Positions 1-58,494 of a stretch of DNA of 58,494 bases are shown piece by piece (position 1 is the first letter of the stretch; every line of letters starts with the position of its first letter). The notes below the pieces were generated by a model. The model saw only the letters and a program-made list of their open reading frames with translations. It ran no database searches and was not told the origin of the DNA. The DNA is taken from NCBI GenBank assembly GCA_017441065.1, contig JAFSAI010000004.1, positions 1 through 58,494 on the forward strand, given 5' to 3'. Made by a program: the position numbers and the translations under genes. The DNA is from Bacilli bacterium. Its GTDB lineage: Bacteria > Bacillota_I > Bacilli_A > RF39 > UBA660.

Positions 1-64
1 AAAAATTTGACTTCGGGGGGGGTAATATATACTTACCTTATAAAATAGAAATGGAAGAAAGAAT
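1..64 (+). promoter_or_regulatory. Promoter region with an eight-G tract
   Basis: A TTGACT box (7-12) and a TATACT box (28-33) flank a run of eight G (15-22). The spacer is 15 bp, two short of the optimum, so a gain of two G would make it 17. A G-run this long is very unusual in this AT-rich DNA. The layout is that of a slipped-strand, phase-variable promoter for the surface gene that starts at 65. This is inference. The left edge of the window cuts the upstream context. Confidence 0.45.
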
Positions 65-1333
65 ATGCAAGTTGTTAACAAAAAAATGTGTGTGATAGTA
101 ATATTAGTGTTAGTGATAATAGAAAGCTGTACATTGTTTTTGATGTACAAATCATTTGGTAATAAGAATACAAATTTAGATGAAGTAAATCTAAATATTA
201 GTAATTCCAATATGTTTGCGATAATGTTAGAACAAGATGACGGAACATATAAAGAAGATACGACAAATACATGGCCAACATCAGGATATACATATAACGC
301 ATCAATGTCAGGATGTATAGATATAAATGGGAATAAATTAGACGGAGTACTAACATATGATAGTACAACTAATATAGCCACAGTAGATACAGGTAATACA
401 AGTTATTGTTATTTGTATTTTAGTATTAAACAAAATGCCGGAGAATATTTGCTAAAAAATCCAACAAATGGACTGGTTACAACATCACTTCAAGGTGGAT
501 TATATAGATATCAAGGAACTGATGATGTAGATAATTATATATGTTTTGGAACAAGAGATAAAGAAACTTGCGGAAATAATACAAATAGACATATGTATAG
601 AATTATAGGAATTGATGAAGATAATAAGTTGAAATTAATATCTAAAGAAATTTATGAATTTGAAATAGATGCTAGTATTTGTGCAAATAGAATTTCTCCT
701 ATATCTGATTTTTCTCTTGGTGAATTTGATTTGTGGGCAAATAGCTATCCTTACAAAGCATTAAATGGTTTAATTGAAGAAAATGTATATTATAAAGAAA
801 ATTTTATAAACAATAATTTATATTCGTATATGACAACTGATAGTGAATGGTATAATATGATAGAAAGTGTTAATTGGAAATATGGCATAGCAAATTATGT
901 ATCAAATGATGATTTAGGAAATTATACACGAGATTATAATGGTGAAGATGCTTATTCTATTGAAAATTCATTTACAAGTACTGTGAGTGCTAAAATTGGC
1001 GGATTATATATTCATGATTATTTTTATGCATATCCAGGTGGTAATCCGGGTAATGCAAGTAATGCCCATTCAACATGGATTTATTACGAAAATAATGATC
1101 AAGAATATTCTTGGTGTTCTATAGAACCTTTGGGTGAAATAACAATGACTGGAGCAGGATTTGGTGATTATTATGATGAAGGTAGTAATTATAATTTCGG
1201 TTGGATGATTGCATATGGTGGATATCTAAAACCATCGCTCAATGAAGTTATAATTCGTCCAGTTTTCTACTTAAAATCTGATATAGAAATAACAGGTGAA
1301 GGCACGATAAATGAGCCGTTTATAATAAATTAA
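65..1333 (+). CDS. Membrane-anchored surface protein, DGR-target paralog with divergent C-terminal domain
   Basis: 422 aa. Residues about 8-27 form one hydrophobic anchor followed by YKSFGNK. Next comes a domain of about 75 residues (MFAIMLEQDDG to SYCYLYFSI) that recurs in at least five other proteins here. The remainder holds MYRIIGI, IGGLYIHDYFYAYPGG and a final RPVFYLKSD block, which are also found in the DGR targets at 12952 and 21514. By analogy with known DGR targets the C-terminal part is probably a C-type-lectin-like fold, but I cannot prove this. The region that would be the variable repeat does not match either template in this window, so it is a diverged or invariant paralog, or it answers to a template elsewhere. 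Its promoter contains a G-run. A terminator lies just downstream. Confidence 0.75.
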   Translation: MQVVNKKMCVIVILVLVIIESCTLFLMYKSFGNKNTNLDEVNLNISNSNMFAIMLEQDDGTYKEDTTNTWPTSGYTYNASMSGCIDINGNKLDGVLTYDSTTNIATVDTGNTSYCYLYFSIKQNAGEYLLKNPTNGLVTTSLQGGLYRYQGTDDVDNYICFGTRDKETCGNNTNRHMYRIIGIDEDNKLKLISKEIYEFEIDASICANRISPISDFSLGEFDLWANSYPYKALNGLIEENVYYKENFINNNLYSYMTTDSEWYNMIESVNWKYGIANYVSNDDLGNYTRDYNGEDAYSIENSFTSTVSAKIGGLYIHDYFYAYPGGNPGNASNAHSTWIYYENNDQEYSWCSIEPLGEITMTGAGFGDYYDEGSNYNFGWMIAYGGYLKPSLNEVIIRPVFYLKSDIEITGEGTINEPFIIN

Positions 1334-1336
1334 TAA

Positions 1337-1359
1337 TCGTCAATGAAGACGTTAAAATA
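1337..1359 (+). repeat. 23-bp hairpin repeat after the surface gene (copy 1)
   Basis: This copy starts 4 nt after the stop of the 65-1333 gene. It differs at one base from 18176-18198 at the end of the DGR operon. Its core CGTC-AATGAA-GACG can form a 4-bp hairpin and is followed by TTAAAATA. A more diverged relative lies at 44075-44097. Function unknown. Confidence 0.6.
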
Positions 1360-1365
1360 AACAAG

Positions 1366-1391
1366 AGAGTGTTACATAAATGCACTCTTTC
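1366..1391 (+). terminator. Rho-independent terminator of the surface gene
   Basis: AGAGTG and CACTCT arms with an 11-nt loop, followed by TTCTTCC. The T-tract is weak. Confidence 0.6.
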
Positions 1392-1416
1392 TTCCTATTA
1401 AAATATATATTTTTTA

Positions 1417-1529
1417 TTTACTTTTTGACTATTTTGTAATATAATTAAATAGAAGTTTTTACTTAGATTAAAAAGTTTTCCGATTTTAATCCAAGTTTAA
1501 ACCAATTATATAGAAAGGAAAAGAAAATT
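1417..1529 (+). promoter_or_regulatory. rpsO promoter and structured leader
   Basis: TTTACT (1417-1422), a 17-bp spacer and TATAAT (1440-1445) make a good vegetative promoter. The leader holds a hairpin pairing 1462-1473 with 1484-1495 (one mismatch) upstream of the GAAAGGAAAAG ribosome site. S15 commonly represses its own mRNA by binding leader structure in other bacteria. Such control here is inference. Confidence 0.6.
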
Positions 1530-1799
1530 ATGGCTTTAAACAAAGAAGAAAAAGCAAAAATTATTAAAGAGTTTGCTAAGAATGAAAAAGACTGTGGTTC
1601 TGCTGAAGTTCAAATTGCTATTCTTACAAAAGAAATTAACGATTTAACAGCACATATGCAAGAACATACACATGATTATCATTCAAAAAGAGGTTTACTA
1701 ATCAAAGTTGGTAGAAGAAAAAAATTACTTAACTACTTAAAAGAAAATGATGTAGTAAGCTACAGAGAAGTAATTAAAAAATTAAATTTAAGAAAATAA
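1530..1799 (+). CDS. rpsO: 30S ribosomal protein S15
   Basis: 89 aa, the normal length. It carries the S15 core: [21 protein letters not shown], the [12 protein letters not shown] segment and the basic [11 protein letters not shown] helix. S15 binds the central domain of 16S rRNA early in small-subunit assembly. The ribosome site AGAAAGGAAAAG precedes the ATG. As in many bacteria, pnp follows directly, here 46 bp downstream beyond a weak hairpin, so the two are probably partly co-transcribed. Confidence 0.97.
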
Positions 1800-1845
1800 G
1801 GGCACTGAGATTTTTAGTGTCTTTTTATTTAGAAAAGAGGTTAGT

Positions 1846-4026
1846 ATGAAGAAAGTATTCGAGTTAGATTTTTATGGTCGAAAATTAGTAGTAGAACATG
1901 GAGAACTAGCAAAACAGGCACATGGTAGTGTTTTAGTAAGATTTAACGATACTGTAATATTAAGTACAGCAGTTGTATCTAAAAACGCTAATTTACTTTC
2001 TGATTTTTTTCCTTTAACAGTTTTATATAATGAAAAATTATATTCTGTAGGAAAAATACCAGGAGGATTTATAAAAAGGGAAGGGCGTCCAACTGATAAT
2101 GCAACACTTGCTGCAAGAATGATTGATAGACCAATGCGTCCATTATTCCCAGAAGACTTTAGAAATGAAGTTCAAATCGTTAATACAGTACTTAGTGTAG
2201 ATCAAGATAATTCACCAGAATTAACTGCATTATTTGGTTCAAGCTTAGCTACTAGTATTAGTAAAATTCCATTTAATGGCCCAGTTGCTGCAGTTAAGGT
2301 AGGACGTGTAAATGGTGAATTTATAATTGACCCAACTGTTGAACAATTGGAATTATCTGATATTGATTTAACAGTAGCAGGTACAATGGATGCAATTAAT
2401 ATGGTTGAAGCTGGAGCTAAAGAAGTATCTGAAAAAGATATGTTAGAAGCTTTATTATTTGGCCATGAAGCAATTAAGAAATTAGTTGAATTTGAAAATA
2501 TGATAATTGCTGAAATTGGTGAAGAAAAGATGGATTATCCAAAATTAGAAATTGAAGATAGTCTAAAAGAAGAAGTAAGAAATCTTTGCGAAGAAAGATT
2601 AGATGAAGCAATTCGTATAAAAGATAAGATTACTAAATATGAAACAATAGATTCTATTGAAGAAGAAATAGTAGAAAAATATACTAAAGAATTTGAAGAA
2701 TCTATGAAAGCTGATGAATTCAAAGAATTAATTACTAAAGTATGTTTAATATTTGAAAGTGTAAAATATGATGTATTTAGAAAAATAGTAGTTGATGAAC
2801 AAATTCGTGTAGATGGTAGAAAAATGGATGAAATTAGACCACTTAGTGCATCAATTGATATTTTACCTAGAACTCATGGTTCAGCACTATTTACTAGAGG
2901 TGAAACACAAAGTTTATCAATTACAACATTAGGTGCTTTAGGTGAATCACAAATGTTAGATGGTTTATCTATTGAAGACGAAAAAAGATTTATGTTACAT
3001 TATAACTTTCCACAATTTAGTGTAGGAGAAACAGGAAGATATGGTAGTCCTGGAAGAAGAGAAATTGGTCATGGTGCTTTAGGTGAAAGAGCACTAGCAC
3101 AAGTTATTCCTTCTGAAGAAGAATTCCCATATACAATAAGAGTTGTATCTGAAATATTAGAAAGTAATGGTTCATCAAGTCAAGCAAGTATTTGTGCAGG
3201 ATGTTTAAGTCTAATGGCTGCAGGTGTTCCAATTAAAGCTCCAGTAGCAGGTATAGCAATGGGACTTATTACAAATAATGACAAATATACAATTCTTACA
3301 GATATTCAAGGTATGGAAGACCATTTAGGAGATATGGACTTTAAAGTTGCTGGTACTAGAGATGGTATTTGTGCTTTACAAATGGATATTAAAATAGATG
3401 GTGTTAATAGAAGTATTTTAGAAGAAGCTTTAGAACAAGCTAAAAAAGCTCGTTTACAAATTCTTGATTTATTTGAAACAGTTATTGATGGTCCTAGAAG
3501 TGAACTTAGTCAGTACGCTCCAAAAATTGATACATTTAATATTGATCCAGAAAAGATTAAAGATGTAATTGGTCGTGGTGGAGAAATGATTACTAAGATT
3601 ATTCTAGAAGCAAGTAACGTTAAAACAGTTAATGATAAAAACGCTGTTAAAGTTGATTTAGAAGATGATGGTAGAGTAATTATTTATCATACAGATAAGA
3701 ATATAATTAATAAAACTAGAGAAATGATTGAAGCTGTTATTAGAGAAGTTGAAACTGGTAAAATCTATACTGGTAAAGTATTAAAAGTTGAAGACTTTGG
3801 CTGTTTTGTTGAATTGTGGCCAGGATGTGAAGGTATGGTTCATGTTTCTCAACTTGATCATAAGAGAGTTAATAAACCAAGCGATATTGTAAGTGTTGGA
3901 GATGAAATCATTGTTAAATCTTTAGGATATGATAATCGTGGAAGACTTAACTTATCTAGAAAAGAAGCTTTACCAAAACCTGAAATAAAAGAAGTTAAAG
4001 AAGAAATAAAAAAAGAAGAAAATTAA
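1846..4026 (+). CDS. pnp: Polyribonucleotide nucleotidyltransferase (PNPase)
   Basis: 726 aa, the usual full length. PNPase is a phosphorolytic 3'-5' exoribonuclease acting in mRNA decay. The domain order is complete: a first RNase PH domain with [22 protein letters not shown], the helical linker, a second RNase PH domain with LFTRGETQ and [16 protein letters not shown], a KH domain around residue 570 ([13 protein letters not shown]) and an S1 domain from about 637 ([20 protein letters not shown]). It ends in a charged KE-rich tail. The ribosome site is AGAGG. It follows rpsO and precedes a slipin gene by 24 bp. Confidence 0.97.
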
Positions 4027-4050
4027 TATAATTTGTAGAGGAGTGGTGTT

Positions 4051-4800
4051 ATGAATTTATTCTTTATTATTTTAGTAGTAGCAATTATCTTAGTTATTGG
4101 TTCAATTAAACAAGTTAATGAATATGAAAGAGGAATTAAATTTACATTAGGTAAGTTTTCCAAAATTATGGAGCCTGGATGGAATTTAGTATTTCCGATA
4201 TTTCAATCATATAAAAAAGTAGATATTAGAACAAAAGCTGTTGATGTTCCTGAACAAGAAGCAATAACAAAAGACAATGTGTCAATTAGAATTAATGCAG
4301 TATTGTATTATAAAATATTTGATGCATCTAAAGCAGTTATTGCAGTAGAAAACTTTAATTATGCAGTTAGTCAACTTGCACAAACTACAATGCGTAATAT
4401 TGTTGGTTCTGTATCTTTAGATGAATTACTTTCTCAAAGAGATAAGATTTCATCAGAAATTTGTAAAATAGTTGATGAAGCAACTGATCCTTGGGGAATA
4501 AAAGTTGAAAATGTAGAACTTAAAGATGTTGCATTACCAGAAGAAATGAAAAGAGTAATTGCTAAAGTGGCAGAGGCTGAAAGAGAAAAACAAGCAGTTA
4601 TTACAAAAGCTGAAGGTGAAGTTGAAGCATCACAAAATTTAGCAAAAGCTGCTGAAACTATGTCAAAAGTTGATGGAGCCTTACACTTAAGAACTTTATC
4701 CACAATAAATGATGTTAGTAGCGATCAATCTAATACAGTAATATTCTGTTTACCTTTAGAAGTATTAGATGCTATGAAACGAAATACTGATAAGAAGTAG
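4051..4800 (+). CDS. Slipin / SPFH-domain (stomatin-like) membrane protein
   Basis: 249 aa. Residues 1-18 are one N-terminal membrane helix. The SPFH/band-7 domain follows: VNEYERGIKFTLGKF, then GWNLVFPIFQS, then VDVPEQEAITKDNVSIRINAVLYYK. The last third is a charged helix rich in Ala and Glu (AEAEREKQAVITKAEGE) typical of slipin oligomerisation regions. Family members form ring-like scaffolds on the cytoplasmic membrane and often partner with NfeD proteases, but no nfeD gene is next to it here. The GAGGAGTGG ribosome site is strong and the terminator follows the stop directly. Confidence 0.88.
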   Translation: MNLFFIILVVAIILVIGSIKQVNEYERGIKFTLGKFSKIMEPGWNLVFPIFQSYKKVDIRTKAVDVPEQEAITKDNVSIRINAVLYYKIFDASKAVIAVENFNYAVSQLAQTTMRNIVGSVSLDELLSQRDKISSEICKIVDEATDPWGIKVENVELKDVALPEEMKRVIAKVAEAEREKQAVITKAEGEVEASQNLAKAAETMSKVDGALHLRTLSTINDVSSDQSNTVIFCLPLEVLDAMKRNTDKK

Positions 4801-4818
4801 TTTAATACTACTTTTTTA
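4796..4818 (+). terminator. Terminator after the slipin gene
   Basis: AGTAGT and ACTACT arms with a 5-nt loop and six T. The hairpin begins inside the last codons of the gene. Confidence 0.75.
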
Positions 4819-4847
4819 TTTGTGATAATTTTGATAGAATATAAATT

Positions 4848-5519
4848 ATGAAAAGAGAAAAATTAGATATCATATATGAAGATAAATATATAATTGTTGT
4901 AAATAAACCATCGGGATTATTTACTATAAGTACTGATTCAGAAAAATATAAAACTTTATTTCATCAAGTTTTTGAATATTTAAAGAAAAAACATAAAAGT
5001 AATAAAGTATTTATAGTACATAGATTAGATAGAGATACTAGTGGTTTAGTTATATTTGCTAAAAGTGAGGATATTAAAAGAAAATTACAGGATAATTGGG
5101 ATAATGTAATAAGAGAATATATTACTGTAGTAAATGGTAAGGTAGAGAAGAATAAAGGCGTAATAGAGTCTTATTTGAAAGAGACTAAAACCTTGTTAGT
5201 ATATTCATCAAAAGATAAAATACATGGTAAATTGGCAATTACAGAATACGAAAGATTAGAAAGTAATAAATTATATAGTTTACTTAAAATAAATATTAAA
5301 ACAGGTAGAAAAAACCAAATAAGAGTTCATTTAAATGATATAGGACATTCTATTGTTGGAGATAAAAAGTATGGTAATATTAAAAATAAAATGGTAAATA
5401 GACTATGTTTACATGCTAATTATTTAGAATTTAATCATCCTATAACTAATGAATTATTAAAATTAAAAATAGATATTCCTAAAGAATTTTTAAAATTAAT
5501 TGATAACAAAAAGATATAG
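4848..5519 (+). CDS. RluA-family pseudouridine synthase
   Basis: 223 aa, a short one-domain member without an S4 domain. The signature HRLDRDTSGLVIFAKS (H58-D61, with D61 the expected catalytic aspartate) is intact. So are the later KTGRKNQIRVHL and GHSIVGDKKYG motifs that bind RNA in this family. It isomerises uridine to pseudouridine in rRNA or tRNA. The exact target cannot be assigned from sequence. It has no clear Shine-Dalgarno and sits 48 bp after the slipin gene. It converges on the minus-strand gene at 5538 over a shared terminator. Confidence 0.9.
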   Translation: MKREKLDIIYEDKYIIVVNKPSGLFTISTDSEKYKTLFHQVFEYLKKKHKSNKVFIVHRLDRDTSGLVIFAKSEDIKRKLQDNWDNVIREYITVVNGKVEKNKGVIESYLKETKTLLVYSSKDKIHGKLAITEYERLESNKLYSLLKINIKTGRKNQIRVHLNDIGHSIVGDKKYGNIKNKMVNRLCLHANYLEFNHPITNELLKLKIDIPKEFLKLIDNKKI

Positions 5520-5539
5520 AAATTTTTCTATATCTTTTT
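5508..5539. terminator. Bidirectional terminator
   Basis: AGATATAGAAA and TTTCTATATCT arms, flanked by A on the left and T on the right. It serves both the RluA-type gene and the convergent minus-strand gene. Confidence 0.75.
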
Positions 5540-6410
5540 AAATTAGTGTTCTAACAATCTTTCTTGTTAAATCTTCTTTTTCATCTTCTGATACTTGTAT
5601 TCCTAAAGCAAATCTTTCATCAGTATTTAATTCTGGCTGTTTATTAATTTTATATTTTAATCTTCTCCAAACATCTTTACCATAAAGTTGTTCAAAAAAG
5701 TATGGAGTAGGAGTAATATTATCTGTATAACCAGTAATTAAATGTGTGTATTTTCTAAATAAATATGCTTTATATATATCATTTTCTATTGGTAATTCTT
5801 TTATAATTGTTAATATTAAATCAAAAGCGTGAATATTAGCTAATCTTTCTATTGGAGAGTATTGGTAAAAATGTTGATAAATATTAAATCCTAGTCTTTC
5901 CCATAACTCAATATTAGCAATTCTTTCTTTTTCTTCTTCAATTAATAAATCATTTCTTAATTTATGAAGCATAAAATTCATTCTTACTATATTGTTATGA
6001 TTTGTTTTAATAATCATTCCTTCAGGATTTTTAATATTTTGGCTTCTAATAATCTTTTCTTGATTTGCATGTTCTAATTCATGTATAAGATTAAATGCTG
6101 CTTCTAAATATGTAAATAATAAGTCATCTTCCAAAGTTATTCCGTTTACTTTTTTCATTAAATTTGTAGAATAATCTAAAGCGCTTGTATTTATTTCTAT
6201 AATCTTTGTAAAATGATCATAATAAGCAATATCTATGCCATCTTTATTGTATGTTTTTGATTCAATTAGTAAATCTCTAACTTCATTATTTAATGCTCTT
6301 TCGCTTACAATTATTTCAGTAATTTTGTGGAAAAATTCTTCATCTATTTCCTTTTTTTGTTGAAAATAACTTAATATTACTTTGATTATTTTTAAAGCTA
6401 TTTCTTGCAT
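5538..6410 (-). CDS. Putative zincin-like protein with HELEH motif, function unknown
   Basis: 290 aa, cytoplasmic, with no signal peptide or membrane helix. I do not recognise the family. Residues 110-114 are HELEH, an HExxH zinc-protease motif set in a helix (AAFNLIHELEHANQ), which suggests a metal-dependent hydrolase. The rest is helical and charged. Its own strong promoter lies upstream and the leader contains an A/T-flanked hairpin just after the start of transcription. The start follows AAGGAG at 8-nt spacing. The HExxH could be fortuitous, since a third zinc ligand is not obvious. Confidence 0.6.
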   Translation of the reverse strand: MQEIALKIIKVILSYFQQKKEIDEEFFHKITEIIVSERALNNEVRDLLIESKTYNKDGIDIAYYDHFTKIIEINTSALDYSTNLMKKVNGITLEDDLLFTYLEAAFNLIHELEHANQEKIIRSQNIKNPEGMIIKTNHNNIVRMNFMLHKLRNDLLIEEEKERIANIELWERLGFNIYQHFYQYSPIERLANIHAFDLILTIIKELPIENDIYKAYLFRKYTHLITGYTDNITPTPYFFEQLYGKDVWRRLKYKINKQPELNTDERFALGIQVSEDEKEDLTRKIVRTLI

Positions 6411-6429
6411 ATTAGTCTCCTTATAAAAT

Positions 6430-6456
6430 AAAAAATCTCTAAATTAGAGATTTTTA
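6430..6456 (-). terminator. Hairpin terminator for the VanY-type gene, also in the leader of the next gene
   Basis: AATCTCTAA and TTAGAGATT arms flanked by A and T runs. For the minus strand it stops the 6508-7602 transcript. It also lies between the promoter and start codon of the HELEH gene, where it may act as an attenuator. Confidence 0.6.
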
Positions 6457-6468
6457 TTACGTAATTTA

Positions 6469-6497
6469 ATTATATCAAATTTTGTAAAAAATGTCAA
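6469..6497 (-). promoter_or_regulatory. Promoter of the HELEH gene
   Basis: On the minus strand there is a TTGACA box (plus-strand 6492-6497), an exact 17-bp spacer and a TATAAT box (6469-6474). This is a consensus vegetative promoter. Confidence 0.75.
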
Positions 6498-6507
6498 AAA
6501 ACGTCAA

Positions 6508-7602
6508 TTAATATTCAGCCATATACAAATCATAATATTCTTCATAAGTTAAACCAGATTTAGCTACTTTAGTTGCAAGTTCTATACCTAAATATCTGAT
6601 ATGCCAAGGTTCTTCCATATAACCTGTAATAGGAACTCCAGCTTCTGTATATCTTACAATAAATCCATATTTATAAGAATTTTCTAATACCCATTTATAG
6701 TCTTTATCATCAAGTCTTGAACCAGATACATTTGGATCATTTAAATCGACTGCTAGTCCTAATTGATGTTCTGATGAACCAGGACGAGCAGAGTAGGTAT
6801 CAGCTTCTTTTACGCCATCTTGTGCTACATAATTTGTATATAATGTATTTTGGAATGAATAAGAACGATATGCTGTAGTGCTTTCTAAAGTTATTCCATC
6901 TTTTTTTGCAGCTTCAATAAATTCTTTATAGGCTTCTGCTGCTGGTCTAACCATTTTAGCACCATTCTTACTGTCAAATAATGTTACTAAATCTTTTGGT
7001 ACGAATTTTTTTTCTAAATGATTAAATTTATTTACAATAATTGTTAAATCATCTGGATTGTCTACTAATTTGCTATCTGTATAAAATGGCTTATCTAAAT
7101 TAATGTTAACATAAGTAACAACTGTTTGAATGTCTTTGTTAGTGGATTTTAAATAATCATTATATCTTTCTAAATTATCTATATTAAAATTAGTTATTCC
7201 AATATATTTAGTGAATTCTTTCTTTTCTAAATCTAATAATTTACTTTGGTTCTTTTCGCTTAGTTTAAATATATTATTTATCTCTTTGCCATTGTAACCT
7301 ATATCTAAGTAATCATTTATTTTATCTATAAAGTTTTTATCATCAATATATTCGATTTTAGAATATTCTTCTATAAATTCGATTTTTAATTTATTATTTT
7401 TTAATACTTCATCCAATGTTTTAGAATAATCTTCTTTATAAATATCTTTTAATTTTTCTTCTTTAATTACTTTGATTGATTCATCACTATAATATTTTTT
7501 TGAACCAGTATTAAAAATATTTGTAAATACTATAGAAATTACAATTAACAAAAACACTACCGTGGTAATTATTATTCCTTTTTTTAATTTTTTTCTTTTC
7601 AT
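6508..7602 (-). CDS. D-alanyl-D-alanine carboxypeptidase, VanY/DacB (M15B) family
   Basis: 364 aa from the ATG at 7602, chosen over the longer frame because AGGTGAT lies 5 nt before it and the sequence then starts MKRKKLKKG ahead of one membrane helix (about residues 9-30). The catalytic domain is extracellular. It shows YRSYSFQNTLY, SSEHQLGLAVDLND (zinc ligands H279 and D286) and EPWHIRYLG (H334), the LAS-peptidase arrangement. It trims D-Ala from peptidoglycan stem peptides, outside the membrane. The middle third (about 60-190) is a family-variable spacer. It has its own weak promoter (TATAAT at about 7615) after the terminator of the upstream repeat protein. Confidence 0.9.
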   Translation of the reverse strand: MKRKKLKKGIIITTVVFLLIVISIVFTNIFNTGSKKYYSDESIKVIKEEKLKDIYKEDYSKTLDEVLKNNKLKIEFIEEYSKIEYIDDKNFIDKINDYLDIGYNGKEINNIFKLSEKNQSKLLDLEKKEFTKYIGITNFNIDNLERYNDYLKSTNKDIQTVVTYVNINLDKPFYTDSKLVDNPDDLTIIVNKFNHLEKKFVPKDLVTLFDSKNGAKMVRPAAEAYKEFIEAAKKDGITLESTTAYRSYSFQNTLYTNYVAQDGVKEADTYSARPGSSEHQLGLAVDLNDPNVSGSRLDDKDYKWVLENSYKYGFIVRYTEAGVPITGYMEEPWHIRYLGIELATKVAKSGLTYEEYYDLYMAEY

Positions 7603-7672
7603 AATATCACCTATAATAATTATATCATGGCTATAATTATTTGATTTATATAAATTAACTGCTTTACATAAA

Positions 7673-7703
7673 AAAGTTAGTTCATTATTTTGAACTAACT
7701 TTT
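7673..7703 (-). terminator. Terminator of the Cys-rich repeat gene
   Basis: AAAAGTTAGTTCA and TGAACTAACTTTT arms, 13 bp, with T-rich DNA following on the minus strand. Confidence 0.75.
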
Positions 7704-9499
7704 CTTGTTTCTCCTGTTCTTTCCCAACCATCTAGGCTAGTTTCAGTACTCCATTTATATTTATATTTAGTTACTGTTTTTGTTGATTTTGTTGCTGCTA
7801 CTGAAGTAGTAGAACCTTTAGTACATTTTGCACTTGATCCAATTCCTACTTTTGTATAACCACTAGCACAAGTATATGTAGTAGATTTTGTAGCATCTAT
7901 AGTAGAACTTCCTGTAGATATACATTTAGTTCCATTTTTAGTATATCCTTTTGGACAACTATAAGTAGTTGTTTTAGTTGGATTTACTGTTTCTTTAGTA
8001 GTTTTTTGACATTTAGTACCATTTAATACATAACCACTTTCGCAATAATATTTTTTAGTTTCTGTTGCATTTTTAGTTTCTGTATTAGTTTTAGTTTTAG
8101 TACATTTTGTACCACTTAATGTATAACCACTAGCACAACTATAAGTTGTATTAGCAGTAGCATTCTTAGTATCAGTACTAGAAGTAGTCTTAGTACATTT
8201 AATACCATTTAATGAATATCCACTAGGACAACTATAAGTTGTTTTTGGAGTAGCATCTACATCTTTATAAGATGATTTAGTACAATAATATTTATAATAT
8301 GTTCTTGTACATCCGCTGTATGTTGAACAAGCTTCTGTATAAGATCCACTATAAGAACATCCGTTGTATGTTTTTCCTTTATATGTTACATAACTTTGAT
8401 AGTATGAATTTGTAGAATTGATACGACAATATTTTCCATTAACTAAAGTACCTTTTGAACAACTATAAGTTGTATTAGCAGTAGCATTCTTAGTATCAGT
8501 ACTAGAAGTAGTCTTAGTACATTTAGTACCATTTAATGAATATCCACTAGGACAACTATAAGTTGTTTTTGGAGTAGCATTTTTAGTTTCTGTACTAGTA
8601 GTAGTTTTAGTACATTTAGTACCACTTAATGTATAACCACTAGGACAACTATATGTTGTAGTATATTTTGCATTTACAGATTCATTACTTGTTTTATAAC
8701 ACTTAGTATTTGAACCACTACCAGATTTTATATAACCACTAGGACAACTATAAGTAGTTGTTTTAGTAGCATCTATTGTACTTGTTTTAGTTTTAGTACA
8801 TTTAGTACCGTTTTTAGTATATCCAGAAGGACAACTATATGTTACATTTTTAGTAGCGTTTATTGTTTCGCTATCTGATTTTACACATTTTGTATTTGAA
8901 CCACTACCAGATTTAGTGTAACCACTAGGACAACTATAAACTGTTTCAGTAGCTTTATAAGCTTGTTTATATTGATATTCAATAGTAGTTTTTACTGGTT
9001 CACAAGTATTACTTTCACATAATTGATTACATCCTAATTCGATAGTAGTTTTTGCAACTTCTTTACCACAAACTAGAGTAGTAGTCATTGTGTATTTACC
9101 ATTATCATTTTTTGCTGTAACATAACTTGCTTCTGTATCACAAGTACTATTACCATATGAGAATGGTAAAATTAAACCTTTATCAATTAATTCTTGTAAA
9201 GTATATTTTATTGTCTTATTAGTAGCTGGTAATTCACTAACTAAGAAATATTCTTTAGCAGTATCATGGAAATATCTATAATTATCTATAAAAATTTCGG
9301 AATATGAGTTTGAGTTTTTTAATGTTTCTGTAACATTATTGTTAGGTTCATTTCCATAATCTACATTAATTGAGTTTGAATTATTTCTTGTGAATAACCA
9401 AATAATTAGGAAAATAACTGCAGCAACTGCTAAAATTAGTAGTCCTTTTTTAATTACGCTTCCCCAATCAATATTTCTTCTTGGTTCTTCTGTATACAT
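7685..9499 (-). CDS. Membrane-anchored Cys-rich tandem-repeat surface protein
   Basis: 604 aa. A short cytoplasmic tail (MYTEEPRRNIDWGS) precedes a single membrane helix at about 17-38, giving an N-in, C-out layout. An N-terminal globular part carries a few Cys (STCDTEASYV, GCNQLCESNTCEP). From about residue 178 there are ten copies of a roughly 30-residue unit, TTYSCPSGYTLSGTKCTKT with Ser/Thr-rich linkers, plus one enlarged unit in the middle. Each unit has two Cys about 10-15 residues apart, suggesting one disulfide per unit. The C-terminus is a basic KYKYKWS segment. I know of no function. A stalk or adhesin is the natural guess. It starts 1 bp after the stop of the coiled-coil gene, so the two form an operon. 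Confidence 0.75.
   Translation of the reverse strand: MYTEEPRRNIDWGSVIKKGLLILAVAAVIFLIIWLFTRNNSNSINVDYGNEPNNNVTETLKNSNSYSEIFIDNYRYFHDTAKEYFLVSELPATNKTIKYTLQELIDKGLILPFSYGNSTCDTEASYVTAKNDNGKYTMTTTLVCGKEVAKTTIELGCNQLCESNTCEPVKTTIEYQYKQAYKATETVYSCPSGYTKSGSGSNTKCVKSDSETINATKNVTYSCPSGYTKNGTKCTKTKTSTIDATKTTTYSCPSGYIKSGSGSNTKCYKTSNESVNAKYTTTYSCPSGYTLSGTKCTKTTTSTETKNATPKTTYSCPSGYSLNGTKCTKTTSSTDTKNATANTTYSCSKGTLVNGKYCRINSTNSYYQSYVTYKGKTYNGCSYSGSYTEACSTYSGCTRTYYKYYCTKSSYKDVDATPKTTYSCPSGYSLNGIKCTKTTSSTDTKNATANTTYSCASGYTLSGTKCTKTKTNTETKNATETKKYYCESGYVLNGTKCQKTTKETVNPTKTTTYSCPKGYTKNGTKCISTGSSTIDATKSTTYTCASGYTKVGIGSSAKCTKGSTTSVAATKSTKTVTKYKYKWSTETSLDGWERTGETRKVSSK
8250..8960 (-). repeat. Coding tandem repeats in the Cys-rich gene
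   Basis: Nearly identical DNA stretches recur within the gene. For example, the blocks at 8135-8240 and 8463-8570 differ at very few bases. This is the kind of array that grows and shrinks by recombination. Confidence 0.6.
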
Positions 9500-9500
9500 C

Positions 9501-11270
9501 CTAGTTACCTCCTAATCCAAGACTTTCTCCACAAATCATTTCAAATTCAGGCCCTTGTAGAGCAGTGATCATAACATATTGTAAATATTCAAATTCAGGA
9601 TAATTTGTATCATTTATATATAATGGGTATAATGGAGCAATAAATGAATTATAAGCCATATACCAATCATAATAATCTTTAACTTGAGCATTAGTACTAT
9701 ATGGTTGTTCAATTTTTATATCTTCATCAGTATTTTTGAAACCATTTAATGTTAATGCAAATGTTGCAATATAGTTATATGCTTCTTTTTTTGCAGCTTC
9801 ATCAGTTGGATTTGCTAATACTTTTTTAGTTATTGTAGCAAATTCAGTTAAGAATAAATCCATATCTGATCCTTCAGCAGCAAAATATTGTAAAGCATCT
9901 AATTTTTTAACATCGTCAGCAGTTGTATTTCCAAATAATGCGTGTTCAACTACACCATTAAATGAAGTATTAAAGCTTTGTGCTAAGTTTGCATTATTTG
10001 TTGTGAATAATGTTTTGTTATCTAATGCCATAACTACTTCAACGATTTCATTAATAGTTGCATCTTGATAAAAACCAGTAGCTTGAATTTGATATGCACG
10101 ATTTACATAATCAACAGCTTTATCTGCTGTAATTTCATATTTAATTCTTGCATCTTCATAATCTTCAATGTAGTTTAAATTTAAATCTTTAGCTTGAGCA
10201 TATTCTTCAATAGCTGCAATATAAGGAACTTGTAATAATGTATCAATTACATCACTAGGTAAATTATTAAGCATTATTACTGCTAAATATTCATCGTATC
10301 CTTTATCAACTAATTTCTTAAGTTTTGCTTTATCTACATTTTCATACATTGTTTCAATACTATATGGATCTTTTGTATTTTCTGTAGATGTATTATTAAT
10401 TTGTTTATTACAACTTTTTGCCAATAACATAATTACAATTATTAAAATTATAGCTGAGATAACTCCAACAATTTTTTTCCAATGTTTCTTTAAGATATTA
10501 TCTTTTTCTTCTTTTTCTTTTTTTGTTCTTGCTTTTAAGAATTTTCTTTTTTCTTTCTTTTCTTCTTCTGCTTTTTTATCATTTTCCATTTCAATAACAA
10601 TGTCTTCTAAAGCAGAATTTCTAGATAATTCAATATCTTTTTTATATTTTTCAATAATTGCATCTTTATCAGCTTTTTTTGTTTTACTGTTTGCAATTGT
10701 TTTTAAATCTGCTTCAAGTTGTAATAAATCAACTTGTCCTTTTAAATAGTTTTCGATATGTTCAAGAATAGCTTTCTTTTCATCAATTTCTTCTTGAATA
10801 GCTTTTGTATCGAATCCTCTTTTTTTAGCAGCTTCAAGTTCTTTTTCTAATTCTTTTAATTCTGTTTCTAATTTAGTTTTTGTAGAACTTAAGTCTTTTA
10901 ATTCTTTAGCACTTAAACCAGTTAGGTCTGCAAGTTCTTTATCAGCCTCTTTATTTAAACTTTTAAATGTTTTAAGTAAAGAAGCAATAATTTTATTTTT
11001 TGCATCTGCAGATAACTTAGAATTTGCTAAATCTTCAAACCCTTTTAGAATTCCGTTATATAAATCCACTTCTCTAAAAAGATCTAATTTCTTTTGTAAT
11101 TCAGCAATAATTTCTGCTAATTGTTGATTTCTTTTATTTTCCTTTCTTGATAAACTTTCACCTTTAGAAACTTTATCAACTAAAGCCTTTCTTTCATCTT
11201 GGGCTTCTTTTAATTTTGTTGTTAATTGTGTTTTGTATTCTTCTATTTTTTTGATTGTTTCAGCATTCAT
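9501..11270 (-). CDS. Coiled-coil membrane protein, function unknown
   Basis: 589 aa from the ATG at 11270, chosen because AAGGGGGA lies just upstream and the residues added by the longer frame look non-coding. Residues 1-270 are a highly charged helical region rich in Glu and Lys with coiled-coil character (ETIKKIEEYKTQL, KLETELKELEKELEAAKKRG). A basic stretch then leads into one membrane helix (IVGVISAIILIIVIMLLA), followed by a Cys and an extracellular helical domain of about 300 residues. It is the first gene of an operon with the Cys-rich repeat protein, so the pair may form one envelope structure spanning the membrane. No family recognised. Confidence 0.65.
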   Translation of the reverse strand: MNAETIKKIEEYKTQLTTKLKEAQDERKALVDKVSKGESLSRKENKRNQQLAEIIAELQKKLDLFREVDLYNGILKGFEDLANSKLSADAKNKIIASLLKTFKSLNKEADKELADLTGLSAKELKDLSSTKTKLETELKELEKELEAAKKRGFDTKAIQEEIDEKKAILEHIENYLKGQVDLLQLEADLKTIANSKTKKADKDAIIEKYKKDIELSRNSALEDIVIEMENDKKAEEEKKEKRKFLKARTKKEKEEKDNILKKHWKKIVGVISAIILIIVIMLLAKSCNKQINNTSTENTKDPYSIETMYENVDKAKLKKLVDKGYDEYLAVIMLNNLPSDVIDTLLQVPYIAAIEEYAQAKDLNLNYIEDYEDARIKYEITADKAVDYVNRAYQIQATGFYQDATINEIVEVVMALDNKTLFTTNNANLAQSFNTSFNGVVEHALFGNTTADDVKKLDALQYFAAEGSDMDLFLTEFATITKKVLANPTDEAAKKEAYNYIATFALTLNGFKNTDEDIKIEQPYSTNAQVKDYYDWYMAYNSFIAPLYPLYINDTNYPEFEYLQYVMITALQGPEFEMICGESLGLGGN

Positions 11271-11432
11271 TTTCAAAATCCCCCTTATGATTACTAAATA
11301 CATCGTATCCGCTAGTCGCCACGGATAATTATGAATAATAATTATCTAGCTTTATGGGCTATTTATTATTCATAAAAACCCCTTTCTTGTGAATACGCGC
11401 TTTATGATACCATAAAATGCCTTAAATGTCAA
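11271..11432 (-). promoter_or_regulatory. Promoter and long structured leader of the coiled-coil operon
   Basis: On the minus strand a TTGACA box (plus 11427-11432), a 17-bp spacer and a TATCAT box (11404-11409) form a strong promoter. The leader is about 130 nt and strongly structured. TATGAATAATA pairs with TATTATTCATA across 22 nt, and TATCCG pairs with CGGATA around a 10-nt loop (TGGCGACTAG). I do not match it to a riboswitch class I know. A protein-binding leader is another option. Confidence 0.5.
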
Positions 11433-11475
11433 TAAAAAAGTGATAGATGTTTACTACCACTTAACTTGAGATTCG

Positions 11476-11907
11476 TTAGTCAATTTTACCAAGTAACCAG
11501 TCGACTGATACATTAAATTTTTTTGCAAATTGATAAATAAAAGTTGTAGACACAAGATATCTGCCTCTTTCATAATCACACCATACAGATGGTGAAGTGT
11601 TAAGAAATTTTGCAAGTTTACTTTGTGTATAGTTATTTTCTTTACGAACTTGTCTAATTCTTTGTCTTGTTTTTTCACGATCAATTGGTTGATGTGAGTT
11701 TTTATACTGTTTTATATCAGTAATTCCAAAAACATAATCTAATGATACGTCGAAGTAATTGGCGAAGTCGTTTAATCTTTTTAAAGGTATAATATTATGA
11801 TTATTTTCGAGTACTGCATAGGTGGAACGTTTTATACCCATGTATTCGGCAACTTCTTTTTGTTTTTTGTCGCTAGTCTGACGAATCTCCTTCATCCTTT
11901 TAATCAT
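11476..11907 (-). CDS. Tandem-HTH XRE-family transcriptional regulator
   Basis: 143 aa made of two helix-turn-helix domains in a row. The first is residues 1-63 (KEVAEYMGIKRSTYAVLEN then FDVSLDYVFGI). The second is about 78-143 (TQSKLAKFLNTSPSVWCDYERG then FNVSVDWLLGK). Two complete XRE domains in one chain let a monomer contact both half-sites. It lies upstream of the coiled-coil operon and divergent from the DGR-side gene at 12077, so either may be its target. The start could be the ATG at 11907 or the one at 11895. Neither has a strong ribosome site. Confidence 0.85.
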   Translation of the reverse strand: MIKRMKEIRQTSDKKQKEVAEYMGIKRSTYAVLENNHNIIPLKRLNDFANYFDVSLDYVFGITDIKQYKNSHQPIDREKTRQRIRQVRKENNYTQSKLAKFLNTSPSVWCDYERGRYLVSTTFIYQFAKKFNVSVDWLLGKID

Positions 11908-12076
11908 TTTTCGCTGACCACCAAATTCATTTTATTTGATTTCTGTGGCAAAAAATTAAAACGTTGCAAATGCCGATTTAAATCGTTTCTGGCTGTATTT
12001 ATTTTAAATTTTGGATGTTTTATTATTTAAATATAGTAGGGGTAATAAATAAAATTTTGAAAGCAGGAATTAGATA

Positions 12077-12919
12077 GTGAAGAGGACTATTTTAAAAATA
12101 AAACATTATTTTAAAAGCAAAAAAGTAGTATTATCTTTAATACTATTTTTCACGATGATTCTTTCTGGATTATGTATAAGTGTTGTGTCTGCGTATTACA
12201 ATTCATCATCAACATTTTCGTTTTTAGGTACAATTATTGGCGATTTTGCATCGGGAGACGGTGACATAAACGTTATTGTTTATGTTGAGGGCGATTCTGG
12301 TAGGTATAATCTAATTAAAAGTATACCATCTTATGGGTATGTTTTAAATACTGAAAAAACTTCTTGTGATGTTGATTATACAATTGTTGGCAGTCAAATT
12401 GTACTTAATACAACAACTAAAACAGTTTGCAAATTCTATTATGATAAGGAAATGGACCCAGATATAAAAGCATTTGTTATGTTAGAAAATGATGCTGGTA
12501 GTTATGACTATAATGGTAAGAGTTATTTGTTATCTAATACTATACCAGCATATGGTTATAGCTATTTAGAATATAAATGCGATGATGAAGAAGCAAATAC
12601 TACATTAACTTATAATGCATCGACAAGAGAAATAACTGTTTCGACTACAGAACAAAATGTTTGTTATGTTTATTTTGAAAATGTTATCAATACCAATTTG
12701 GTAGTAAATGTATATATTGAGCAAGAAGATAGTGAAGCATATTTAAATGTTCAGACAATACCTGGACATAAAGAATATGTTAAATCCACTACTAAAACTA
12801 GTTATTGCGAAGATAGTAACGGTAATTCAATAGATGCAACTATTACTTATGAAAATGGCGAATTGGTTGTTGATAGTGATAGTGTAGGAGTTTGTTATGT
12901 ATATCTTGATTTAAAGTAG
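12077..12919 (+). CDS. Secreted three-domain surface protein, probable partner of the DGR target
   Basis: 280 aa from a GTG preceded by AGCAGGAATTAG. A basic N-terminus and hydrophobic stretch (about 19-39) ends in VVSA-YY, a plausible signal-peptidase site. The mature part is three related units of about 65-75 residues, each starting with VIVYVEGDSGRYN-like sequence and closing with a paired-Cys VCKFYYD, VCYVYFE or VCYVYLD strand. The same unit is the N-terminal domain of the DGR target protein that follows 32 bp downstream, so the two genes are likely co-transcribed and the proteins may associate. No catalytic motif is visible. Function unknown. Confidence 0.65.
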   Translation: MKRTILKIKHYFKSKKVVLSLILFFTMILSGLCISVVSAYYNSSSTFSFLGTIIGDFASGDGDINVIVYVEGDSGRYNLIKSIPSYGYVLNTEKTSCDVDYTIVGSQIVLNTTTKTVCKFYYDKEMDPDIKAFVMLENDAGSYDYNGKSYLLSNTIPAYGYSYLEYKCDDEEANTTLTYNASTREITVSTTEQNVCYVYFENVINTNLVVNVYIEQEDSEAYLNVQTIPGHKEYVKSTTKTSYCEDSNGNSIDATITYENGELVVDSDSVGVCYVYLDLK

Positions 12920-12951
12920 ATTAATCAATGTGTTAGAGAAGGAGAGTTAAT

Positions 12952-14637
12952 ATGAAAAATAAAAGAAGAAGATTTTATAACATAGCAATAGTATGCTTAG
13001 TAGTAATTGAAAGTATATTTATTTATCTATCATATAGATCATTTGGTAATAAAGAAATGATTTTGGATGAAGTTAATTTAACAGCTGGAAAGCCGGTTGA
13101 AAAAGATAATTTATTTGCTTTTATGATAGAACAAGAAAATGGCGAATATGTAAAAAGTGATTTAGATACTTGGCCAACTGATATGGTTTTCAATGCTGCT
13201 AAATCAGGGTGTATTGATGCTGATGGTAATACAATAGAAGGTGCATTAGTTTTTGATAATACAACACATATGGCAACATTAACTACTAATGCAACTGCAT
13301 ATTGTTATTTATATTTCAGTATTGATATGGCATTTACTTTCTATTTAGGAGGAAGTGATAATCCATCTCATACTTCAAGTACTGAAACACCGGTATATTT
13401 AAATTGGGATGCAACTGATGTAGTAGAATATTGTGTAACTAATACAGTAGGTACTGATAATTGTACATGGAAAACAGTTTCATCTAAACCAACTACAGGA
13501 ATTCATACATTAACTAGTGGTGATGATGTTAAAATAGCATATGCATATCTTAAAGATGAAGATGGCGCTATTTCAAAAAGAGTTCCGGATAGAATTATAT
13601 TAGATACAACAATTCCTGTTGTAACGAGTTTAACTAATACAGGTTATGGATTTGATTATATATCAGTACAAGTATCAGGAGCAGATGAAAGTGGTGGTAT
13701 TGCGAAATTTTATTATAAAATTGGTGATGGTGATTACGTTGCAAGTACTACAAATAGTTATAAATTTAGTGGTTTAACTCATGGTAATAGTTACGATGTA
13801 AGTGTATATATTGAGGATGTAGCTGGTAATAAGTCAGCAGTTGTTACAAATACATATTCTACTAAATCTAATGGTTTAGGAACAGCAATAGAAGCAGGAA
13901 TGTATAGATATCAAGGAACAGATGCAATGAACTATATATGTTTTGGTACTACAGTAAAAAGTGAATGTGTAGGAAAGACAGATGCATATATGTACAGAAT
14001 AATCGGAATAAGACCAAATGGTCAAATGAAATTAATCAAAAAAGAAGCACTAAATACTGGAGTAAAATGGTGGAGTGATTATACAACAGACGTAACATGG
14101 CCAAATAGTTTAATATATACAACAATAAACGGAAATGAATTCTTGTTAAGCGAAACATATGTGCCAACAGGATGGGAAAGTAAAATAGCAACAACAAGTT
14201 GGTATTATGGAGATACAACAAATAGTGGATCATATAAAGGAGAAACAATGTATCCAATAGAAAACCCATTCGGAGAATCAACAGCATCAAATAGATTCAC
14301 AAATACAGTAAGTGCTAAAATAGGGTTAATGTATATACATGATTATTACTATGCATATGCATCAGGCGGAGCCCCAGGAAGTTATAGTAATGCGAAAACA
14401 GCATGGATACATATGAGCAAAAACGATAGTGGAGCCCCATCAAGTTATGAATGGACAATGTCGCGTTACGGTTTGTATAGCGGTTATTACCGTGCGTGGG
14501 GTGTGCTTTCGGGCGGTGATGTCTTTAGGTATTATTTGATTTATGCTTATTCGGTTCGCCCAGTCTTCTATCTGACATCCGATGTAGAGATAATAGGTGG
14601 AACAGGAACAATAGATGATCCATTCTTAATAAGTTAG
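12952..14637 (+). CDS. DGR target protein 1, membrane-anchored with hypervariable C-terminal domain
   Basis: 561 aa with ribosome site GAAGGAGAG. Layout: a membrane anchor (about 8-27), the shared N-terminal domain (to about 125), an Ig-like unit beginning FTFYLGGSDNPSHT (about 126-210), a fibronectin-III-like unit (about 213-303), then the C-terminal domain shared by all paralogs (MYRYQGTDAMNYICFGT, MYRIIGI, LMYIHDYYYAYASGG). The last 60 residues hold the variable repeat at DNA 14463-14563, then SVRPVFYLTSDV. In this gene all ten AAT codons of template TR2 have become other codons (six Tyr, and one each of Gly, Leu, Phe and Ile), giving a ligand-facing surface rich in aromatics. Known DGR targets use a C-type-lectin fold for this. 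That fold is inferred here. The protein likely displays a changeable binding site on the cell surface. Confidence 0.9.
   Translation: MKNKRRRFYNIAIVCLVVIESIFIYLSYRSFGNKEMILDEVNLTAGKPVEKDNLFAFMIEQENGEYVKSDLDTWPTDMVFNAAKSGCIDADGNTIEGALVFDNTTHMATLTTNATAYCYLYFSIDMAFTFYLGGSDNPSHTSSTETPVYLNWDATDVVEYCVTNTVGTDNCTWKTVSSKPTTGIHTLTSGDDVKIAYAYLKDEDGAISKRVPDRIILDTTIPVVTSLTNTGYGFDYISVQVSGADESGGIAKFYYKIGDGDYVASTTNSYKFSGLTHGNSYDVSVYIEDVAGNKSAVVTNTYSTKSNGLGTAIEAGMYRYQGTDAMNYICFGTTVKSECVGKTDAYMYRIIGIRPNGQMKLIKKEALNTGVKWWSDYTTDVTWPNSLIYTTINGNEFLLSETYVPTGWESKIATTSWYYGDTTNSGSYKGETMYPIENPFGESTASNRFTNTVSAKIGLMYIHDYYYAYASGGAPGSYSNAKTAWIHMSKNDSGAPSSYEWTMSRYGLYSGYYRAWGVLSGGDVFRYYLIYAYSVRPVFYLTSDVEIIGGTGTIDDPFLIS
14463..14563 (+). 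repeat. DGR variable repeat VR1
   Basis: This 101-bp stretch aligns without gaps to TR2 (15724-15824). There are 14 differences, all at template A: ten to T, three to G and one to C. No other base differs. It sits in frame near the 3' end of the target gene, the classic VR position. The shared 3' edge is TCGGTTCGCCCAG. Beyond it VR1 and the template differ (TCTTCTATC against CCCACTATA), the expected contrast between the homing-initiation site and its template version. Confidence 0.95.
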
Positions 14638-14648
14638 AAGATTTCAAA

Positions 14649-14681
14649 ATCGCCCAGGGTGGCATTTGGCGCCCAGGCGAT
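14649..14681 (+). other. Post-VR hairpin 1
   Basis: An imperfect hairpin starts 11 nt after the stop of the target gene. ATCGCC (14649-14654) pairs with GGCGAT (14676-14681), and GGGTG (14657-14661) pairs with CGCCC (14670-14674). The left half (ATCGCCCAGGGTGGCATTTGG) is repeated exactly after the second target at about 22701. In the Bordetella phage DGR a hairpin just downstream of VR raises homing efficiency. A like role here is inference. Confidence 0.6.
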
Positions 14682-14687
14682 ATATAT

Positions 14688-14719
14688 AACACTCATTGTA
14701 AAACAATGAGTGTTTTTTT
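14688..14719 (+). terminator. Strong terminator after DGR target 1
   Basis: AACACTCATTGT and ACAATGAGTGTT arms, 12 bp, with a 3-nt AAA loop and a run of seven T. It separates the target-gene transcript from the TR1 transcription unit. Confidence 0.9.
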
Positions 14720-14729
14720 CAAAATGTTA

Positions 14730-15003
14730 TATAATAGATGTAGGTAATCTTGATAAAGAATTTACGCGTTACGGTGGCTCTAGTAGTTTCAATGCGTGGA
14801 ATGTGAATTCGAACGGTAATGTCAATAACAATAATTTGACGAATACGAATTCGGTTCGCCCAGCCCACTATAACTTGAATGATAGTATGGCTAAGGTTAT
14901 ACTTTTGGGAAGATAGAGGACAAAGATTATCTAGGAATTTTATTCCAAATTAAAAACGGAGATGGTTTATTTTACGAAATAACCTGTTACTCCGTTATTT
15001 TTT
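14730..15003 (+). ncRNA. DGR template RNA 1 (TR1 unit)
   Basis: An independent transcription unit with a TATAAT box at 14730-14735. RNA likely starts near 14742 and ends in a T-run at about 14997-15003. The template core is 14766-14863 (98 bp) and is flanked by the same GCGTTACGG and TCGGTTCGCCCAG ends as the VRs. The 3' part is a structured tail shared with TR2. It has a GGAAT/ATTCC hairpin (14934-14946). A terminal stem follows, with outer pairs AACGGAG/CTCCGTT and inner pairs GGT/ACC plus TATTT/AAATA around a TACG loop with one bulged T. Translation of the core gives many Asn codons (13 AAT or AAC), which are safe to randomise because changes at their adenines cannot create stops. No VR in this window derives from TR1. 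Confidence 0.88.
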
Positions 15004-15020
15004 GTGGAAAATTTTATTAG

Positions 15021-15068
15021 AAAAAAAGGAAATTAAAGAAAAAAGTTGTAAATATATATATGAGGAGG
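15021..15068 (+). promoter_or_regulatory. Shared accessory-gene upstream block (copy before the CdiA-C-like gene)
   Basis: An A-run, GGAAAT, then AAAGAAAAAAGTT and an AT-rich stretch. The first half is nearly identical to the blocks before the YhcG, ORF6N and KilA-N genes in this window. The end differs: GAGGAGG in place of GTGAAAGG. Confidence 0.55.
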
Positions 15069-15090
15069 TATTGATGTATGAAATTAAATA

Positions 15091-15627
15091 ATGAATAAAA
15101 ATTATATAGATGTAACAAAAGAATGGTTAAGGGAAGCTATACCTAATAGTCATAAAGTAGAAGAACAATTATATTATGAATCTGATGGTGTCAAATATGA
15201 AGTAGATGGTAAAAAAGTTGTATTAGACTATTCAAAAAAAGAAAGAGAAGTAGCTGAGTGGTTAGAAAATACTTTTGGTGGAGAAATAAAAATGATACCT
15301 AGAGTAAATTATCCTAAAAATATAATGACTCAAGATTATATTTTTAGAGGTATGAAATTTGATTTAAAAATAATAATGGGAAATGGAAATAAAACAATAG
15401 ATTCTGCATTAAAAAGTAAAAAAAATCAAGCTACTAATTTTATTTTGGATATAAGTAAAACTACATTGCCTTTAGAAAAAGTGAAAAATCAAATACAAAA
15501 GATTTATAGTTCTTATAATAGATTGTGGTTAAATATTATAATTTTAAAAGATGATAATAAATTAATATGCGTTTATAAAAGAAAAAAGAAGTTGACCACC
15601 AGTCCCAACAATATGGACCAAGATTAA
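15091..15627 (+). CDS. CdiA C-terminal-like (tRNA nuclease fold) protein between the two TRs
   Basis: 178 aa, soluble. From about residue 50 it resembles stand-alone CdiA-C-type nuclease domains: EREVAEWLENTFGGEIKMIPRV, then the DYIFRGMKFDLK core and KKNQATNFILDIS. These belong to contact-dependent toxins and phage head-associated proteins. The assignment rests on memory of the family pattern. No immunity gene is evident next to it. The ribosome site GAGGAGG ends at 15068, too far from the ATG. A five-codon mini-ORF (15074-15091) ends in TAATG and overlaps the start codon, so translation probably depends on reinitiation. It shares the upstream block of the palindrome-bearing genes. Its last codons lie inside a terminator hairpin (AAAGAAGTT with AACTTCTTT). 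Confidence 0.6.
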   Translation: MNKNYIDVTKEWLREAIPNSHKVEEQLYYESDGVKYEVDGKKVVLDYSKKEREVAEWLENTFGGEIKMIPRVNYPKNIMTQDYIFRGMKFDLKIIMGNGNKTIDSALKSKKNQATNFILDISKTTLPLEKVKNQIQKIYSSYNRLWLNIIILKDDNKLICVYKRKKKLTTSPNNMDQD

Positions 15628-15689
15628 CTTCTTTGTAATTATATTATATGATTTTTAACAAAAATATGCAATGAATTTTTAAATTATTA

Positions 15690-15975
15690 TATAATTATGA
15701 TAGGTAGTCTTGAAAAATGATATGCGTTACGGTTTGAATAGCGGTAATTACCGTGCGTGGAATGTGAATTCGGACGGTGATGTCAATAGGAATAATTTGA
15801 ATAATGCTAATTCGGTTCGCCCAGCCCACTATAACTTGAATGATAGTATGGTTATGATTATACTTTTGGGAAGATAGAGGACAAAGATTATCTAGGATAT
15901 ATTTATCCGAATTAGAAATGGAGATGGCTAATTTTAAGAAATTGCCTAGATACTCCATTATTTTATTTGGCAATA
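15690..15975 (+). ncRNA. DGR template RNA 2 (TR2 unit)
   Basis: A second template unit with a TATAAT box at 15690-15695 and a likely start near 15702. The template core is 15724-15824 (101 bp), the exact donor of VR1 apart from adenine sites. The core reads in frame as RYGLNSGNYRAWNVNSDG and so on, with ten AAT codons. The tail has the same fold as TR1 with changed bases but kept pairing: GGATA/TATCC (15895-15908), outer AATGGAG/CTCCATT (15917-15923 and 15953-15959), inner GGC/GCC and AATTT/AAATT with the same bulged T and a TAAG loop. The T-tract after the stem is weak (TTATTTTATTT), so some read-through into the RT operon is possible. Confidence 0.92.
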
Positions 15976-15994
15976 TTTGTGAGTGTGTTATAAT
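15967..15994 (+). promoter_or_regulatory. Promoter of the DGR protein operon
   Basis: TTGGCA (15967-15972), a 16-bp spacer and TATAAT (15989-15994). The leader then carries an AGGAGG (about 16008-16013) with no ORF behind it and about 70 nt before the first gene. Confidence 0.55.
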
Positions 15995-16082
15995 CTAATT
16001 AAGACTAGGAGGTGTAGTAGTAATATAGAATATAGATAGAATTTATGAGACATGCGATAAAATAGATAGAAAGTAAAAAAAG

Positions 16083-16472
16083 GTGGTCAAAATAAAAAAA
16101 GAGTTAATTGAACTCAGAAAATCTGGCAAATTTTATAATTCTTTTGGTGATGATGCGATAATTTTACATTACCTTATGGGATATAAAATAGTAGCAGAAA
16201 AAGGAGGCGTTGGGTTTCCTGAAACTGCTTTTAATAAAGTTATAAATGCTTTGGAAGATGAAGAGATATCTTACAAAGTATATGAAAAAGATAATATTAT
16301 TGCAGAAAAAGACTTTAAGAAATTAAATAGTTATAAAAGTATTTTAAAAAAAGGAATAAGTGAATTATCTGTAGAAGAAAGATTTAATAAAATTGAAAAG
16401 AGAATACGTGAGTTAAATGCTAAAGAGCTTGACTATGTTCTTGAAGTAATAGAGAATGCAATATCACACTGA
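16083..16472 (+). CDS. DGR accessory protein resembling MutS domain I
   Basis: 129 aa from a GTG (GTGGTCAAAATA). The segment FYNSFGDDAIILHYLMGYKIVAEKGGVGFPETAFNKVINALEDE follows the pattern of the MutS N-terminal mismatch-recognition domain (GDDA, a gly-phe-pro turn, a helix, then a strand ending ISYKVYEKD). A helical C-terminal tail follows (from about 85). MutS-domain-I-like proteins are known DGR accessories in some lineages. The role may be binding TR-VR mispairs or the template RNA. It opens the operon with avd and the RT. Similarity is judged by eye only. Confidence 0.6.
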   Translation: MVKIKKELIELRKSGKFYNSFGDDAIILHYLMGYKIVAEKGGVGFPETAFNKVINALEDEEISYKVYEKDNIIAEKDFKKLNSYKSILKKGISELSVEERFNKIEKRIRELNAKELDYVLEVIENAISH

Positions 16473-16494
16473 AAAATTTTTAATAATAAAAAAC

Positions 16495-16812
16495 ATGAAA
16501 AAATTTATATTAGGATTAGAAACCTTATTGGTTAACTTTCCTAAAAAAGAATTTTTAACAAAAGATATGATATATAAAGATGCATTAAAAGTTTTAGAAT
16601 TAGTATATGTTGCGAATGATATAGAAGATTTGAAAGATAAAAGAAATATACAAGTAGAAATATTAGGTAAACTTAATATGCTTGATTTTTATTTAGAAAG
16701 AGCTTATAAAAAGAAATATATAAATGAAAAGCAATGTATGGCTAAATCTAATGAATTAGAACAAATAAGTAAAATGGTATACAAGTGGATAAAAAGTGAA
16801 AGAGTATGCTAA
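16495..16812 (+). CDS. avd: Avd-like four-helix-bundle DGR accessory protein
   Basis: 105 aa from the ATG at 16495. The upstream residues of the longer frame overlap the MutS-like gene and look spurious. The sequence is almost all helix: GLETLLVNFPKKEFLTKDMIYKDALKVLELVYVAND, LKDKRNIQVEILGKLNMLDFYLERAYKK, then NEKQCMAKSNELEQISKMVYKWIKSE. Length, basic charge (many Lys), the order of helices and the closing WIK segment fit the Avd family. Avd forms a pentameric barrel that binds the RT and template RNA and is needed for cDNA synthesis. Its 3' end overlaps the RT start by 17 bp, a typical DGR arrangement. Confidence 0.85.
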   Translation: MKKFILGLETLLVNFPKKEFLTKDMIYKDALKVLELVYVANDIEDLKDKRNIQVEILGKLNMLDFYLERAYKKKYINEKQCMAKSNELEQISKMVYKWIKSERVC

Positions 16813-17923
16813 TTTAAATACTATTTTAGATTTATTTGAATCTGAAATATCTAAAAATGTAAAAAATAAACATAAAGTATATATGTTTGAAAAAAATAAG
16901 TTTCAAAATATAAATCATATAATAAATGTTCTCCAAAGTGGTAATTATAATGGTGGAAAATATAATATATTTTTAATTAAAGAACCTAAACATCGGATTG
17001 TAATGGCTTTAGATATTAGTGATAAAATAATAAATCATTTTATAGCAAGATATGTTTTAGAAAAGAAATTAACTAAATATTTAGATCCAAGAAATATTGC
17101 AACTAGAAAAAATATGGGGACAGATTGTGGAATAAAAATGTTGAAAAAATATTTGGAATTAAATAAAAAATATGGCGAGTTTTATATTGCTAAATTAGAT
17201 ATTAGTAAATATTTTTATTCAATAGATCATGAAGTATTAAAAGAATTAGTTAGAAATAAATTAGATGAAGATGAATATAAATTTTTATGTTTAATAATAG
17301 ATAGTACAAATAGAGAATATATTAATTTAAAGATTCAAGATATTAAAGATAAGTATTTAGATAAACATCCAAAATTTGAAAAAGAAATGAATGCAATACC
17401 ATTTTATAATTATGGCAAGGGATTACCTATAGGTAATATGACTAGTCAATTTTTATCAATATTTTATTTATATGAATTAGATCATTATATAGTTCATAAT
17501 TTACATATCAAACATTATATTAGATATATGGACGATTTTGTTTTAATTCATCATGATAAAAAAGTGTTAGAGAATGCTGTAAAAGAAATTGAATTTATAT
17601 TAAGTAATAAATATAAGTTGAAACTTAATTCAAAAAAGACTAAAATAGTGTCAGCTTCTGAAGGATTTTCTTTTTTGGGGTATACTTATAAAGTAATTAA
17701 TAAAAAAACAATAGTTAAATTACGTAAAGAAAGTTATGAAAGAATAAAAAAGAGAATAAAAGAAGTATATTATATGTATGAATCAGGATTTATTGATTTT
17801 AATAGTGCATTTTGTTCAGTTATGTCATATTGGTATAATAGAAAATATGGTAGTCAAATGAAAGTTCGAAGAGTAATAAATAGATATTGGTTTGATCGGG
17901 TACATAATGGGATACAAAAATAG
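16796..17923 (+). CDS. Diversity-generating retroelement reverse transcriptase
   Basis: 375 aa from a GTG inside the end of avd (translational coupling). RT motifs are in order: FLIKEPKHRIVMALDISDKIINH (motifs 1-2), AKLDISKYFYSIDH with D135 (motif 3), GLPIGNMTSQFLSIFYLYELDH at 209-230 (motif 4, with the SQ signature that sets DGR RTs apart from group II intron RTs, which have QG), YIRYMDDFVLI with YMDD at 244-247 (motif 5), LKLNSKKT (motif 6) and FSFLGYTY (motif 7). There is no maturase or HNH domain. It copies the TR RNA into cDNA, misreading adenines, and the product replaces the VR. It serves two TR units here, and by inference more elsewhere. Confidence 0.97.
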   Translation: MKEYANLNTILDLFESEISKNVKNKHKVYMFEKNKFQNINHIINVLQSGNYNGGKYNIFLIKEPKHRIVMALDISDKIINHFIARYVLEKKLTKYLDPRNIATRKNMGTDCGIKMLKKYLELNKKYGEFYIAKLDISKYFYSIDHEVLKELVRNKLDEDEYKFLCLIIDSTNREYINLKIQDIKDKYLDKHPKFEKEMNAIPFYNYGKGLPIGNMTSQFLSIFYLYELDHYIVHNLHIKHYIRYMDDFVLIHHDKKVLENAVKEIEFILSNKYKLKLNSKKTKIVSASEGFSFLGYTYKVINKKTIVKLRKESYERIKKRIKEVYYMYESGFIDFNSAFCSVMSYWYNRKYGSQMKVRRVINRYWFDRVHNGIQK

Positions 17924-18194
17924 ATATGTATTTATAAAAAGAACATATCCTAATACAATTGTAATTTTTGAAAAAAATAATAAGTATATTGGTTATAAAG
18001 AAGAAAAAGAATTTTTAGAATTTCTCAATTTTAAAAAATTAAATGATTTAAATAAATTAAAGATAAATTACATTGTTATTAGAAATATGATAATATTAGA
18101 ACATAAGACATTTGATAAAAATATGTACAGAATCTATTATATGAGATTTAATTTATTTAAATTAGTTAATTTTATTCGTCAACGAAGACGTTAA
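17907..18194 (+). CDS. Small basic protein of unknown function at the end of the DGR operon
   Basis: 95 aa from the ATG at 17907, overlapping the RT end by 17 bp, so translation is probably coupled. It is rich in Lys, Asn, Ile and Tyr (KNRYVFIKRTYPNTIVIFEKNN, EFLEFLNFKKLNDLNK) and ends FIRQRRR. The last codons lie inside the 23-bp hairpin repeat. I do not recognise the family. Position and coupling suggest a DGR accessory, as a nucleic-acid-binding factor or a regulator. It could also be a chance frame, though the codon usage looks real. Confidence 0.5.
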   Translation: MGYKNRYVFIKRTYPNTIVIFEKNNKYIGYKEEKEFLEFLNFKKLNDLNKLKINYIVIRNMIILEHKTFDKNMYRIYYMRFNLFKLVNFIRQRRR

Positions 18195-18198
18195 AATA
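18176..18198 (+). repeat. 23-bp hairpin repeat at the end of the DGR operon (copy 2)
   Basis: One mismatch to 1337-1359 after the first surface gene. CGTC-AACGAA-GACG can form a hairpin and is followed by TTAAAATA. Next to it CCAAGC and GCTTGG can pair across 11 nt (about 18207-18229). Confidence 0.6.
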
Positions 18199-18243
18199 GG
18201 CCAAACCAAGCTAATATCGCAGGCTTGGGAAATTCTATCTAGG

Positions 18244-18266
18244 GAAGCCTTAATGGCTTCTTTTTT
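18244..18266 (+). terminator. Terminator of the DGR operon
   Basis: GAAGCC and GGCTTC arms with a 5-nt loop and six T. Confidence 0.85.
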
Positions 18267-18297
18267 AATAAAAAAAGAAGTATATTTTATATGCTTC

Positions 18298-19413
18298 TTA
18301 AAATTGAATTGGTTTATTACTAGTTTCAAATTCTAAATTGTTATCATGAGTTATTAAATCATATATTGCAGCAGCTTTTAATTCATACTGATATGTTAAA
18401 GATTCTTTAAATGGAACAATTGGCATATTTAAATCTTTTTTAATTTTATTTAAATATTTTTTTCCGTTGTTATTAAATCCTAATATTTTAATATAATCAA
18501 AAGTTAAATTAAAATTATCTTCTTTAGTGAATCCAATTAGTATATGTGTTAACATTCTTCTGATTTTATTGTATGTATATCTTTTTGATTTTGTTTTTTC
18601 GATTAAATCATCAATATTATTGCATTCATTAATTACTTTTTTTAATCTATGTTCTATACCTTCATCTACGTCTAAATATATACTTAAGTCTTTTTCAGTA
18701 ATAATTTTATACTTTATAGTTTTAAAAAAATCATTTAATGATATTTTTTTTATAAAAGGTAGAGTAGTATTTGGTACAAATTTAGAAATATCAATATCAT
18801 TATTTAATTTTTCTCTAATATTAGAAGCACTTATAATATCTTCGTTAGATTCAGTATCTAAATAATTATTTGTTCTTTTAATTGTTATTGGTTTAATATT
18901 ATATTTATTTAATTTAATGCTTTTCAAATATGATATACCAAGTAAGTCATTTGAATTAAATTGAAATTCTATATCTATTGCTTTAGCTAATGCTGTAGGA
19001 TAGTTTAATCCTTCGTCTAAATATTTTTTTACTTTTTCATTATATTCTTTACTATTATAAATAGTATAATCTGTTATTTTATGAAGAGTATCTAAATTAT
19101 TGCATTCGCTACCAAATATTACATATTCACAACCTAGTTTTTCTAACATTGTAATACTAGCGTTGGCAAAAACATCAGCACTTTGAGTTCCGTATACAAA
19201 GGGGAGTTCAATTACAATATCAATTCCTTCTAAAAGAGCAATGTTTGTTTTATTCTTTTTAGAAATAATTGAAACTTCGCCACGTTCTAAAAAATAACCA
19301 TTTAATATTAAAATGATTAAAGAGTCAGGATATAATTCTTTTACTTTTTGTAAGTGATATAAGTGTCCATTATGAAATGGATTATATTCACAAATGATAC
19401 CAACTATTTTCAT
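18298..19413 (-). CDS. tmcAL: tRNA(Met) cytidine acetate ligase
   Basis: 371 aa from the ATG at 19413. Known members also begin with this MKIVGIICEYNPFHNGH pattern, so the few residues of the longer frame are not used. The HxGH-type nucleotidyltransferase site (H14-H17) binds ATP. Further family blocks are VVIELPFVYGTQSADVFA-like sequence, NDLLGISYLKS and ISASNIREKL. The enzyme makes acetyladenylate and forms ac4C34 in elongator tRNA-Met, aiding AUA/AUG discrimination. The promoter is TTGACA-17-TATATT (plus 19431-19459), which leaves a leader of only about 15 nt without a Shine-Dalgarno. Confidence 0.93.
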   Translation of the reverse strand: MKIVGIICEYNPFHNGHLYHLQKVKELYPDSLIILILNGYFLERGEVSIISKKNKTNIALLEGIDIVIELPFVYGTQSADVFANASITMLEKLGCEYVIFGSECNNLDTLHKITDYTIYNSKEYNEKVKKYLDEGLNYPTALAKAIDIEFQFNSNDLLGISYLKSIKLNKYNIKPITIKRTNNYLDTESNEDIISASNIREKLNNDIDISKFVPNTTLPFIKKISLNDFFKTIKYKIITEKDLSIYLDVDEGIEHRLKKVINECNNIDDLIEKTKSKRYTYNKIRRMLTHILIGFTKEDNFNLTFDYIKILGFNNNGKKYLNKIKKDLNMPIVPFKESLTYQYELKAAAIYDLITHDNNLEFETSNKPIQF

Positions 19414-19430
19414 ATTTAAATCACAACAAA

Positions 19431-19459
19431 AATATAACAATTTATGTTATTGTTGTCAA
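19431..19459 (-). promoter_or_regulatory. tmcAL promoter
   Basis: TTGACA (plus 19454-19459) and TATATT (19431-19436) with a 17-bp spacer, oriented toward tmcAL. The spacer contains an imperfect inverted repeat (ATAACATAAATTGTTAT), a possible operator. Confidence 0.7.
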
Positions 19460-19470
19460 ATCTTAGAATA

Positions 19471-20355
19471 TTATATTAATTCATATTCTTTAGATATAAT
19501 TCTATCATCAGAACAATATTCCATAATATATTGATCATTTTTTCTAACTATAATTATTCCTATTGTTTTTTCTTCATCTATAGTTTTAATATTTTTATCT
19601 ATATAATTCATATATGTTTGAATTTGACCTATATATTCTTTTTTTAGTTCTGTTATTTTTAACTCGATTACAACATAACATTTAAATTTAATGTTATATA
19701 AAAGTAAATCAATGTAATTATATTTATTTCCTAATTTAATTTTATATTCATTTTCTATGAATGTAAAACCATTACCTAGTTCTTTTAAAAATGATGGTAT
19801 ATCTTCTAATATTAATTGTTGTAATATTTTTTCGGATATTATGTCATAATTATATTTGTTTTTTATTATTATGGGGTTTTTAACTAAGTCTTTAATTTTA
19901 TATTCTTCTTTAGTGATTAACTTTTGCTTTGTAATTTCAGGTAATCTCTCATATTCATTAGATTTTATTCTTGATTTTAATTCATCACGAGTAATTGGAT
20001 TATTTTCACATATATTAACATAATAATTTATTTTATTGATATCTTTTAGTGGAATTAACTCTTTATAATGACTCCAACTCAATTGGTGCCCTATTAGGGC
20101 ACCTTTTTCAATCATTAAATAAAACTGTCTCATTCTTTTTAAATTAGTTGTATTGTATTTTTTATCTACTTCATTAATTAATTTGATAGAATATTTTTTG
20201 ATGATTCCTTCGCCATAATGTTTTCCAGCTTCACTTAATAATTTTCCTATTTCATAATATGTAATAACTTTATGTCTTTCTTTTGAATAATCTTTTACTT
20301 TTGTATAAATTTCGTTATCAATAATTCTGTTTTTTATCTCATTATAATAATTCAT
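19471..20355 (-). CDS. YhcG/DUF1016-type PDDEXK nuclease with intragenic palindrome
   Basis: 294 aa. The N-terminal DUF1016 domain has the usual TYYEIGKLLSEAG, YGEGIIKKYSIKL, LKRMRQFYLM and QLSWSHYKELI motifs. The C-terminal PDDEXK domain has GNGFTFIENEYKIKLGNKYNYIDLLLYN then CYVVIELK (catalytic Asp and Glu-x-Lys) and GQIQTYMNYID. Family members are nucleases linked to phage, mobile elements and restriction loci. Between LM and QLSW lies IEKGALIGH, encoded by an 8-bp perfect inverted repeat (plus 20085-20103) with a 3-nt loop. The upstream block matches the ORF6N genes. The ATG has AAAGGATGAA before it. A lone gene with no modification partner nearby. Confidence 0.88.
   Translation of the reverse strand: MNYYNEIKNRIIDNEIYTKVKDYSKERHKVITYYEIGKLLSEAGKHYGEGIIKKYSIKLINEVDKKYNTTNLKRMRQFYLMIEKGALIGHQLSWSHYKELIPLKDINKINYYVNICENNPITRDELKSRIKSNEYERLPEITKQKLITKEEYKIKDLVKNPIIIKNKYNYDIISEKILQQLILEDIPSFLKELGNGFTFIENEYKIKLGNKYNYIDLLLYNIKFKCYVVIELKITELKKEYIGQIQTYMNYIDKNIKTIDEEKTIGIIIVRKNDQYIMEYCSDDRIISKEYELI
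20085..20103. repeat. Intragenic palindrome in the YhcG gene
   Basis: GGTGCCCT and AGGGCACC, 8-bp perfect arms with a 3-nt loop. It is far more GC-rich than its surroundings and encodes the variable link just before the conserved QLSWSHY motif. Confidence 0.85.
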
Positions 20356-20360
20356 TATTT

Positions 20361-20410
20361 TTCATCCTTTCACTATATATATTAAACTTTTTTTGAATAT
20401 TTCCTTTTTT
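20361..20410 (-). promoter_or_regulatory. Shared accessory-gene upstream block (YhcG copy)
   Basis: On the minus strand: AAAAAAGGAAAT, 25 nt containing AAAAAAAGTTTAATATATATA, then GTGAAAGG. This is nearly base-for-base the block before the ORF6N gene at 24311. TATATA with GGAAAT 17 nt upstream may serve as -10 and -35. Confidence 0.75.
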
Positions 20411-20484
20411 CTATCTAACTTTTTGACTTTATATAACTTGTTTCGTAAAAAATATTAATATATAATAACTAAAAAGGTGATTTT

Positions 20485-21339
20485 ATGATTATTTGTGTAG
20501 TTGGACCAACTGGTGTGGGCAAAACAAAGCTAAGTGTTATGCTTGCTAAAAAATATAATGGAGTAGTTGTAAATGCTGATGCTTGTCAAATTTTTAGAGA
20601 TCTAAATATTGGAACTGCAAAAATAAAAGAAGAAGAAAAAGAAAATGTACAACATTTATTATTTGATATAAAAAGCCCAGAAGAAGATTATAGTGTTTCT
20701 GATTACCAAACTGATTTAAGAAATGTTTTAGAAAAATACAAAGACAGAAATATAATATTAGTTGGTGGTACTGGATTATATATAACTGCTGGATTATATG
20801 ACTATAATTTTAGTAAAATGAATAATAATGATTATAGTAAATATTCAAATGAAGAATTATATAAAATGTGTCAAGAAATTAATAGTGATATAGATATTCA
20901 TCCTAATAATAGAAGACGTTTAGAAAACTTTTTAAATAGAGAAGACAAAGAAACTAAAACACCTAAATTGCTTTATGATTATGTTCAATTTGTTGGACTT
21001 ACTACTGATAGAAATATTTTATACGAAAGAATAAATGATAGAGTAGATGAGATGATTAAAGAAGGATTGGTAGAAGAAGTTAAGTCATTATTAGATAAGT
21101 ATGGAAATACTAGAATATTAGGTAGTGCGATTGGATATAAAGAAATAATTAAATATTTAAATAATGAAAATACATTAGAAGACGCTATAGAGGAGATTAA
21201 GAAAAATTCTAGACATTATGCTAAAAGACAATATACATGGTTTAATAATAAAATGAATGTTACTTGGTTTGAAACTGATTTTAATAATTTTGAAAATACT
21301 TATACTAAGGTAGTAGACTATTTAGAAAATTCTAAATAG
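20485..21339 (+). CDS. miaA: tRNA dimethylallyltransferase
   Basis: 284 aa, slightly short for the family. The P-loop GPTGVGKT (7-14), the VNADACQIFRDLNIGTAKI substrate segment (normally DSxQ), VGGTGLYI and the closing RHYAKRQYTWF block are present. It transfers a dimethylallyl group to A37 of tRNAs reading UNN codons. Ribosome site AAAAGGTGA. It ends in a terminator that includes its stop region. The Asp-Ala-Cys replacing Asp-Ser in the substrate loop is a minor oddity. Confidence 0.93.
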   Translation: MIICVVGPTGVGKTKLSVMLAKKYNGVVVNADACQIFRDLNIGTAKIKEEEKENVQHLLFDIKSPEEDYSVSDYQTDLRNVLEKYKDRNIILVGGTGLYITAGLYDYNFSKMNNNDYSKYSNEELYKMCQEINSDIDIHPNNRRRLENFLNREDKETKTPKLLYDYVQFVGLTTDRNILYERINDRVDEMIKEGLVEEVKSLLDKYGNTRILGSAIGYKEIIKYLNNENTLEDAIEEIKKNSRHYAKRQYTWFNNKMNVTWFETDFNNFENTYTKVVDYLENSK

Positions 21340-21345
21340 TCTTTT
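21315..21345 (+). terminator. miaA terminator
   Basis: 12-bp perfect arms (AGACTATTTAGA with TCTAAATAGTCT), a 4-nt loop and a short T-run. It overlaps the last codons of miaA. Confidence 0.85.
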
Positions 21346-21386
21346 AAAGTGCACATATTTGTTGTCAAAGAGATATCACTCTGATA

Positions 21387-21513
21387 TTGACTAAATATTA
21401 AAAATAAATTAAAATTTAATTAATGATAGAAGAGTATCGTATATTCTTATTATGATTGGTTAATATATGAATAGATATGTTTTATCAGGAGGAAGAAAGA
21501 GTGTGTGTAATTT
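21387..21513 (+). promoter_or_regulatory. Promoter and leader of DGR target 2
   Basis: TTGACT (21387-21392), a 17-bp spacer and TAAAAT (21410-21415). A strong AGGAGG (about 21487-21492) lies too far (about 21 nt) from the ATG at 21514. A mini-ORF from GTG 21501 (stop 21519-21521) overlaps that ATG, a layout like that before the CdiA-C-like gene. Confidence 0.55.
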
Positions 21514-22689
21514 ATGTATAGGAGAAGTGTACCTAAAATAGGTATAATTTTTTATGTATGTCTGCTAGTAATAGTGGAAATTTTTGCGTTATTTTTAATG
21601 TATAAAAGTAGCAATAATAAAAATGCTAATTTAGCTACAGTAGACTTAAAAGGTAATATAGTTAATAATGATATGTTTGCGATAATGTTAGAACAAAGTG
21701 ATGGAACATATAAAGAAGATAAAAGTAATACATGGCCAACAGATGGATATACATACAATGCGTCTATGTCAGGATGTATAGATATAAATGGTAATAAACT
21801 AGATGGAGTACTTACATATGATGCTACAAATAATATAGCTACAGTAGATACCGGAAATACTAGTTATTGTTATTTGTATTTTAGTATGCCAAATGCTGGA
21901 GAATATTTACTTAAAAATCCAACATCAGGATTAAATAATATAACATTAGAAGCCGGAATGTATAGATATCAAGGAACAGATGCAATGAACTATGTATGTT
22001 TCGGAACAACAGTAAAAAGCGAATGTGTAGGAAATACAGATGCATATATGTATAGAATCATAGGAATACAAGAAAATGGCCAAATGAAATTAATCAAAAA
22101 AGAAGCTCTAAATAGTACAGTACAATGGTGGAGTGATTATACAACAGATGTAACATGGCCAAATAGTTTAATATATAAGCATATAAATGATACAGAAAAT
22201 ACAAATAATTATTTAAAAAATACAACATATGTGCCAACAGGATGGGAGAGTAAAATAGCAACAACAAGTTGGAAATATGGAGATTCAACAAATAGTGGTA
22301 ATTATGATGGACCAACAATATATGCAACAGAAAATGCTTGGACAGATACAGAACCCGCAAAGATAGGATTATGGTATTTATCTGATTACTACTATGCTTA
22401 TGCAAGTGGAGGAGCACCAGGAAGTTCTAGTAATGCCGTAACAGCATGGATCCATTTAAGTAAAAATGATACAAGTGCACCAAGCACTAGTTATGAATGG
22501 ACAATGTCGCGTTGCGGTTATGATGACGATTATAGCTCTTACGGTGCGTGGGCTGTGTATTCGAGCGGTTCCTTGTATAGCAATTATTTGTATAATGCTC
22601 TTTCGGTTCGCCCAGTATTCTATCTGACATCTGATATAAGAATAACTGGAGGAACAGGAACAATAGATGATCCATTCCTAATAAGTTAG
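21514..22689 (+). CDS. DGR target protein 2, membrane-anchored with hypervariable C-terminal domain
   Basis: 391 aa. Residues about 10-29 are the anchor, then the shared N-terminal domain (NNDMFAIMLEQSDG to SYCYLYFSM). It goes straight into the C-terminal domain with no Ig-like units (MYRYQGTDAMNYVCFGT, MYRIIGIQENGQ, IGLWYLSDYYYAYASGG, SYEWTMSR). The variable repeat (22509-22615) then leads to SVRPVFYLTSDI. Long stretches match target 1 at DNA level up to and past the stop codon. The VR is 6 bp longer than VR1 and its framework differs at non-adenine sites from both templates here, so its donor TR must be elsewhere or lost. It encodes many Tyr, Ser and Asp. It lies about 3.6 kb past the RT gene. 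Confidence 0.88.
   Translation: MYRRSVPKIGIIFYVCLLVIVEIFALFLMYKSSNNKNANLATVDLKGNIVNNDMFAIMLEQSDGTYKEDKSNTWPTDGYTYNASMSGCIDINGNKLDGVLTYDATNNIATVDTGNTSYCYLYFSMPNAGEYLLKNPTSGLNNITLEAGMYRYQGTDAMNYVCFGTTVKSECVGNTDAYMYRIIGIQENGQMKLIKKEALNSTVQWWSDYTTDVTWPNSLIYKHINDTENTNNYLKNTTYVPTGWESKIATTSWKYGDSTNSGNYDGPTIYATENAWTDTEPAKIGLWYLSDYYYAYASGGAPGSSSNAVTAWIHLSKNDTSAPSTSYEWTMSRCGYDDDYSSYGAWAVYSSGSLYSNYLYNALSVRPVFYLTSDIRITGGTGTIDDPFLIS
22509..22615 (+). repeat. DGR variable repeat VR2
   Basis: 107 bp bounded by GCGTTGCGG and TCGGTTCGCCCAG. The last part (TTG TAT AAT GCT CTT TCG) matches TR2 with adenine-only changes, and TAC to TGC at the start fits too. The centre needs non-A changes and 6 extra bases against TR2 (9 against TR1). 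It is therefore a VR whose donor is not in this window. Confidence 0.8.
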
Positions 22690-22696
22690 AAGATTT

Positions 22697-22779
22697 CAAA
22701 ATCGCCCAGGGTGGCATTTGGTGTGCCGGTTTAAATATATAACTATTTAAAACAAATAAAAACACCGGCACCGATTTTG
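22697..22779 (+). other. Post-VR hairpin 2
   Basis: Starting 8 nt after the target-2 stop, CAAAATCG (22697-22704) pairs with CGATTTTG (22772-22779). GTGCCGGT (22723-22730) pairs with ACCGGCAC (22764-22771). The left side repeats the post-VR1 sequence exactly, but the right side is different, so the structure is kept while the sequence is not. Confidence 0.55.
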
Positions 22780-22811
22780 GATATATAAATATAATAATAG
22801 TCACTGAGATT

Positions 22812-22838
22812 ATAAAAATAGTATTTCTAAGTTTACTG
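22812..22838 (+). repeat. 27-bp exact repeat before a terminator (copy 1)
   Basis: Identical to 44089-44115. Both copies end at the first base of a terminator hairpin and follow a DGR-type surface gene. The sequence reads ATAAAAATAG TATTTCTAAG TTTACTG. Confidence 0.8.
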
Positions 22839-22868
22839 GTGATAGGCAAGTAGTCTATCACCTTTTTT
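22838..22868 (+). terminator. Terminator after DGR target 2
   Basis: GGTGATAG and CTATCACC arms with a 9-nt loop and six T. Confidence 0.85.
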
Positions 22869-22885
22869 GTATATAAAAAAGATTA

Positions 22886-23848
22886 CTAACTTTCATTAGT
22901 AATCATAAATTCTTGATATATAGATTTATTAAAATTATGTTCTTCAACTTTAACACTTCCTGAGTCAGCTTCCATCATTTCTTCTGTGGATACTAAGAAG
23001 TATTTGTGATATAAGTAATCTTTACCGTCATTACTTACTGGATCATCCCAAGTAAGGTCTAAATGTAACCATTCATTATCTATCTTTATTGCATTCCATA
23101 TATGTCCGTTAGATTCATAACTTATTTCTTCTTTAGTAGTAGCTACTTTATAATTTTCATATTCTAATCTAGATAAGATAATAGCCATTAAATCTGCATA
23201 ACCATTACAAGTAGCATATCCTTCAATTGCAGGTCCATAAGCATTAAATGATTTATATTTGCTTTCTCCTTTATCATTTCTTTCAATATCATATTTGGTG
23301 TTATTTATTATATAATCATGTATTCTTTTTAGATTTTCAAAATCATCATCTGATTCTTTATATAATTCTTTAATAATTTTATCTACATATTTATTAATTT
23401 CTCTTATTTCTTTATCTTCATATAAATATACAACATTTACAGTTATTTCACCTGATTCAGTAATTGATGTTTTAATTGTATTAAAACTATTATATGGATG
23501 AACAAAATTATTAATGTGAGTAAGACTCAGTTCATCTTTTGATAGTTTAGTAATATCATTAATACATTCAGTATATTCAGATGGACAGTAGAATGTAAAT
23601 TCATGCCATCCTTGATTAATAACACTATAAAGAATATCTATTAAATCGTTATATGAGTATGGTATGTAATCTTTGCTATTGTTTACATAAAGGAAATCGT
23701 AGTCTTTAGTATATTCATTTCCTTTTCCAATGGTTAGTACATGATTACTTGATATAGTTTTTGCTAGAAAATCAGTAATGTCATTAATATTAACTAATAT
23801 TAAAATAATTACTAAATAACAAATTAAAGGTATTACATACTTTCTCAT
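22886..23848 (-). CDS. Membrane-anchored transglutaminase-like protein
   Basis: 320 aa from the ATG at 23848 (AGAAG 8 nt upstream). Two in-frame starts lie just before it. One N-terminal membrane helix (RKYVIPLICYLVIILILVNI) is followed by an extracellular domain. The transglutaminase core shows GYATCNGYADLMAIIL (nucleophile Cys), NGHIWNAIKI (His) and WLHLDLTWDDP (Asp). Such bacterial proteins are thought to act as cysteine proteases or cross-linkers at the cell surface. The substrate is unknown. It could modify the neighbouring surface proteins, but nothing in the sequence shows this. Confidence 0.85.
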   Translation of the reverse strand: MRKYVIPLICYLVIILILVNINDITDFLAKTISSNHVLTIGKGNEYTKDYDFLYVNNSKDYIPYSYNDLIDILYSVINQGWHEFTFYCPSEYTECINDITKLSKDELSLTHINNFVHPYNSFNTIKTSITESGEITVNVVYLYEDKEIREINKYVDKIIKELYKESDDDFENLKRIHDYIINNTKYDIERNDKGESKYKSFNAYGPAIEGYATCNGYADLMAIILSRLEYENYKVATTKEEISYESNGHIWNAIKIDNEWLHLDLTWDDPVSNDGKDYLYHKYFLVSTEEMMEADSGSVKVEEHNFNKSIYQEFMITNES

Positions 23849-23892
23849 ATACATCACTTCTATATTTTAGCAAAAAAAAATAAAGTAGTAAA

Positions 23893-24156
23893 CTACTTCA
23901 TATTTTTGATTTTAACATTTAATCTTTGTTTTTCACGATTAACTGTATTTTCTTTAATTAATCCTTTTTGTAAAGCTTTATCTATATTTTTTTGTAATTC
24001 TTTAAATTCTTTGTTAGCTTCTTCAACGTTTCCACTAGCAATAGCTTTTTCACAAGATTTAATTAAATTTTTAACTCTAGCTTTTAGTTCATGATTTTCT
24101 TCTGTTTTTTTAGCAATAACTTTAACAGCTTTTTTAGAACTTTTGATATTTGGCAT
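23893..24156 (-). CDS. rpsT: 30S ribosomal protein S20
   Basis: 87 aa, normal length: MPNIKSSKKAVKVIAKKTEEN, then RVKNLIKSCEKAIASGN and IDKALQKGLIKENTVNREKQRL. All-helical and very basic. It binds the 5' domain of 16S rRNA. Ribosome site AAGGAGGGA. A hairpin with a long T-run (minus strand) follows the stop. Monocistronic. Confidence 0.95.
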   Translation of the reverse strand: MPNIKSSKKAVKVIAKKTEENHELKARVKNLIKSCEKAIASGNVEEANKEFKELQKNIDKALQKGLIKENTVNREKQRLNVKIKNMK

Positions 24157-24254
24157 AAAATCCCTCCTTAAAAATTCATATTAATTTTATCAAAAAATAT
24201 TATAATGTGCAAGTAAATGAATAATTTTTCAATAAAATCGTGATTTTAACGAAT

Positions 24255-24300
24255 AAAAAAAGGAAATGTAAGAAAAAAGTTTAATATATAAAGTGAAAGG
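24255..24300 (+). promoter_or_regulatory. Shared accessory-gene upstream block (first ORF6N copy)
   Basis: AAAAAAAGGAAAT, 25 nt including GAAAAAAGTTTAATATATAAA, then GTGAAAGG. GGAAAT (24262-24267) and TATATA (24285-24290) lie 17 bp apart, which suggests an atypical promoter. Confidence 0.75.
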
Positions 24301-24310
24301 TGTGAAAAAT

Positions 24311-25163
24311 GTGAATGAATTAGTAGATAGTAAAATAGAAAATATGATATATGAAATAAGAGGTAAGCAAGTAATGCTAGATAGTGATTTAGCAAAACTT
24401 TATGCTGTAGAAACAAAAAGAATAAATGAAGCGGTTAGAAGAAATCCAGAAAAGTTTCCGGAGCGATTTGCATTTAAATTGACAGATAATGAATCAAAGA
24501 TTTTTTTGGTCGCAAAATGCGACCAAAAAAATAGAAACTCGTGGAGGTAAATATAAAAATCCATGTGTATTTACAGAGCAAGGAGTAGCAATGTTAGCAA
24601 CAGTTTTAAAATCACAAATTGCTACTCAAGTTAGCATTCAAATAATGGATGCGTTTGTAGGAATGAGAGAGTATATTGGACATCACTTGTTAGGTCAAAA
24701 ATATATTAATGATATGGTAATAAAGGATGATAATGAAATTAAACTATTACAAGATACTTTTGATGGTTTTAAAATAAAAAATAACCATATATTTTTTGAA
24801 AACCAAATGTATGATGCATATTCACTTTTTCTGGATATATTGGAAAGTAGTAAAGAATGCATAGTAATAATAGATAATTATGCAGATAAAAAATTATTAG
24901 ATTTATTATCAAAAACGAACAAAATGATAAAAATATATAGTAAGAATATGGAGAAAGAATTAATAAGCAAATATATGAGTCAATATAATAATGTAGAAAT
25001 AATAGAGAATAATACATTCCATGATAGATTTATAATAATAGATAACAAGTACTTATATCACTGTGGAGCATCATTTAAAGAATTAGGAAAGAAATGTTTT
25101 GCAATTAGTAAAATTGATGAAGAAGAAATACTTAATAATTTGTTAAATAAACTTCATAATTAG
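24311..25163 (+). pseudogene. ORF6N-domain protein with C-terminal PLD-like domain, frameshifted at a palindrome
   Basis: The frame opens at GTG 24311 (NELVDSKIENMIYEIRGKQVMLDSDLAKLYAVETKRINEAVRRN is the ORF6N start) and runs to a stop at about 24550. The rest (SQNATKKIETRGGKYKNPCVFTEQGVAMLATVLKSQ to the end at 25163) is in another frame. Removing one T from the seven-T run at 24501-24507 restores one open frame of about 284 codons. The run is the left arm of a 15-bp perfect palindrome (24500-24532). The C-terminal part (IDNYADKKLLDLLSKT, FHDRFIIIDNKYLYHCGASFKELG) resembles the phospholipase-D-like domain often fused to ORF6N. ORF6N proteins are phage-type DNA-binding or antirepressor proteins. 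It could be a true pseudogene, a phase-variable gene, or a homopolymer sequencing error. Confidence 0.8.
24500..24532. repeat. Intragenic palindrome in the first ORF6N gene
   Basis: Perfect 15-bp arms (ATTTTTTTGGTCGCA and its complement) around an AAA loop, at the boundary before the GGxYKxPxxFTEQG block. It is also the frameshift site. Confidence 0.92.
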
Positions 25164-25209
25164 ACATATTATTTGTATAGGTTTTTTTATAATATAATTG
25201 GTGAATAAT

Positions 25210-26130
25210 ATGGGGAGATTTAAAAGTAAAAAAAGATTTAATAATTTAATTATTTATATAGGACTATTTATTGTTAGTATTGGATTTTCTATTAAATATT
25301 TGTATCAAGAAAAATTAATAAATAATAATACATTAGTAGATGTTTTAATAAATGATAATTTAGAAAATGATAAAAATAATATAACTGATGTTGATTTTTT
25401 AATTAATTATCTTTTAGATGTTCCTTTAAAACCGAATAATGATTTTGCTAATAAGGTAGAAGAAAATACAGAAAAAATAGAGATTGATAAAAATGAAATA
25501 AAAGTTAGTGAACCATTAGTTTATATTTATAATACACATCAAGAAGAAAAATATCAAAGTACGTATTTAAAAGAATATAATATTTCTCCAACTGTATTAT
25601 TAGCAAGTAAAATATTGAAAGAATATTTAGAAGATTTAGGTATAGGAGTTATAGTTGAAGAAAATAAGGTTGCTGATACTCTTCATAGTATGAATTGGAA
25701 ATATGGATATAGTTATAGAGTTTCAAGAATGTTTATGGAAAGTGCCAAAGAAAATAATCCTAGTTTAAAGTATTTTATTGATTTGCATAGAGATTCAAGT
25801 AAGTATGATAAAACTACTACAGAAATAAATGGAGAAAAGTATGTAAGACTATTATTTGTAGTGGGGCTTGATAATAAAAATTATGAGCCAAACTTGTTGT
25901 TAGCTGAAAAATTGAAAGAAAAAATAAAAAAATATAATGAAAATCTATATAGAGGAATAATGAAGAAGAGTGGTGCTGGAGTAAATGGAGTATATAATCA
26001 AGATTTTGATTCTAATGTTATGCTAATTGAGGTTGGAGGGCAATATAATAATATTAGTGAAGTTAATAATACGCTTAAAGTATTAGCAAATATTTTAGCG
26101 GAATATATAAAGGAAGATTTGAATGTCTAA
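25210..26130 (+). CDS. SpoIIP-like N-acetylmuramoyl-L-alanine amidase
   Basis: 306 aa from the ATG at 25210 (GGTGA 5 nt upstream; a few codons shorter than the longest frame). One N-terminal membrane helix (about 11-30), a linker, then the amidase domain: YIYNTHQEEKY, SPTVLLASKILKEYLEDLG, the WKYGYSYRVSR segment, YFIDLHRDS, VVGLDNKNYEPN and NVMLIEVGG. These give the zinc ligands (H, H, E) of SpoIIP. In spore formers SpoIIP works with SpoIID in engulfment. Non-sporulating relatives keep such amidases. No spoIID gene is in this window. It overlaps the next gene by 8 bp. Confidence 0.85.
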   Translation: MGRFKSKKRFNNLIIYIGLFIVSIGFSIKYLYQEKLINNNTLVDVLINDNLENDKNNITDVDFLINYLLDVPLKPNNDFANKVEENTEKIEIDKNEIKVSEPLVYIYNTHQEEKYQSTYLKEYNISPTVLLASKILKEYLEDLGIGVIVEENKVADTLHSMNWKYGYSYRVSRMFMESAKENNPSLKYFIDLHRDSSKYDKTTTEINGEKYVRLLFVVGLDNKNYEPNLLLAEKLKEKIKKYNENLYRGIMKKSGAGVNGVYNQDFDSNVMLIEVGGQYNNISEVNNTLKVLANILAEYIKEDLNV

Positions 26131-26449
26131 AAAGAAAAAAGGAAATGTTTTTTTGAAAATTTTAGGCTGTTTATTTGTTATATTTTTAGCACTTTTTATT
26201 GCAAATATAAGTGGTTATTATGAAGGAAAAATAAGAGAGCAGGTTACTGTTACAGAAGAGGGAATAAAAGCTTTTGAAGAAGCTATAAAAAATGGCGAAA
26301 ATATTGATATATCTAGTTTTTTGAATGATGCTACTATAGATTACAGTAGTAGTATGTCAAATTTGGGAGATAACCTTACATATGGATTAGAAAACTTTAT
26401 ATCAAAAGGGATGGGATTTGTAGTTGATGTACTAAAGTCACTCTTTTAA
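26123..26449 (+). CDS. Small membrane protein of unknown function
   Basis: 108 aa. It overlaps the SpoIIP-like gene by 8 bp, so it is co-translated with it. A lysine-rich start (MSKKKKGNVF) leads to one membrane helix (about 10-28), then a short extracellular part (EEGIKAFEEAIKNGENIDISSFLND) and an amphipathic C-terminus (GLENFISKGMGFVVDVLKSLF). I do not recognise the family. The operon suggests an envelope role with the amidase. Confidence 0.6.
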   Translation: MSKKKKGNVFLKILGCLFVIFLALFIANISGYYEGKIREQVTVTEEGIKAFEEAIKNGENIDISSFLNDATIDYSSSMSNLGDNLTYGLENFISKGMGFVVDVLKSLF

Positions 26450-26498
26450 AATATTTAGTTTTATTGTATAATAATTAAAGAAAGTAGCGGTGGATGAA

Positions 26499-27512
26499 AT
26501 GAAAGTTTTATGTATTGGAGAATCGTTGTTAGAAATTACTTGTCCAGTTAATGAAATAATACAAGAAGGTCAAAAATTAAGATTAGAAGAAAAAATAGAA
26601 TGTGGTGGTGGACATGCTGGAAATGCAGCTTATTTACTTGGTAAATGGGGAGTAGAAACTTATATTGCAAGTATGATGGGAGCTGATGATGCTGCCAATA
26701 AAATAAAAAAAGAATATGAAACAATTGGTGTTAAAACTGAGTATATCGAAACAGGATATGATAAACAAACTAGTCAAAGTGTTGTATTGATAAATAAAAC
26801 TAATAAAAATAATACTATTTTAGAAATATCAAGTAATGCAACATTAAAAAAATATTCTTTTGGAATTGAACCAAACATTATTATTTCAGATGGGAATGAT
26901 TTTAATGCTACTGTATCAGCTTGTGATAAATATCCTAATGCAATGAGTATTTTAATGGTAAGTAGATCTAATAATGAAATAACAGAATTATGTAAATATG
27001 TTAAATATGTAGTTTTTAATAAATCTACTGCTGAATTTGTTTCTGGTATTAAGATTGATTATAACGATAGTAGTACTTTAGTTAATGTATATAATAAATT
27101 AAAGCAAAAATTTAATAAAGCTGAAATAATAGTTACTTTAGGTGAAAGAGGATGTATGTATTCTATTAATGCTCAAGTAAAAATTATGCCACCTATAAGA
27201 ACTGATATAGTTGATACAAATGGAGCTAGTGATGCATTTGTTGGAGCATTTTCATATAGTATGGGTAGAGATTTTGGATTAGAAAAATCTCTTGCTTATG
27301 CAACAATTGCAGCGTCATTAAGTACAACAAAAATGACATCAAGAATGAGTTTTCCAACATTAACTGAAGTATCAACTTATTATGATAATAAATTTGGTGT
27401 TCAAAATAATCCAAATGTTACAAAGAAAGAAGAACCAGTAGTAACTAATATGAATACTATTGAATCAAATGCCGAGGCACCTCTTACTAATGATAACTCA
27501 CAAAACGCCTAG
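26499..27512 (+). CDS. PfkB-family carbohydrate kinase
   Basis: 337 aa from the ATG at 26499 (GCGGTGG before it). Ribokinase fold: ECGGGHAGNAAYLLGKWGVE (substrate loop), later KAEIIVTLGERG, then the PfkB signature DTNGASDAFVGAF with the catalytic Asp. In most members the anion-hole sequence is GAGD, while here it is GASD. An extra 40-residue tail (NNPNVTKKEEPVVTNMN and on) is not part of the fold. It is a sugar or nucleoside kinase whose substrate cannot be told. It overlaps the Smr gene. Confidence 0.85.
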   Translation: MKVLCIGESLLEITCPVNEIIQEGQKLRLEEKIECGGGHAGNAAYLLGKWGVETYIASMMGADDAANKIKKEYETIGVKTEYIETGYDKQTSQSVVLINKTNKNNTILEISSNATLKKYSFGIEPNIIISDGNDFNATVSACDKYPNAMSILMVSRSNNEITELCKYVKYVVFNKSTAEFVSGIKIDYNDSSTLVNVYNKLKQKFNKAEIIVTLGERGCMYSINAQVKIMPPIRTDIVDTNGASDAFVGAFSYSMGRDFGLEKSLAYATIAASLSTTKMTSRMSFPTLTEVSTYYDNKFGVQNNPNVTKKEEPVVTNMNTIESNAEAPLTNDNSQNA

Positions 27513-27735
27513 ATTAGATTTACACGGTGAAGAAAGAGCATTAGTTTATGCTTTGGTCGCGGAATTTATCAATGATAATTACAAACTAGGAAATAAAGAA
27601 ATTGTAATAATTCACGGAAAAAGTACAAATATTTTAACTAAAGAAGTTCATAATGTTCTCAGAGATAATAAGCTTGTAAAAAAATATTATTTAAATAATT
27701 GGAATATTGGAGAAACTATTGTTGAATTAATATAA
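27490..27735 (+). CDS. Smr-domain protein
   Basis: 81 aa from the ATG at 27490, inside the 3' end of the kinase gene in another frame. Earlier in-frame starts exist. The Smr core is present: RLDLHGEERALVYALVAEFI, the EIVIIHGKSTNIL glycine loop (usually HGxG, here HGKS) and a final GETIVELI. Stand-alone Smr domains are small endonucleases or RNA-binding proteins related to the MutS2 C-terminus. The overlap implies coupling to the kinase, but a functional link is unknown. Confidence 0.8.
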   Translation: MITHKTPRLDLHGEERALVYALVAEFINDNYKLGNKEIVIIHGKSTNILTKEVHNVLRDNKLVKKYYLNNWNIGETIVELI

Positions 27736-27816
27736 AATTTTGTCAAAGATATTTACATTTAATTATAACAAAAAATAAAATAAAAATGCCAACTTTTTGA
27801 TTTGATGTACAAACAG

Positions 27817-27845
27817 TTGACATTTTTTAGTTGTTGTGCTATACT
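27817..27845 (+). promoter_or_regulatory. Promoter for the gene at 27872
   Basis: TTGACA (27817-27822), a 17-bp spacer and TATACT (27840-27845). The -35 box lies within the right arm of the preceding operon's hairpin (AAAATGCCAACT with AGTTGACATTTT). Confidence 0.75.
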
Positions 27846-27871
27846 TATAGTGTAATTAGGGGGTATGACAA

Positions 27872-28294
27872 ATGAAAGGATACGTTTTAGATTACGTTAA
27901 TGAAAATGAATTTAAGAAGTTAGAAAGAGCTTTGAAAAAGTATAATATGTTAGCTTTTAAAAAGTTGAACTTTGAATTTTATCCAGCTTTAAGAAATGGT
28001 AAATTTTTAGGAGAAAAGGTTGATTCTAATAAAAAATCAGGAATTGAAACTTACGAATTAAAATTACCAAGTGATAAAATGTTTACACAAATTCATGGTG
28101 AAGTTAAATTAATTTATACAGTACATACTAAGGAAGAAGTAGTAATGTTAGAAGAAATTACACCTGCTAAAATATTATTAGAAGGACATATGTCAGAATT
28201 AACTACATATAAAGGAATAATGATTTCTAAAGCTAATGCTTCTAAAGATATGTTTAAAATTGACTTATTAAATATGTTACAAGATAAACAATAA
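27872..28294 (+). CDS. Conserved-looking cytoplasmic protein, function unknown
   Basis: 140 aa, no membrane helix. It starts MKGYVLDYVNENEFKKLERAL, has a basic middle (FEFYPALRNGKFLGEK) and mixed strand/helix content. The strong promoter and ribosome site (TAGGGGGTATG) suggest good expression. I do not recognise a family. It is followed by a terminator and two tRNA genes on the other strand. Confidence 0.65.
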   Translation: MKGYVLDYVNENEFKKLERALKKYNMLAFKKLNFEFYPALRNGKFLGEKVDSNKKSGIETYELKLPSDKMFTQIHGEVKLIYTVHTKEEVVMLEEITPAKILLEGHMSELTTYKGIMISKANASKDMFKIDLLNMLQDKQ

Positions 28295-28311
28295 TTTGTT
28301 TATCTTTTTTT
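28283..28311 (+). terminator. Terminator after the gene at 27872
   Basis: GATAAAC and GTTTATC arms with an 8-nt loop and seven T. It includes the stop codon. Confidence 0.8.
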
Positions 28312-28390
28312 GTTATATTAGTATTTAATTGGCGGTTGTAGAGTCCTAGTCCACAAAAAAACACCTTAAAGGTGTTTATAATCCAAAGAA

Positions 28391-28475
28391 TGGTGCAGGT
28401 AAAGGGACTTGAACCCCCACGGATTAATCCACTAGATCCTAAGTCTAGCGCGTCTACCAATTCCGCCATACCTGC
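28391..28475 (-). tRNA. tRNA-Leu (anticodon TAG)
   Basis: On the minus strand the acceptor GCAGGTA pairs with TACCTGC. The anticodon stem CTAGA/TCTAG encloses loop CTTAGGA, giving TAG. There is a long variable arm as in Leu tRNAs and the T-arm has GGTTCAAGT. The A discriminator and CCA are encoded. It lies downstream of the Ile tRNA in one transcript. Confidence 0.93.
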
Positions 28476-28487
28476 ACAAATAAAAAA

Positions 28488-28564
28488 TGGTGGACCTCGT
28501 AGGACTCGAACCTACGACCGCCCGGTTATGAGCCGGATGCTCTAACCAACTGAGCTAGAGGTCC
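28488..28564 (-). tRNA. tRNA-CAT, most likely Ile2 (lysidine type)
   Basis: On the minus strand the acceptor GGACCTC pairs with GAGGTCC, the D arm is GCTCAGTTGGTTAGAGC, the anticodon loop is CTCATAA and the T arm is GTAGGTTCGAGTCCTAC. CCA is encoded. The body closely resembles known Ile2 tRNAs whose C34 is changed to lysidine by TilS to read AUA. An elongator Met tRNA is less likely. Confidence 0.88.
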
Positions 28565-28575
28565 ATTGCTTTTTC

Positions 28576-28604
28576 ATTATACTATAATTATTTTTAAGTT
28601 TCAA
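28576..28604 (-). promoter_or_regulatory. tRNA operon promoter
   Basis: Minus strand TTGAAA (plus 28599-28604), a 17-bp spacer and TATAAT (28576-28581). Confidence 0.8.
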
Positions 28605-28732
28605 GCATTAGTTTACAAAAGTTGGTTAGAGCGGATATTAATTAAAAAATATTGTATGTAAATTCTAATTTTCTTTTTAAATAAAGTGTGTTATACTATT
28701 ATGGCTTAAGAAAGAGAGAGAAAAATTTAGTT

Positions 28733-29689
28733 ATGAAAAAAACTAATGAAATTATTCAAAGAATTGAAAGACCTTATGTAGGAGATGGTTGTGTTCAATT
28801 CATGGCACCATATAGAAAATCTTTAACAGTGTTTGATAGAAGTGGTATTACATTTCATTCTATGCCGGGTTCTAAATTAGAAATAAATCGTTATATTAAA
28901 GATGATAGAAGAAAACAATTTCCTTATTCAACTATTCCGATGCATCGCGAAAGAGCTGGATTTTCCAGTGTTAATTATGCTAATCAATTATTTGACTTTG
29001 AAGAACCATACATTAGAATTGGTGATGGAAAAGTTATAGAAAGTTATGTTGTACCTGATGGTAAAGAAGCATTAATGATAAGTAATGTAATGCCTACCAT
29101 TGAACGAGTTCAATTTATGACTAGAGAAGAAGTTGAAAATTTATTTAGACAGCCAGTTAATTCTAATAGTCGTAAATATACTATGGTAATTGATACAAAA
29201 TTATTCAGAGATGATTCAGCTGCAACTTCTTTATTTAGAACAGAAGAAGAGATAGTTGAAATTACTCAAAGAGAAATTGCTAAACAAATTGAAGCATATA
29301 GAAAAAATGTAGTAGAGAATGAAAAAGGTGGTATTCCATATTTTGAAGATTATACTTTAAGATGTTTTGAACATTATGCTGAAAACTTAACAATTGAAGG
29401 TATTCCGGGTGGTATTCCGTTAGATATAGGAAAAATAATAGTTTTAGAAGTTAACAATGAAGAAGTAACTATCCAAAAAATATCTGTTCAATTTATGGGA
29501 CCAGATTATTATGCAGTTAACATAGTAGATATGCCAGTTACTAAATATACTTTAGAACAATTAAAATTTATTGCTACAGAAATTAGTAGAATTGAAGAAC
29601 CAAAAGTTCCATTCTTATTAAATCCAAACATATCAAGAAAAAGAGTAAGACAAGCAAAATCTTTCGCAACTCGTAAATCAATGTTTTAA
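28733..29689 (+). CDS. Uncharacterised cytoplasmic protein
   Basis: 318 aa from the ATG at 28733 (MKKTNEIIQRIERPYVGDG). The longer frame starts inside the promoter region (TATACT at about 28692). No signal peptide or membrane helix. It has motifs such as QFMAPYRKSLTVFDRSGITFHSMPGSK and PDGKEALMISNVMPTIERVQF, but I cannot place it in a family. It ends with a basic SRKRVRQAKSFATRKSMF tail that could bind nucleic acid. A terminator (GAAGT/ACTTC) follows. Confidence 0.65.
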   Translation: MKKTNEIIQRIERPYVGDGCVQFMAPYRKSLTVFDRSGITFHSMPGSKLEINRYIKDDRRKQFPYSTIPMHRERAGFSSVNYANQLFDFEEPYIRIGDGKVIESYVVPDGKEALMISNVMPTIERVQFMTREEVENLFRQPVNSNSRKYTMVIDTKLFRDDSAATSLFRTEEEIVEITQREIAKQIEAYRKNVVENEKGGIPYFEDYTLRCFEHYAENLTIEGIPGGIPLDIGKIIVLEVNNEEVTIQKISVQFMGPDYYAVNIVDMPVTKYTLEQLKFIATEISRIEEPKVPFLLNPNISRKRVRQAKSFATRKSMF

Positions 29690-29766
29690 AGAAGTGTTAA
29701 TAAATACTTCTTTTCTTTTGTGTTTATTTTTTTATAAATATTCCATACTATTCTTAGGTGATGTTT

Positions 29767-31233
29767 TTGAAAAATAATAGCATATGGATAGAGGGTATTC
29801 CAAATAATAAATATCCTAGATTAAATAAAAATATAGATGTAGATGTTTTAATAATTGGTGGTGGAATAACAGGAGTAAGTACAGCTTATCATTTAATTAA
29901 TAGCAAACAAAAAGTATGTTTGGTAGAAAGAAATAAAATAGGCTTGGGAATTAGCTCTAAAACAACAGGAAAACTTACATATTTACAAGATTTAATGTAT
30001 TCTAAAATAACAAAAAAACATTCAATAGAAGTTGCTAAAGAATATTTAAATGCACAAAAAGATGCAATAAAATTAGTCAGTAAAATAGTAAAAAATCGTA
30101 ATATAGATTGTAATTTAACTAAACAAAAATCATTTTTATTTGCAAGTAACGAAGAAGAAGTAAGTAAAGTTAAACACGAACAAGAATTACTAACCTATAT
30201 GAAAGAGAATGTTAATGTTGAAAAGTTGCCAATCAATTTAAAAAGTAATTATGCCATAAGTGTATCTAATACATATTATTTTCATCCAGTCAAATATGTT
30301 AAAACATTAGCAAAAATTTGTAGTGAAAATAACATTGAGATTTATGAAGAGTCTAATGTTAAGAATTTAGTAAAAGATGGAAACTCTTATAAATGTTATA
30401 TAAATGACAATTTAGTAAAAGCAAAAAAGGTAATTCTAGCGTGTCATTATCCATTTTTTGTATTTCCATTTTTATTTCCAATAAAAGGACATTTAGAAAG
30501 ATCATATATTGGTGCTGCTAATGTAGCTAATAATAATGATATATCAGGTATAAATACTTCAAAAAATTCTAAATCTTTTAGATATCATACTGATGGAAAA
30601 AATAATTACTTTATTTATTTAACTGGTTCTCATAATTTAGCATTTAAATTTAATCTAAAAAATAATTTTAATAATTTGCTGAAGGAAATGAATTTGTTAA
30701 AAATAATGCCAAAATATATTTGGTCGAATATAGATATCATTACTAATGACTATTTACCTTATATTGGTTATATAGATGAAAATTTGTTAATTGGAACTGG
30801 GTATAATACTTGGGGAATGACTAATGGAAGCATAGCGGGTAAAATTTTGAGCGATATAGTTATGAAGAAGAACAATAAATATATTAAATTATTTAATCCG
30901 TTAAGAGATTCCTCAAGTATATGTAGTGTTTCTGAAGATATATTTAGTAGCGCAAAACCATTTATCGAAAATAAAATAATTAAAAACAAACCATTTTATA
31001 GTAATAGAGTTTTATTTACTAAAAAAGATGGTAAAAATATTGCAATTTATATAGATGACGAAAATAAAAGACATATAGTTTATAATAGATGTCCTCATTT
31101 AAAATGTAGTTTGATATTTAATGAAGTTGAAAAAACTTGGGATTGTCCTTGTCACGCTTCCCGTTTTGATATAGATGGAAATGTCATTGAAGGACCAAGT
31201 ACATATAATATTTCATATAAAAAAGATAACTAG
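29767..31233 (+). CDS. FAD-dependent oxidoreductase with C-terminal Rieske domain
   Basis: 488 aa from the TTG at 29767, which puts AGGTG 6 nt upstream. The ATG at 29761 directly abuts that site. The N-terminal DAO/FAD fold has VDVLIIGGGITGVSTAYHLI (dinucleotide site), GLGISSKTTGKLTYLQD and the C-terminal FAD contact LIGTGYNTWGMTNGSIAG. Residues about 415-485 form a Rieske [2Fe-2S] domain with RCPHLKC and CPCHASRFD (two Cys, two His). The same fusion is known in proteins annotated as glycine/D-amino-acid oxidase-Rieske. The substrate is unknown. Confidence 0.9.
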   Translation: MKNNSIWIEGIPNNKYPRLNKNIDVDVLIIGGGITGVSTAYHLINSKQKVCLVERNKIGLGISSKTTGKLTYLQDLMYSKITKKHSIEVAKEYLNAQKDAIKLVSKIVKNRNIDCNLTKQKSFLFASNEEEVSKVKHEQELLTYMKENVNVEKLPINLKSNYAISVSNTYYFHPVKYVKTLAKICSENNIEIYEESNVKNLVKDGNSYKCYINDNLVKAKKVILACHYPFFVFPFLFPIKGHLERSYIGAANVANNNDISGINTSKNSKSFRYHTDGKNNYFIYLTGSHNLAFKFNLKNNFNNLLKEMNLLKIMPKYIWSNIDIITNDYLPYIGYIDENLLIGTGYNTWGMTNGSIAGKILSDIVMKKNNKYIKLFNPLRDSSSICSVSEDIFSSAKPFIENKIIKNKPFYSNRVLFTKKDGKNIAIYIDDENKRHIVYNRCPHLKCSLIFNEVEKTWDCPCHASRFDIDGNVIEGPSTYNISYKKDN

Positions 31234-31285
31234 ACATATCATAAGATAAATATTATAATAACATCTCAGCAAAGGGGTGTTTTTT

Positions 31286-31843
31286 ATGACATTTACATAT
31301 GAAGGCGCTGATTTAAGTACAGCAATTAAAAGTTTTAGTAAAATGGGATGTAATTATCATATTATTTATATGGATGGCAGTGAATCTCATTATTATTGTA
31401 GTAGAGAAGATGAAGAAGAAAGACTTTATAATATAATGTTAGAGCAAGCTTTAGAACGAAATGCAAAAATGAATTTAAAGGAATTGGAAGTAATAAAAGA
31501 AATTTTAAAACTTATGATGGTTTTATCAAGTTATTTATATGTTTTATCTTTAAAAGAACAAGAAATAACATATTCTTTAATTTCTGTATTAGCAGGAATA
31601 TTTAGTATAAAAAGTTTTAGGGAAAGAAGAAAAAAATTAAAAGAATTACAAAAATATCAAATTTTTATAGAAATAATGGATAGAATCAAATGCGTAAACG
31701 AAACAGAACTTTTAAAATGTGTTGAATTTGACACATTTTATCAAAAACCTTTAGATTTAAGATATTTAGATGAATATACTTTAGGAGATATGAAAAGAAT
31801 TAGAAACGAACTTCCTAAATTAGAACAAAAAACTGGAATTTAA
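31286..31843 (+). CDS. Uncharacterised protein with two short membrane helices
   Basis: 185 aa from the ATG at 31286 (AAGGGGTG upstream). The N-terminal cytoplasmic part (YEGADLSTAIKSFSKMG) is followed by a helical segment, a hydrophobic hairpin around residues 75-110 (LMMVLSSYLYVLSL, YSLISVLAGIFSI) and a charged helical tail. No family recognised. It shares a bidirectional terminator with the deaminase gene. Confidence 0.6.
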   Translation: MTFTYEGADLSTAIKSFSKMGCNYHIIYMDGSESHYYCSREDEEERLYNIMLEQALERNAKMNLKELEVIKEILKLMMVLSSYLYVLSLKEQEITYSLISVLAGIFSIKSFRERRKKLKELQKYQIFIEIMDRIKCVNETELLKCVEFDTFYQKPLDLRYLDEYTLGDMKRIRNELPKLEQKTGI

Positions 31844-31858
31844 TTTCCAGTTTTTTTA
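31832..31858. terminator. Bidirectional terminator
   Basis: AAACTGGAA and TTCCAGTTT arms with A and T flanks, between convergent genes. Confidence 0.8.
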
Positions 31859-32341
31859 ATAACCTTTTACACCTTCTAAAGATTCATCATTTATAATAAA
31901 TTCTTTAACATCAATTACTGTGTAATCTGTTTTGTTGTTTCTGATAATTACTTCTTTTATTCCTGCATTTATTATCATTCTTTTACATAAAGCACAAGGT
32001 CTAGCATTACTTACATATTCACCATCTAAGTAATTTTTACCAACTAAATATAGAGTAGAATCAATCATATCGCGACGAGATGCTGATATAATAGCATTTT
32101 GTTCAGCGTGAACACTTCTGCATAATTCATAACGTTCTCCTCTTGGAATATTTAATTTTTCACGCATACAATATTTTAAGTCGCAACAGTTTTTTCTTCC
32201 TCTAGGTGAACCAACATAGCCAGTAGATATAATTTCATCATTTTTTACTATAATAGCTCCAAAATTTCTTCTTATACATGTGCCTCTTTCAAGTGTTGCC
32301 TCAGCAATATCTAAATAGTAATTAGTTTTATCTATTCTCAT
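31856..32341 (-). CDS. dCMP / deoxycytidylate deaminase family protein
   Basis: 161 aa. Zinc motif: CRSVHAEQNAI (His and catalytic Glu) and PCALCKRMIINAG (two Cys). An additional Cys-rich stretch (KNCCDLKYCMREK) matches the second zinc site of the dCMP deaminase/ComEB type. It converts dCMP to dUMP to feed thymidylate synthesis. A start on ATG 32341 follows TAGGATGTG. No competence genes are nearby, so a metabolic role is the simplest reading. Confidence 0.9.
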   Translation of the reverse strand: MRIDKTNYYLDIAEATLERGTCIRRNFGAIIVKNDEIISTGYVGSPRGRKNCCDLKYCMREKLNIPRGERYELCRSVHAEQNAIISASRRDMIDSTLYLVGKNYLDGEYVSNARPCALCKRMIINAGIKEVIIRNNKTDYTVIDVKEFIINDESLEGVKGY

Positions 32342-32422
32342 AAACTCACATCCTATTTAAAATTATAATTAAAATAATTTCTTTTGTAAATGGATTATTA
32401 ATTTATGGTTATAATAATAATT

Positions 32423-33562
32423 ATGAAAGATAAAATATTTTATATTAAAATTGTTGGCATTTTATTAATCGTACTAAGTTCAATTAATATTAGTACTTTT
32501 TCAAATGGATTAGATAATGTAGCAATGTTTGAAACAAATAGTTCTTATGTTTTGATAGAGAAAAATGTTATTAATAAAAGTTTTGTAAGTTATCTTTATA
32601 AAGATAATGAAAATAATTATATAAGCAAAATATATGATTATAATAATTTAGATGAAATTGAATTAGAAACTTTAATTAAATCGGAAAATATAGATGAATA
32701 TAGCAAAAAAATAGAAGAATTATTATATTTGAAATATCCTAAATTTATAGTAGAATCTTTATTGAAAAAAGATGTGACTTCTTCTTATTTGTTTAGAGAA
32801 AATGAATTAGTAATTTATTTTGATAATTATGTCATTGAACCAAATATTAATGAAATATTATATTTAACTGTTAATTATAATGAAATTAAAGACTTTTTGG
32901 ATTTCACATTTTTGTTAGATAGTGAATATACAAATGAATCGGGTTATGATTATACTAATGCAAAAAAATCAGTAGCATTTACCTTTGATGATAGTCCAAA
33001 TGAAAATAAAACTAATAAAATATTGTCTTATTTAAAAGATAATCATTTTCATGCAACATTTTTTGTTTTGGGAAATAAAATGTCTTCTAATAAAGATTTA
33101 TTAATAAATATAAAAAATAATGGTAATGAAATTGGCAGTCATAGTTATGATCACAAGAATATGAATAAAATGAATGATGAAGAATTTATTGAAGATTTTG
33201 ATAAAGTAAATAATATTTATAAATCAATATTTAATGAGAATATTAAATATATAAGACCGCCTTATGGGTTAATTAAAGATAAATATTTAAGATTAATAGA
33301 TGCTTCTTATATCATGTGGAGTATGGATACTTTAGATTGGAAAAAAAGAAATAGTGATTATATAGTGAATTATGTAATTGATAATGTCAAAGATGGTGAT
33401 ATCATTTTGTTTCATGATTCTTATAGTAGTACAGTTAAAGCAGTAGAAGAATTACTTCCAATTTTATATAGTATGGGTTATCAAGTTATGAGTGTATCTG
33501 AATTGTTTGAATTAAAAGGAATGGATATAAAAAATAGTGAAAAATATTACAAAGCTACTTAA
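32423..33562 (+). CDS. Secreted polysaccharide deacetylase (NodB domain)
   Basis: 379 aa from the ATG at 32423, so the N-terminus is MKDKIFYIKIVGILLIVLSS, a signal anchor. An N-terminal domain of about 170 residues has no known motif. The NodB domain begins KSVAFTFDDSPNENKT (catalytic DD), continues HATFFVLG, GNEIGSHSYDHKN (metal His), IRPPYG, WSMDTLDWKKR and DGDIILFHDS. It removes acetyl groups from surface glycans, probably peptidoglycan. No ribosome site is clear before the ATG. Confidence 0.88.
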   Translation: MKDKIFYIKIVGILLIVLSSINISTFSNGLDNVAMFETNSSYVLIEKNVINKSFVSYLYKDNENNYISKIYDYNNLDEIELETLIKSENIDEYSKKIEELLYLKYPKFIVESLLKKDVTSSYLFRENELVIYFDNYVIEPNINEILYLTVNYNEIKDFLDFTFLLDSEYTNESGYDYTNAKKSVAFTFDDSPNENKTNKILSYLKDNHFHATFFVLGNKMSSNKDLLINIKNNGNEIGSHSYDHKNMNKMNDEEFIEDFDKVNNIYKSIFNENIKYIRPPYGLIKDKYLRLIDASYIMWSMDTLDWKKRNSDYIVNYVIDNVKDGDIILFHDSYSSTVKAVEELLPILYSMGYQVMSVSELFELKGMDIKNSEKYYKAT

Positions 33563-33936
33563 ATAATACCGATATCAATACTACTTGTATTAGAATCATA
33601 ATCTGCATAAATAGCAATAGCACCTGCTACTAAAAATAAAATATTAGCGATGAGTCTTTCAAATGCTACTTTAACTTCTTTTTTATTTCCATTTCTTTTT
33701 AAAAATTCTAAATTATCTATTGATACTAAAGTAAAATATAAATAAATGAAGAAAGCTACAACTAAAATAGTTGTAGTTATTTTTTGAGCATTTTTTAAAC
33801 TTACTTTATTGTTGTTTAATATTGAATTTCTTTCAAAATAATTAGCTACTAATGCAAAGGTTACTATGAAATAATAAATTAACCAAATAAAATCTTCTTC
33901 TTTTAGTAATTTTAATTGTCTACTTAACTTATCCAT
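33559..33936 (-). CDS. Small integral membrane protein, unknown
   Basis: 125 aa with three hydrophobic segments (WLIYYFIVTFALVANYF, TTTILVVAFFIYLYFTL, ANILFLVAGAIAIYAD). No motif recognised. It overlaps the end of the deacetylase gene by 4 bp in the opposite direction. Confidence 0.6.
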   Translation of the reverse strand: MDKLSRQLKLLKEEDFIWLIYYFIVTFALVANYFERNSILNNNKVSLKNAQKITTTILVVAFFIYLYFTLVSIDNLEFLKRNGNKKEVKVAFERLIANILFLVAGAIAIYADYDSNTSSIDIGII

Positions 33937-33972
33937 ATTAAATTTTATGTATTTTTTAAGAAAATTTCGTAT

Positions 33973-34019
33973 AAAAAAAGGAAATCGAGGTGTGAGTGAC
34001 GAATATTAATAGTGAAAGG
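33973..34019 (+). promoter_or_regulatory. Shared accessory-gene upstream block (KilA-N copy)
   Basis: AAAAAAAGGAAAT, 26 nt with a different centre (CGAGGTGTGAGTGACG), then TATTAATA and GTGAAAGG. The ends are kept and the centre is not, which marks the two ends as the functional parts. Confidence 0.7.
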
Positions 34020-34029
34020 AGAAAAAATA

Positions 34030-34872
34030 ATGAAAAATGAAATTGTTAAAACCGAATTAAATGTAAATGAAAATTTAATTGGTATTATGAGAATAGGAGG
34101 AGTTGAATATATATCGTTAACAGATTTAGCAAAGTTAAAAAATTCAGAATATCCTAATGAGGTGATAAAAAAATGGATGTCAAATAAAAATTCATTTGAT
34201 TTTTATTCTTTGTGGGAAGAATTATTTAATTCTAATTTTAATTCGGCGGAATCTCGCCGAATTAAAATAAATGAAGTTGGTTTGAATGCGTTTACAATGT
34301 CTCCAAGTCAGTGGAAAAGGAGGGTTAATGCTATTGGGATAATACCAAGTAGTGGTAGATATAGTAAAGGAACATATGCTCACCCAGATATTGCTTTAGA
34401 GTTTGCTTCGTGGATTGATACTAGTTTTAAACTTTATCTAATAAAAGAATTTGAACGTTTAAAATTAAATGAAGCTTATCAACAAAAAATAGAGTGGAAT
34501 GTTCGAAGAAGTTTGTCAAAAACAAATTATAAAATTCAAACTGAATCTATAAATAATAATATTATACCTAATTTAACCGAAGAACAAAAAAGATATGTTT
34601 ATGTTAGTGAAGCAGATGTTCTAAATGTTGCATTGTTTGGAATGACTGCTAAAGAATGGAAACAAAATAATCCGATGTTAGAAGGAAACATTCGGGATAA
34701 TACAGATATATTACATTTGATTATTCTAAGTAATTTGGAAGTTTTAAATTCAGAATTAATAGAAGATGGTTTAGAACAATCTAAGAGATTAGAAAAACTA
34801 AACAATGTTGCAAAAAGGCAATTAGAATTATTATTTAATGAAAATAATATAAAAACAAAAGAAATAAGTTAA
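34030..34872 (+). CDS. KilA-N domain protein with intragenic palindrome
   Basis: 280 aa from the ATG at 34030 (AAAGGAG upstream). The KilA-N fold is clear: YISLTDLAKLKN, VIKKWMSNKNSFDFYSLWEELFNSNFN, AFTMSPSQWKRRVNAIGIIPSSGRYSKGTYAHPDIALEFASWID, then FKLYLIKEFERLK. The C-terminal part (about 160-280) is helical (YVYVSEADVLNVALFGMTAKEW). KilA-N is a phage DNA-binding module. Between NFN and EVGLNAF the residues SAESRRIKIN are encoded by a 14-bp perfect inverted repeat with a 6-nt loop. No other phage genes surround it. It sits alone among housekeeping genes. Confidence 0.9.
   Translation: MKNEIVKTELNVNENLIGIMRIGGVEYISLTDLAKLKNSEYPNEVIKKWMSNKNSFDFYSLWEELFNSNFNSAESRRIKINEVGLNAFTMSPSQWKRRVNAIGIIPSSGRYSKGTYAHPDIALEFASWIDTSFKLYLIKEFERLKLNEAYQQKIEWNVRRSLSKTNYKIQTESINNNIIPNLTEEQKRYVYVSEADVLNVALFGMTAKEWKQNNPMLEGNIRDNTDILHLIILSNLEVLNSELIEDGLEQSKRLEKLNNVAKRQLELLFNENNIKTKEIS
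34235..34268. repeat. Intragenic palindrome in the KilA-N gene
   Basis: Perfect 14-bp arms (ATTTTAATTCGGCG and its complement) with the loop GAATCT. The GC-rich centre stands out from the surrounding DNA. Confidence 0.92.
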
Positions 34873-34873
34873 C

Positions 34874-35161
34874 TTATTTCTTTTGTTTTACTAAATAATC
34901 ATTTAATTTTCTAATTCTTACTTTAAAGCTTCCTACTAAAAATATAATTGAGGCAACAACTAATATTACGCCGGTTACGATATCCCATTTATTAGATGGA
35001 TTTATAAATAAGTAAATACTAAATAATATACCGATAATACCTATTAAAAATAACCTATCAAGTCTATTTTTTATACTTTTGCCGAATTCTGTGTTATAAA
35101 AATTATTTTTTAATTCTTTTTTTTCATCCTTATTTAAAGAATAATATTTTAGTCTATACAT
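34874..35161 (-). CDS. Small membrane protein with two helices, unknown
   Basis: 95 aa. A charged N-terminus (YYSLNKDEKKELKNNFYNTEFG) precedes two membrane helices (LFLIGIIGILFSIYLFI, IVTGVILVVASIIFLVG). It converges on the KilA-N gene across a perfect bidirectional hairpin (AAAGAAATAAGTT and complement). It is divergent from the yceD-rpmF operon. No family recognised. Confidence 0.6.
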   Translation of the reverse strand: MYRLKYYSLNKDEKKELKNNFYNTEFGKSIKNRLDRLFLIGIIGILFSIYLFINPSNKWDIVTGVILVVASIIFLVGSFKVRIRKLNDYLVKQKK

Positions 35162-35245
35162 ATAACCACCTAAATAAATATTATCATTTATTTAAATTGG
35201 TTGCAATTAAAATGATTTTTAAGATATAATTAGTTTGGTGGTTAT

Positions 35246-35725
35246 ATGTTATTAGAACTTGATGAACTTAGTAATAAAAGAAGTTTAGAATTTGCTTACG
35301 ATGTTTTAAAAGATAATGAAATAGATAAGAGAATATATGATTTAAAAAATGCTAGAACAAATGGAAGAATATATTTAAATAGTGTAGATGAAGTAGTATT
35401 AGAATGTAATTTTTGTGGTACTATGTTAATTGAAGATTCTATATCTTTAGAATTAGTGCCTTATGAGTTTAATATAGATATAGAAGAAAATCTAGAGACA
35501 ATTGAAGAAAATTACGAAGAATGCTATGAAAAAGGTAAAAATACACTTGATTTAAAGAAGATTTTATGGCAAAATATTGTATTGGAAGTTCCCATTAGTT
35601 ATTCGATGGTTAGTGATGCAGAACTTAAAGGCAATGGTTGGGAATTAATAAACGAAGATAGAAAAGTGGAAGAAATTGATCCACGTCTTAAAAAACTAGA
35701 AGATTTATTGAAAGGTGATGATTAG
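35246..35725 (+). CDS. yceD: YceD / DUF177 family protein
   Basis: 159 aa. It has the typical N-terminal half and the Cys motif LECNFCGTML, then LVPYEFNIDI and DLKKILWQNIVLEVPISYS, ending DPRLKKLEDLL. The second Cys pair of the family is not obvious. YceD is almost always next to rpmF and is involved in 23S rRNA accumulation. Here it precedes rpmF by 2 bp. Confidence 0.85.
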   Translation: MLLELDELSNKRSLEFAYDVLKDNEIDKRIYDLKNARTNGRIYLNSVDEVVLECNFCGTMLIEDSISLELVPYEFNIDIEENLETIEENYEECYEKGKNTLDLKKILWQNIVLEVPISYSMVSDAELKGNGWELINEDRKVEEIDPRLKKLEDLLKGDD

Positions 35726-35727
35726 TT

Positions 35728-35913
35728 ATGGCAGTTCCTTTTAGAAGAACAAGTAAAACAAAAAAAAGAATGAGAAGAACTCATCTTAAAAAAGAAGCTC
35801 CTACAGTTACAACTTGTACAAAATGTGGTGCAGCTTTAAGACCTCATAGAGCTTGTACAAAATGTGGAAACTATAAAAACGAAAACGTTTTAGAAGTATC
35901 TACTGAAGAATAA
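35728..35913 (+). CDS. rpmF: 50S ribosomal protein L32
   Basis: 61 aa: MAVPFRRTSKTKKRMRRTH, then a zinc ribbon CTKCGAALRPHRACTKCGNY with all four Cys. Translation is likely coupled to yceD. Confidence 0.96.
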   Translation: MAVPFRRTSKTKKRMRRTHLKKEAPTVTTCTKCGAALRPHRACTKCGNYKNENVLEVSTEE

Positions 35914-35921
35914 ATAAATTA

Positions 35922-35951
35922 GAGACTTTATAAAATTATAAAGTCTTTTTT
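35922..35951 (+). terminator. rpmF terminator
   Basis: GACTTTATAA and TTATAAAGTC arms followed by seven T. Confidence 0.8.
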
Positions 35952-35960
35952 TATTGATGT

Positions 35961-35989
35961 TTGACAAACCGAAAGATATATTTTATTCT
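35961..35989 (+). promoter_or_regulatory. Promoter of the large surface gene
   Basis: TTGACA (35961-35966), a 17-bp spacer and TATTCT (35984-35989). The same layout with TTGACAAA occurs before the genes at 38831 and 42329. Confidence 0.75.
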
Positions 35990-36018
35990 ATTATTATAAG
36001 ATAAAGGATATGATATAT

Positions 36019-38715
36019 ATGCGTTACAATAAATTTTCGAAATTTTTAGTAATTATACTTATAATAATTGAATGTGTAACTTTATATTTAATGGGAATGA
36101 GTTTATCTTCAAAAAAAACAATTAATTTATTAGAATTAAATAGTGAAGAAATATTAACTTCTGATGTTTTTGCAATAATGTTAGAACAAGAAGATGGTAC
36201 TTTTAAAGAATCAGAAGATGCAAAATGGCCAACAGAAGGTTATATATATAACCATGAATTGTCTGGATGTACAGATAAAAATGGCAATACTTTAAATGGT
36301 GTGTTAACTTATAATGATACGACAAAGGTGGCAACATTAGATGCGAAAACTACAGTTAGCTGTTTTTTATATTTTAATGTTATTAAAGAACCTCCATCTG
36401 ATTTTACTTTTTATTTAGGTGGTAGTAGTAATCCTGAATATTCTGTAACAGCAAATACAAAAGCATATTTATCATGGGAAGATGAAGATATAATTTCATA
36501 TTGTATTACAGATGTAAATAATAGTAATAGTTGTACTTGGAATGAAATAAGCGGTTTAACAAATACGGTTGATCATGTATTAAATAATACACAAGGGACT
36601 CAAACTTGGTATGTGTTTATAAAAAATAAATATAATTTAATTTCTAATCCTATGGTTGATTCAATAATATACGATTCTGTTGCTCCAGTAATAGGTAATT
36701 TTTATTTAGGAGGAAGCGATGAACCCGACTATACAACGGGTGTAAGTACATTAGCTTACTCAACATGGAATGCAACTGATGTATCAAAATATTGTATAAG
36801 TACGACAAATAGTAGTGAAAATTGTGGTTGGAAATCTACTACTGGTACAAGTTTGAATGAATCTTATAGTTTAAGTAGTACAGAAGGTACTCAAACTAGA
36901 TATTTATTTTTGATGGATAAAGCTGGTAATATATCATCATCAAAAAGCGATTCGATAATATATGATAAGACAGCACCAACAATAACAACATTTTATTTAG
37001 GAGGAAGTACTAATCCAACGTATGCAACAAGTACTAGTACAACATCTTATATTACTTGGAGTGCAACTGATGTGGCAAATTATTGCGTAAATACCACTAA
37101 TAATAGTGCAAGTTGTAGTTGGAAAAGCGCGAGTGGAACAAGTACAAATGCATCATATACATTGAGTAGTACAGAAGGTAGTCAAACACGATATGTATTC
37201 TTAAAGGATAAAGCAGGAAATATATCATCATCAAAAAGTGATTCAATAACACTTGATTCTACGTCTCCAAGTGTAACGACATTTTATTTAGGAGGAAGTA
37301 CTAATCCAACATATACAACAAGTACTAGTACAACATCTTATATTACTTGGAGCGCAACTGATGTGGCGAATTATTGCGTAAATACTTCAAATAGCAGTTC
37401 AAGTTGTAGTTGGAAAAGTGCAAGTGGAACAAATGCAAATGCATCATATACATTGAGTAGTACCCAAGGTAGTCAAACGCGATATGTATTTTTAAAAGAT
37501 AAAGCAGGAAATGTTTCTACATCTAAAAACGACGCGATAACATTAGATTCTATTTCTCCTGTAGTAACTAGTGCATCTGACACAACGAAAGGAACGATGA
37601 AAGCTAGTGTAACAGAAAATGGTAGTGGTATTAGTCAGGTTTGTGTTAATAGTACCTCTTCTTCTACTAGTGGGTGTACTTGGGAATCAATGAGTGCTGT
37701 TTCATTTACAACAACAAAAAAAGTAGCTTCTGCTGGAACGTATTATTTGCATGTTAAAGATAAAGCAGGTAATGTAGGTCATAGTGGTGCAGTAGCACTA
37801 ACCATAGTACCACCTAATTTATATTTAATATGTAAAGGCATGACTTTATCAGCATGTTTAAGTAATTCTGATAAAGTTGCTGAAATTCAAGAAATTGCCA
37901 ATATGAGTGATGGGTTATCTGGTGGTATGTATAGATATCAAGGAAAAACAGGAACGGTCGAAAATAATTATATGTGTTTTGGAACTACAAGTACATCAAC
38001 TTGTACAAGTAATCCAGGAAGATATATGTATCGTATAATTGGAGTTAATTCTAGTGGCCAAATAAGACTTATTAAGAAAACTAGCATAGGAGACTTAATG
38101 TGGCATACTGCTGCAGAAACTAGTGTAACATGGCCAAGTAGTAATTTAAAAAGTCTTATTAATGGCTCAACTTATCTTACTAATACAACTTATGTTCCTT
38201 CTGGATGGAGTAGTAAAATAGCAACTTATGCTTGGAAATATGGTAATATTGAACACGCTGATTATACTGGTTCATCAAGAACGCCTCAGGATGCGGTTAA
38301 TGGTAATAGTTATCATGCTGATAATTCATATGCTATAGAAAATGCATTTACTAGTACTTCATCATATAAAGTAAGTTTAATGTATGTAACTGATTATTTC
38401 TATTCTCATAGTGATACAGGACCGGGAACTGGAACATCAGCTAGTACATCGTGGCTTCATCTTCTTAATAATGAGGCATCTAATAGTCCTGCTGAATGGA
38501 CAATGTCTAGAAAAGGACATAATGGTACATATAATTTAGTATGGCAAATTACAGTAGATGATGTTTATCCGAATTTCAATGGTTTAGTATGGGGTGCTTG
38601 GTATGGTTATATGTGTGATAATGGTTGTGCTGTAAGGCCTACATTCTATCTAACAAATACGTTGCAAATAACTGGTGGTAATGGAACAATAACTAGTCCA
38701 TATATATTATCGTAG
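36019..38715 (+). CDS. Large surface paralog with Ig-like repeats
   Basis: 898 aa from the ATG at 36019 (AAAGGA 10 nt upstream). Membrane anchor, the shared N-terminal domain (VFAIMLEQEDG), then four Ig-like units of about 95 residues starting FTFYLGGSSNPEYS or like, each with an ITWSATDVANYCVNT strand and a paired Cys. Two of the units (about 36980-37230 and 37270-37520) are close to identical in DNA. A fifth shorter unit (about residues 515-600) precedes the C-terminal domain (GGMYRYQGKTG, MYRIIGVNSSG, MYVTDYFYSHSD). The region corresponding to the VR (SRKGHNGTYNLVWQITVDD and on) leads to AVRPTFYLTNTLQ. It does not match either template. Confidence 0.75.
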   Translation: MRYNKFSKFLVIILIIIECVTLYLMGMSLSSKKTINLLELNSEEILTSDVFAIMLEQEDGTFKESEDAKWPTEGYIYNHELSGCTDKNGNTLNGVLTYNDTTKVATLDAKTTVSCFLYFNVIKEPPSDFTFYLGGSSNPEYSVTANTKAYLSWEDEDIISYCITDVNNSNSCTWNEISGLTNTVDHVLNNTQGTQTWYVFIKNKYNLISNPMVDSIIYDSVAPVIGNFYLGGSDEPDYTTGVSTLAYSTWNATDVSKYCISTTNSSENCGWKSTTGTSLNESYSLSSTEGTQTRYLFLMDKAGNISSSKSDSIIYDKTAPTITTFYLGGSTNPTYATSTSTTSYITWSATDVANYCVNTTNNSASCSWKSASGTSTNASYTLSSTEGSQTRYVFLKDKAGNISSSKSDSITLDSTSPSVTTFYLGGSTNPTYTTSTSTTSYITWSATDVANYCVNTSNSSSSCSWKSASGTNANASYTLSSTQGSQTRYVFLKDKAGNVSTSKNDAITLDSISPVVTSASDTTKGTMKASVTENGSGISQVCVNSTSSSTSGCTWESMSAVSFTTTKKVASAGTYYLHVKDKAGNVGHSGAVALTIVPPNLYLICKGMTLSACLSNSDKVAEIQEIANMSDGLSGGMYRYQGKTGTVENNYMCFGTTSTSTCTSNPGRYMYRIIGVNSSGQIRLIKKTSIGDLMWHTAAETSVTWPSSNLKSLINGSTYLTNTTYVPSGWSSKIATYAWKYGNIEHADYTGSSRTPQDAVNGNSYHADNSYAIENAFTSTSSYKVSLMYVTDYFYSHSDTGPGTGTSASTSWLHLLNNEASNSPAEWTMSRKGHNGTYNLVWQITVDDVYPNFNGLVWGAWYGYMCDNGCAVRPTFYLTNTLQITGGNGTITSPYILS
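36980..37520 (+). repeat. Tandem repeat encoding two Ig-like units
   Basis: Two units of about 285 bp align with few differences, for instance both carry ACATTTTATTTAGGAGGAAG and TATTACTTGGAG. Recent duplication, or exchange between copies, is likely. Confidence 0.7.
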
Positions 38716-38717
38716 TA

Positions 38718-38746
38718 AAATGAAGTTAAATACTTCATTTTTTTAA
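38718..38746 (+). terminator. Terminator of the large surface gene
   Basis: AAATGAAGT and ACTTCATTT arms with a T-run. Confidence 0.8.
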
Positions 38747-38754
38747 GTGTTAAA

Positions 38755-38783
38755 TTGACAAAGTTAATTAATTATTTTATCAT
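38755..38783 (+). promoter_or_regulatory. Promoter of the 38831 surface operon
   Basis: TTGACA (38755-38760), a 17-bp spacer and TATCAT (38778-38783). Confidence 0.75.
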
Positions 38784-38830
38784 TAATATGATAATGGTTA
38801 TAAATAACGAAAATAGGGAAGGATAATTAC

Positions 38831-40654
38831 ATGAATAAAAAGGTAATTAAAATAATAATACCTGTTTTAATTATCGTGGAACTTTGTTTCACCTTTTTAA
38901 CATGTAAGAGTTATGCCAATAAAGAAGTAGATAAAGTATCAAAAGTTAATGAAATAAATCATAATATATTTAAAATGTATGTTGAAACTGATGAAGAGGG
39001 AGTTTATGAAGAATTTTTTGGTTCTACTGAATTTCCTGGTTTGGGTTATAAATTAAATATGGAAAAAACAAAATGTGTTAATAGTATGGCAGAAGAAGTT
39101 AAAGGTATTCTTGGTTATAGTAAAGGTGAACTTGTTTTAAGACATCATGAAAGTGTATTTTGTTATTTATATTTTGATTTAAAAGGCCCTGATATTGAAA
39201 TAAATGTTAGTACTAATGGTGTAGCTAATACCATACCATCAACACTAGGTTATGTAAAGGAAATAACGTGTGAAAATGGAACAACTCCAACATGGAATTA
39301 TACTTATAATAGACTAGAGTTTACACATGTAAAAAGTGATGAAACTATATGTAATTTAAAATATACAAAAGATACTAAAACATATAAAACTCTTATAAAT
39401 AAAGTTGAAGGTGACAGTGAAGTTGTTCATGAAACTTTTGATTATGGAGATTATAGTTCTACTACTACTATAGCACAGAGTGGATATACTAATACTTCGA
39501 TGTATTCTTCATCTAGTTGGACATCAAGTAGTGGTACTTCGACACCAAATGCATTTGTTTATAGTGGAACATCTTGGAGTAGTGTTCCTGCAAATTTAAC
39601 TTCAGATAAATATTATAATTTAAAAATGTATGTTACAACTCCAGGATATTATGAACTTTGTTACAACATTGAAAAAGGTCATTCATCAAATTCTTTGTAT
39701 GTGATGAGAAATGTTACTACATGGCGTATTAATGGTGATATGTATGTTTCTGCAGATCCTTATTCTACAGAAAGTGGTTGTGTGGAAGTAAGCTATTTGG
39801 GAACAAATAATTATATAAAAGTTGTCCAAAAAGCTTATAGTGATTCTTCATATGGAATTGCTAAAATGAATTTTTATTTAAAGAAAACTGATAAAGATAT
39901 TTCTTATGATGCCGGATATAGGTATGAAGGTGCTAATCCTAATAATCATGTTTGGTTTAATAATGAAATGTGGAGGATAATTGGAAGTATTCCGACTAAA
40001 ACTACAAGTGGTACTAAAAATTTAGTTAAGCTAGTAAAAAGTGATGCTTTAGGTGGTGGAATATATGGTGCTGCAAGTTATGCAAGTAGTAAGATAAAAA
40101 CATTACTTAATAGTTATTACTATGGTAAAAAAAATGCTACAAATAGTAATTATTGTAAATGGGGACTTAGCAATTATGATAGTGCAATATGCGATTATAC
40201 AGTCAAAGGAATTGGTACAAATGATGTATGGGGTAGTATGATTGAACAAGTCTATTGGAATGCTGGTAATGTAAATTTGACAATTGATACAGCAGATTGG
40301 GCTTTTAGAAACGAAATTAAGAATCAAACTACTATTGGATATGTTGGATTAATGAATGTTAGTGATTATGGTTATGCTACTAGTGCATCTCATGACACAA
40401 TAATGTTTTCTTATGATACTTTAGAACATACTTCTAATAATTGGTTATATGGTCAAGGTGGAGAATGGTTACTAAATCCAGCAGAAGATACTTCTATGAA
40501 ATATATAATTGGTATTCAAGCGATGGGAAATACTCATATGCAAAATAATGGTGCTTCAGCTATAATTAGACCAGTAGTATATTTAGATCCATCAGTATAT
40601 ATAGTTAGTGGTACAGGTACTTATACAAATCCTTACCATATAGCAATGAAGTAG
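38831..40654 (+). CDS. Surface paralog, second subfamily
   Basis: 607 aa with ribosome site AGGGAAGGA. Membrane anchor (about 7-25), the N-terminal domain in a diverged form (IFKMYVETDEEGVYEEF to SVFCYLYFDL), a second unit of about 70 residues, then a domain containing SGYTNTSMYSSSSW and LTSDKYYNLKMYVTTPGYYELCYN. That domain is shared with the next gene and looks like a beta-sandwich. The C-terminal part (YRYEGANPNNHVWFNNEMWRIIGSIP, IGYVGLMNVSDYGYATS) ends IIRPVVYLDPSVYIVSGTGT. It is related to the DGR targets but has no VR-like block. The next gene starts 5 bp downstream. Confidence 0.7.
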   Translation: MNKKVIKIIIPVLIIVELCFTFLTCKSYANKEVDKVSKVNEINHNIFKMYVETDEEGVYEEFFGSTEFPGLGYKLNMEKTKCVNSMAEEVKGILGYSKGELVLRHHESVFCYLYFDLKGPDIEINVSTNGVANTIPSTLGYVKEITCENGTTPTWNYTYNRLEFTHVKSDETICNLKYTKDTKTYKTLINKVEGDSEVVHETFDYGDYSSTTTIAQSGYTNTSMYSSSSWTSSSGTSTPNAFVYSGTSWSSVPANLTSDKYYNLKMYVTTPGYYELCYNIEKGHSSNSLYVMRNVTTWRINGDMYVSADPYSTESGCVEVSYLGTNNYIKVVQKAYSDSSYGIAKMNFYLKKTDKDISYDAGYRYEGANPNNHVWFNNEMWRIIGSIPTKTTSGTKNLVKLVKSDALGGGIYGAASYASSKIKTLLNSYYYGKKNATNSNYCKWGLSNYDSAICDYTVKGIGTNDVWGSMIEQVYWNAGNVNLTIDTADWAFRNEIKNQTTIGYVGLMNVSDYGYATSASHDTIMFSYDTLEHTSNNWLYGQGGEWLLNPAEDTSMKYIIGIQAMGNTHMQNNGASAIIRPVVYLDPSVYIVSGTGTYTNPYHIAMK

Positions 40655-40659
40655 GTGAT

Positions 40660-42156
40660 ATGATGAAAAAGAAACGTATATTTATAATTTTAATATTAAT
40701 AGCACTTACTTTAACTATTTTAACATCTTTATGTTTTGGAAAAAATAATAATAAAACTTTTATTAAAGATGGTGTGTTATTTGCTTTAACTTTAGATGGT
40801 TTAGCTATATCTGATTTTCCCGAACGTGGAGATTATAGTGTGGAAATTGACTGTGACAATGCAGTTGGAAAATGGCTTCCTAAGGAATGGAAATTTGTAT
40901 TAGAAAATATAACAGGAAAAGTATCTTGTAATTTAGATTTTCATTCAAATCCTAAGTCAATATCAGAAATTGTAGAAAGTTATCCTAAAGTTAAAATGTC
41001 CCAAAGTGGTTATTCAACCAATATGTTTTATAGTACCAGTTATACTTCTGCTAGTGGAACTAATATAACTAATGCTTTTTCGTTTAATAATAATGAATGG
41101 AGTAGTATTCCATCTAATTTAACTTCAGGTAGATATTATCATTTAAGAATGAATGTTGGTATTCCTGGTTATTATGAACTTTGTTATACTATGTCAAAAG
41201 GATATTCGGGAAATTACCTTTACTTATATAATGGTTCTACAAGAATGACTATTGAGGGTTTAACATTTTTAAAAGCATCACCCGATGAAGTTAAAATGGG
41301 ATGTGTAGATTTAGGATATGTTTCAAGTTATGTAAAAGTTACCCAAAGAGCATATAATAGTTCAACTGATGGTATAGCTAAATTAAGCTTTTATTTAAAA
41401 GGTAGTGGAGTTACTGATCAAGGTGATGCTGGTTATAGGTACGCTGGTACAAATCCGGGTAATTATGTTTGGTTTAATAATGAGCTATGGAGAATAATTG
41501 GAAGTATTCCAACAAAAGTAGATTCTTTGGGTACTACTAAAAATTTAGTTAAGATAATTAGAAATGATGCTATAGGAAGTATTGCCTATGATGCAAAATA
41601 CTCTGATGAAGCTACTGGAATATGGGGAAATAATACTTTATATACATTGCTTAATAGTTATTACTATGGAGCTAAAAATGCTACTAGTAGTAGTTATTGT
41701 TATGTTACAACACAAAGTACTAAATCAATATGTGATTATACTAGTATAGGTATATCTCCAACTGAATATTATGGAAAAATGGTTAAAAAAGTTTATTGGA
41801 ATACTGGAGCAAGTTCAGGTGTGAATTTTGCATCAGAAGCTTCTAATCAAACAATTAATGCTTATGTAGGTCTTATGACTTTTAGTGATTTATATTATTC
41901 TAGTGGAGGAGATACACACGAACAATGGTTAAATAAATATCCTTATGAATGGACAAGTACAGCATATGCATCTGATACAGTTAAAGTATATGGTACTTAT
42001 GAAGGTTCAACTAGATACTATAATCCATATAATTATAGACTTGCTATAAATATGCTTACTGGAATGGTAGCAAGACCTGTAGTATACTTAGATGAATCAG
42101 TATATATTGTAAGTGGAGACGGAACAGAAATTAATCCATATCAATTATCAATGTAA
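40660..42156 (+). CDS. Surface paralog, second subfamily, co-transcribed
   Basis: 498 aa, starting 5 bp after the previous gene with AGGTG before the start codon. Short anchor, a reduced N-terminal domain (FALTLDGLAISDFPERGDYS), the beta-sandwich-like domain (SGYSTNMFYSTSYTSASG, LTSGRYYHLRMNVGIPGYYELCY), then the C-terminal domain (YRYAGTNPGNYVWFNNELWRIIGSIP, AYVGLMTFSDLYYSSGG) and MVARPVVYLDESVYIVSGDGT. About half its length aligns to the gene before it, so the pair arose by duplication and may form a heteromer. Confidence 0.7.
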   Translation: MMKKKRIFIILILIALTLTILTSLCFGKNNNKTFIKDGVLFALTLDGLAISDFPERGDYSVEIDCDNAVGKWLPKEWKFVLENITGKVSCNLDFHSNPKSISEIVESYPKVKMSQSGYSTNMFYSTSYTSASGTNITNAFSFNNNEWSSIPSNLTSGRYYHLRMNVGIPGYYELCYTMSKGYSGNYLYLYNGSTRMTIEGLTFLKASPDEVKMGCVDLGYVSSYVKVTQRAYNSSTDGIAKLSFYLKGSGVTDQGDAGYRYAGTNPGNYVWFNNELWRIIGSIPTKVDSLGTTKNLVKIIRNDAIGSIAYDAKYSDEATGIWGNNTLYTLLNSYYYGAKNATSSSYCYVTTQSTKSICDYTSIGISPTEYYGKMVKKVYWNTGASSGVNFASEASNQTINAYVGLMTFSDLYYSSGGDTHEQWLNKYPYEWTSTAYASDTVKVYGTYEGSTRYYNPYNYRLAINMLTGMVARPVVYLDESVYIVSGDGTEINPYQLSM

Positions 42157-42167
42157 AATATTATACC

Positions 42168-42200
42168 AAAAGAAGCAAAAACTTTATTTTGCTTCTTTTT
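42168..42200 (+). terminator. Terminator of the two-gene surface operon
   Basis: AAAAGAAGCAAAA and TTTTGCTTCTTTT arms with T-rich flank. Confidence 0.85.
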
Positions 42201-42205
42201 TAAAA

Positions 42206-42234
42206 TTGACAAACATTAATTATTATTTTATTAT
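42206..42234 (+). promoter_or_regulatory. Promoter of the 42329 surface gene
   Basis: TTGACA (42206-42211), a 17-bp spacer and TATTAT (42229-42234). About 95 nt of leader follow. Confidence 0.75.
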
Positions 42235-42328
42235 TATATTGATACTAGATGTTATAAATACCGATAAAGATATTTGAATAACTTATCTAATATTTAAACA
42301 TAATAGTATCAAGAAGGGTTAAGTTAAT

Positions 42329-44074
42329 ATGAATAGAAAGTTTGTAAGTAGGGTAATTCTGCCTATTTTAATTATAGTGGAACTAAGTTTCCTCTTTTTG
42401 ACATGGATGTCATATTCTAATAAAGATATAAAAGAAATAAAAGAAGAAAATAAAGTAAATAAAGAAATGTTCTCGATGTATGTAGAAAATAAAGATGGAG
42501 AATACGTTGAATATACAGATAGTGAATACTATCCAATAGGATTAAAATATTACTTTAATGAAGAAAGAAGTAATTGTACAGATAATAAAGGAAAAGTAGT
42601 AAGTAATGTAATATCATATAACAATAGTAAAATTACTGTATCAAGTAATAAAACATTATTCTGTTATTTGTACTTTGACTTAGATAAAGTACCACCACAA
42701 ACATTTACCTTCTACTTAGGAGGAAACACTAATCCAGAATATATAACTAGTACAAGTACCACAGCATATCTATCATGGACAGATAATGACATAGAAAGTT
42801 ATTGTATAAATACAGAAAACAATTCAAGTAGTTGTAATTGGATAAGTACAACAGGTAATTCAATAAACCCAAGTTATACAATAAGTACACAAGGAAGTAA
42901 TACAAGATATGCATTCATAAGAGATGCAGCAGAAAATATATCACCAGTAGTAAGTGATGTAGTATTTTTAGATAGTGTAGCACCAGTAATAACAAGCGCA
43001 ATTGATAGTGGTTCAGGAACAGCAAATGTAACAGTAACTGAGACAGGAAGTGGAGTATCACATGTATGTGTAAATACAAGTAGTTCATCAACAACAGGAT
43101 GTATATGGGATGAAGTAAGTGGAACAACATTTACAAGTACAACAGCAGTAACTATAACAGGTAACTATTATATTCATGTAAAAGATAAAGCTGGAAATAT
43201 AGGTCACAGAACAAGTGCTATAAGTATAGTCAAACCAGTACCAAGTTTGTATACATTATGTTCATCATACACAAATATGGGAACGTGTATGACAAGTGAA
43301 TACGGAAGTACAAAGATGCAAGAAATTGCTAATATAGGCTCAGATGCAGGAATGTATAGATATCAAGGAACATACAATGTGGTTGATAATAATTACATAT
43401 GTTTTGGTACAAATAATAAATCAACATGTACAGGAAACACAGATGCATATATGTATAGAATTATAGGTGTAGATTCAAGCGGTCAAATTAAACTGATCAA
43501 GAAAGAAGCGCTAAATACAGTAGTAAAATGGTGGAGTGCCTCAAAAGTAGATATACAATGGCCAGATAGTTTGATAAAATCAGCTATAAATAGCAGTTCA
43601 TTCTTAACAAATAAAACATATGTCCCAACAGGATGGGAAAGTAAAATAGCAACTTATGATTGGAAATACGGAGATACAACAAGTTATGGTAATTATAATG
43701 GTCCAACAATATATACAATAGAAAATGCATGGACAACTTCGGTAAATGCAAAAATTGGATTAATGTATATACATGATTACTATTATGCATATGCATCAGG
43801 AGGAGCCCCAGGAAGTTATAGTAATGCAAAAACAGCGTGGATATTTTTGGATAATAATGATGATACTGCTCCAAATCTTTCAGAGTGGATAATTACACGT
43901 ACTGGCGTTGATGGTAATTACTATGTTTTAAAGTTTATAAATAGTAATGGTAGTGTTAATGGTGATTATAATATGGACAACGATCGTTCGGTTCGTCCGG
44001 TCTTCTATCTGACATCCGACATAAAAATAACAGGTGGAACAGGAGCAATAGATGATCCATATATAATAAGTTAA
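42329..44074 (+). CDS. Surface paralog with DGR-type C-terminus and candidate VR3
   Basis: 581 aa with ribosome site AGAAGGGTTAAG. Anchor, N-terminal domain (MFSMYVENKDGEY to LFCYLYFDL), one Ig-like unit (FTFYLGGNTNPEYITS), a second partial unit, then the C-terminal domain very like target 1 (MYRYQGTYNVVDNNYICFGT, IGLMYIHDYYYAYASGG). The end is TGVDGNYYVLKFINSNGS and on to SVRPVFYLTSD. The DNA after 43989 (TCGGTTCGTCCGGTCTTCTATCTGAC) matches the VR1 3' flank but for two bases in the TCGGTTCGCCCAG core. Codon choice in the body is host-like (AT-rich) up to this end. Confidence 0.75.
   Translation: MNRKFVSRVILPILIIVELSFLFLTWMSYSNKDIKEIKEENKVNKEMFSMYVENKDGEYVEYTDSEYYPIGLKYYFNEERSNCTDNKGKVVSNVISYNNSKITVSSNKTLFCYLYFDLDKVPPQTFTFYLGGNTNPEYITSTSTTAYLSWTDNDIESYCINTENNSSSCNWISTTGNSINPSYTISTQGSNTRYAFIRDAAENISPVVSDVVFLDSVAPVITSAIDSGSGTANVTVTETGSGVSHVCVNTSSSSTTGCIWDEVSGTTFTSTTAVTITGNYYIHVKDKAGNIGHRTSAISIVKPVPSLYTLCSSYTNMGTCMTSEYGSTKMQEIANIGSDAGMYRYQGTYNVVDNNYICFGTNNKSTCTGNTDAYMYRIIGVDSSGQIKLIKKEALNTVVKWWSASKVDIQWPDSLIKSAINSSSFLTNKTYVPTGWESKIATYDWKYGDTTSYGNYNGPTIYTIENAWTTSVNAKIGLMYIHDYYYAYASGGAPGSYSNAKTAWIFLDNNDDTAPNLSEWIITRTGVDGNYYVLKFINSNGSVNGDYNMDNDRSVRPVFYLTSDIKITGGTGAIDDPYIIS
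43898..43999 (+). repeat. Candidate degenerate variable repeat VR3
   Basis: 102 bp, close to VR1 in length and position, ending TCGGTTCGTCCG where VR1 has TCGGTTCGCCCA. The inside does not align to TR1 or TR2 by adenine-only changes. It may be a retired VR or may answer to another template. Confidence 0.4.
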
Positions 44075-44141
44075 TCGTCAACTAGACCATAAAAATAGTA
44101 TTTCTAAGTTTACTGAGATAGAAAAATTCTATCTCTTTTTA
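44075..44141 (+). terminator. Terminator after the 42329 gene, with 27-bp repeat copy 2
   Basis: 44089-44115 is identical to 22812-22838. The hairpin GAGATAGAA with TTCTATCTC (44115-44135) and a T-run follows. The first bases, TCGTCAAC (44075-44082), recall the 23-bp hairpin repeat. Confidence 0.8.
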
Positions 44142-44195
44142 TTTGTCAAAATATTGTAAATATAAATTAATAAGTAAATATTTTGGTTGATTTTA

Positions 44196-44260
44196 TTTAC
44201 TTTTTGGAGTAGTTATAGTAAAATAATGGTAGACAGTGGAGATAAGTGTCAGAAAGTGGG
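44196..44260 (+). promoter_or_regulatory. dcw promoter and MraZ operator
   Basis: TTTACT (44196-44201), a 17-bp spacer and TAAAAT (44219-44224). Just downstream three AGTG motifs occur at exact 10-bp steps (44235, 44245, 44255): ACAGTGGAGA, TAAGTGTCAG, AAAGTGGGTG. MraZ is known to bind repeated AAAGTG[G/T] boxes with 10-bp period ahead of its own gene, so autorepression of the cluster is expected. Confidence 0.85.
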
Positions 44261-44268
44261 TGATATAA

Positions 44269-44706
44269 ATGTTTATGGGAGAATATCATCACAATATTGA
44301 TGAAAAGGGAAGAATTGTTATTCCTGGTAAGTTTAGAGAAGATAATACTAAGCTAATAGTTACTAGAGGTTTAGAAAAATGTCTTTACTTATATACTGAG
44401 AGTGAATGGAATAAAATAGTTGAAAAACTTAATAAATTACCATTTACTAAAAAAGATGCCCGTACATTTATGAGATCTTTCTTTGCTGGTGCCACTGCAT
44501 GCGATTTCGACCGATCTGGTAGAATCAATATTACCTCCCCGTTGGTTAGCTACGCCGGTTTAACAAAAGAATGTGTTATAATCGGCGTAAATGACCGCAT
44601 AGAAATATGGGATGAAACATTATATAATGCCTTTTTAGATGATAATGCATCTAAGTTAGAAGAAATTGCTGAAAACTTATTTGAGGGTAATCATGAAACA
44701 TTATAG
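44269..44706 (+). CDS. mraZ: Transcriptional regulator MraZ
   Basis: 145 aa, normal length, with two AbrB-like halves: GEYHHNIDEKGRIVIPGKFRE and FDRSGRINITSPLVSYAGL, each with the DxxGR motif. It forms a ring and binds DNA repeats upstream of its gene. An alternative start two codons later is possible. It is the first gene of the dcw cluster and overlaps rsmH by 14 bp. Confidence 0.97.
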   Translation: MFMGEYHHNIDEKGRIVIPGKFREDNTKLIVTRGLEKCLYLYTESEWNKIVEKLNKLPFTKKDARTFMRSFFAGATACDFDRSGRINITSPLVSYAGLTKECVIIGVNDRIEIWDETLYNAFLDDNASKLEEIAENLFEGNHETL

Positions 44707-45619
44707 TGTTATGTGTAATGAAATTATTGATTCTTTGAATATTAAACCAGATGGTATTTATGTTGATGCTACACTAGGTTATGCTGGTATGAGTAGTAAG
44801 ATACTAGAAAAATTAAATAGTAATGGACTACTAATAGGGATTGACCAAGATAGTGAAGCAAGAGAGTACTCTAATAAAGTGCTTAGCAAAATTAGTGATA
44901 ATTATAGAATAGTGGATGCTAATTTTGCAGAACTAAAAGAAAAATTAGAAGAATTAAATATTAATAAAATAGATGGAATAATATTTGATTTAGGTTTTTC
45001 ATCACCTCAAATTGATGATGAAAAACGAGGGTTTTCTTTTATGAAAGATGCTCCTTTAGATATGAGAATGAATATTACCAGTAAGTTAACTGCTAAAGAT
45101 GTAGTAAATACTTATAAAGAAGAAGACTTAATAAAATATTTTTTCGAATATGGAGAAGAAAAGTTATCTAGAGTAATAGCTAAAAAAATAGTAGAGGTAA
45201 GAAAAAATAAAGAAATAGATAGAACTTTAGAATTAGTAGAAATAATAAAGAGTGCTGTTGGTGCTAATTATTTCTTTAAGAATCATCCTGAAAGAAAAAT
45301 ATTTCAAGCATTAAGAATTATTGTTAATGATGAACTTGAGGTATTAAAAAAAGTATTACCAGATGCTATTGAGTTATTAAATAAAGGTGGAAGAATGAGT
45401 GTTATAACATTTCATTCATTAGAAGATAGAATAGTTAAGAATGTATTTAAAGAATATAGCGAAGTTAACGAAATATTTAAAGGGCTTCCTAGTATTCCAG
45501 AAGAATATCAAGCAAAACTAAAAATAATAAATAAAAAGCCAATAGTGGCAAGTGATAAAGAAATAGAAGAAAATAGTAGAAGTCATAGTGCTAAACTTAG
45601 AATAGTAGAAAGGGTATAG
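44693..45619 (+). CDS. rsmH: 16S rRNA (cytosine(1402)-N(4))-methyltransferase
   Basis: 308 aa from the ATG at 44693 (KHYSVMCNEIIDSLNIKPDGIYVDATLGYAG), which has GAGGGTAATC before it. The longer frame runs inside mraZ. Rossmann motif DATLGYAGMSSKILE, GIDQDSEA, then FDLGFSSPQIDDEKRGFSF and RMSVITFHSLEDRIVK. It methylates C1402 of 16S rRNA with SAM. Confidence 0.96.
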   Translation: MKHYSVMCNEIIDSLNIKPDGIYVDATLGYAGMSSKILEKLNSNGLLIGIDQDSEAREYSNKVLSKISDNYRIVDANFAELKEKLEELNINKIDGIIFDLGFSSPQIDDEKRGFSFMKDAPLDMRMNITSKLTAKDVVNTYKEEDLIKYFFEYGEEKLSRVIAKKIVEVRKNKEIDRTLELVEIIKSAVGANYFFKNHPERKIFQALRIIVNDELEVLKKVLPDAIELLNKGGRMSVITFHSLEDRIVKNVFKEYSEVNEIFKGLPSIPEEYQAKLKIINKKPIVASDKEIEENSRSHSAKLRIVERV

Positions 45620-45621
45620 AA

Positions 45622-45918
45622 ATGAAAAGTAAAAAACAGAAGAAATTAAAATTACTTAAAGGTGAAAAATTTATGTATGTATTATTAGTGTTTCTAATAA
45701 TATCTATACCTACAGTAAATGTTTTTAGCAAAGCATTATTATCTGAAACAAATATTAAAGCTGAAAAGTTAAAGAGTAAGATAGAAAAACAAGAAAATGC
45801 TAATGAAAGTTTAGAAATGCAAATTAATGAATTAGTTAGCATGGAAAACATCCAAAAAATAGCAGATGCTTATGGTTTATCTTATATAAGTGATAATATT
45901 GTAAAAGTAGATGAATAA
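45622..45918 (+). CDS. FtsL-like division protein
   Basis: 98 aa, 2 bp after rsmH. A basic cytoplasmic start (MKSKKQKKLKLLKGEKF), one membrane helix (MYVLLVFLIISIPTVNVFSK), then an extracellular coiled coil (IKAEKLKSKIEKQENANESLEMQINEL) and the MENIQKIADAYGL close typical of FtsL. Size, topology and position support FtsL, which bridges FtsB/DivIC and PBP2x. Sequence similarity in the family is low, so the call leans on context. Confidence 0.8.
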   Translation: MKSKKQKKLKLLKGEKFMYVLLVFLIISIPTVNVFSKALLSETNIKAEKLKSKIEKQENANESLEMQINELVSMENIQKIADAYGLSYISDNIVKVDE

Positions 45919-45919
45919 G

Positions 45920-45945
45920 ACACAGAAAAATCTGTGTTTTTTTTA
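45920..45945 (+). terminator. Terminator after the ftsL-like gene
   Basis: ACACAGA and TCTGTGT arms with a 4-nt loop and eight T. It splits the dcw cluster before the PBP gene. Confidence 0.85.
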
Positions 45946-45967
45946 TTTCGGTATACAAGACGTTAAC

Positions 45968-46111
45968 TTGAAAATCACATTAATTTGTGGTATATTGTAT
46001 ATAGATGAAGGAAACTTCATAAAATAAAAAAGGAACACTTAATAACGCATGTTGAGTGTTGCCATAAATGGTTTCCACCTAAATCATTGCTGAGTTAGGT
46101 GGTTTTCTTTT
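45968..46111 (+). ncRNA. Candidate antitoxin RNA of a type I toxin-antitoxin module
   Basis: Promoter TTGAAA (45968-45973), a 17-bp spacer and TATATT (45991-45996). RNA from about 46003 to the terminator CCACCTAA/TTAGGTGG (46075-46102) with TTTTCTTTT, about 108 nt. It has no ORF. Its 3' part (46021-46111) is complementary to the 3' end of the toxin mRNA from the other strand. This tail-to-tail layout is known from txpA/ratA and bsrG-type modules. Confidence 0.7.
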
Positions 46112-46193
46112 ATATTAAAACTATAAATAGCAATAATAATAAAAGGAAAATAATTATGAATAATACTGTGATTAATAAATCTTTCTTATGCAT
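46110..46193 (-). CDS. Candidate type I toxin, 27-aa hydrophobic peptide
   Basis: 27 codons from the ATG at 46193: MHKKDLL followed by an unbroken hydrophobic run (ITVLFIIIFLLLLLLFIVLI). A strong ribosome site GGGAGG lies 7 nt upstream. The promoter is TTGTTT (plus 46277-46282), a 17-bp spacer and TATAAT (46254-46259). The mRNA would end at the hairpin AACACT/AGTGTT with a T-run (plus 46021-46060), overlapping the antitoxin RNA by about 90 nt. Such membrane peptides depolarise cells when unpaired from the antisense RNA. The peptide does not match a toxin family I can name. A small regulatory membrane peptide is another reading. Confidence 0.65.
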   Translation of the reverse strand: MHKKDLLITVLFIIIFLLLLLLFIVLI

Positions 46194-46253
46194 ATTATCG
46201 CCTCCCTTCATTAGAAGATTGGCACCACCCAACTTATTAAGGTTCCTGAAAGT

Positions 46254-46282
46254 ATTATACCAAACAATTATTCGTAAAACAA
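46254..46282 (-). promoter_or_regulatory. Promoter of the candidate toxin gene
   Basis: Minus strand TTGTTT, 17 bp, TATAAT. Confidence 0.7.
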
Positions 46283-46287
46283 TATAA

Positions 46288-46498
46288 AATCATTTTTCCT
46301 GGGGATTTAAATGTTTCTTTGCCTTTTTTATAAGTGATAATATTTGCATTCCGTTGAAACAGTTGGTGTTGTTAGAAAAATAATCGAAAACTTAGTGGTA
46401 CAATGTCGGAAGAATAGCAAATAATTGTAAATAACCTGTATGGTTATTTTAATTTGCTTGAATTTATAGTAAAATTATTATAATGGATGGTGAATAGG
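46288..46498 (+). promoter_or_regulatory. Leader of the PBP gene
   Basis: A stretch without genes. It holds a hairpin AAATAACC/GGTTATTT followed by TTAATTT (46426-46452), a possible terminator or attenuator. A TATAAT at about 46478 lies just before the PBP start. I see nothing else in it. Confidence 0.4.
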
Positions 46499-48607
46499 AT
46501 GAAAAAGAAGGTTACAGTAAGAATACCTAAAGCAATTATTTTTATTGTGGCTTTATTTTTTATAATCATCATAGGAAGACTTTCTTATGTATCATTAAGT
46601 AGTAGTATTGATGGAATTAATTTAAAAGAGTTTGCAGATAATAGAAATACTAAAAGTGAAACAATATATGCTAAAAGAGGAAATATATACGATAAATTTG
46701 GTGATGCTTTGGCATCTACTGTTAATTCATATAAAGTAATAGCATACCTAGATTCAAATCGTACTACTAATAGTAGTAATCCTAAACATGTAGTTGATAA
46801 AGAAAAAACAGCAAAGGCACTAAATGAAGTTTTAGGGATAGATTATGATTGGGCAATTGAAAGATTAAGTAAAGATGCTTATCAAGTTGAATTTGGTTCT
46901 AAGGGTAAAGGAATAAATGAATCTGATAAGAATAAATTGGAAGAAATGGATTTACCAGGAATTGATTTTGTTAGTAGTATTAAAAGAACATATAATATGG
47001 GTTCTTTTGCATCATATATAATTGGGTATGCAAAAATAAAAAATGAAGAAGAAAATGCTGAAATTATTGGAGAATTAGGATTAGAATCTTATTATAATGA
47101 AGAATTAAGTGGTGTTGATGGTAAAACTACTTATCAAACAGATGCTTATGGATATACACTTCCTAGTGCAGAAGTTATAACTGAAGATGCAGTAGATGGT
47201 GATGATATCTATTTAACAATAGATAGTAATATTCAAATGTTTGCTGAAACATTAGTAAGTAATTTAAAAAAAGAATATGAAATGAAGTGGATGATATTTT
47301 CGGTAATGGATGCTAAAACTGGAGCAATAGTAGCATCATCCACTTATCCAAATTTTGATCCAAATGATTTAAACACAATAACATCTTATATGAATCCTTT
47401 AGTTAGTACTCAATATGAACCAGGTAGTACAATGAAAATATTCTCTTGGGCATCTAGTATTGAAGCAGGATTATATGATGGTACTAAAAGATTTGAATCT
47501 GGGCAAATAAAAGTTGCCGATGTAACAATTAAAGACTTTAATAAACAAGGTTGGGGTAAAATTAGCTACGATACAGGTTTTGCTTATTCATCAAACGTAG
47601 CAGCTACTAATTTAGCTCTAGAACTTGGAGTTGATAAATTAACTGATTATTATAAGAATTTAGGTTTTGGTAAAAAAACTGGCATAGAGTTAGCTAATGA
47701 AGTTAATGGTAAAATTAATTTCCAATATAAAAGTGAACTTGCTACTGCAGCATTTGGTCAAGGTATTACAGTAACTCCAATTCAAATGCTTCAAGCTCTT
47801 ACGGCACTTACAAACGATGGTACTGTATTAAAACCATATATTGTAGATAAAATAGTTAATGATAAAGATGAAGTTGTTTATGATGGTACTAGAACTGAAG
47901 TTGCTAAAGTATATAGTAAAGAAACAATGGATTATATGAAAAAATTAATGCATAATGTTGTTTATGATGGACTTGATTCATCTAAAAATTGGCAACCAAA
48001 GAAAACTACAATAATCGGTAAAACAGGAACAGCACAAATTGCTAGTCCCGAAGGTGGTTATTTAACTGGTGGTAATGATTATGTAAGAAGTTTTGCTGGT
48101 ATTTTCCCTGAAGAAAAACCACAATATATAGTATATATTGCTGCTCAACAAATTAATACAGGAGCATCATCTATAGCTAAAGAATTTACTAGTGCAATAG
48201 ATAAGATGGTATCATATTTAGGAATTGAAGAAAAAGATAATGAAATTGAAGAAAAGATAGTAAATTTAAATAATTATATAAGTTTAGAAGTAATTACTAC
48301 TGTAGAAGAATTAAAAAATAAAAAATTAAATGTATATGTACTTGGAACTGGTAAATATATAATTAATCAATATCCATTAAAAAATACAAGTGTTTCAGAA
48401 TATGGAAAAGTATTTTTAGTAAGTAATAATACTGATTATATAATGGAAGATATTACTGGATGGAGTTTAAATGAGGTAATGACTTATACAAGTCTTTTAG
48501 GTATAGAGTTGGTTACTAATGGTTATGGTTATGTAACTAGTCAAAGTATACCAGCTGGTACTCCTATAACTAGTGGTATAAGTTTAAATGTAACATTAAG
48601 TAAATAA
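46499..48607 (+). CDS. Penicillin-binding protein (FtsI/PBP2x type) with PASTA domains
   Basis: 702 aa from the ATG at 46499 (GGTGA 6 nt upstream). One membrane helix (about 13-32), the N-terminal dimerisation domain with RGNIYDKFGDALAST, then the transpeptidase: YEPGSTMKIFSWASS (SxxK), YSSNVAATN (SxN) and GKTGTAQIAS (KTG). Two PASTA domains follow at the C-terminus (YISLEVITTVEELKNKKLNVY and on, then WSLNEVMTYTSLLGIELV). It cross-links septal peptidoglycan outside the membrane. It belongs with the ftsL-like gene, though separated here by the toxin-antitoxin module. Confidence 0.93.
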   Translation: MKKKVTVRIPKAIIFIVALFFIIIIGRLSYVSLSSSIDGINLKEFADNRNTKSETIYAKRGNIYDKFGDALASTVNSYKVIAYLDSNRTTNSSNPKHVVDKEKTAKALNEVLGIDYDWAIERLSKDAYQVEFGSKGKGINESDKNKLEEMDLPGIDFVSSIKRTYNMGSFASYIIGYAKIKNEEENAEIIGELGLESYYNEELSGVDGKTTYQTDAYGYTLPSAEVITEDAVDGDDIYLTIDSNIQMFAETLVSNLKKEYEMKWMIFSVMDAKTGAIVASSTYPNFDPNDLNTITSYMNPLVSTQYEPGSTMKIFSWASSIEAGLYDGTKRFESGQIKVADVTIKDFNKQGWGKISYDTGFAYSSNVAATNLALELGVDKLTDYYKNLGFGKKTGIELANEVNGKINFQYKSELATAAFGQGITVTPIQMLQALTALTNDGTVLKPYIVDKIVNDKDEVVYDGTRTEVAKVYSKETMDYMKKLMHNVVYDGLDSSKNWQPKKTTIIGKTGTAQIASPEGGYLTGGNDYVRSFAGIFPEEKPQYIVYIAAQQINTGASSIAKEFTSAIDKMVSYLGIEEKDNEIEEKIVNLNNYISLEVITTVEELKNKKLNVYVLGTGKYIINQYPLKNTSVSEYGKVFLVSNNTDYIMEDITGWSLNEVMTYTSLLGIELVTNGYGYVTSQSIPAGTPITSGISLNVTLSK

Positions 48608-48608
48608 G

Positions 48609-48653
48609 AAAAACATACAATTTTATTGGTGATGTAAAATTGTATGTTTTTTT
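48609..48653 (+). terminator. Terminator of the first PBP gene
   Basis: AAACATACAATTTTA and TAAAATTGTATGTTT arms, 15 bp, then T. Confidence 0.9.
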
Positions 48654-48747
48654 GTAAAAAAATGTAAAAATTTGATAACTGATGTAATTTGATTGATTTT
48701 GTGAAATTTGTGTGTTAAATTTAAACTATGAAAGGTTAGGATAGGTA

Positions 48748-50217
48748 ATGAAAAGATTTTATTCAATTATTCTGTTAGTATTAGCAGTTGTATTAATGCC
48801 AACTTTAGTACTAGCAGAAGGTAATGTTGCTGAAGTAAATGGTACTGGTTACGATACTATTGAAAAAGCAATGACTGCTGCCGAAGGAACTGATTATGAA
48901 GTAAAATTATTACAAGATGTTACTTTAGCAGCTACAAAAGTAGTAAACAAAGATTTAACTATCAACTTAAATGGACATTCTATTAAATATACTAGTTTGT
49001 TATTTGAAGTTTATGGTGCTGAGTTTACTGTTAAAGGAACTGGTTCTTTAGAAGAAACTGTTCCAGATTATGCTCCAATTGCAGTGTATGGTTCTGCAAC
49101 AAATAATGCTGATTTTGCTTCAGTAGTTAATGTTGAAGAAAATGTTACACTAAAAGGTTGGGCAGGAGTTATGGTTCGTCAACACGCTAAATACAGCGCT
49201 AAAACAGCTGACTCAAACGATTCTTATGGTGTAGAAGTAAATTTTGCAGGAAAAATCATTTCTGTTCTTGATAGCGGAAATGGTACAGGTTCTGGTATTT
49301 ATGTAAATGGAAACATTTTACATACTACAAATGCTCCGGTAATTAATATTGCAAAGACTGCTAATATTACTAGTCTTGGAGTAGGTATTCTTAGTGCTGG
49401 TTATTCAGTAGTAACTGTTGAAGGCGGTTCTATAGTTGGTGATGAATCTGGTATCGAAATGCGTGCTGGAGAATTATATGTTAAAGGTGGAACAATCAAA
49501 TCAACAGCTACTAAATTAGAAGTTGTACCAAATGGAAATGGTTCAACTACTATTGGTGCTGGTATTGCTGTAGCACAACATACAACAGCAAACGTTGTTA
49601 AAGTTGAAGTTACAGGTGGTGAAATAATTGGTTATGTAGCATTCAATGAAGCTAATCCAGAACAAAACACAACTGATGAAGTTAAAGATGTAGATTTAAC
49701 AATTAAAGGTGGTAGTTTTGAAACTACTAATACTGCAGCTGGTGCTAAAGCTGTATCAAGTGAAACTCAAACAGAATTTGTTCAAGGTGGAGAATTTAAC
49801 GTAGCTCCAACTGATGAAGCTATTGCAGATACTATGACTAAAAAAGAAGAAAATGGTGTAGTATATGTTGGTAAAGAAAGCAATGTTACTGTAAAAGATG
49901 CTACAAATGGAGAAGTTAAAGCAGATAGAACTACTGCCGTTGAAGGACAAACAGTTACATTAACAATTACTGCTGCTAAAGGTTATAAATTAGATAAAGT
50001 TGTTGTTAAAGATGCTGCTGGAAAAGAAGTTACAGTTACTGATGGTAAATTTGTAATGCCAGGTTCAAATGTTGAAGTTAGTGCTACATTTATTGCAGAA
50101 ACTCCAGAAGTTCCAAAAACTGGTGATAGTGTTATGTTATTCGTTGCTCTAGGATTTATGAGTATTGCTGCTATTGCAGTTGCAAGTAACAACCTAAAAA
50201 GACGTACAACTAGATAA
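48748..50217 (+). CDS. LPXTG-like cell-wall-anchored surface protein
   Basis: 489 aa. Signal peptide MKRFYSIILLVLAVVLMPTLVLAEG. Residues about 30-360 are rich in short strands, Gly and Asn (LTINLNGHSIKYTS, VEGGSIVGDESGIEMRAGELYVKGGTIKS), the look of a right-handed beta-helix. Next is one InlB-B-repeat-like unit (VTVKDATNGEVKADRTTAVEGQTVTLTITAAKGYKLDKVVVKD). The end has VPKTGDS, a hydrophobic stretch and KRRTTR, a sorting signal with Val in place of Leu, so sortase anchoring is likely. Codon usage has more G/C at third positions than neighbours, hinting at high expression. Confidence 0.85.
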   Translation: MKRFYSIILLVLAVVLMPTLVLAEGNVAEVNGTGYDTIEKAMTAAEGTDYEVKLLQDVTLAATKVVNKDLTINLNGHSIKYTSLLFEVYGAEFTVKGTGSLEETVPDYAPIAVYGSATNNADFASVVNVEENVTLKGWAGVMVRQHAKYSAKTADSNDSYGVEVNFAGKIISVLDSGNGTGSGIYVNGNILHTTNAPVINIAKTANITSLGVGILSAGYSVVTVEGGSIVGDESGIEMRAGELYVKGGTIKSTATKLEVVPNGNGSTTIGAGIAVAQHTTANVVKVEVTGGEIIGYVAFNEANPEQNTTDEVKDVDLTIKGGSFETTNTAAGAKAVSSETQTEFVQGGEFNVAPTDEAIADTMTKKEENGVVYVGKESNVTVKDATNGEVKADRTTAVEGQTVTLTITAAKGYKLDKVVVKDAAGKEVTVTDGKFVMPGSNVEVSATFIAETPEVPKTGDSVMLFVALGFMSIAAIAVASNNLKRRTTR

Positions 50218-50243
50218 TTAAATAAAAAATATAGATCACAAAA

Positions 50244-50269
50244 GAGTTAGAGAAATCTAACTTTTTTTG
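50244..50269 (+). terminator. Terminator of the LPXTG-like gene
   Basis: AGTTAGA and TCTAACT arms with a GAAA loop and seven T. Confidence 0.9.
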
Positions 50270-50273
50270 TTTG

Positions 50274-50445
50274 TTGACAAAAGTTGTTTTTTAGTATATA
50301 TTGTAAGAGACGTTTTACTTAGAATGACAATTTAAATAGCATATATAGGGGCTACATATAAAAATGTGGTTTTTTGTAATTTAGAAAGGAGATATAAAAA
50401 GCTCTTTATTTTGTCGTTTCTAAATATATGGAAGGAGTTGATAAA
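50274..50445 (+). promoter_or_regulatory. Promoter and tandem-hairpin leader of the ABC transporter operon
   Basis: TTGACA (50274-50279), a 17-bp spacer and TATATT (50297-50302). The leader has a terminator-like hairpin (CTACAT 50352-50357 with ATGTGG 50364-50369, then TTTTTT). A second hairpin with perfect 9-bp arms (50379-50387 and 50417-50425) encloses an AAAGGAG. This is the form of an attenuator or riboswitch. I do not recognise the class. Confidence 0.5.
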
Positions 50446-51426
50446 ATGTCATTCATCGAGGTTAAAAACATAAATAAAACATTTAAGGTTCCTGAAAAAG
50501 AAAAAGGAAAATTAAGCGTTTTAAAAAGTTTCTTTAATAGAAAATATAAATATATTAAAGCAATAAATAATATCTCATTTTCTATTAAAAAGGGCGAAAT
50601 AGTAGGATATATTGGTCCGAATGGAGCAGGAAAATCTACTACTATAAAAATACTTTCAGGAATACTTGTTCCTGACTCAGGAAATGTTGTAATTGATAAA
50701 TTGGTACCATATAAAAATAGACGTGAATATGTATCTAATATTGGTGTAGTTTTTGGTCAAAGAAGTCAGTTATGGTGGGATATTCCTGCAATAGATTCAT
50801 TTAATTTACTTAAAGATATTTATAAAATTCCAGATGATAAATATAATAAGAATTTAAATGAACTAATTGAACTATTAAATTTGAAAGACATTATAAATAT
50901 TCCAGTTAGACAACTAAGCTTAGGAAGTAGAATGCGTTGTGAAATAGCAGCATCTTTACTTCATAGTCCTAAAATATTATTTTTAGATGAACCAACAATT
51001 GGTTTAGATGCTATTTCTAAAAAAATAGTTAGAGACTTTATAAAAAAATTAAATAAGAAAAATAAAGTAACAGTTATATTAACTACACATGATATGGCTG
51101 ATATAGAAGCTTTGGCAAAAAGAATAATTTTAATTGGTAAAGGAGAAGTTTTATATGACGGAACACTTTCTAATTTACAAAAAAATTATGACTATTTAAG
51201 AAAAATAAAAGTAAAAACTAAGGATAAAATTAAAATAAAAAGAAATTATATAGTAGATGAGAAAAATACAAAAGATGGAATAGAATTTACAATTGATATT
51301 AGAAAAGTAGAAATAAGTGATTTTATTAAGTTATTATCTTCTAAAATATCTATTATAGACATCGATATTGATAGTGGTAATATTGATGATTTAATAGTTA
51401 GATTATATGAGGAGTATAAAATATGA
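50446..51426 (+). CDS. ABC transporter ATP-binding protein
   Basis: 326 aa from the ATG at 50446 (AAGGAG 8 nt upstream). Walker A GPNGAGKST, a Q-loop region VVFGQRSQLWWD, signature LSLGSRMRCEIAASLL, Walker B ILFLDEPTIGLD and H-loop TTHD. A C-terminal extension (about 230-326) is typical of the DrrA/natA-like exporters with ABC2_membrane_6 permeases. It overlaps the permease gene by 4 bp. Confidence 0.93.
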   Translation: MSFIEVKNINKTFKVPEKEKGKLSVLKSFFNRKYKYIKAINNISFSIKKGEIVGYIGPNGAGKSTTIKILSGILVPDSGNVVIDKLVPYKNRREYVSNIGVVFGQRSQLWWDIPAIDSFNLLKDIYKIPDDKYNKNLNELIELLNLKDIINIPVRQLSLGSRMRCEIAASLLHSPKILFLDEPTIGLDAISKKIVRDFIKKLNKKNKVTVILTTHDMADIEALAKRIILIGKGEVLYDGTLSNLQKNYDYLRKIKVKTKDKIKIKRNYIVDEKNTKDGIEFTIDIRKVEISDFIKLLSSKISIIDIDIDSGNIDDLIVRLYEEYKI

Positions 51427-52226
51427 AATCCTATTTATCTTATTTTAAATTAAAGTTTACAATAGGATTACAATACAGAGCTGCAGCTTTAGCAGGAATA
51501 TCTACTCAGATATTTTTTGGATTAGTATATATTTTAGTTTATGTAGCTTTCTATGAATCTGATGCTACAAGTATACCAATGCCACTTAATGAATTAGTAA
51601 GCTTTCTATGGTTAAACCAAGCGTTTTTTGCATTAGTATATTTGTGGTATAAAGATAAGGACATTATTAATTTAATTAAAACAGGTAATATTGCTTATGA
51701 ATTATGTAGACCGCAGGATGTTTATATGATGTGGGCATCTAAAATATTTGGTGAAAGGTTGTCTAATGCAACATTAAGATTTTTACCAGTAATAATTATA
51801 GCTATGCTTTTACCAGCACCTTTTAATTTAGATTTATCTATAACTTTGCCTAGATTTATTATATTTATTATATCGTTTATACTATCATCTTTATTAATGA
51901 CATTTTTAGTGCTTTTATATCATATTATTTGTTTATTTACACTAGATGAAAAAGGAATAGTAAATATATTTATGGTAGTTTCTGATATATTATCTGGATT
52001 AGTATTACCGATTCCGTTTTTTCCGACTTTTTTTCAAAATATAGCTAACATATTACCATTTAGATATATAAGTGATTTTCCATTTAGATTATATGTTGGT
52101 AATATCCCGTTAAAAGAAGGTGTTATTGGAATAGTAGTGCAAATTATTTGGATGATTATATTAATAATTATTGGGCAAATTTTAATGAAAAAAGCTTTGA
52201 ATAAAGCAGTTATTCAAGGAGGTTAA
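51423..52226 (+). CDS. ABC-2 type permease subunit 1
   Basis: 267 aa with about six membrane helices. It starts MKSYLSYFKLKFTIGLQYRAAALAGISTQIFFGLVY, as in ABC2_membrane_6 proteins. The LCRPQDVYMMWASKIFGE-like segment is the coupling region. ATGA overlap with the ATPase gene. It forms a heterodimeric channel with the next protein. The substrate is unknown. Confidence 0.88.
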   Translation: MKSYLSYFKLKFTIGLQYRAAALAGISTQIFFGLVYILVYVAFYESDATSIPMPLNELVSFLWLNQAFFALVYLWYKDKDIINLIKTGNIAYELCRPQDVYMMWASKIFGERLSNATLRFLPVIIIAMLLPAPFNLDLSITLPRFIIFIISFILSSLLMTFLVLLYHIICLFTLDEKGIVNIFMVVSDILSGLVLPIPFFPTFFQNIANILPFRYISDFPFRLYVGNIPLKEGVIGIVVQIIWMIILIIIGQILMKKALNKAVIQGG

Positions 52227-52227
52227 T

Positions 52228-53004
52228 ATGAATCTTTATTTAAAATATTTTAAAATTCATTTAAAGAGTGAAATGCAATATAAGATGTCATTTATATTAT
52301 CGTTTGTATCTCAATTCTTTGTGTTCTTTGGTTATTACTTTACAATAATTTGTTTATTTGATAAATTTTCTAATTTAAAAGGATTTTCTCTTTATGAAGT
52401 ATTACTTACATTTGGGATTATTCAATTTGGCTTTGCTTTTTGTGAATCATTTTTTAGAGGAATTGATCAGTTTGATAGACTAATAGTTGATGGTGGTTTT
52501 GATAGACTTTTATTGAGACCACAAAATATATTACTTCAAGTATTTGGTCAAGAAATAAGTTTTGTAAAATTATCTAGACTATTTCAATCGATAATAGTAC
52601 TTATTATTGCTATTATAAATATTGATGTGGTTTGGGATATAAAAAAAGTTATAACTTTAATTTGCATGTTAATTAGTTCAGTTCTAATATTTTTATCAAT
52701 ATTTATTTTAGCAGCATCATATTGTTTTATTACAATAAAAGGATTAGAAGTTAGAAATGTATTTACTGATGGTGGTAAACATATGGCTCAATATCCAATT
52801 GGTATATTTAAAAAAGGTTTTGTATTTTTCTTTACTTATATAATCCCATTTGGTTTTGTAAATTATTATCCGTTGTTGTATTTAATTGATAAAGTAAACA
52901 ATGATTTATATATGATATCGCCACTTATTACTATTCTTTATTTAATTCCTTGTATTTTTATCTTTTATAAAGGTGTTAAAAAATATTCTAGTGTTGGTTC
53001 TTAA
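52228..53004 (+). CDS. ABC-2 type permease subunit 2
   Basis: 258 aa with about six membrane helices, 1 bp after subunit 1, ribosome site AGGAGG. It is paralogous in layout (YLKYFKIHLKSEMQYKMSFILSFVSQFF; GFDRLLLRPQNILLQVFGQE) and ends PLLYLIDKV then FYKGVKKYSSVGS. The three-gene operon is an exporter of the daunorubicin/ABC-2 class. Confidence 0.88.
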   Translation: MNLYLKYFKIHLKSEMQYKMSFILSFVSQFFVFFGYYFTIICLFDKFSNLKGFSLYEVLLTFGIIQFGFAFCESFFRGIDQFDRLIVDGGFDRLLLRPQNILLQVFGQEISFVKLSRLFQSIIVLIIAIINIDVVWDIKKVITLICMLISSVLIFLSIFILAASYCFITIKGLEVRNVFTDGGKHMAQYPIGIFKKGFVFFFTYIIPFGFVNYYPLLYLIDKVNNDLYMISPLITILYLIPCIFIFYKGVKKYSSVGS

Positions 53005-53037
53005 AATATATTGTTTAAAACAATATATTTTTTTTGT
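53003..53037 (+). terminator. Terminator of the ABC operon
   Basis: AATATATTGTTT and AAACAATATATT arms with a T-run. Confidence 0.85.
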
Positions 53038-53092
53038 ATTTTGTTTTATAATTAACGTATTAGAAGAATTAGAAATATGGAGTTGATTAAGT

Positions 53093-53602
53093 TTGGATAT
53101 GACTTTTCTTATTGCTCAGTTAATTGGTGCGGTAGCATTTATTATATTAATTTTTAGTTTCCAGCAAGATGATGCAAAAAAATTATTTAGATATCAAATT
53201 GCTTCAAGTTTACTCTTTTCAATACAGTATCTTTTATTGAACGCTATGTCAGGATTCTTTATAAATATAGTGGGTTTATTTAGAAATTATGTATTTAGTA
53301 AATGTGATAAAAAAGTACCATTTATTTGGATATTTATAGTTATATTTATAATGTTATTAATTATTCTAGTTTCTTTTGATGGACTTCATAGTATTTTGCC
53401 AATTATTGCTGGTATTATTTATACAATTGCATTAGGTTATAAAAACTTAAAGTTTATTAGAATAGCAGAAATAATATCATGTATATTATTTATAATATAT
53501 AATATTTATGTATATGCCTTTGTGGGAATTGTATCGTCGATAATAGAATTAGCATTTGGTTTAATTGCAGTTTATAGATTTGATATAAAAAGAGATAAAT
53601 AA
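53093..53602 (+). CDS. YgjV-family inner membrane protein
   Basis: 169 aa from a TTG (GGAG 11 nt upstream). The next in-frame ATG is at 53099. Five or six hydrophobic segments cover nearly the whole chain. The family start is visible (LIAQLIGAVAFIILIFSFQQDDAKKLFRYQ), followed by NAMSGFFINIVGLFRNYVF. Function unknown. Confidence 0.8.
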   Translation: MDMTFLIAQLIGAVAFIILIFSFQQDDAKKLFRYQIASSLLFSIQYLLLNAMSGFFINIVGLFRNYVFSKCDKKVPFIWIFIVIFIMLLIILVSFDGLHSILPIIAGIIYTIALGYKNLKFIRIAEIISCILFIIYNIYVYAFVGIVSSIIELAFGLIAVYRFDIKRDK

Positions 53603-53636
53603 ACAATAAAAAACATATTATTTAGTGGTGAATAAT

Positions 53637-55538
53637 ATGTTTTTTAATGACATACATACAAGAATTCGTTTTGTAATTTTAGTAGTAATAATTATTCTAT
53701 TATTAGTTATTGGGAAAGTTTTTTATATACAAGTTATTTCTTATAATAAATTATCAAATATTACTGAAGATTTATGGAGTAGAAAAATGACTATAAATGC
53801 TCCGAGAGGAGATATTGTTGATCGAAATGGAAATGTACTTGCTACTAGTGTTGTTACTACAACTATATATGTTGTACCAAATCAAATAGTAGATAAGAAA
53901 AAAGTTTCAGAAGAAATAGCAAAAATTCTAGAATGTGATTATGATGATGTTTATAAATATGTATCTAAAAATAGTAGTATGGAAATTATTAGAAAAGGAA
54001 TGGATTTAAGTAGTGAAGTTGCTGATAAAATAGATAAATTAGGATTTGATGGAGTATATTTAGTTGTAGATTCCAAAAGATATTATCCCTATGGAGAAAA
54101 GTTATCCCATATTATTGGTTTTGTAGGTAGTGATAATCAAGGATTATCTGGATTAGAACTTACATACAATGAGTATTTAACAGGTATTAATGGTGAACTT
54201 AAATATTATAGTGATGGTAAAGGTAATAAATTAGAAATACCTGATAGTTATGTTGCTCCGACTAAAGGTATGACTTTAGAATTAACATTAGATTTAGAGA
54301 TGATTGAAGCAGTAGATAATGAACTTTCTAATGCAATGGATAAATATAATAGTGATGGTGCGATTGCAATTGCTATGAATCCTGATACTGGAGAAATACT
54401 TGCAATGGGTAGTAAACCTAGTTTTGATCCCACTAATTATCAAGATTATAGTGAAGAAGTAATTAATAGAAACTTGCCAATATGGATGACTTTTGAACCT
54501 GGGTCAACATTTAAAATAATTACTCTAGCAAGTAGTATAGAAGAAAAAACTGTTGATTTGTTTAATGATAGTTTTACAGATAGTGGAGCAGTAACTATAG
54601 ATGGTTCTACACTTCATTGTTGGAAACATGGTGGTCATGGAACACAAACATTTTTAGAAGTTGTTGAAAATTCATGCAACCCTGGTTTTGTTTCTTTAGG
54701 AAATAAACTAGGTGTTGATAAATTGATGGGATATATTAGAAATTTTGGTTTTGGTAGTAAAACGGGAATTGACTTAAATGGAGAAGGTAATGGGATTTTA
54801 TTTAAAAATGAGAATATGGGTCCAGTAGAACTTGCTACTACTGCCTTTGGTCAAGGAATAAGCGTTACACCAATACAACAAATAACTGCAGTATCTGCTG
54901 CTATAAATGGTGGCTTTTTAAATACACCATATGTAGTATCTTCGATAATTGATCCTAGTAGTGAATCCATTATTTATGAAAATAAAAAAGTTACTAAAAG
55001 ACAGGTTATAAGTGAAGAAACTTCAGCAACAGTAAGATATGCTTTAGAAAGTGTAGTTGCTAATGGAACTGGAAGAAATGCTTATATTGAAAATTATCGT
55101 GTAGGTGGAAAAACTGGAACTGCCCAAAAAGTATCTGATGGAAAATATTTAGTTGGTAATTATATTTTATCTTTTATAGGCTTTTTGCCAGCAGATAATC
55201 CAGAAATTGTAGTTTATGTAGCTGTTGATAATCCTAAAGGAGTAACTCAATATGGTGGTACTGTATCAGCTCCTATTGCCAGAAGTATTATGATGAGTGC
55301 TATTGAAGTGTTAAACATTCCTGAAAAAGACGGTGGAATGTTAAAAGAATATGTTTATACAGATACTAAATATTTAATACTACCTAATGTAGTTGGTATG
55401 AACAAAGAAAATGCAACAAAAGCATTAAAAGATTTTAAAGTTAAATATAGTGGGAATGGTGATAAAGTTGTTTATATGTCTCCAAAAGCAAATAGTTTTC
55501 AAAGTGTTGATACAACTATAACATTAATGTTAAATTGA
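53637..55538 (+). CDS. Penicillin-binding protein (FtsI/SpoVD type) with one PASTA domain
   Basis: 633 aa from the ATG at 53637 (GGTGAA upstream). One membrane helix (about 10-30), dimerisation domain with NAPRGDIVDRNGNVLATS, transpeptidase with FEPGSTFKIITLASS (SxxK), ENSCNPGFV (SxN) and GGKTGTAQKV (KTG), then one C-terminal PASTA domain (ILPNVVGMNKENATKALKDF). It is a second class B enzyme besides 46499. It has more in common with SpoVD/PBP2b than with PBP2x. mraY and ftsW follow, so it belongs to the division cluster. Confidence 0.93.
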   Translation: MFFNDIHTRIRFVILVVIIILLLVIGKVFYIQVISYNKLSNITEDLWSRKMTINAPRGDIVDRNGNVLATSVVTTTIYVVPNQIVDKKKVSEEIAKILECDYDDVYKYVSKNSSMEIIRKGMDLSSEVADKIDKLGFDGVYLVVDSKRYYPYGEKLSHIIGFVGSDNQGLSGLELTYNEYLTGINGELKYYSDGKGNKLEIPDSYVAPTKGMTLELTLDLEMIEAVDNELSNAMDKYNSDGAIAIAMNPDTGEILAMGSKPSFDPTNYQDYSEEVINRNLPIWMTFEPGSTFKIITLASSIEEKTVDLFNDSFTDSGAVTIDGSTLHCWKHGGHGTQTFLEVVENSCNPGFVSLGNKLGVDKLMGYIRNFGFGSKTGIDLNGEGNGILFKNENMGPVELATTAFGQGISVTPIQQITAVSAAINGGFLNTPYVVSSIIDPSSESIIYENKKVTKRQVISEETSATVRYALESVVANGTGRNAYIENYRVGGKTGTAQKVSDGKYLVGNYILSFIGFLPADNPEIVVYVAVDNPKGVTQYGGTVSAPIARSIMMSAIEVLNIPEKDGGMLKEYVYTDTKYLILPNVVGMNKENATKALKDFKVKYSGNGDKVVYMSPKANSFQSVDTTITLMLN

Positions 55539-55619
55539 TGTAAATTTGTGTAAAATAGTTTTTAGCAAATATAAAAAGGTTTATTTAGTAGTGTATAATT
55601 AAAGAGAGGTGGATTATTC

Positions 55620-56612
55620 ATGTTAATTCTTGCAAAAGCTGCAATGGGAATGATGTTAGGATTTATTTTAGCAATAGCTAGTGGACTTATTTTTATTCCA
55701 TTACTAAAAAAATTGCATTTTGGCCAAATGGTTAGTAGAGAAATAAATGCAAGACATTTAGAAAAAGAAGGAACCCCAACTATGGGTGGAATTATATTTA
55801 TATTTCCGGTTATACTATCTTTAATTCTTTTATATTTTAATGGAAGTATAGAAATTAGCTATAATTTAATAATATTGATTTTCGTTTTTTTAGCATATGC
55901 AATTTTAGGTGGCGTAGATGACTTTTTAAAAATAAAATTTAAGAACAATGCTGGTATAAGCATAGTAACTAAGTTTTTATGTCAAATGATAATTGCTTTA
56001 GTTTTTTTCTATTTATTTATGCGTAGTGGTGGTTCATCAACTTTAAAATTTACAGCGCTTAACATTGTTATTCCACTAGGATGGATGTTTGGTATATTTA
56101 TTTTATTCTTACTAGTTGGTACTACTAATGCAGTTAATATTACTGATGGTTTAGATGGTCTTGCAGGTGGTCTTTCAGCAATAGCATTTCTAGCTTATGG
56201 GATAATTTCTTGGAATTGTGGCTGGCTAGAAGGTTATCAAGAAATAGCAATATTTTGCTTTTTGATAGTTGGAGCACTTTTAGGTTTCTTAGTATTTAAT
56301 TCACATCCAGCAAGAGTTTTTATGGGCGATTTAGGCTCTTTATCTTTAGGCGCTGCCTTAGCTACTATTGCAATACTTACTCGTCATGAATTATCTTTAG
56401 CAATTATTGGTGGAGTATTTGTAATTGAAACAATTAGTAGTTTTATTCAAATAATTGGTATTAGAAAATTTAATAAAAAGATATTTTTAAAAGCACCACT
56501 TCATCATCACTTTGAAGAATTAAAATGGCGTGAAAGTGATATTGTAAAATTGTTTTATGTAGTAGGCCTTTTACTTGCAATGGCTGCTATTACATATGGA
56601 GTTTGGTTATAA
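55620..56612 (+). CDS. mraY: Phospho-N-acetylmuramoyl-pentapeptide transferase
   Basis: 330 aa, about ten membrane helices. Signature blocks: KEGTPTMGGIIF, GGVDDFLKI (catalytic Asp pair), TTNAVNITDGLDGLAGG, FNSHPARVFMGDLGSLSLG and APLHHHFEELKW. It makes lipid I on the inner face of the membrane. Promoter TATAAT at about 55597, ribosome site AGAGGTGG. Confidence 0.97.
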   Translation: MLILAKAAMGMMLGFILAIASGLIFIPLLKKLHFGQMVSREINARHLEKEGTPTMGGIIFIFPVILSLILLYFNGSIEISYNLIILIFVFLAYAILGGVDDFLKIKFKNNAGISIVTKFLCQMIIALVFFYLFMRSGGSSTLKFTALNIVIPLGWMFGIFILFLLVGTTNAVNITDGLDGLAGGLSAIAFLAYGIISWNCGWLEGYQEIAIFCFLIVGALLGFLVFNSHPARVFMGDLGSLSLGAALATIAILTRHELSLAIIGGVFVIETISSFIQIIGIRKFNKKIFLKAPLHHHFEELKWRESDIVKLFYVVGLLLAMAAITYGVWL

Positions 56613-56639
56613 TTTCAAAAAATAAAAGGGGGTAATTTT

Positions 56640-57722
56640 TTGAAAAAAGGTTTTGATAAACCTCTATTTGTAGCTGTAATATTGATTGCTATTTTTGGAT
56701 TAGTAATGATATATTCAGCTTCTTTTGTTTGGGCAAATTATAAATTTGATGATCCTTATAAATTTGTTAAGATGCAAGGCATATTTTTAGTAGTTGGTAT
56801 TATATTAATGATTGTACTTTCTAAAATTGATTATCATATTTATTATAAATATGCCAATATTATTTTATTAATTTGTGCTATTCTTCTTATATTAGTTTTA
56901 ATTCCAGGGATAGGTACTGTTAGAAATGGATCCCGCAGTTGGTTTGGTATTGGTTCTTTAGGGATACAGCCATCAGAATTTGCAAAAATTGGTTTAATCA
57001 TTTACGTTTCTAAATATTTAACAAATAATAATAAAGAAATGAAGAGTATTATACATGGAGTTCTTCCTATTTTAGGTGTTATTGGCCTGTTTTTTGTTCT
57101 AATAATGTTAGAACCAGACTTTGGTACTGCAATGGTTATTGTTTTAACTTTAGTAGTATTAATATTTATAAGTGGTGTTAAAATTTCTTTCTTTGTTAAA
57201 ATAGGTTTGGTTGGATTACTAGGTATTGCCGGTATTATTATAGCAGCTCCTTATAGAATGAAAAGAATAGTAAGTTTTTTAAATCCTTGGAGCGATCCCT
57301 TAGGTAGTGGATACCAGATTTTGCAAAGCTTATATGCTATTGGTCCAGGAGGACTTTTAGGTCAAGGATTTTTGAAATCTAGGCAAAAGTATTTCTATTT
57401 ACCAGAGCCTCAAACTGATTTTATTTTTTCTATAATTAGTGAAGAGTTAGGTTTTTTAGGAGTACTAATTGTAACGATTTCATTTATGTTTATTTTTTAT
57501 CGGGGGATGCTTACTTCTTTAAAAAGTAAAGATTTATTTGGAAAGTATTTAGCTTTTGGTCTTTCTTTTGGTTTAATTATTCAAGCTTCCCTAAATTTAA
57601 TGGTAGTAGTAGGACTTATTCCAGTCACCGGTGTAACATTACCTTTTCTATCTTATGGAGGTTCATCTTTATTAGTTAGTTTAGCAAGCATTGGCATTAT
57701 TTTAAATGTTTCAAGAAATTAA
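56640..57722 (+). CDS. ftsW: FtsW/RodA/SpoVE-family glycosyltransferase
   Basis: 360 aa from a TTG with GGGGGT upstream. Ten membrane helices. SEDS signatures: GSRSWFGIGSLGIQPSEFAKIGLI, MLEPDFGTAMV, GSGYQILQSLYAIGPGGLLGQG, PEPQTDFIFSIISEELGF and GVTLPFLSYGGSSLLVSLASIG. It polymerises lipid II at the septum together with a class B PBP. The location 27 bp after mraY supports FtsW over RodA. murD, murG and ftsQ are not in this window. Confidence 0.92.
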   Translation: MKKGFDKPLFVAVILIAIFGLVMIYSASFVWANYKFDDPYKFVKMQGIFLVVGIILMIVLSKIDYHIYYKYANIILLICAILLILVLIPGIGTVRNGSRSWFGIGSLGIQPSEFAKIGLIIYVSKYLTNNNKEMKSIIHGVLPILGVIGLFFVLIMLEPDFGTAMVIVLTLVVLIFISGVKISFFVKIGLVGLLGIAGIIIAAPYRMKRIVSFLNPWSDPLGSGYQILQSLYAIGPGGLLGQGFLKSRQKYFYLPEPQTDFIFSIISEELGFLGVLIVTISFMFIFYRGMLTSLKSKDLFGKYLAFGLSFGLIIQASLNLMVVVGLIPVTGVTLPFLSYGGSSLLVSLASIGIILNVSRN

Positions 57723-57751
57723 AATTATCAATAAATTTGATAATTTTTTTG
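57722..57751 (+). terminator. Terminator of the ftsW transcript
   Basis: AATTATCAA and TTGATAATT arms with a 5-nt loop and seven T. Confidence 0.85.
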
Positions 57752-57755
57752 TTTG

Positions 57756-57800
57756 AAAAAAGGAATTCAAAGAAAAAAGTTTAATATATAAAGTGAAAGG
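57756..57800 (+). promoter_or_regulatory. Shared accessory-gene upstream block (second ORF6N copy)
   Basis: AAAAAAGGAATT, 25 nt with GAAAAAAGTTTAATATATAAA, then GTGAAAGG. It is nearly identical to the block before 24311. Confidence 0.75.
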
Positions 57801-57809
57801 AGAAAAAAT

Positions 57810-58494
57810 ATGAACGAATTAGTAGATAGTAAAATAGAAAATATGATATATGAAATAAGAGGTAAACAAGTAATGTTAGATAGTGATTTAGCTAGATTAT
57901 ATGGTTGTAAAAATGGAACAAAATCTATTAATCTAGCAGTAAAAAGACATATTAGGAGATTTCCTGAAAGATTTATGTTTCAACTCACAATGTTGGAAGT
58001 TCAAGAAATATTCCCAAGGTTTCAAACTGAAACCTTGAAAAGAGGAGAAAACATTAAATATTTACCATATGCATTTACAGAACAAGGTGTAGCAATGTTA
58101 GCAACAGTGTTAAAAACAGAATTAGCAGAAGAAGTGAGTATTAAAATAATGGATGCATTTGTAGCAATGAGACATTATATAGGAAATAATATAATAACTC
58201 AAAAACATATAAATGACATGGTAATAAGACATGATAATGAAATTAAAATATTACAAGATACATTTAATGGTTTTAAGCCCCAAAATAATCATATCTTTTA
58301 CGAAGGACAAATATATGATGCATATTCACTTCTTTTGGATATATTAGAAAGCTGTAAAGAAAGTATAGTAATAATAGATAATTATGCAGATAAAAAATTA
58401 TTAGATTTATTATCAAAAACAAATAAGAAAATAAAGATATATAGTAAGAATATGGACAAAGAATTAATAAGTAAATATAGTAGTCAATATAGCA
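57810..58494 (+). CDS. ORF6N-domain protein with C-terminal PLD-like domain, cut by the window edge
   Basis: 228 residues are visible with no stop before the right edge. The ORF6N part (NELVDSKIENMIYEIRGKQVMLDSDLARLYGCKNGTKSINLAVKRH, then YLPYAFTEQGVAMLATVLK) is close to the gene at 24311, and the first 90 bp of the two genes are nearly identical. They then diverge between the YxxxxRxNxAVxR and FxLT blocks. The C-terminal part (IDNYADKKLLDLLSKTNKKIKIYSK) is the start of the same PLD-like domain. The frame is intact through the palindrome here. Likely a phage-type regulator. The two copies can recombine. Confidence 0.88.
   Translation, partial: MNELVDSKIENMIYEIRGKQVMLDSDLARLYGCKNGTKSINLAVKRHIRRFPERFMFQLTMLEVQEIFPRFQTETLKRGENIKYLPYAFTEQGVAMLATVLKTELAEEVSIKIMDAFVAMRHYIGNNIITQKHINDMVIRHDNEIKILQDTFNGFKPQNNHIFYEGQIYDAYSLLLDILESCKESIVIIDNYADKKLLDLLSKTNKKIKIYSKNMDKELISKYSSQYS
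58015..58037. repeat. Intragenic palindrome in the second ORF6N gene
   Basis: Perfect 10-bp arms (CAAGGTTTCA and its complement) with an AAC loop, at the protein position that matches the palindrome of the first ORF6N gene but with unrelated sequence. Confidence 0.92.

Follow-up and report, generated by a model that had tools for sequence, protein, structure and literature searches.

We found that the window, i.e. the whole stretch of 58,494 nt that was analysed, carries a genuine DGR that is chromosomal and unusual in its type: one reverse transcriptase (RT) is accompanied by many autonomous templates (TRs) in trans. Our preferred reading, to which we assign a probability of roughly 0.86, is that a single operon serves dispersed, independently transcribed and structured TR RNA genes. 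The parts of the system, their conservation and the A-only pattern of both cis and trans pairs are apparent at the level of the sequence. The source is an uncultured gut bacterium whose relatives come largely from rabbits, and its genome is a fragmented MAG (1.21 Mb in 44 contigs, 95% complete, 0.49% contamination). The genome yielded a single match to the DGR RT and six TR RNA genes, of which the window and contig C7 contain two each and contigs C37 and C1 one each. Four of the six are thus remote from the RT, and the arrangement is not the one-TR cis cassette of BPP-1 with its single TR adjacent to the RT. The first-pass annotation had described a complete DGR with two separate templates. 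This is correct for the RT locus, where the pair accounts for two of the six TR genes genome-wide, and it understated the system, which extends to targets on other contigs, an RNA fold conserved across the genus and four further TR genes.

All features of the RT locus lie on the plus strand and follow the order target gene 1, TR1, a CdiA_C-type (contact-dependent inhibition) nuclease gene, TR2, a MutS domain I-like gene, Avd, RT and a second small gene. Target gene 1 (12952..14637) is an ORF of 561 aa with a putative N-terminal membrane anchor and a C-terminal variable domain, for which the structure model and the Foldseek search indicate a DUF6273-like fold. Its variable region VR1 (14463..14563) covers residues 504-538. 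The TR1 RNA gene (14730..15003) lies ~80 nt 3' of this gene, with TATAAT at 14730-14735, a leader from 14742 and a template core of 98 nt (14766..14863), followed by a structured 3' flank and a terminator. The TR2 RNA gene (15690..15968) has TATAAT at 15690-15695, a core of 101 nt (15724..15824), a structured 3' flank and a terminator. The whole elements span 14716-15014 and 15676-15990, respectively, and share 82% identity over ~300 nt. Both consist of TATAAT, conserved leader, template core, structured 3' flank and terminator, in agreement with the earlier description of two TR units that each have their own TATAAT box and terminator. The nuclease gene (15091..15627; PF18451, 2.4e-15) lies between TR1 and TR2. 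We rejected it as a part of the DGR; it is probably incidental, because a CdiA_C gene was observed in none of the RT loci of 16 relatives (0/16).

VR1 and TR2 align without gaps over 101 bp with 14 mismatches. All 14 occur at template As and none at any other base, with ten changes to T, three to G and one to C. If 14 positions were drawn at random from the 101, the probability that all of them hit the 27 template As would be 3.9e-10 (hypergeometric). In the template frame all ten AAT codons are altered in VR1, and in addition one GAC is changed to GGC. Both the gapless A-only alignment and the alteration of every AAT codon had been claimed before and were reproduced here. TR1 adjoins the VR1 gene but was ruled out as its template by 23 non-A mismatches, and we found no cognate VR of TR1 in the window or the assembled genome.

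Downstream of TR2 we identified a MutS domain I-like accessory protein (MSL; 16083..16472; PF01624, 1.5e-5), the Avd accessory protein (16456..16812; phrog_3206, 3.6e-17; NF033474 at 1e-9, which is below the curated cut-off) and the RT (16796..17923). The RT shows the motifs IGNMTSQ and YMDD and matches phrog_1423 (1.3e-72), and its best PDB match is 8ub7, Reverse transcriptase (2.2e-24). The searches of Pfam, NCBIfam, PHROGs and PDB confirmed the RT, Avd-like and MutS-domain-I-like genes that had been proposed at this place, and the locus qualifies as a DGR by its DGR-type RT, the accessory protein Avd and an A-only TR/VR pair. Across the 16 RT loci of the genus the MutS-I-like gene and Avd precede the RT in every case (16/16), the former lying upstream of the latter, and the second small gene (17907..18194) follows the RT in 14/16. 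For this 100-aa protein we obtained no significant family match (best MutS_I at 0.032, in 4 of 14 members). Its model (pLDDT 91) has MutS domain I as the top Foldseek match (probability 1.0, E 0.012), so the operon seems to carry two MutS-I-like proteins. The hhalign comparison between the two MutS-I-like families of the operon was not significant. In three relatives (G006, G027 and G022; loci L077, L083 and L084) the RT genes contain in-frame stops, which suggests repeated loss of the system.

An end-to-end alignment of 45 TR genes supports six helices, with 98.2% of the cells paired. Two-sided changes were observed in 25 of the 46 base pairs compared to only 4-8 in the controls, where the partners were slid by 1-3 columns. 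The closing helix, a stem of 10 bp, joins the 5' leader (AGGTAATCTT) to the 3' flank (AAGATTATCT) and thereby encloses the template. Variants of this stem compensate each other, e.g. GGTAGTTTT is paired with AAAACTATC. The 3' end of the RNA is formed by a hairpin and poly-T. A -10 box with the exact sequence TATAAT is present in 55 of 64 TR genes, and in 52 of those it precedes the leader by 7 or 8 nt; the -35 box is weak. The support for the fold comes from covariation, as single-strand folding of TR2 alone was not better than that of shuffles (z = -0.87). A search of Rfam with the TR RNA gave no match at E <= 1. In BPP-1 the spacer folds and recruits the RT-Avd complex (PMC12875486), and by analogy the 3' flank of the TR is likely to be the binding and priming site for RT-Avd.

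The template cores showed a different kind of constraint. We analysed 32 TR cores from three genomes. Within each genome the core lengths are equal modulo 3, and none of the 32 cores has a stop in the target frame, with stops occurring in the other frames. Adenine accounts for ~42% of codon positions 1 and 2 and for ~1% of position 3. To judge from these sequences, the templates hold coding information without being translated. Within each genome the cores show about twice the divergence of the RNA flanks (e.g. 0.194 versus 0.093; 67 of 68 pairs), so the set of templates is itself diversifying while the RNA scaffold is held.

We defined a confident TR-VR pair as one of the same length with at most three non-A mismatches and found six such pairs. 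The source genome contributes TR2-VR1 and a TR on C7 with a VR on C38 (2 non-A and 11 A mismatches). In the relative G014 a single TR on C4 pairs with VRs on C6, C2 and C17 (0, 2 and 3 non-A; 10-14 A), and in G020 a TR on C11 pairs with a VR on C44. Over the six pairs 81 of 91 mismatches occur at template A (Fisher P = 1e-36), and five of the six join different contigs. The template As of these pairs number 95, 90 and 2 at codon positions 1, 2 and 3. All VRs compared (12/12) are closer to the TRs of their own genome than to those of three other genomes. The assembly of G014 (L148-L163) is 94% complete and has 11 TR genes, and no RT was found in it. One of its TR-VR pairs shows no non-A mismatch, an indication that the absence of the RT is an assembly gap.

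In the source assembly the exact VR is missing for four of the six TRs (TR1, TRc, TRd and TRf) and the exact TR for four of the six VR-like repeats. As many contigs break inside target genes, assembly gaps are the likely cause, and decaying elements could be another. Decay is the core of one alternative explanation, according to which only TR2 and VR1 work and TR1 and the remote TRs are duplicates left behind by recombination between surface-protein genes. The four TRs without an exact VR would fit this explanation, and so would the position of some TR genes 40-90 nt 3' of target-family genes with a non-matching VR, as if both had moved together. However, all six TRs retain promoter, leader-flank stem, terminator and an open target frame, covariation is strong across the paralogues, and both the C7 TR and the G014 TR have partners on other contigs, so we consider this explanation improbable. 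We also applied a mosaic test to the VRs. Segments of a second TR accounted for their mismatches to the best TR more often than random placement predicts. Template switching at VRs was rejected as the cause, since left-out TRs treated as VRs behaved alike (35% versus 41% explained, P = 0.2). The mosaic signal is segment sharing among the cassettes and gives no evidence for switching.

Our reading of one operon serving many TR genes would work as follows. The operon (MutS-I-like, Avd, RT and second MutS-I-like) would serve the dispersed TR genes, each of which would yield an RNA of about 265 nt. The 5' leader would pair with the 3' flank, so that the template is enclosed within the RNA, and the flank would end in the terminator. 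The RT-Avd complex may then recognise the conserved 3' flank and copy the template, making its errors at adenines; the resulting cDNA would replace the VR of any target gene in the genome with matching ends. Members of a large surface-protein family anchored in the membrane would thereby come to display a repertoire of variable binding loops that differ in length. What we infer here is transcription, RNA-protein recognition, activity at present and a role in adhesion or as a receptor. More tentatively, the TR genes might form a library of interchangeable templates. As the cassettes share both ends and the reading frame across loop lengths, any TR could overwrite any VR, which would combine cassette switching with adenine hypermutation. 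We regard this extension as possible though doubtful; if true, it would in effect be programmed antigen variation built on reverse transcription.

The covariance model of the TR 3' flank that we used to search for TR genes recovers exactly the six in this genome. In the relatives it detected 14, 12, 11, 8, 6, 4 and fewer TR genes. Among 38 genomes of the genus 16 have both RT and TR, two TR only, one an RT fragment only and 19 neither (Fisher P = 1.5e-7). Within the sample searched, relatives of the RT are present in 7 further genera of the family. G062, which belongs to another genus, has five TR-like repeats in a run on C25 (L280, about 1100-2504) and others on C23 and C9, and its RT is located on C38. 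A pattern scan of GTDB contigs matched only records of uncultured Bacilli from samples called 'Lapin' (a name that points to rabbit) and a single uncultured Mycoplasma.

Gut phages commonly carry DGRs, and the target fold resembles phage DUF6273 proteins, as would be expected if a prophage-borne DGR diversified phage receptor-binding proteins. However, the window is core chromosome with cell wall and division genes, the TR pattern had no match in 2.9 million viral contigs, the RT shows <35% identity to the best phage RTs, and both the TR genes and the targets are distributed among many contigs; we find a prophage origin very hard to believe. That the binning of mixed strains produced the multiple TRs, an artefact which a fragmented MAG might invite, is just as unlikely given that several TRs share single contigs (two on C26 and two on C7 ~23 kb apart; likewise in G020, G001 and G034), that contamination is 0.49% and that the pattern recurs in many independent MAGs.

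Known DGRs nearly always have one template beside the RT. In the Bordetella phage BPP-1 the DGR has a single TR, which lies between avd and brt together with a folded spacer (PMC12875486). The system described here resembles it in the DGR RT (best PDB match 8ub7), Avd, the A-specific differences between TR and VR and the structured RNA downstream of the TR. In contrast to BPP-1 it is chromosomal and has two putative MutS-I-like proteins. Each of its TRs stands alone as an RNA gene that has a promoter of its own, a terminator and a stem closing the 5' on the 3' side, and 6 to 14 such copies are scattered over the genome. The chromosomal DGRs of Treponema denticola, cyanobacteria and Thiohalocapsa PB-PSB1 act in trans on remote VRs of surface or sensor proteins, mostly with one TR per RT locus for several targets or with whole loci duplicated (PMC4891356, PMC7517822, PMC10907252). 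Remote VRs acted on in trans are a shared feature, whereas in our case it is the template RNA that has been multiplied and dispersed without the RT. More than one TR and several VRs per system also occur in DGRs from a survey, e.g. two TRs and six VRs in Stenotrophomonas sp. SKA14 (PMC6642488); in this survey we found no account of a conserved family of TR RNA genes that are remote from the RT and transcribed independently. Action in trans, targets at remote sites and, occasionally, several TRs have hence been described before (PMC4891356, PMC7517822, PMC10907252, PMC6642488). In the open-licence literature searched we found no description of many RT-remote TR RNA genes per one RT, nor of the TR RNA fold. 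The system would demonstrate that an autonomous and structured RNA gene, present in multiple copies and acting in trans, can serve as a DGR template, and that the repertoire of templates diversifies as well. It also provides a covariation-supported RNA model with a leader-flank stem for studying template recognition by RT-Avd, and an example of a host-associated bacterium in which a single mutator feeds a large surface repertoire. Searches restricted to RT neighbourhoods miss most templates in such genomes.

Finally, we characterised the target family. In target 1 an N-terminal hydrophobic segment follows basic residues, which suggests a membrane-anchored surface protein. In the model of its domain (pLDDT 95) the VR occupies residues 197-231 of 254 and is thus C-terminal. 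Foldseek matched this model to DUF6273 phage proteins (4.6e-7), to the IgA peptidase of Thomasclavelia ramosa (1.7e-6) and weakly to C-type lectins. The C-terminal domain was matched about 35 times in this genome and as many as 74 times in a relative, and some of the matches, though not all, contain a VR. Target gene 2 (21514..22689, plus strand) is a paralogue with 76% identity to the target 1 domain and its own VR (22509..22615). The best TR for this VR is on contig C1, with 7 non-A mismatches, and no exact TR was found in the assembly. A search for a conserved hairpin motif after the VR genes returned only a post-stop motif common to two genes. Further paralogues of the family occur in the window at 65-1333, 36010-38715 and 42329-44074, and on the minus strand at 7685-9499 we observed a protein with many repeats of the type YSCPSGYT.KNGTKC.

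Follow-up and report, generated by a model that had tools for sequence, protein, structure and literature searches.

DGRs rank among the main programmed hypermutation systems known in bacteria, and most of what is directly known about their RNA comes from one phage. In BPP-1 the spacer is reported to fold and to recruit bRT-Avd; cDNA synthesis starts at the TR 3' junction from an internal spacer adenine and is ended by a motif of the avd mRNA, which lies upstream (PMC12875486). According to the excerpted accounts, the DGRs of Thiohalocapsa PB-PSB1 act in trans on remote targets (PMC10907252), and DGRs with several TRs are on record (PMC6642488).

We analysed a stretch of 58,494 nt, here called the window, from a contig of a Bacilli bacterium. 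It carries a DGR with two template units, TR1 and TR2, and further units lie elsewhere in the host genome. These free-standing, multiplied template genes carry a DGR RNA with a covarying fold of its own. The coordinates of all features are collected in Table 1.

Table 1. Features of the DGR and its template RNAs in the window.
Feature	Position	Strand	Analysis or remark
VR1 in target ORF 12952-14637	14463-14571	+	
TATAAT, -10-like box upstream of TR1 leader	14730-14735	+	
H5 5' arm, leader GGTAATCTT, TR1 RNA	14743-14751	+	partner search, covariation test
TR1 up to CGGTTCGCCCAG	14752-14863	+	
H1 5' arm, TR1 (one A.A mismatch in this copy)	14865-14871	+	alignment, covariation test
H2 hairpin, TR1, loop TAAG	14884-14903	+	alignment, loop census, RNAalifold
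H1 3' arm, TR1	14913-14919	+	alignment, covariation test
ACA, TR1, near-invariant (A14920, candidate priming adenosine)	14920-14922	+	
H5 3' arm (S5), TR1, spacer AAGATTATC	14923-14931	+	partner search, covariation test, folding
Tail, TR1	14934-14996	+	
H3 hairpin, TR1 (GGAAT/ATTCC)	14934-14946	+	pair count, alignment, covariation test
H4 terminal hairpin, TR1, bulged T 14967, loop TACG	14955-14996	+	pair count, alignment, covariation test
TATAAT, -10-like box upstream of TR2 leader	15690-15695	+	
H5 5' arm, leader GGTAGTCTT, TR2 RNA	15703-15711	+	partner search, covariation test
TR2 up to CGGTTCGCCCAG, template of VR1	15712-15824	+	TR/VR comparison
H1 5' arm, TR2	15826-15832	+	alignment, pair count
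H2 hairpin, TR2, loop TATG	15845-15864	+	alignment, loop census
H1 3' arm, TR2	15874-15880	+	alignment, pair count
ACA, TR2 (A15881, candidate priming adenosine)	15881-15883	+	ACA census
H5 3' arm (S5), TR2	15884-15892	+	partner search, folding
Tail, TR2	15895-15959	+	
H3 hairpin, TR2	15895-15908	+	pair count, alignment
H4 terminal hairpin, TR2, bulged T 15929, loop TAAG	15917-15959	+	pair count, alignment
Avd, four-helix protein, fold matches BPP-1 Avd	16456-16812	+	
DGR reverse transcriptase (IGNMTSQ, YMDD)	16796-17923	+	
VR2 in target ORF 21514-22689	22506-22620	+	no clean parent TR found

The DGR Locus

The reverse transcriptase ORF matched RVT_1 (E 5e-17), and its best PDB match was BPP-1 8ub7 (E 2e-24). 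Its IGNMTSQ and YMDD sequences fit [ILV]GxxxSQ together with YxDD, which we take to be the DGR-type RT motif. The protein assigned as Avd scored below the curated Avd cut-offs when searched alone, and 23 of its 24 aligned homologues matched NF033474 at E ≤ 1e-3. Its predicted structure (pLDDT 91) matched Avd in 4dwl and 8ub7 with a TM of about 0.8; further matches were 2rld, of the S23 family, and 2gsc.

The change from TR2 to VR1 is adenine-specific: differences were found at 14 of 27 A positions and at none of the 74 non-A positions (Fisher p 4e-10). No clean parent of VR2 emerged among the TRs present; the best candidate, TR_C1, mismatched at 7 of 74 non-A positions in an ungapped comparison. 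A GC-rich hairpin lies 3' of VR1 (14649-14681; z -3.95), and no such fold was seen in the stretch after VR2 (z 0.58). A hairpin of identical predicted shape lies upstream of the units in loci L006 and L008, and both strands of the inner stem have changed between the window (GGGTG/CGCCC) and L008 (GAAGG/CCTTC). This hairpin is probably the target-side stem-loop of the DGR.

Other features of the window were an ORF between TR1 and TR2 (15091-15627) with a CdiA_C-type domain (PF18451, E 2e-15), an ORF just upstream of Avd (16083-16472) with a weak match to MutS domain I (PF01624, E 1.5e-5), and 93-base direct repeats at 8008-8971 that encode cysteine-containing repeats in the minus-strand ORF 7685-9499.

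Pairing in the Tails of the Template RNAs

An earlier note, made from the letters of the window, had claimed that the tails of TR1 and TR2 diverge in sequence and keep their pairing, with at least five compensatory pairs, a bulged T at the same place and a T-A-N-G loop in both. Our recount bore this out. The four named helix segments comprise 20 pairs, none of which is broken; 5 of the 20 differ between TR1 and TR2, each on both sides, and there is no one-sided change. The bulged T (14967 and 15929) is common to both tails, and the loops are TACG at 14973-14976 in TR1 and TAAG at 15935-15938 in TR2.

Folding of the 89-nt tails gave a z of -1.9 for both, folding of the 55-nt hairpins gave z values of -2.2 and -2.8, and the MFE structure of the 89-nt TR2 tail was a different fold. 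Single-sequence folding is weak evidence by itself, and it is the relatives that settle the tail structure. We searched the relatives for tails that had mutated without keeping their pairing, as this would speak against the claim, and 7% of the paired cells in 22 spacers were unpaired. One clearly disrupted tail was noticed, the first copy in locus L035, beside an RT with 9 in-frame stops. This locus (genome G027) is a decayed DGR, in which the RT contains 2 TAG and 7 TAA and the tail is duplicated and disrupted.

Distribution of the RNA and Its Link to the Reverse Transcriptase

A search of genome contigs with the RT retrieved 18 loci, all from uncultured Bacilli bacterium and mostly from 'Lapin' isolates. 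RT matches were present in 54 of 148 related genomes, and a search of viral contigs with the RT gave no match. A search with a profile of the TR1 and TR2 units showed that most close loci have the same unit 5' of their RT. The spacer model R1 gave 66 matches in 63 loci at E ≤ 1 and 118 matches in 98 loci, 110 of them distinct, at E ≤ 0.001. The template RNA fold is conserved in many related gut bacteria. For 27 viral stretches with a 16-base motif the best R1 match had an E of 0.16, and they were taken as chance. Rfam contained no match to the template RNAs at the gathering score and reported only two tRNAs in the window; Rfam 15 at E up to 5 gave only chance-level matches to the template RNAs.

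The RNA is linked to DGR reverse transcriptases. Among 386 genomes of the family, 41 carried the RNA, 145 the RT (E ≤ 1e-20), 38 both and 238 neither (Fisher p 8e-15), and the RNA was found in 25 of the 28 listed genomes with an RT at E < 1e-98. In 107 of the 145 RT-positive genomes no unit was found at E ≤ 1e-4 and with stricter filters, which counts against the link; these genomes may have more distant RTs or DGRs that lack this RNA, or the stricter filters may have missed their units. The RNA occurred without the RT in three genomes (G014, G461 and G473), and RVT_1 genes are present in G461 and G473. Genome G014, which is 94% complete, had no RVT_1 match, yet it contained 8 template RNA units, a further point against the link.

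The units of G014 are spread over contigs C38, C22, C4, C37, C17 and C3. Tandem arrays of template units were seen on contig C11 of G234 (L169-L171) and contig C30 of G334 (L146-L151), where the units are about 280 and 310 bases apart. In loci L060, L062, L064, L068 and L069 the template unit lies 3' of the RT gene, with a leader that overlaps or directly adjoins the stop codon of the RT.

Architecture of the Whole Template RNA

More than the tails was visible by eye in the close loci: a covarying stem directly 3' of the TR with a hairpin inside, and, in the leader, a stretch with complementarity to the spacer. A TATAAT-like box is also present upstream of most close units. The two stems of the earlier note, H3 and H4, are two of five helices in one RNA.

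H1 pairs the bases right after CGCCCAG with spacer positions +50 to +56, and the copies in the window carry one A.A mismatch. ACA follows H1 directly in 64 of 66 units, and A14920 is at +57 counted from the end of CGCCCAG. The loop of H2 was TAAG in 40, CAAG in 11, TATG in 4 and TACG in 3 of the 66 units, that of H4 was TACG in 53 and TAAG in 3, and most of these loops fit the YNMG tetraloop class. Another candidate helix, H1b (CTT/AAG), was dropped beyond the close set, where it paired poorly (39/65, 35/42 and 43/61).

H5 is a long-range helix between the leader and the spacer that brackets the TR (GGTAATCTT with AAGATTATC in TR1). We looked for partners of S5, the approximately 9 bases after ACA, in the 99 units with enough upstream DNA. 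A fully pairing upstream partner was present in 64 of these units, compared to 91 of 2,540 non-cognate and 157 of 4,947 shuffled controls. When one mismatch at most was accepted, the count rose to 96 of 99, compared to 923 of 2,540 non-cognate controls and 38% of the shuffled ones. Most partners begin with GGT and sit immediately 5' of the TR, some 90-135 nt ahead of the spacer model. H5 has changed on both sides in L113 (GGTATGCTT/AAGCATATC), L018 (GGTAGTCTT/AAGACTATC) and L011 (GGTAAGTAA/TTGCTTATC). For leader and spacer joined without the TR, the lowest-energy fold contained H5 with 11 pairs for TR1 and TR2 alike. The unconstrained leader-spacer fold replaced H1 by CCCA/TGGG in both window RNAs, which counts against the model, as does the A.A mismatch in H1.

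The tail hairpin might be an intrinsic terminator and nothing else, with pairing kept for the sake of the stem. The TR1 tail ends in ATTTTTT, and in 34 of 110 units H4 is followed by five or more T in a row, but 71 of the 110 units have no T-run longer than 3 and keep the hairpin, and a consensus scan lists neither tail as a terminator. A terminator needs neither H1, H2, H3 and H5 nor a conserved bulge, and it does not need the YNMG-type loops either, whereas the H4 loop is TACG or TAAG in 56 of 66 units. We consider it improbable that the hairpin is a terminator alone. The earlier note had assigned a terminator function in addition to others; this agrees with the units that have long T-runs but not with the larger group lacking them, nor with the result of the scan. 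The structure is selected, and it is more than a terminator.

Covariation

Alignment A2 was a plain MAFFT alignment of 22 spacers, made blind to structure. Scored with a structure drawn from one sequence, which favours paired cells over slid versions, 93.0% of the 812 cells in A2 paired, compared to 41-49% when the structure was slid by 1-3 columns and 72.8% after shuffling. Two-sided changes were found in 33 of 38 pairs (12-18 slid, mean of 22.0 shuffled), and the covariation score was 0.629 versus 0.10-0.19 for the slid versions. RNAalifold recovered H1, H2, H3 and H4 from A2 alone, and for 30 of its 35 pairs at least one sequence showed a two-sided change.

We also applied a phylogeny-aware test, an R-scape-like imitation in our own implementation (G-test with average-product correction), the null of which consisted of 200 alignments with the substitutions of each branch dealt to other columns. 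As input we used a 13-nt leader, picked only by the GGT nearest to position -116, and the structure-blind spacer alignment. Of the 110 units, 89 qualified and 66 were left after a 92% identity filter, giving 159 columns. The earlier note had predicted significant covarying pairs for R-scape, and in our test of the 66 units 19 of 12,090 column pairs reached E ≤ 0.05, all inside the model. Fourteen of them fall in the hairpins that the note had described and 5 in helices outside. By helix, there were 6 in the outer and 5 in the inner stem of H4, 3 in H2, 2 in H3 and 1 each in H1 and H5; the remaining pair, 117-145, lies across the internal loop of H4. The model contains each of the 21 best-ranked column pairs and 29 of the top 30; the exception, 88-100, extends H3, and pair 1-86 at rank 31 extends H5. 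The pairing in A2, the covariation against the tree-based null and the RNAalifold result together back the claim of a selected structure.

These data bear on two other explanations. Recent duplication or gene conversion without selection could account for the likeness of the two tails, and long identical stretches are indeed common to the TR1 and TR2 units. However, the differences between the arms of TR1 and TR2 are all paired, and covariation was significant over 66 diverged units against a null based on the tree, so we regard this explanation as extremely unlikely. Alternatively, the inverted repeats may work as a DNA cruciform in retrohoming, like the BPP-1 stem-loop 3' of the VR. The available part of one report has DGR targets bearing such hairpins (PMC3240598), and one is located 3' of VR1 at 14649-14681. 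The tails, in contrast, sit on the template side, and H5 spans the whole TR. Moreover, G.U pairs persist in H2 (columns 43-52, G-U in 62 of 66 units) and in H5 (columns 3-84, 60 of 66), which argues for RNA rather than a DNA cruciform. We therefore hold a cruciform to be very unlikely and retain the selected RNA structure as our reading.

Dispersed Template Units

In the 1.21-Mb host genome R1 detected six units, all with E < 1e-24. The window has two of them, contig C7 another two, and C1 and C37 have one each. An RVT_1 search of this genome found one gene; as the assembly is a draft of 44 contigs, a second RT may lie in a gap. Each of the four remote units has a TATAAT-like box, a leader, a TR, a spacer and a T-run. 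Two of them are near a VR-type gene and two lie between unrelated genes. The core of TR2 had 12 DNA matches in the host genome, namely six TRs and six VR-like places. Judged by sequence comparison, one remote VR, on contig C38, fits a remote template: it matched a TR on C7 at 68 of 70 non-A positions and differed at 11 of 34 A positions (p 6e-5). In 9 of the 17 genomes compared for location, there were units on contigs for which no RT match was listed.

The target protein encoded at 21514-22686 has 54 matching stretches in its own genome, many of them in genes at contig ends.

Discussion

Most likely, the larger folded RNA of which the tails are part docks the template on the mutation-making reverse transcriptase. 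We interpret TR1 and TR2 as separate small DGR RNAs with a leader-spacer bracket (H5), a primer A presented by H1, and H3 and H4 for docking and the 3' end, and we assign this reading a probability of roughly 0.78. Each RNA would consist of leader, template repeat and structured spacer. H5, the leader-spacer pairing on both sides of the TR, may limit the cDNA at the TR start. H1 would join the bases immediately 3' of the TR to a strand some 50 nt downstream, would enclose H2, and would present a conserved adenosine near the TR 3' end (A14920 or A15881) as the likely cDNA primer. H3 and H4 would complete the fold, probably offering RT-Avd a surface to dock on and forming the RNA 3' end, and H4 seems to double as a terminator in close relatives. 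The earlier note had put the priming element in the tail, which is probably the wrong place. As BPP-1 primes from an internal spacer adenine at the TR 3' junction, the matching arrangement, H1 followed by A14920 or A15881 upstream of the tail, is the likelier primer.

The single RT of the host may serve all six dispersed templates. We see an even chance that leader and folded spacer constitute a portable licence, by which any template placed between the H5 arms would become a substrate of one RT-Avd in trans, and that genomes thereby multiply template RNA genes and obtain multi-template mutagenesis from a single enzyme. Such a licence would let host genomes spread independent template genes, as with the six here, the eight in a relative and the tandem arrays elsewhere. 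A limited literature search gave no account of dispersed template RNA genes, and we recognised no description of covariation in DGR RNA in it.

An RNA of a bacterial lineage that is backed by covariation offers testable positions for priming, docking and the cDNA stop. The RNA model can detect template RNAs without detecting the RT. Many templates served by one enzyme are what engineers of targeted mutagenesis look for, and the present system would be a natural case.

We assume that the priming position of BPP-1 is A56. In the BPP-1 sequence (AY029185), the TR 3' end ATCACCT can pair with spacer positions 48-54 (AGGTGGT), two bases before A56, and this duplex surrounds the hairpin GCCAACGC-TACG-GCTTGGC. 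Compared by hand, the window RNAs and the BPP-1 DGR RNA thus share a duplex of TR end and spacer, an inner hairpin with a T-A-N-G loop and then an adenosine, the primer A in BPP-1 and its candidate counterpart here. The H1-like run of 7 in BPP-1 had a p of 0.035, uncorrected. Pairing of leader and spacer, seen here as H5, is also possible in BPP-1, where the leader run of 8 is not significant (p 0.16). The near-equality of 56 in BPP-1 and 57 here is of little weight, because the TR ends were drawn differently. R1 had no match to the BPP-1 record at E ≤ 1, and the comparison is therefore one of topology only; by this analogy BPP-1 lends modest support to the priming model. Unlike in BPP-1, where the spacing also differs, the TR RNAs of the window lie apart from avd and have their own -10-like box and terminal hairpin.

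As in Thiohalocapsa PB-PSB1, going by the excerpted report, a VR would be diversified by components elsewhere in the genome, but here the template RNAs themselves are dispersed, with six units and one RT. More than one TR is common to our DGR and the multi-TR DGRs of PMC6642488, whereas RNA structure and dispersal of TRs over contigs are not described in the available portion of that source. The kind of RNA is already known from BPP-1; what appears to be new, at least to us, is the RNA family and the dispersal of its templates.
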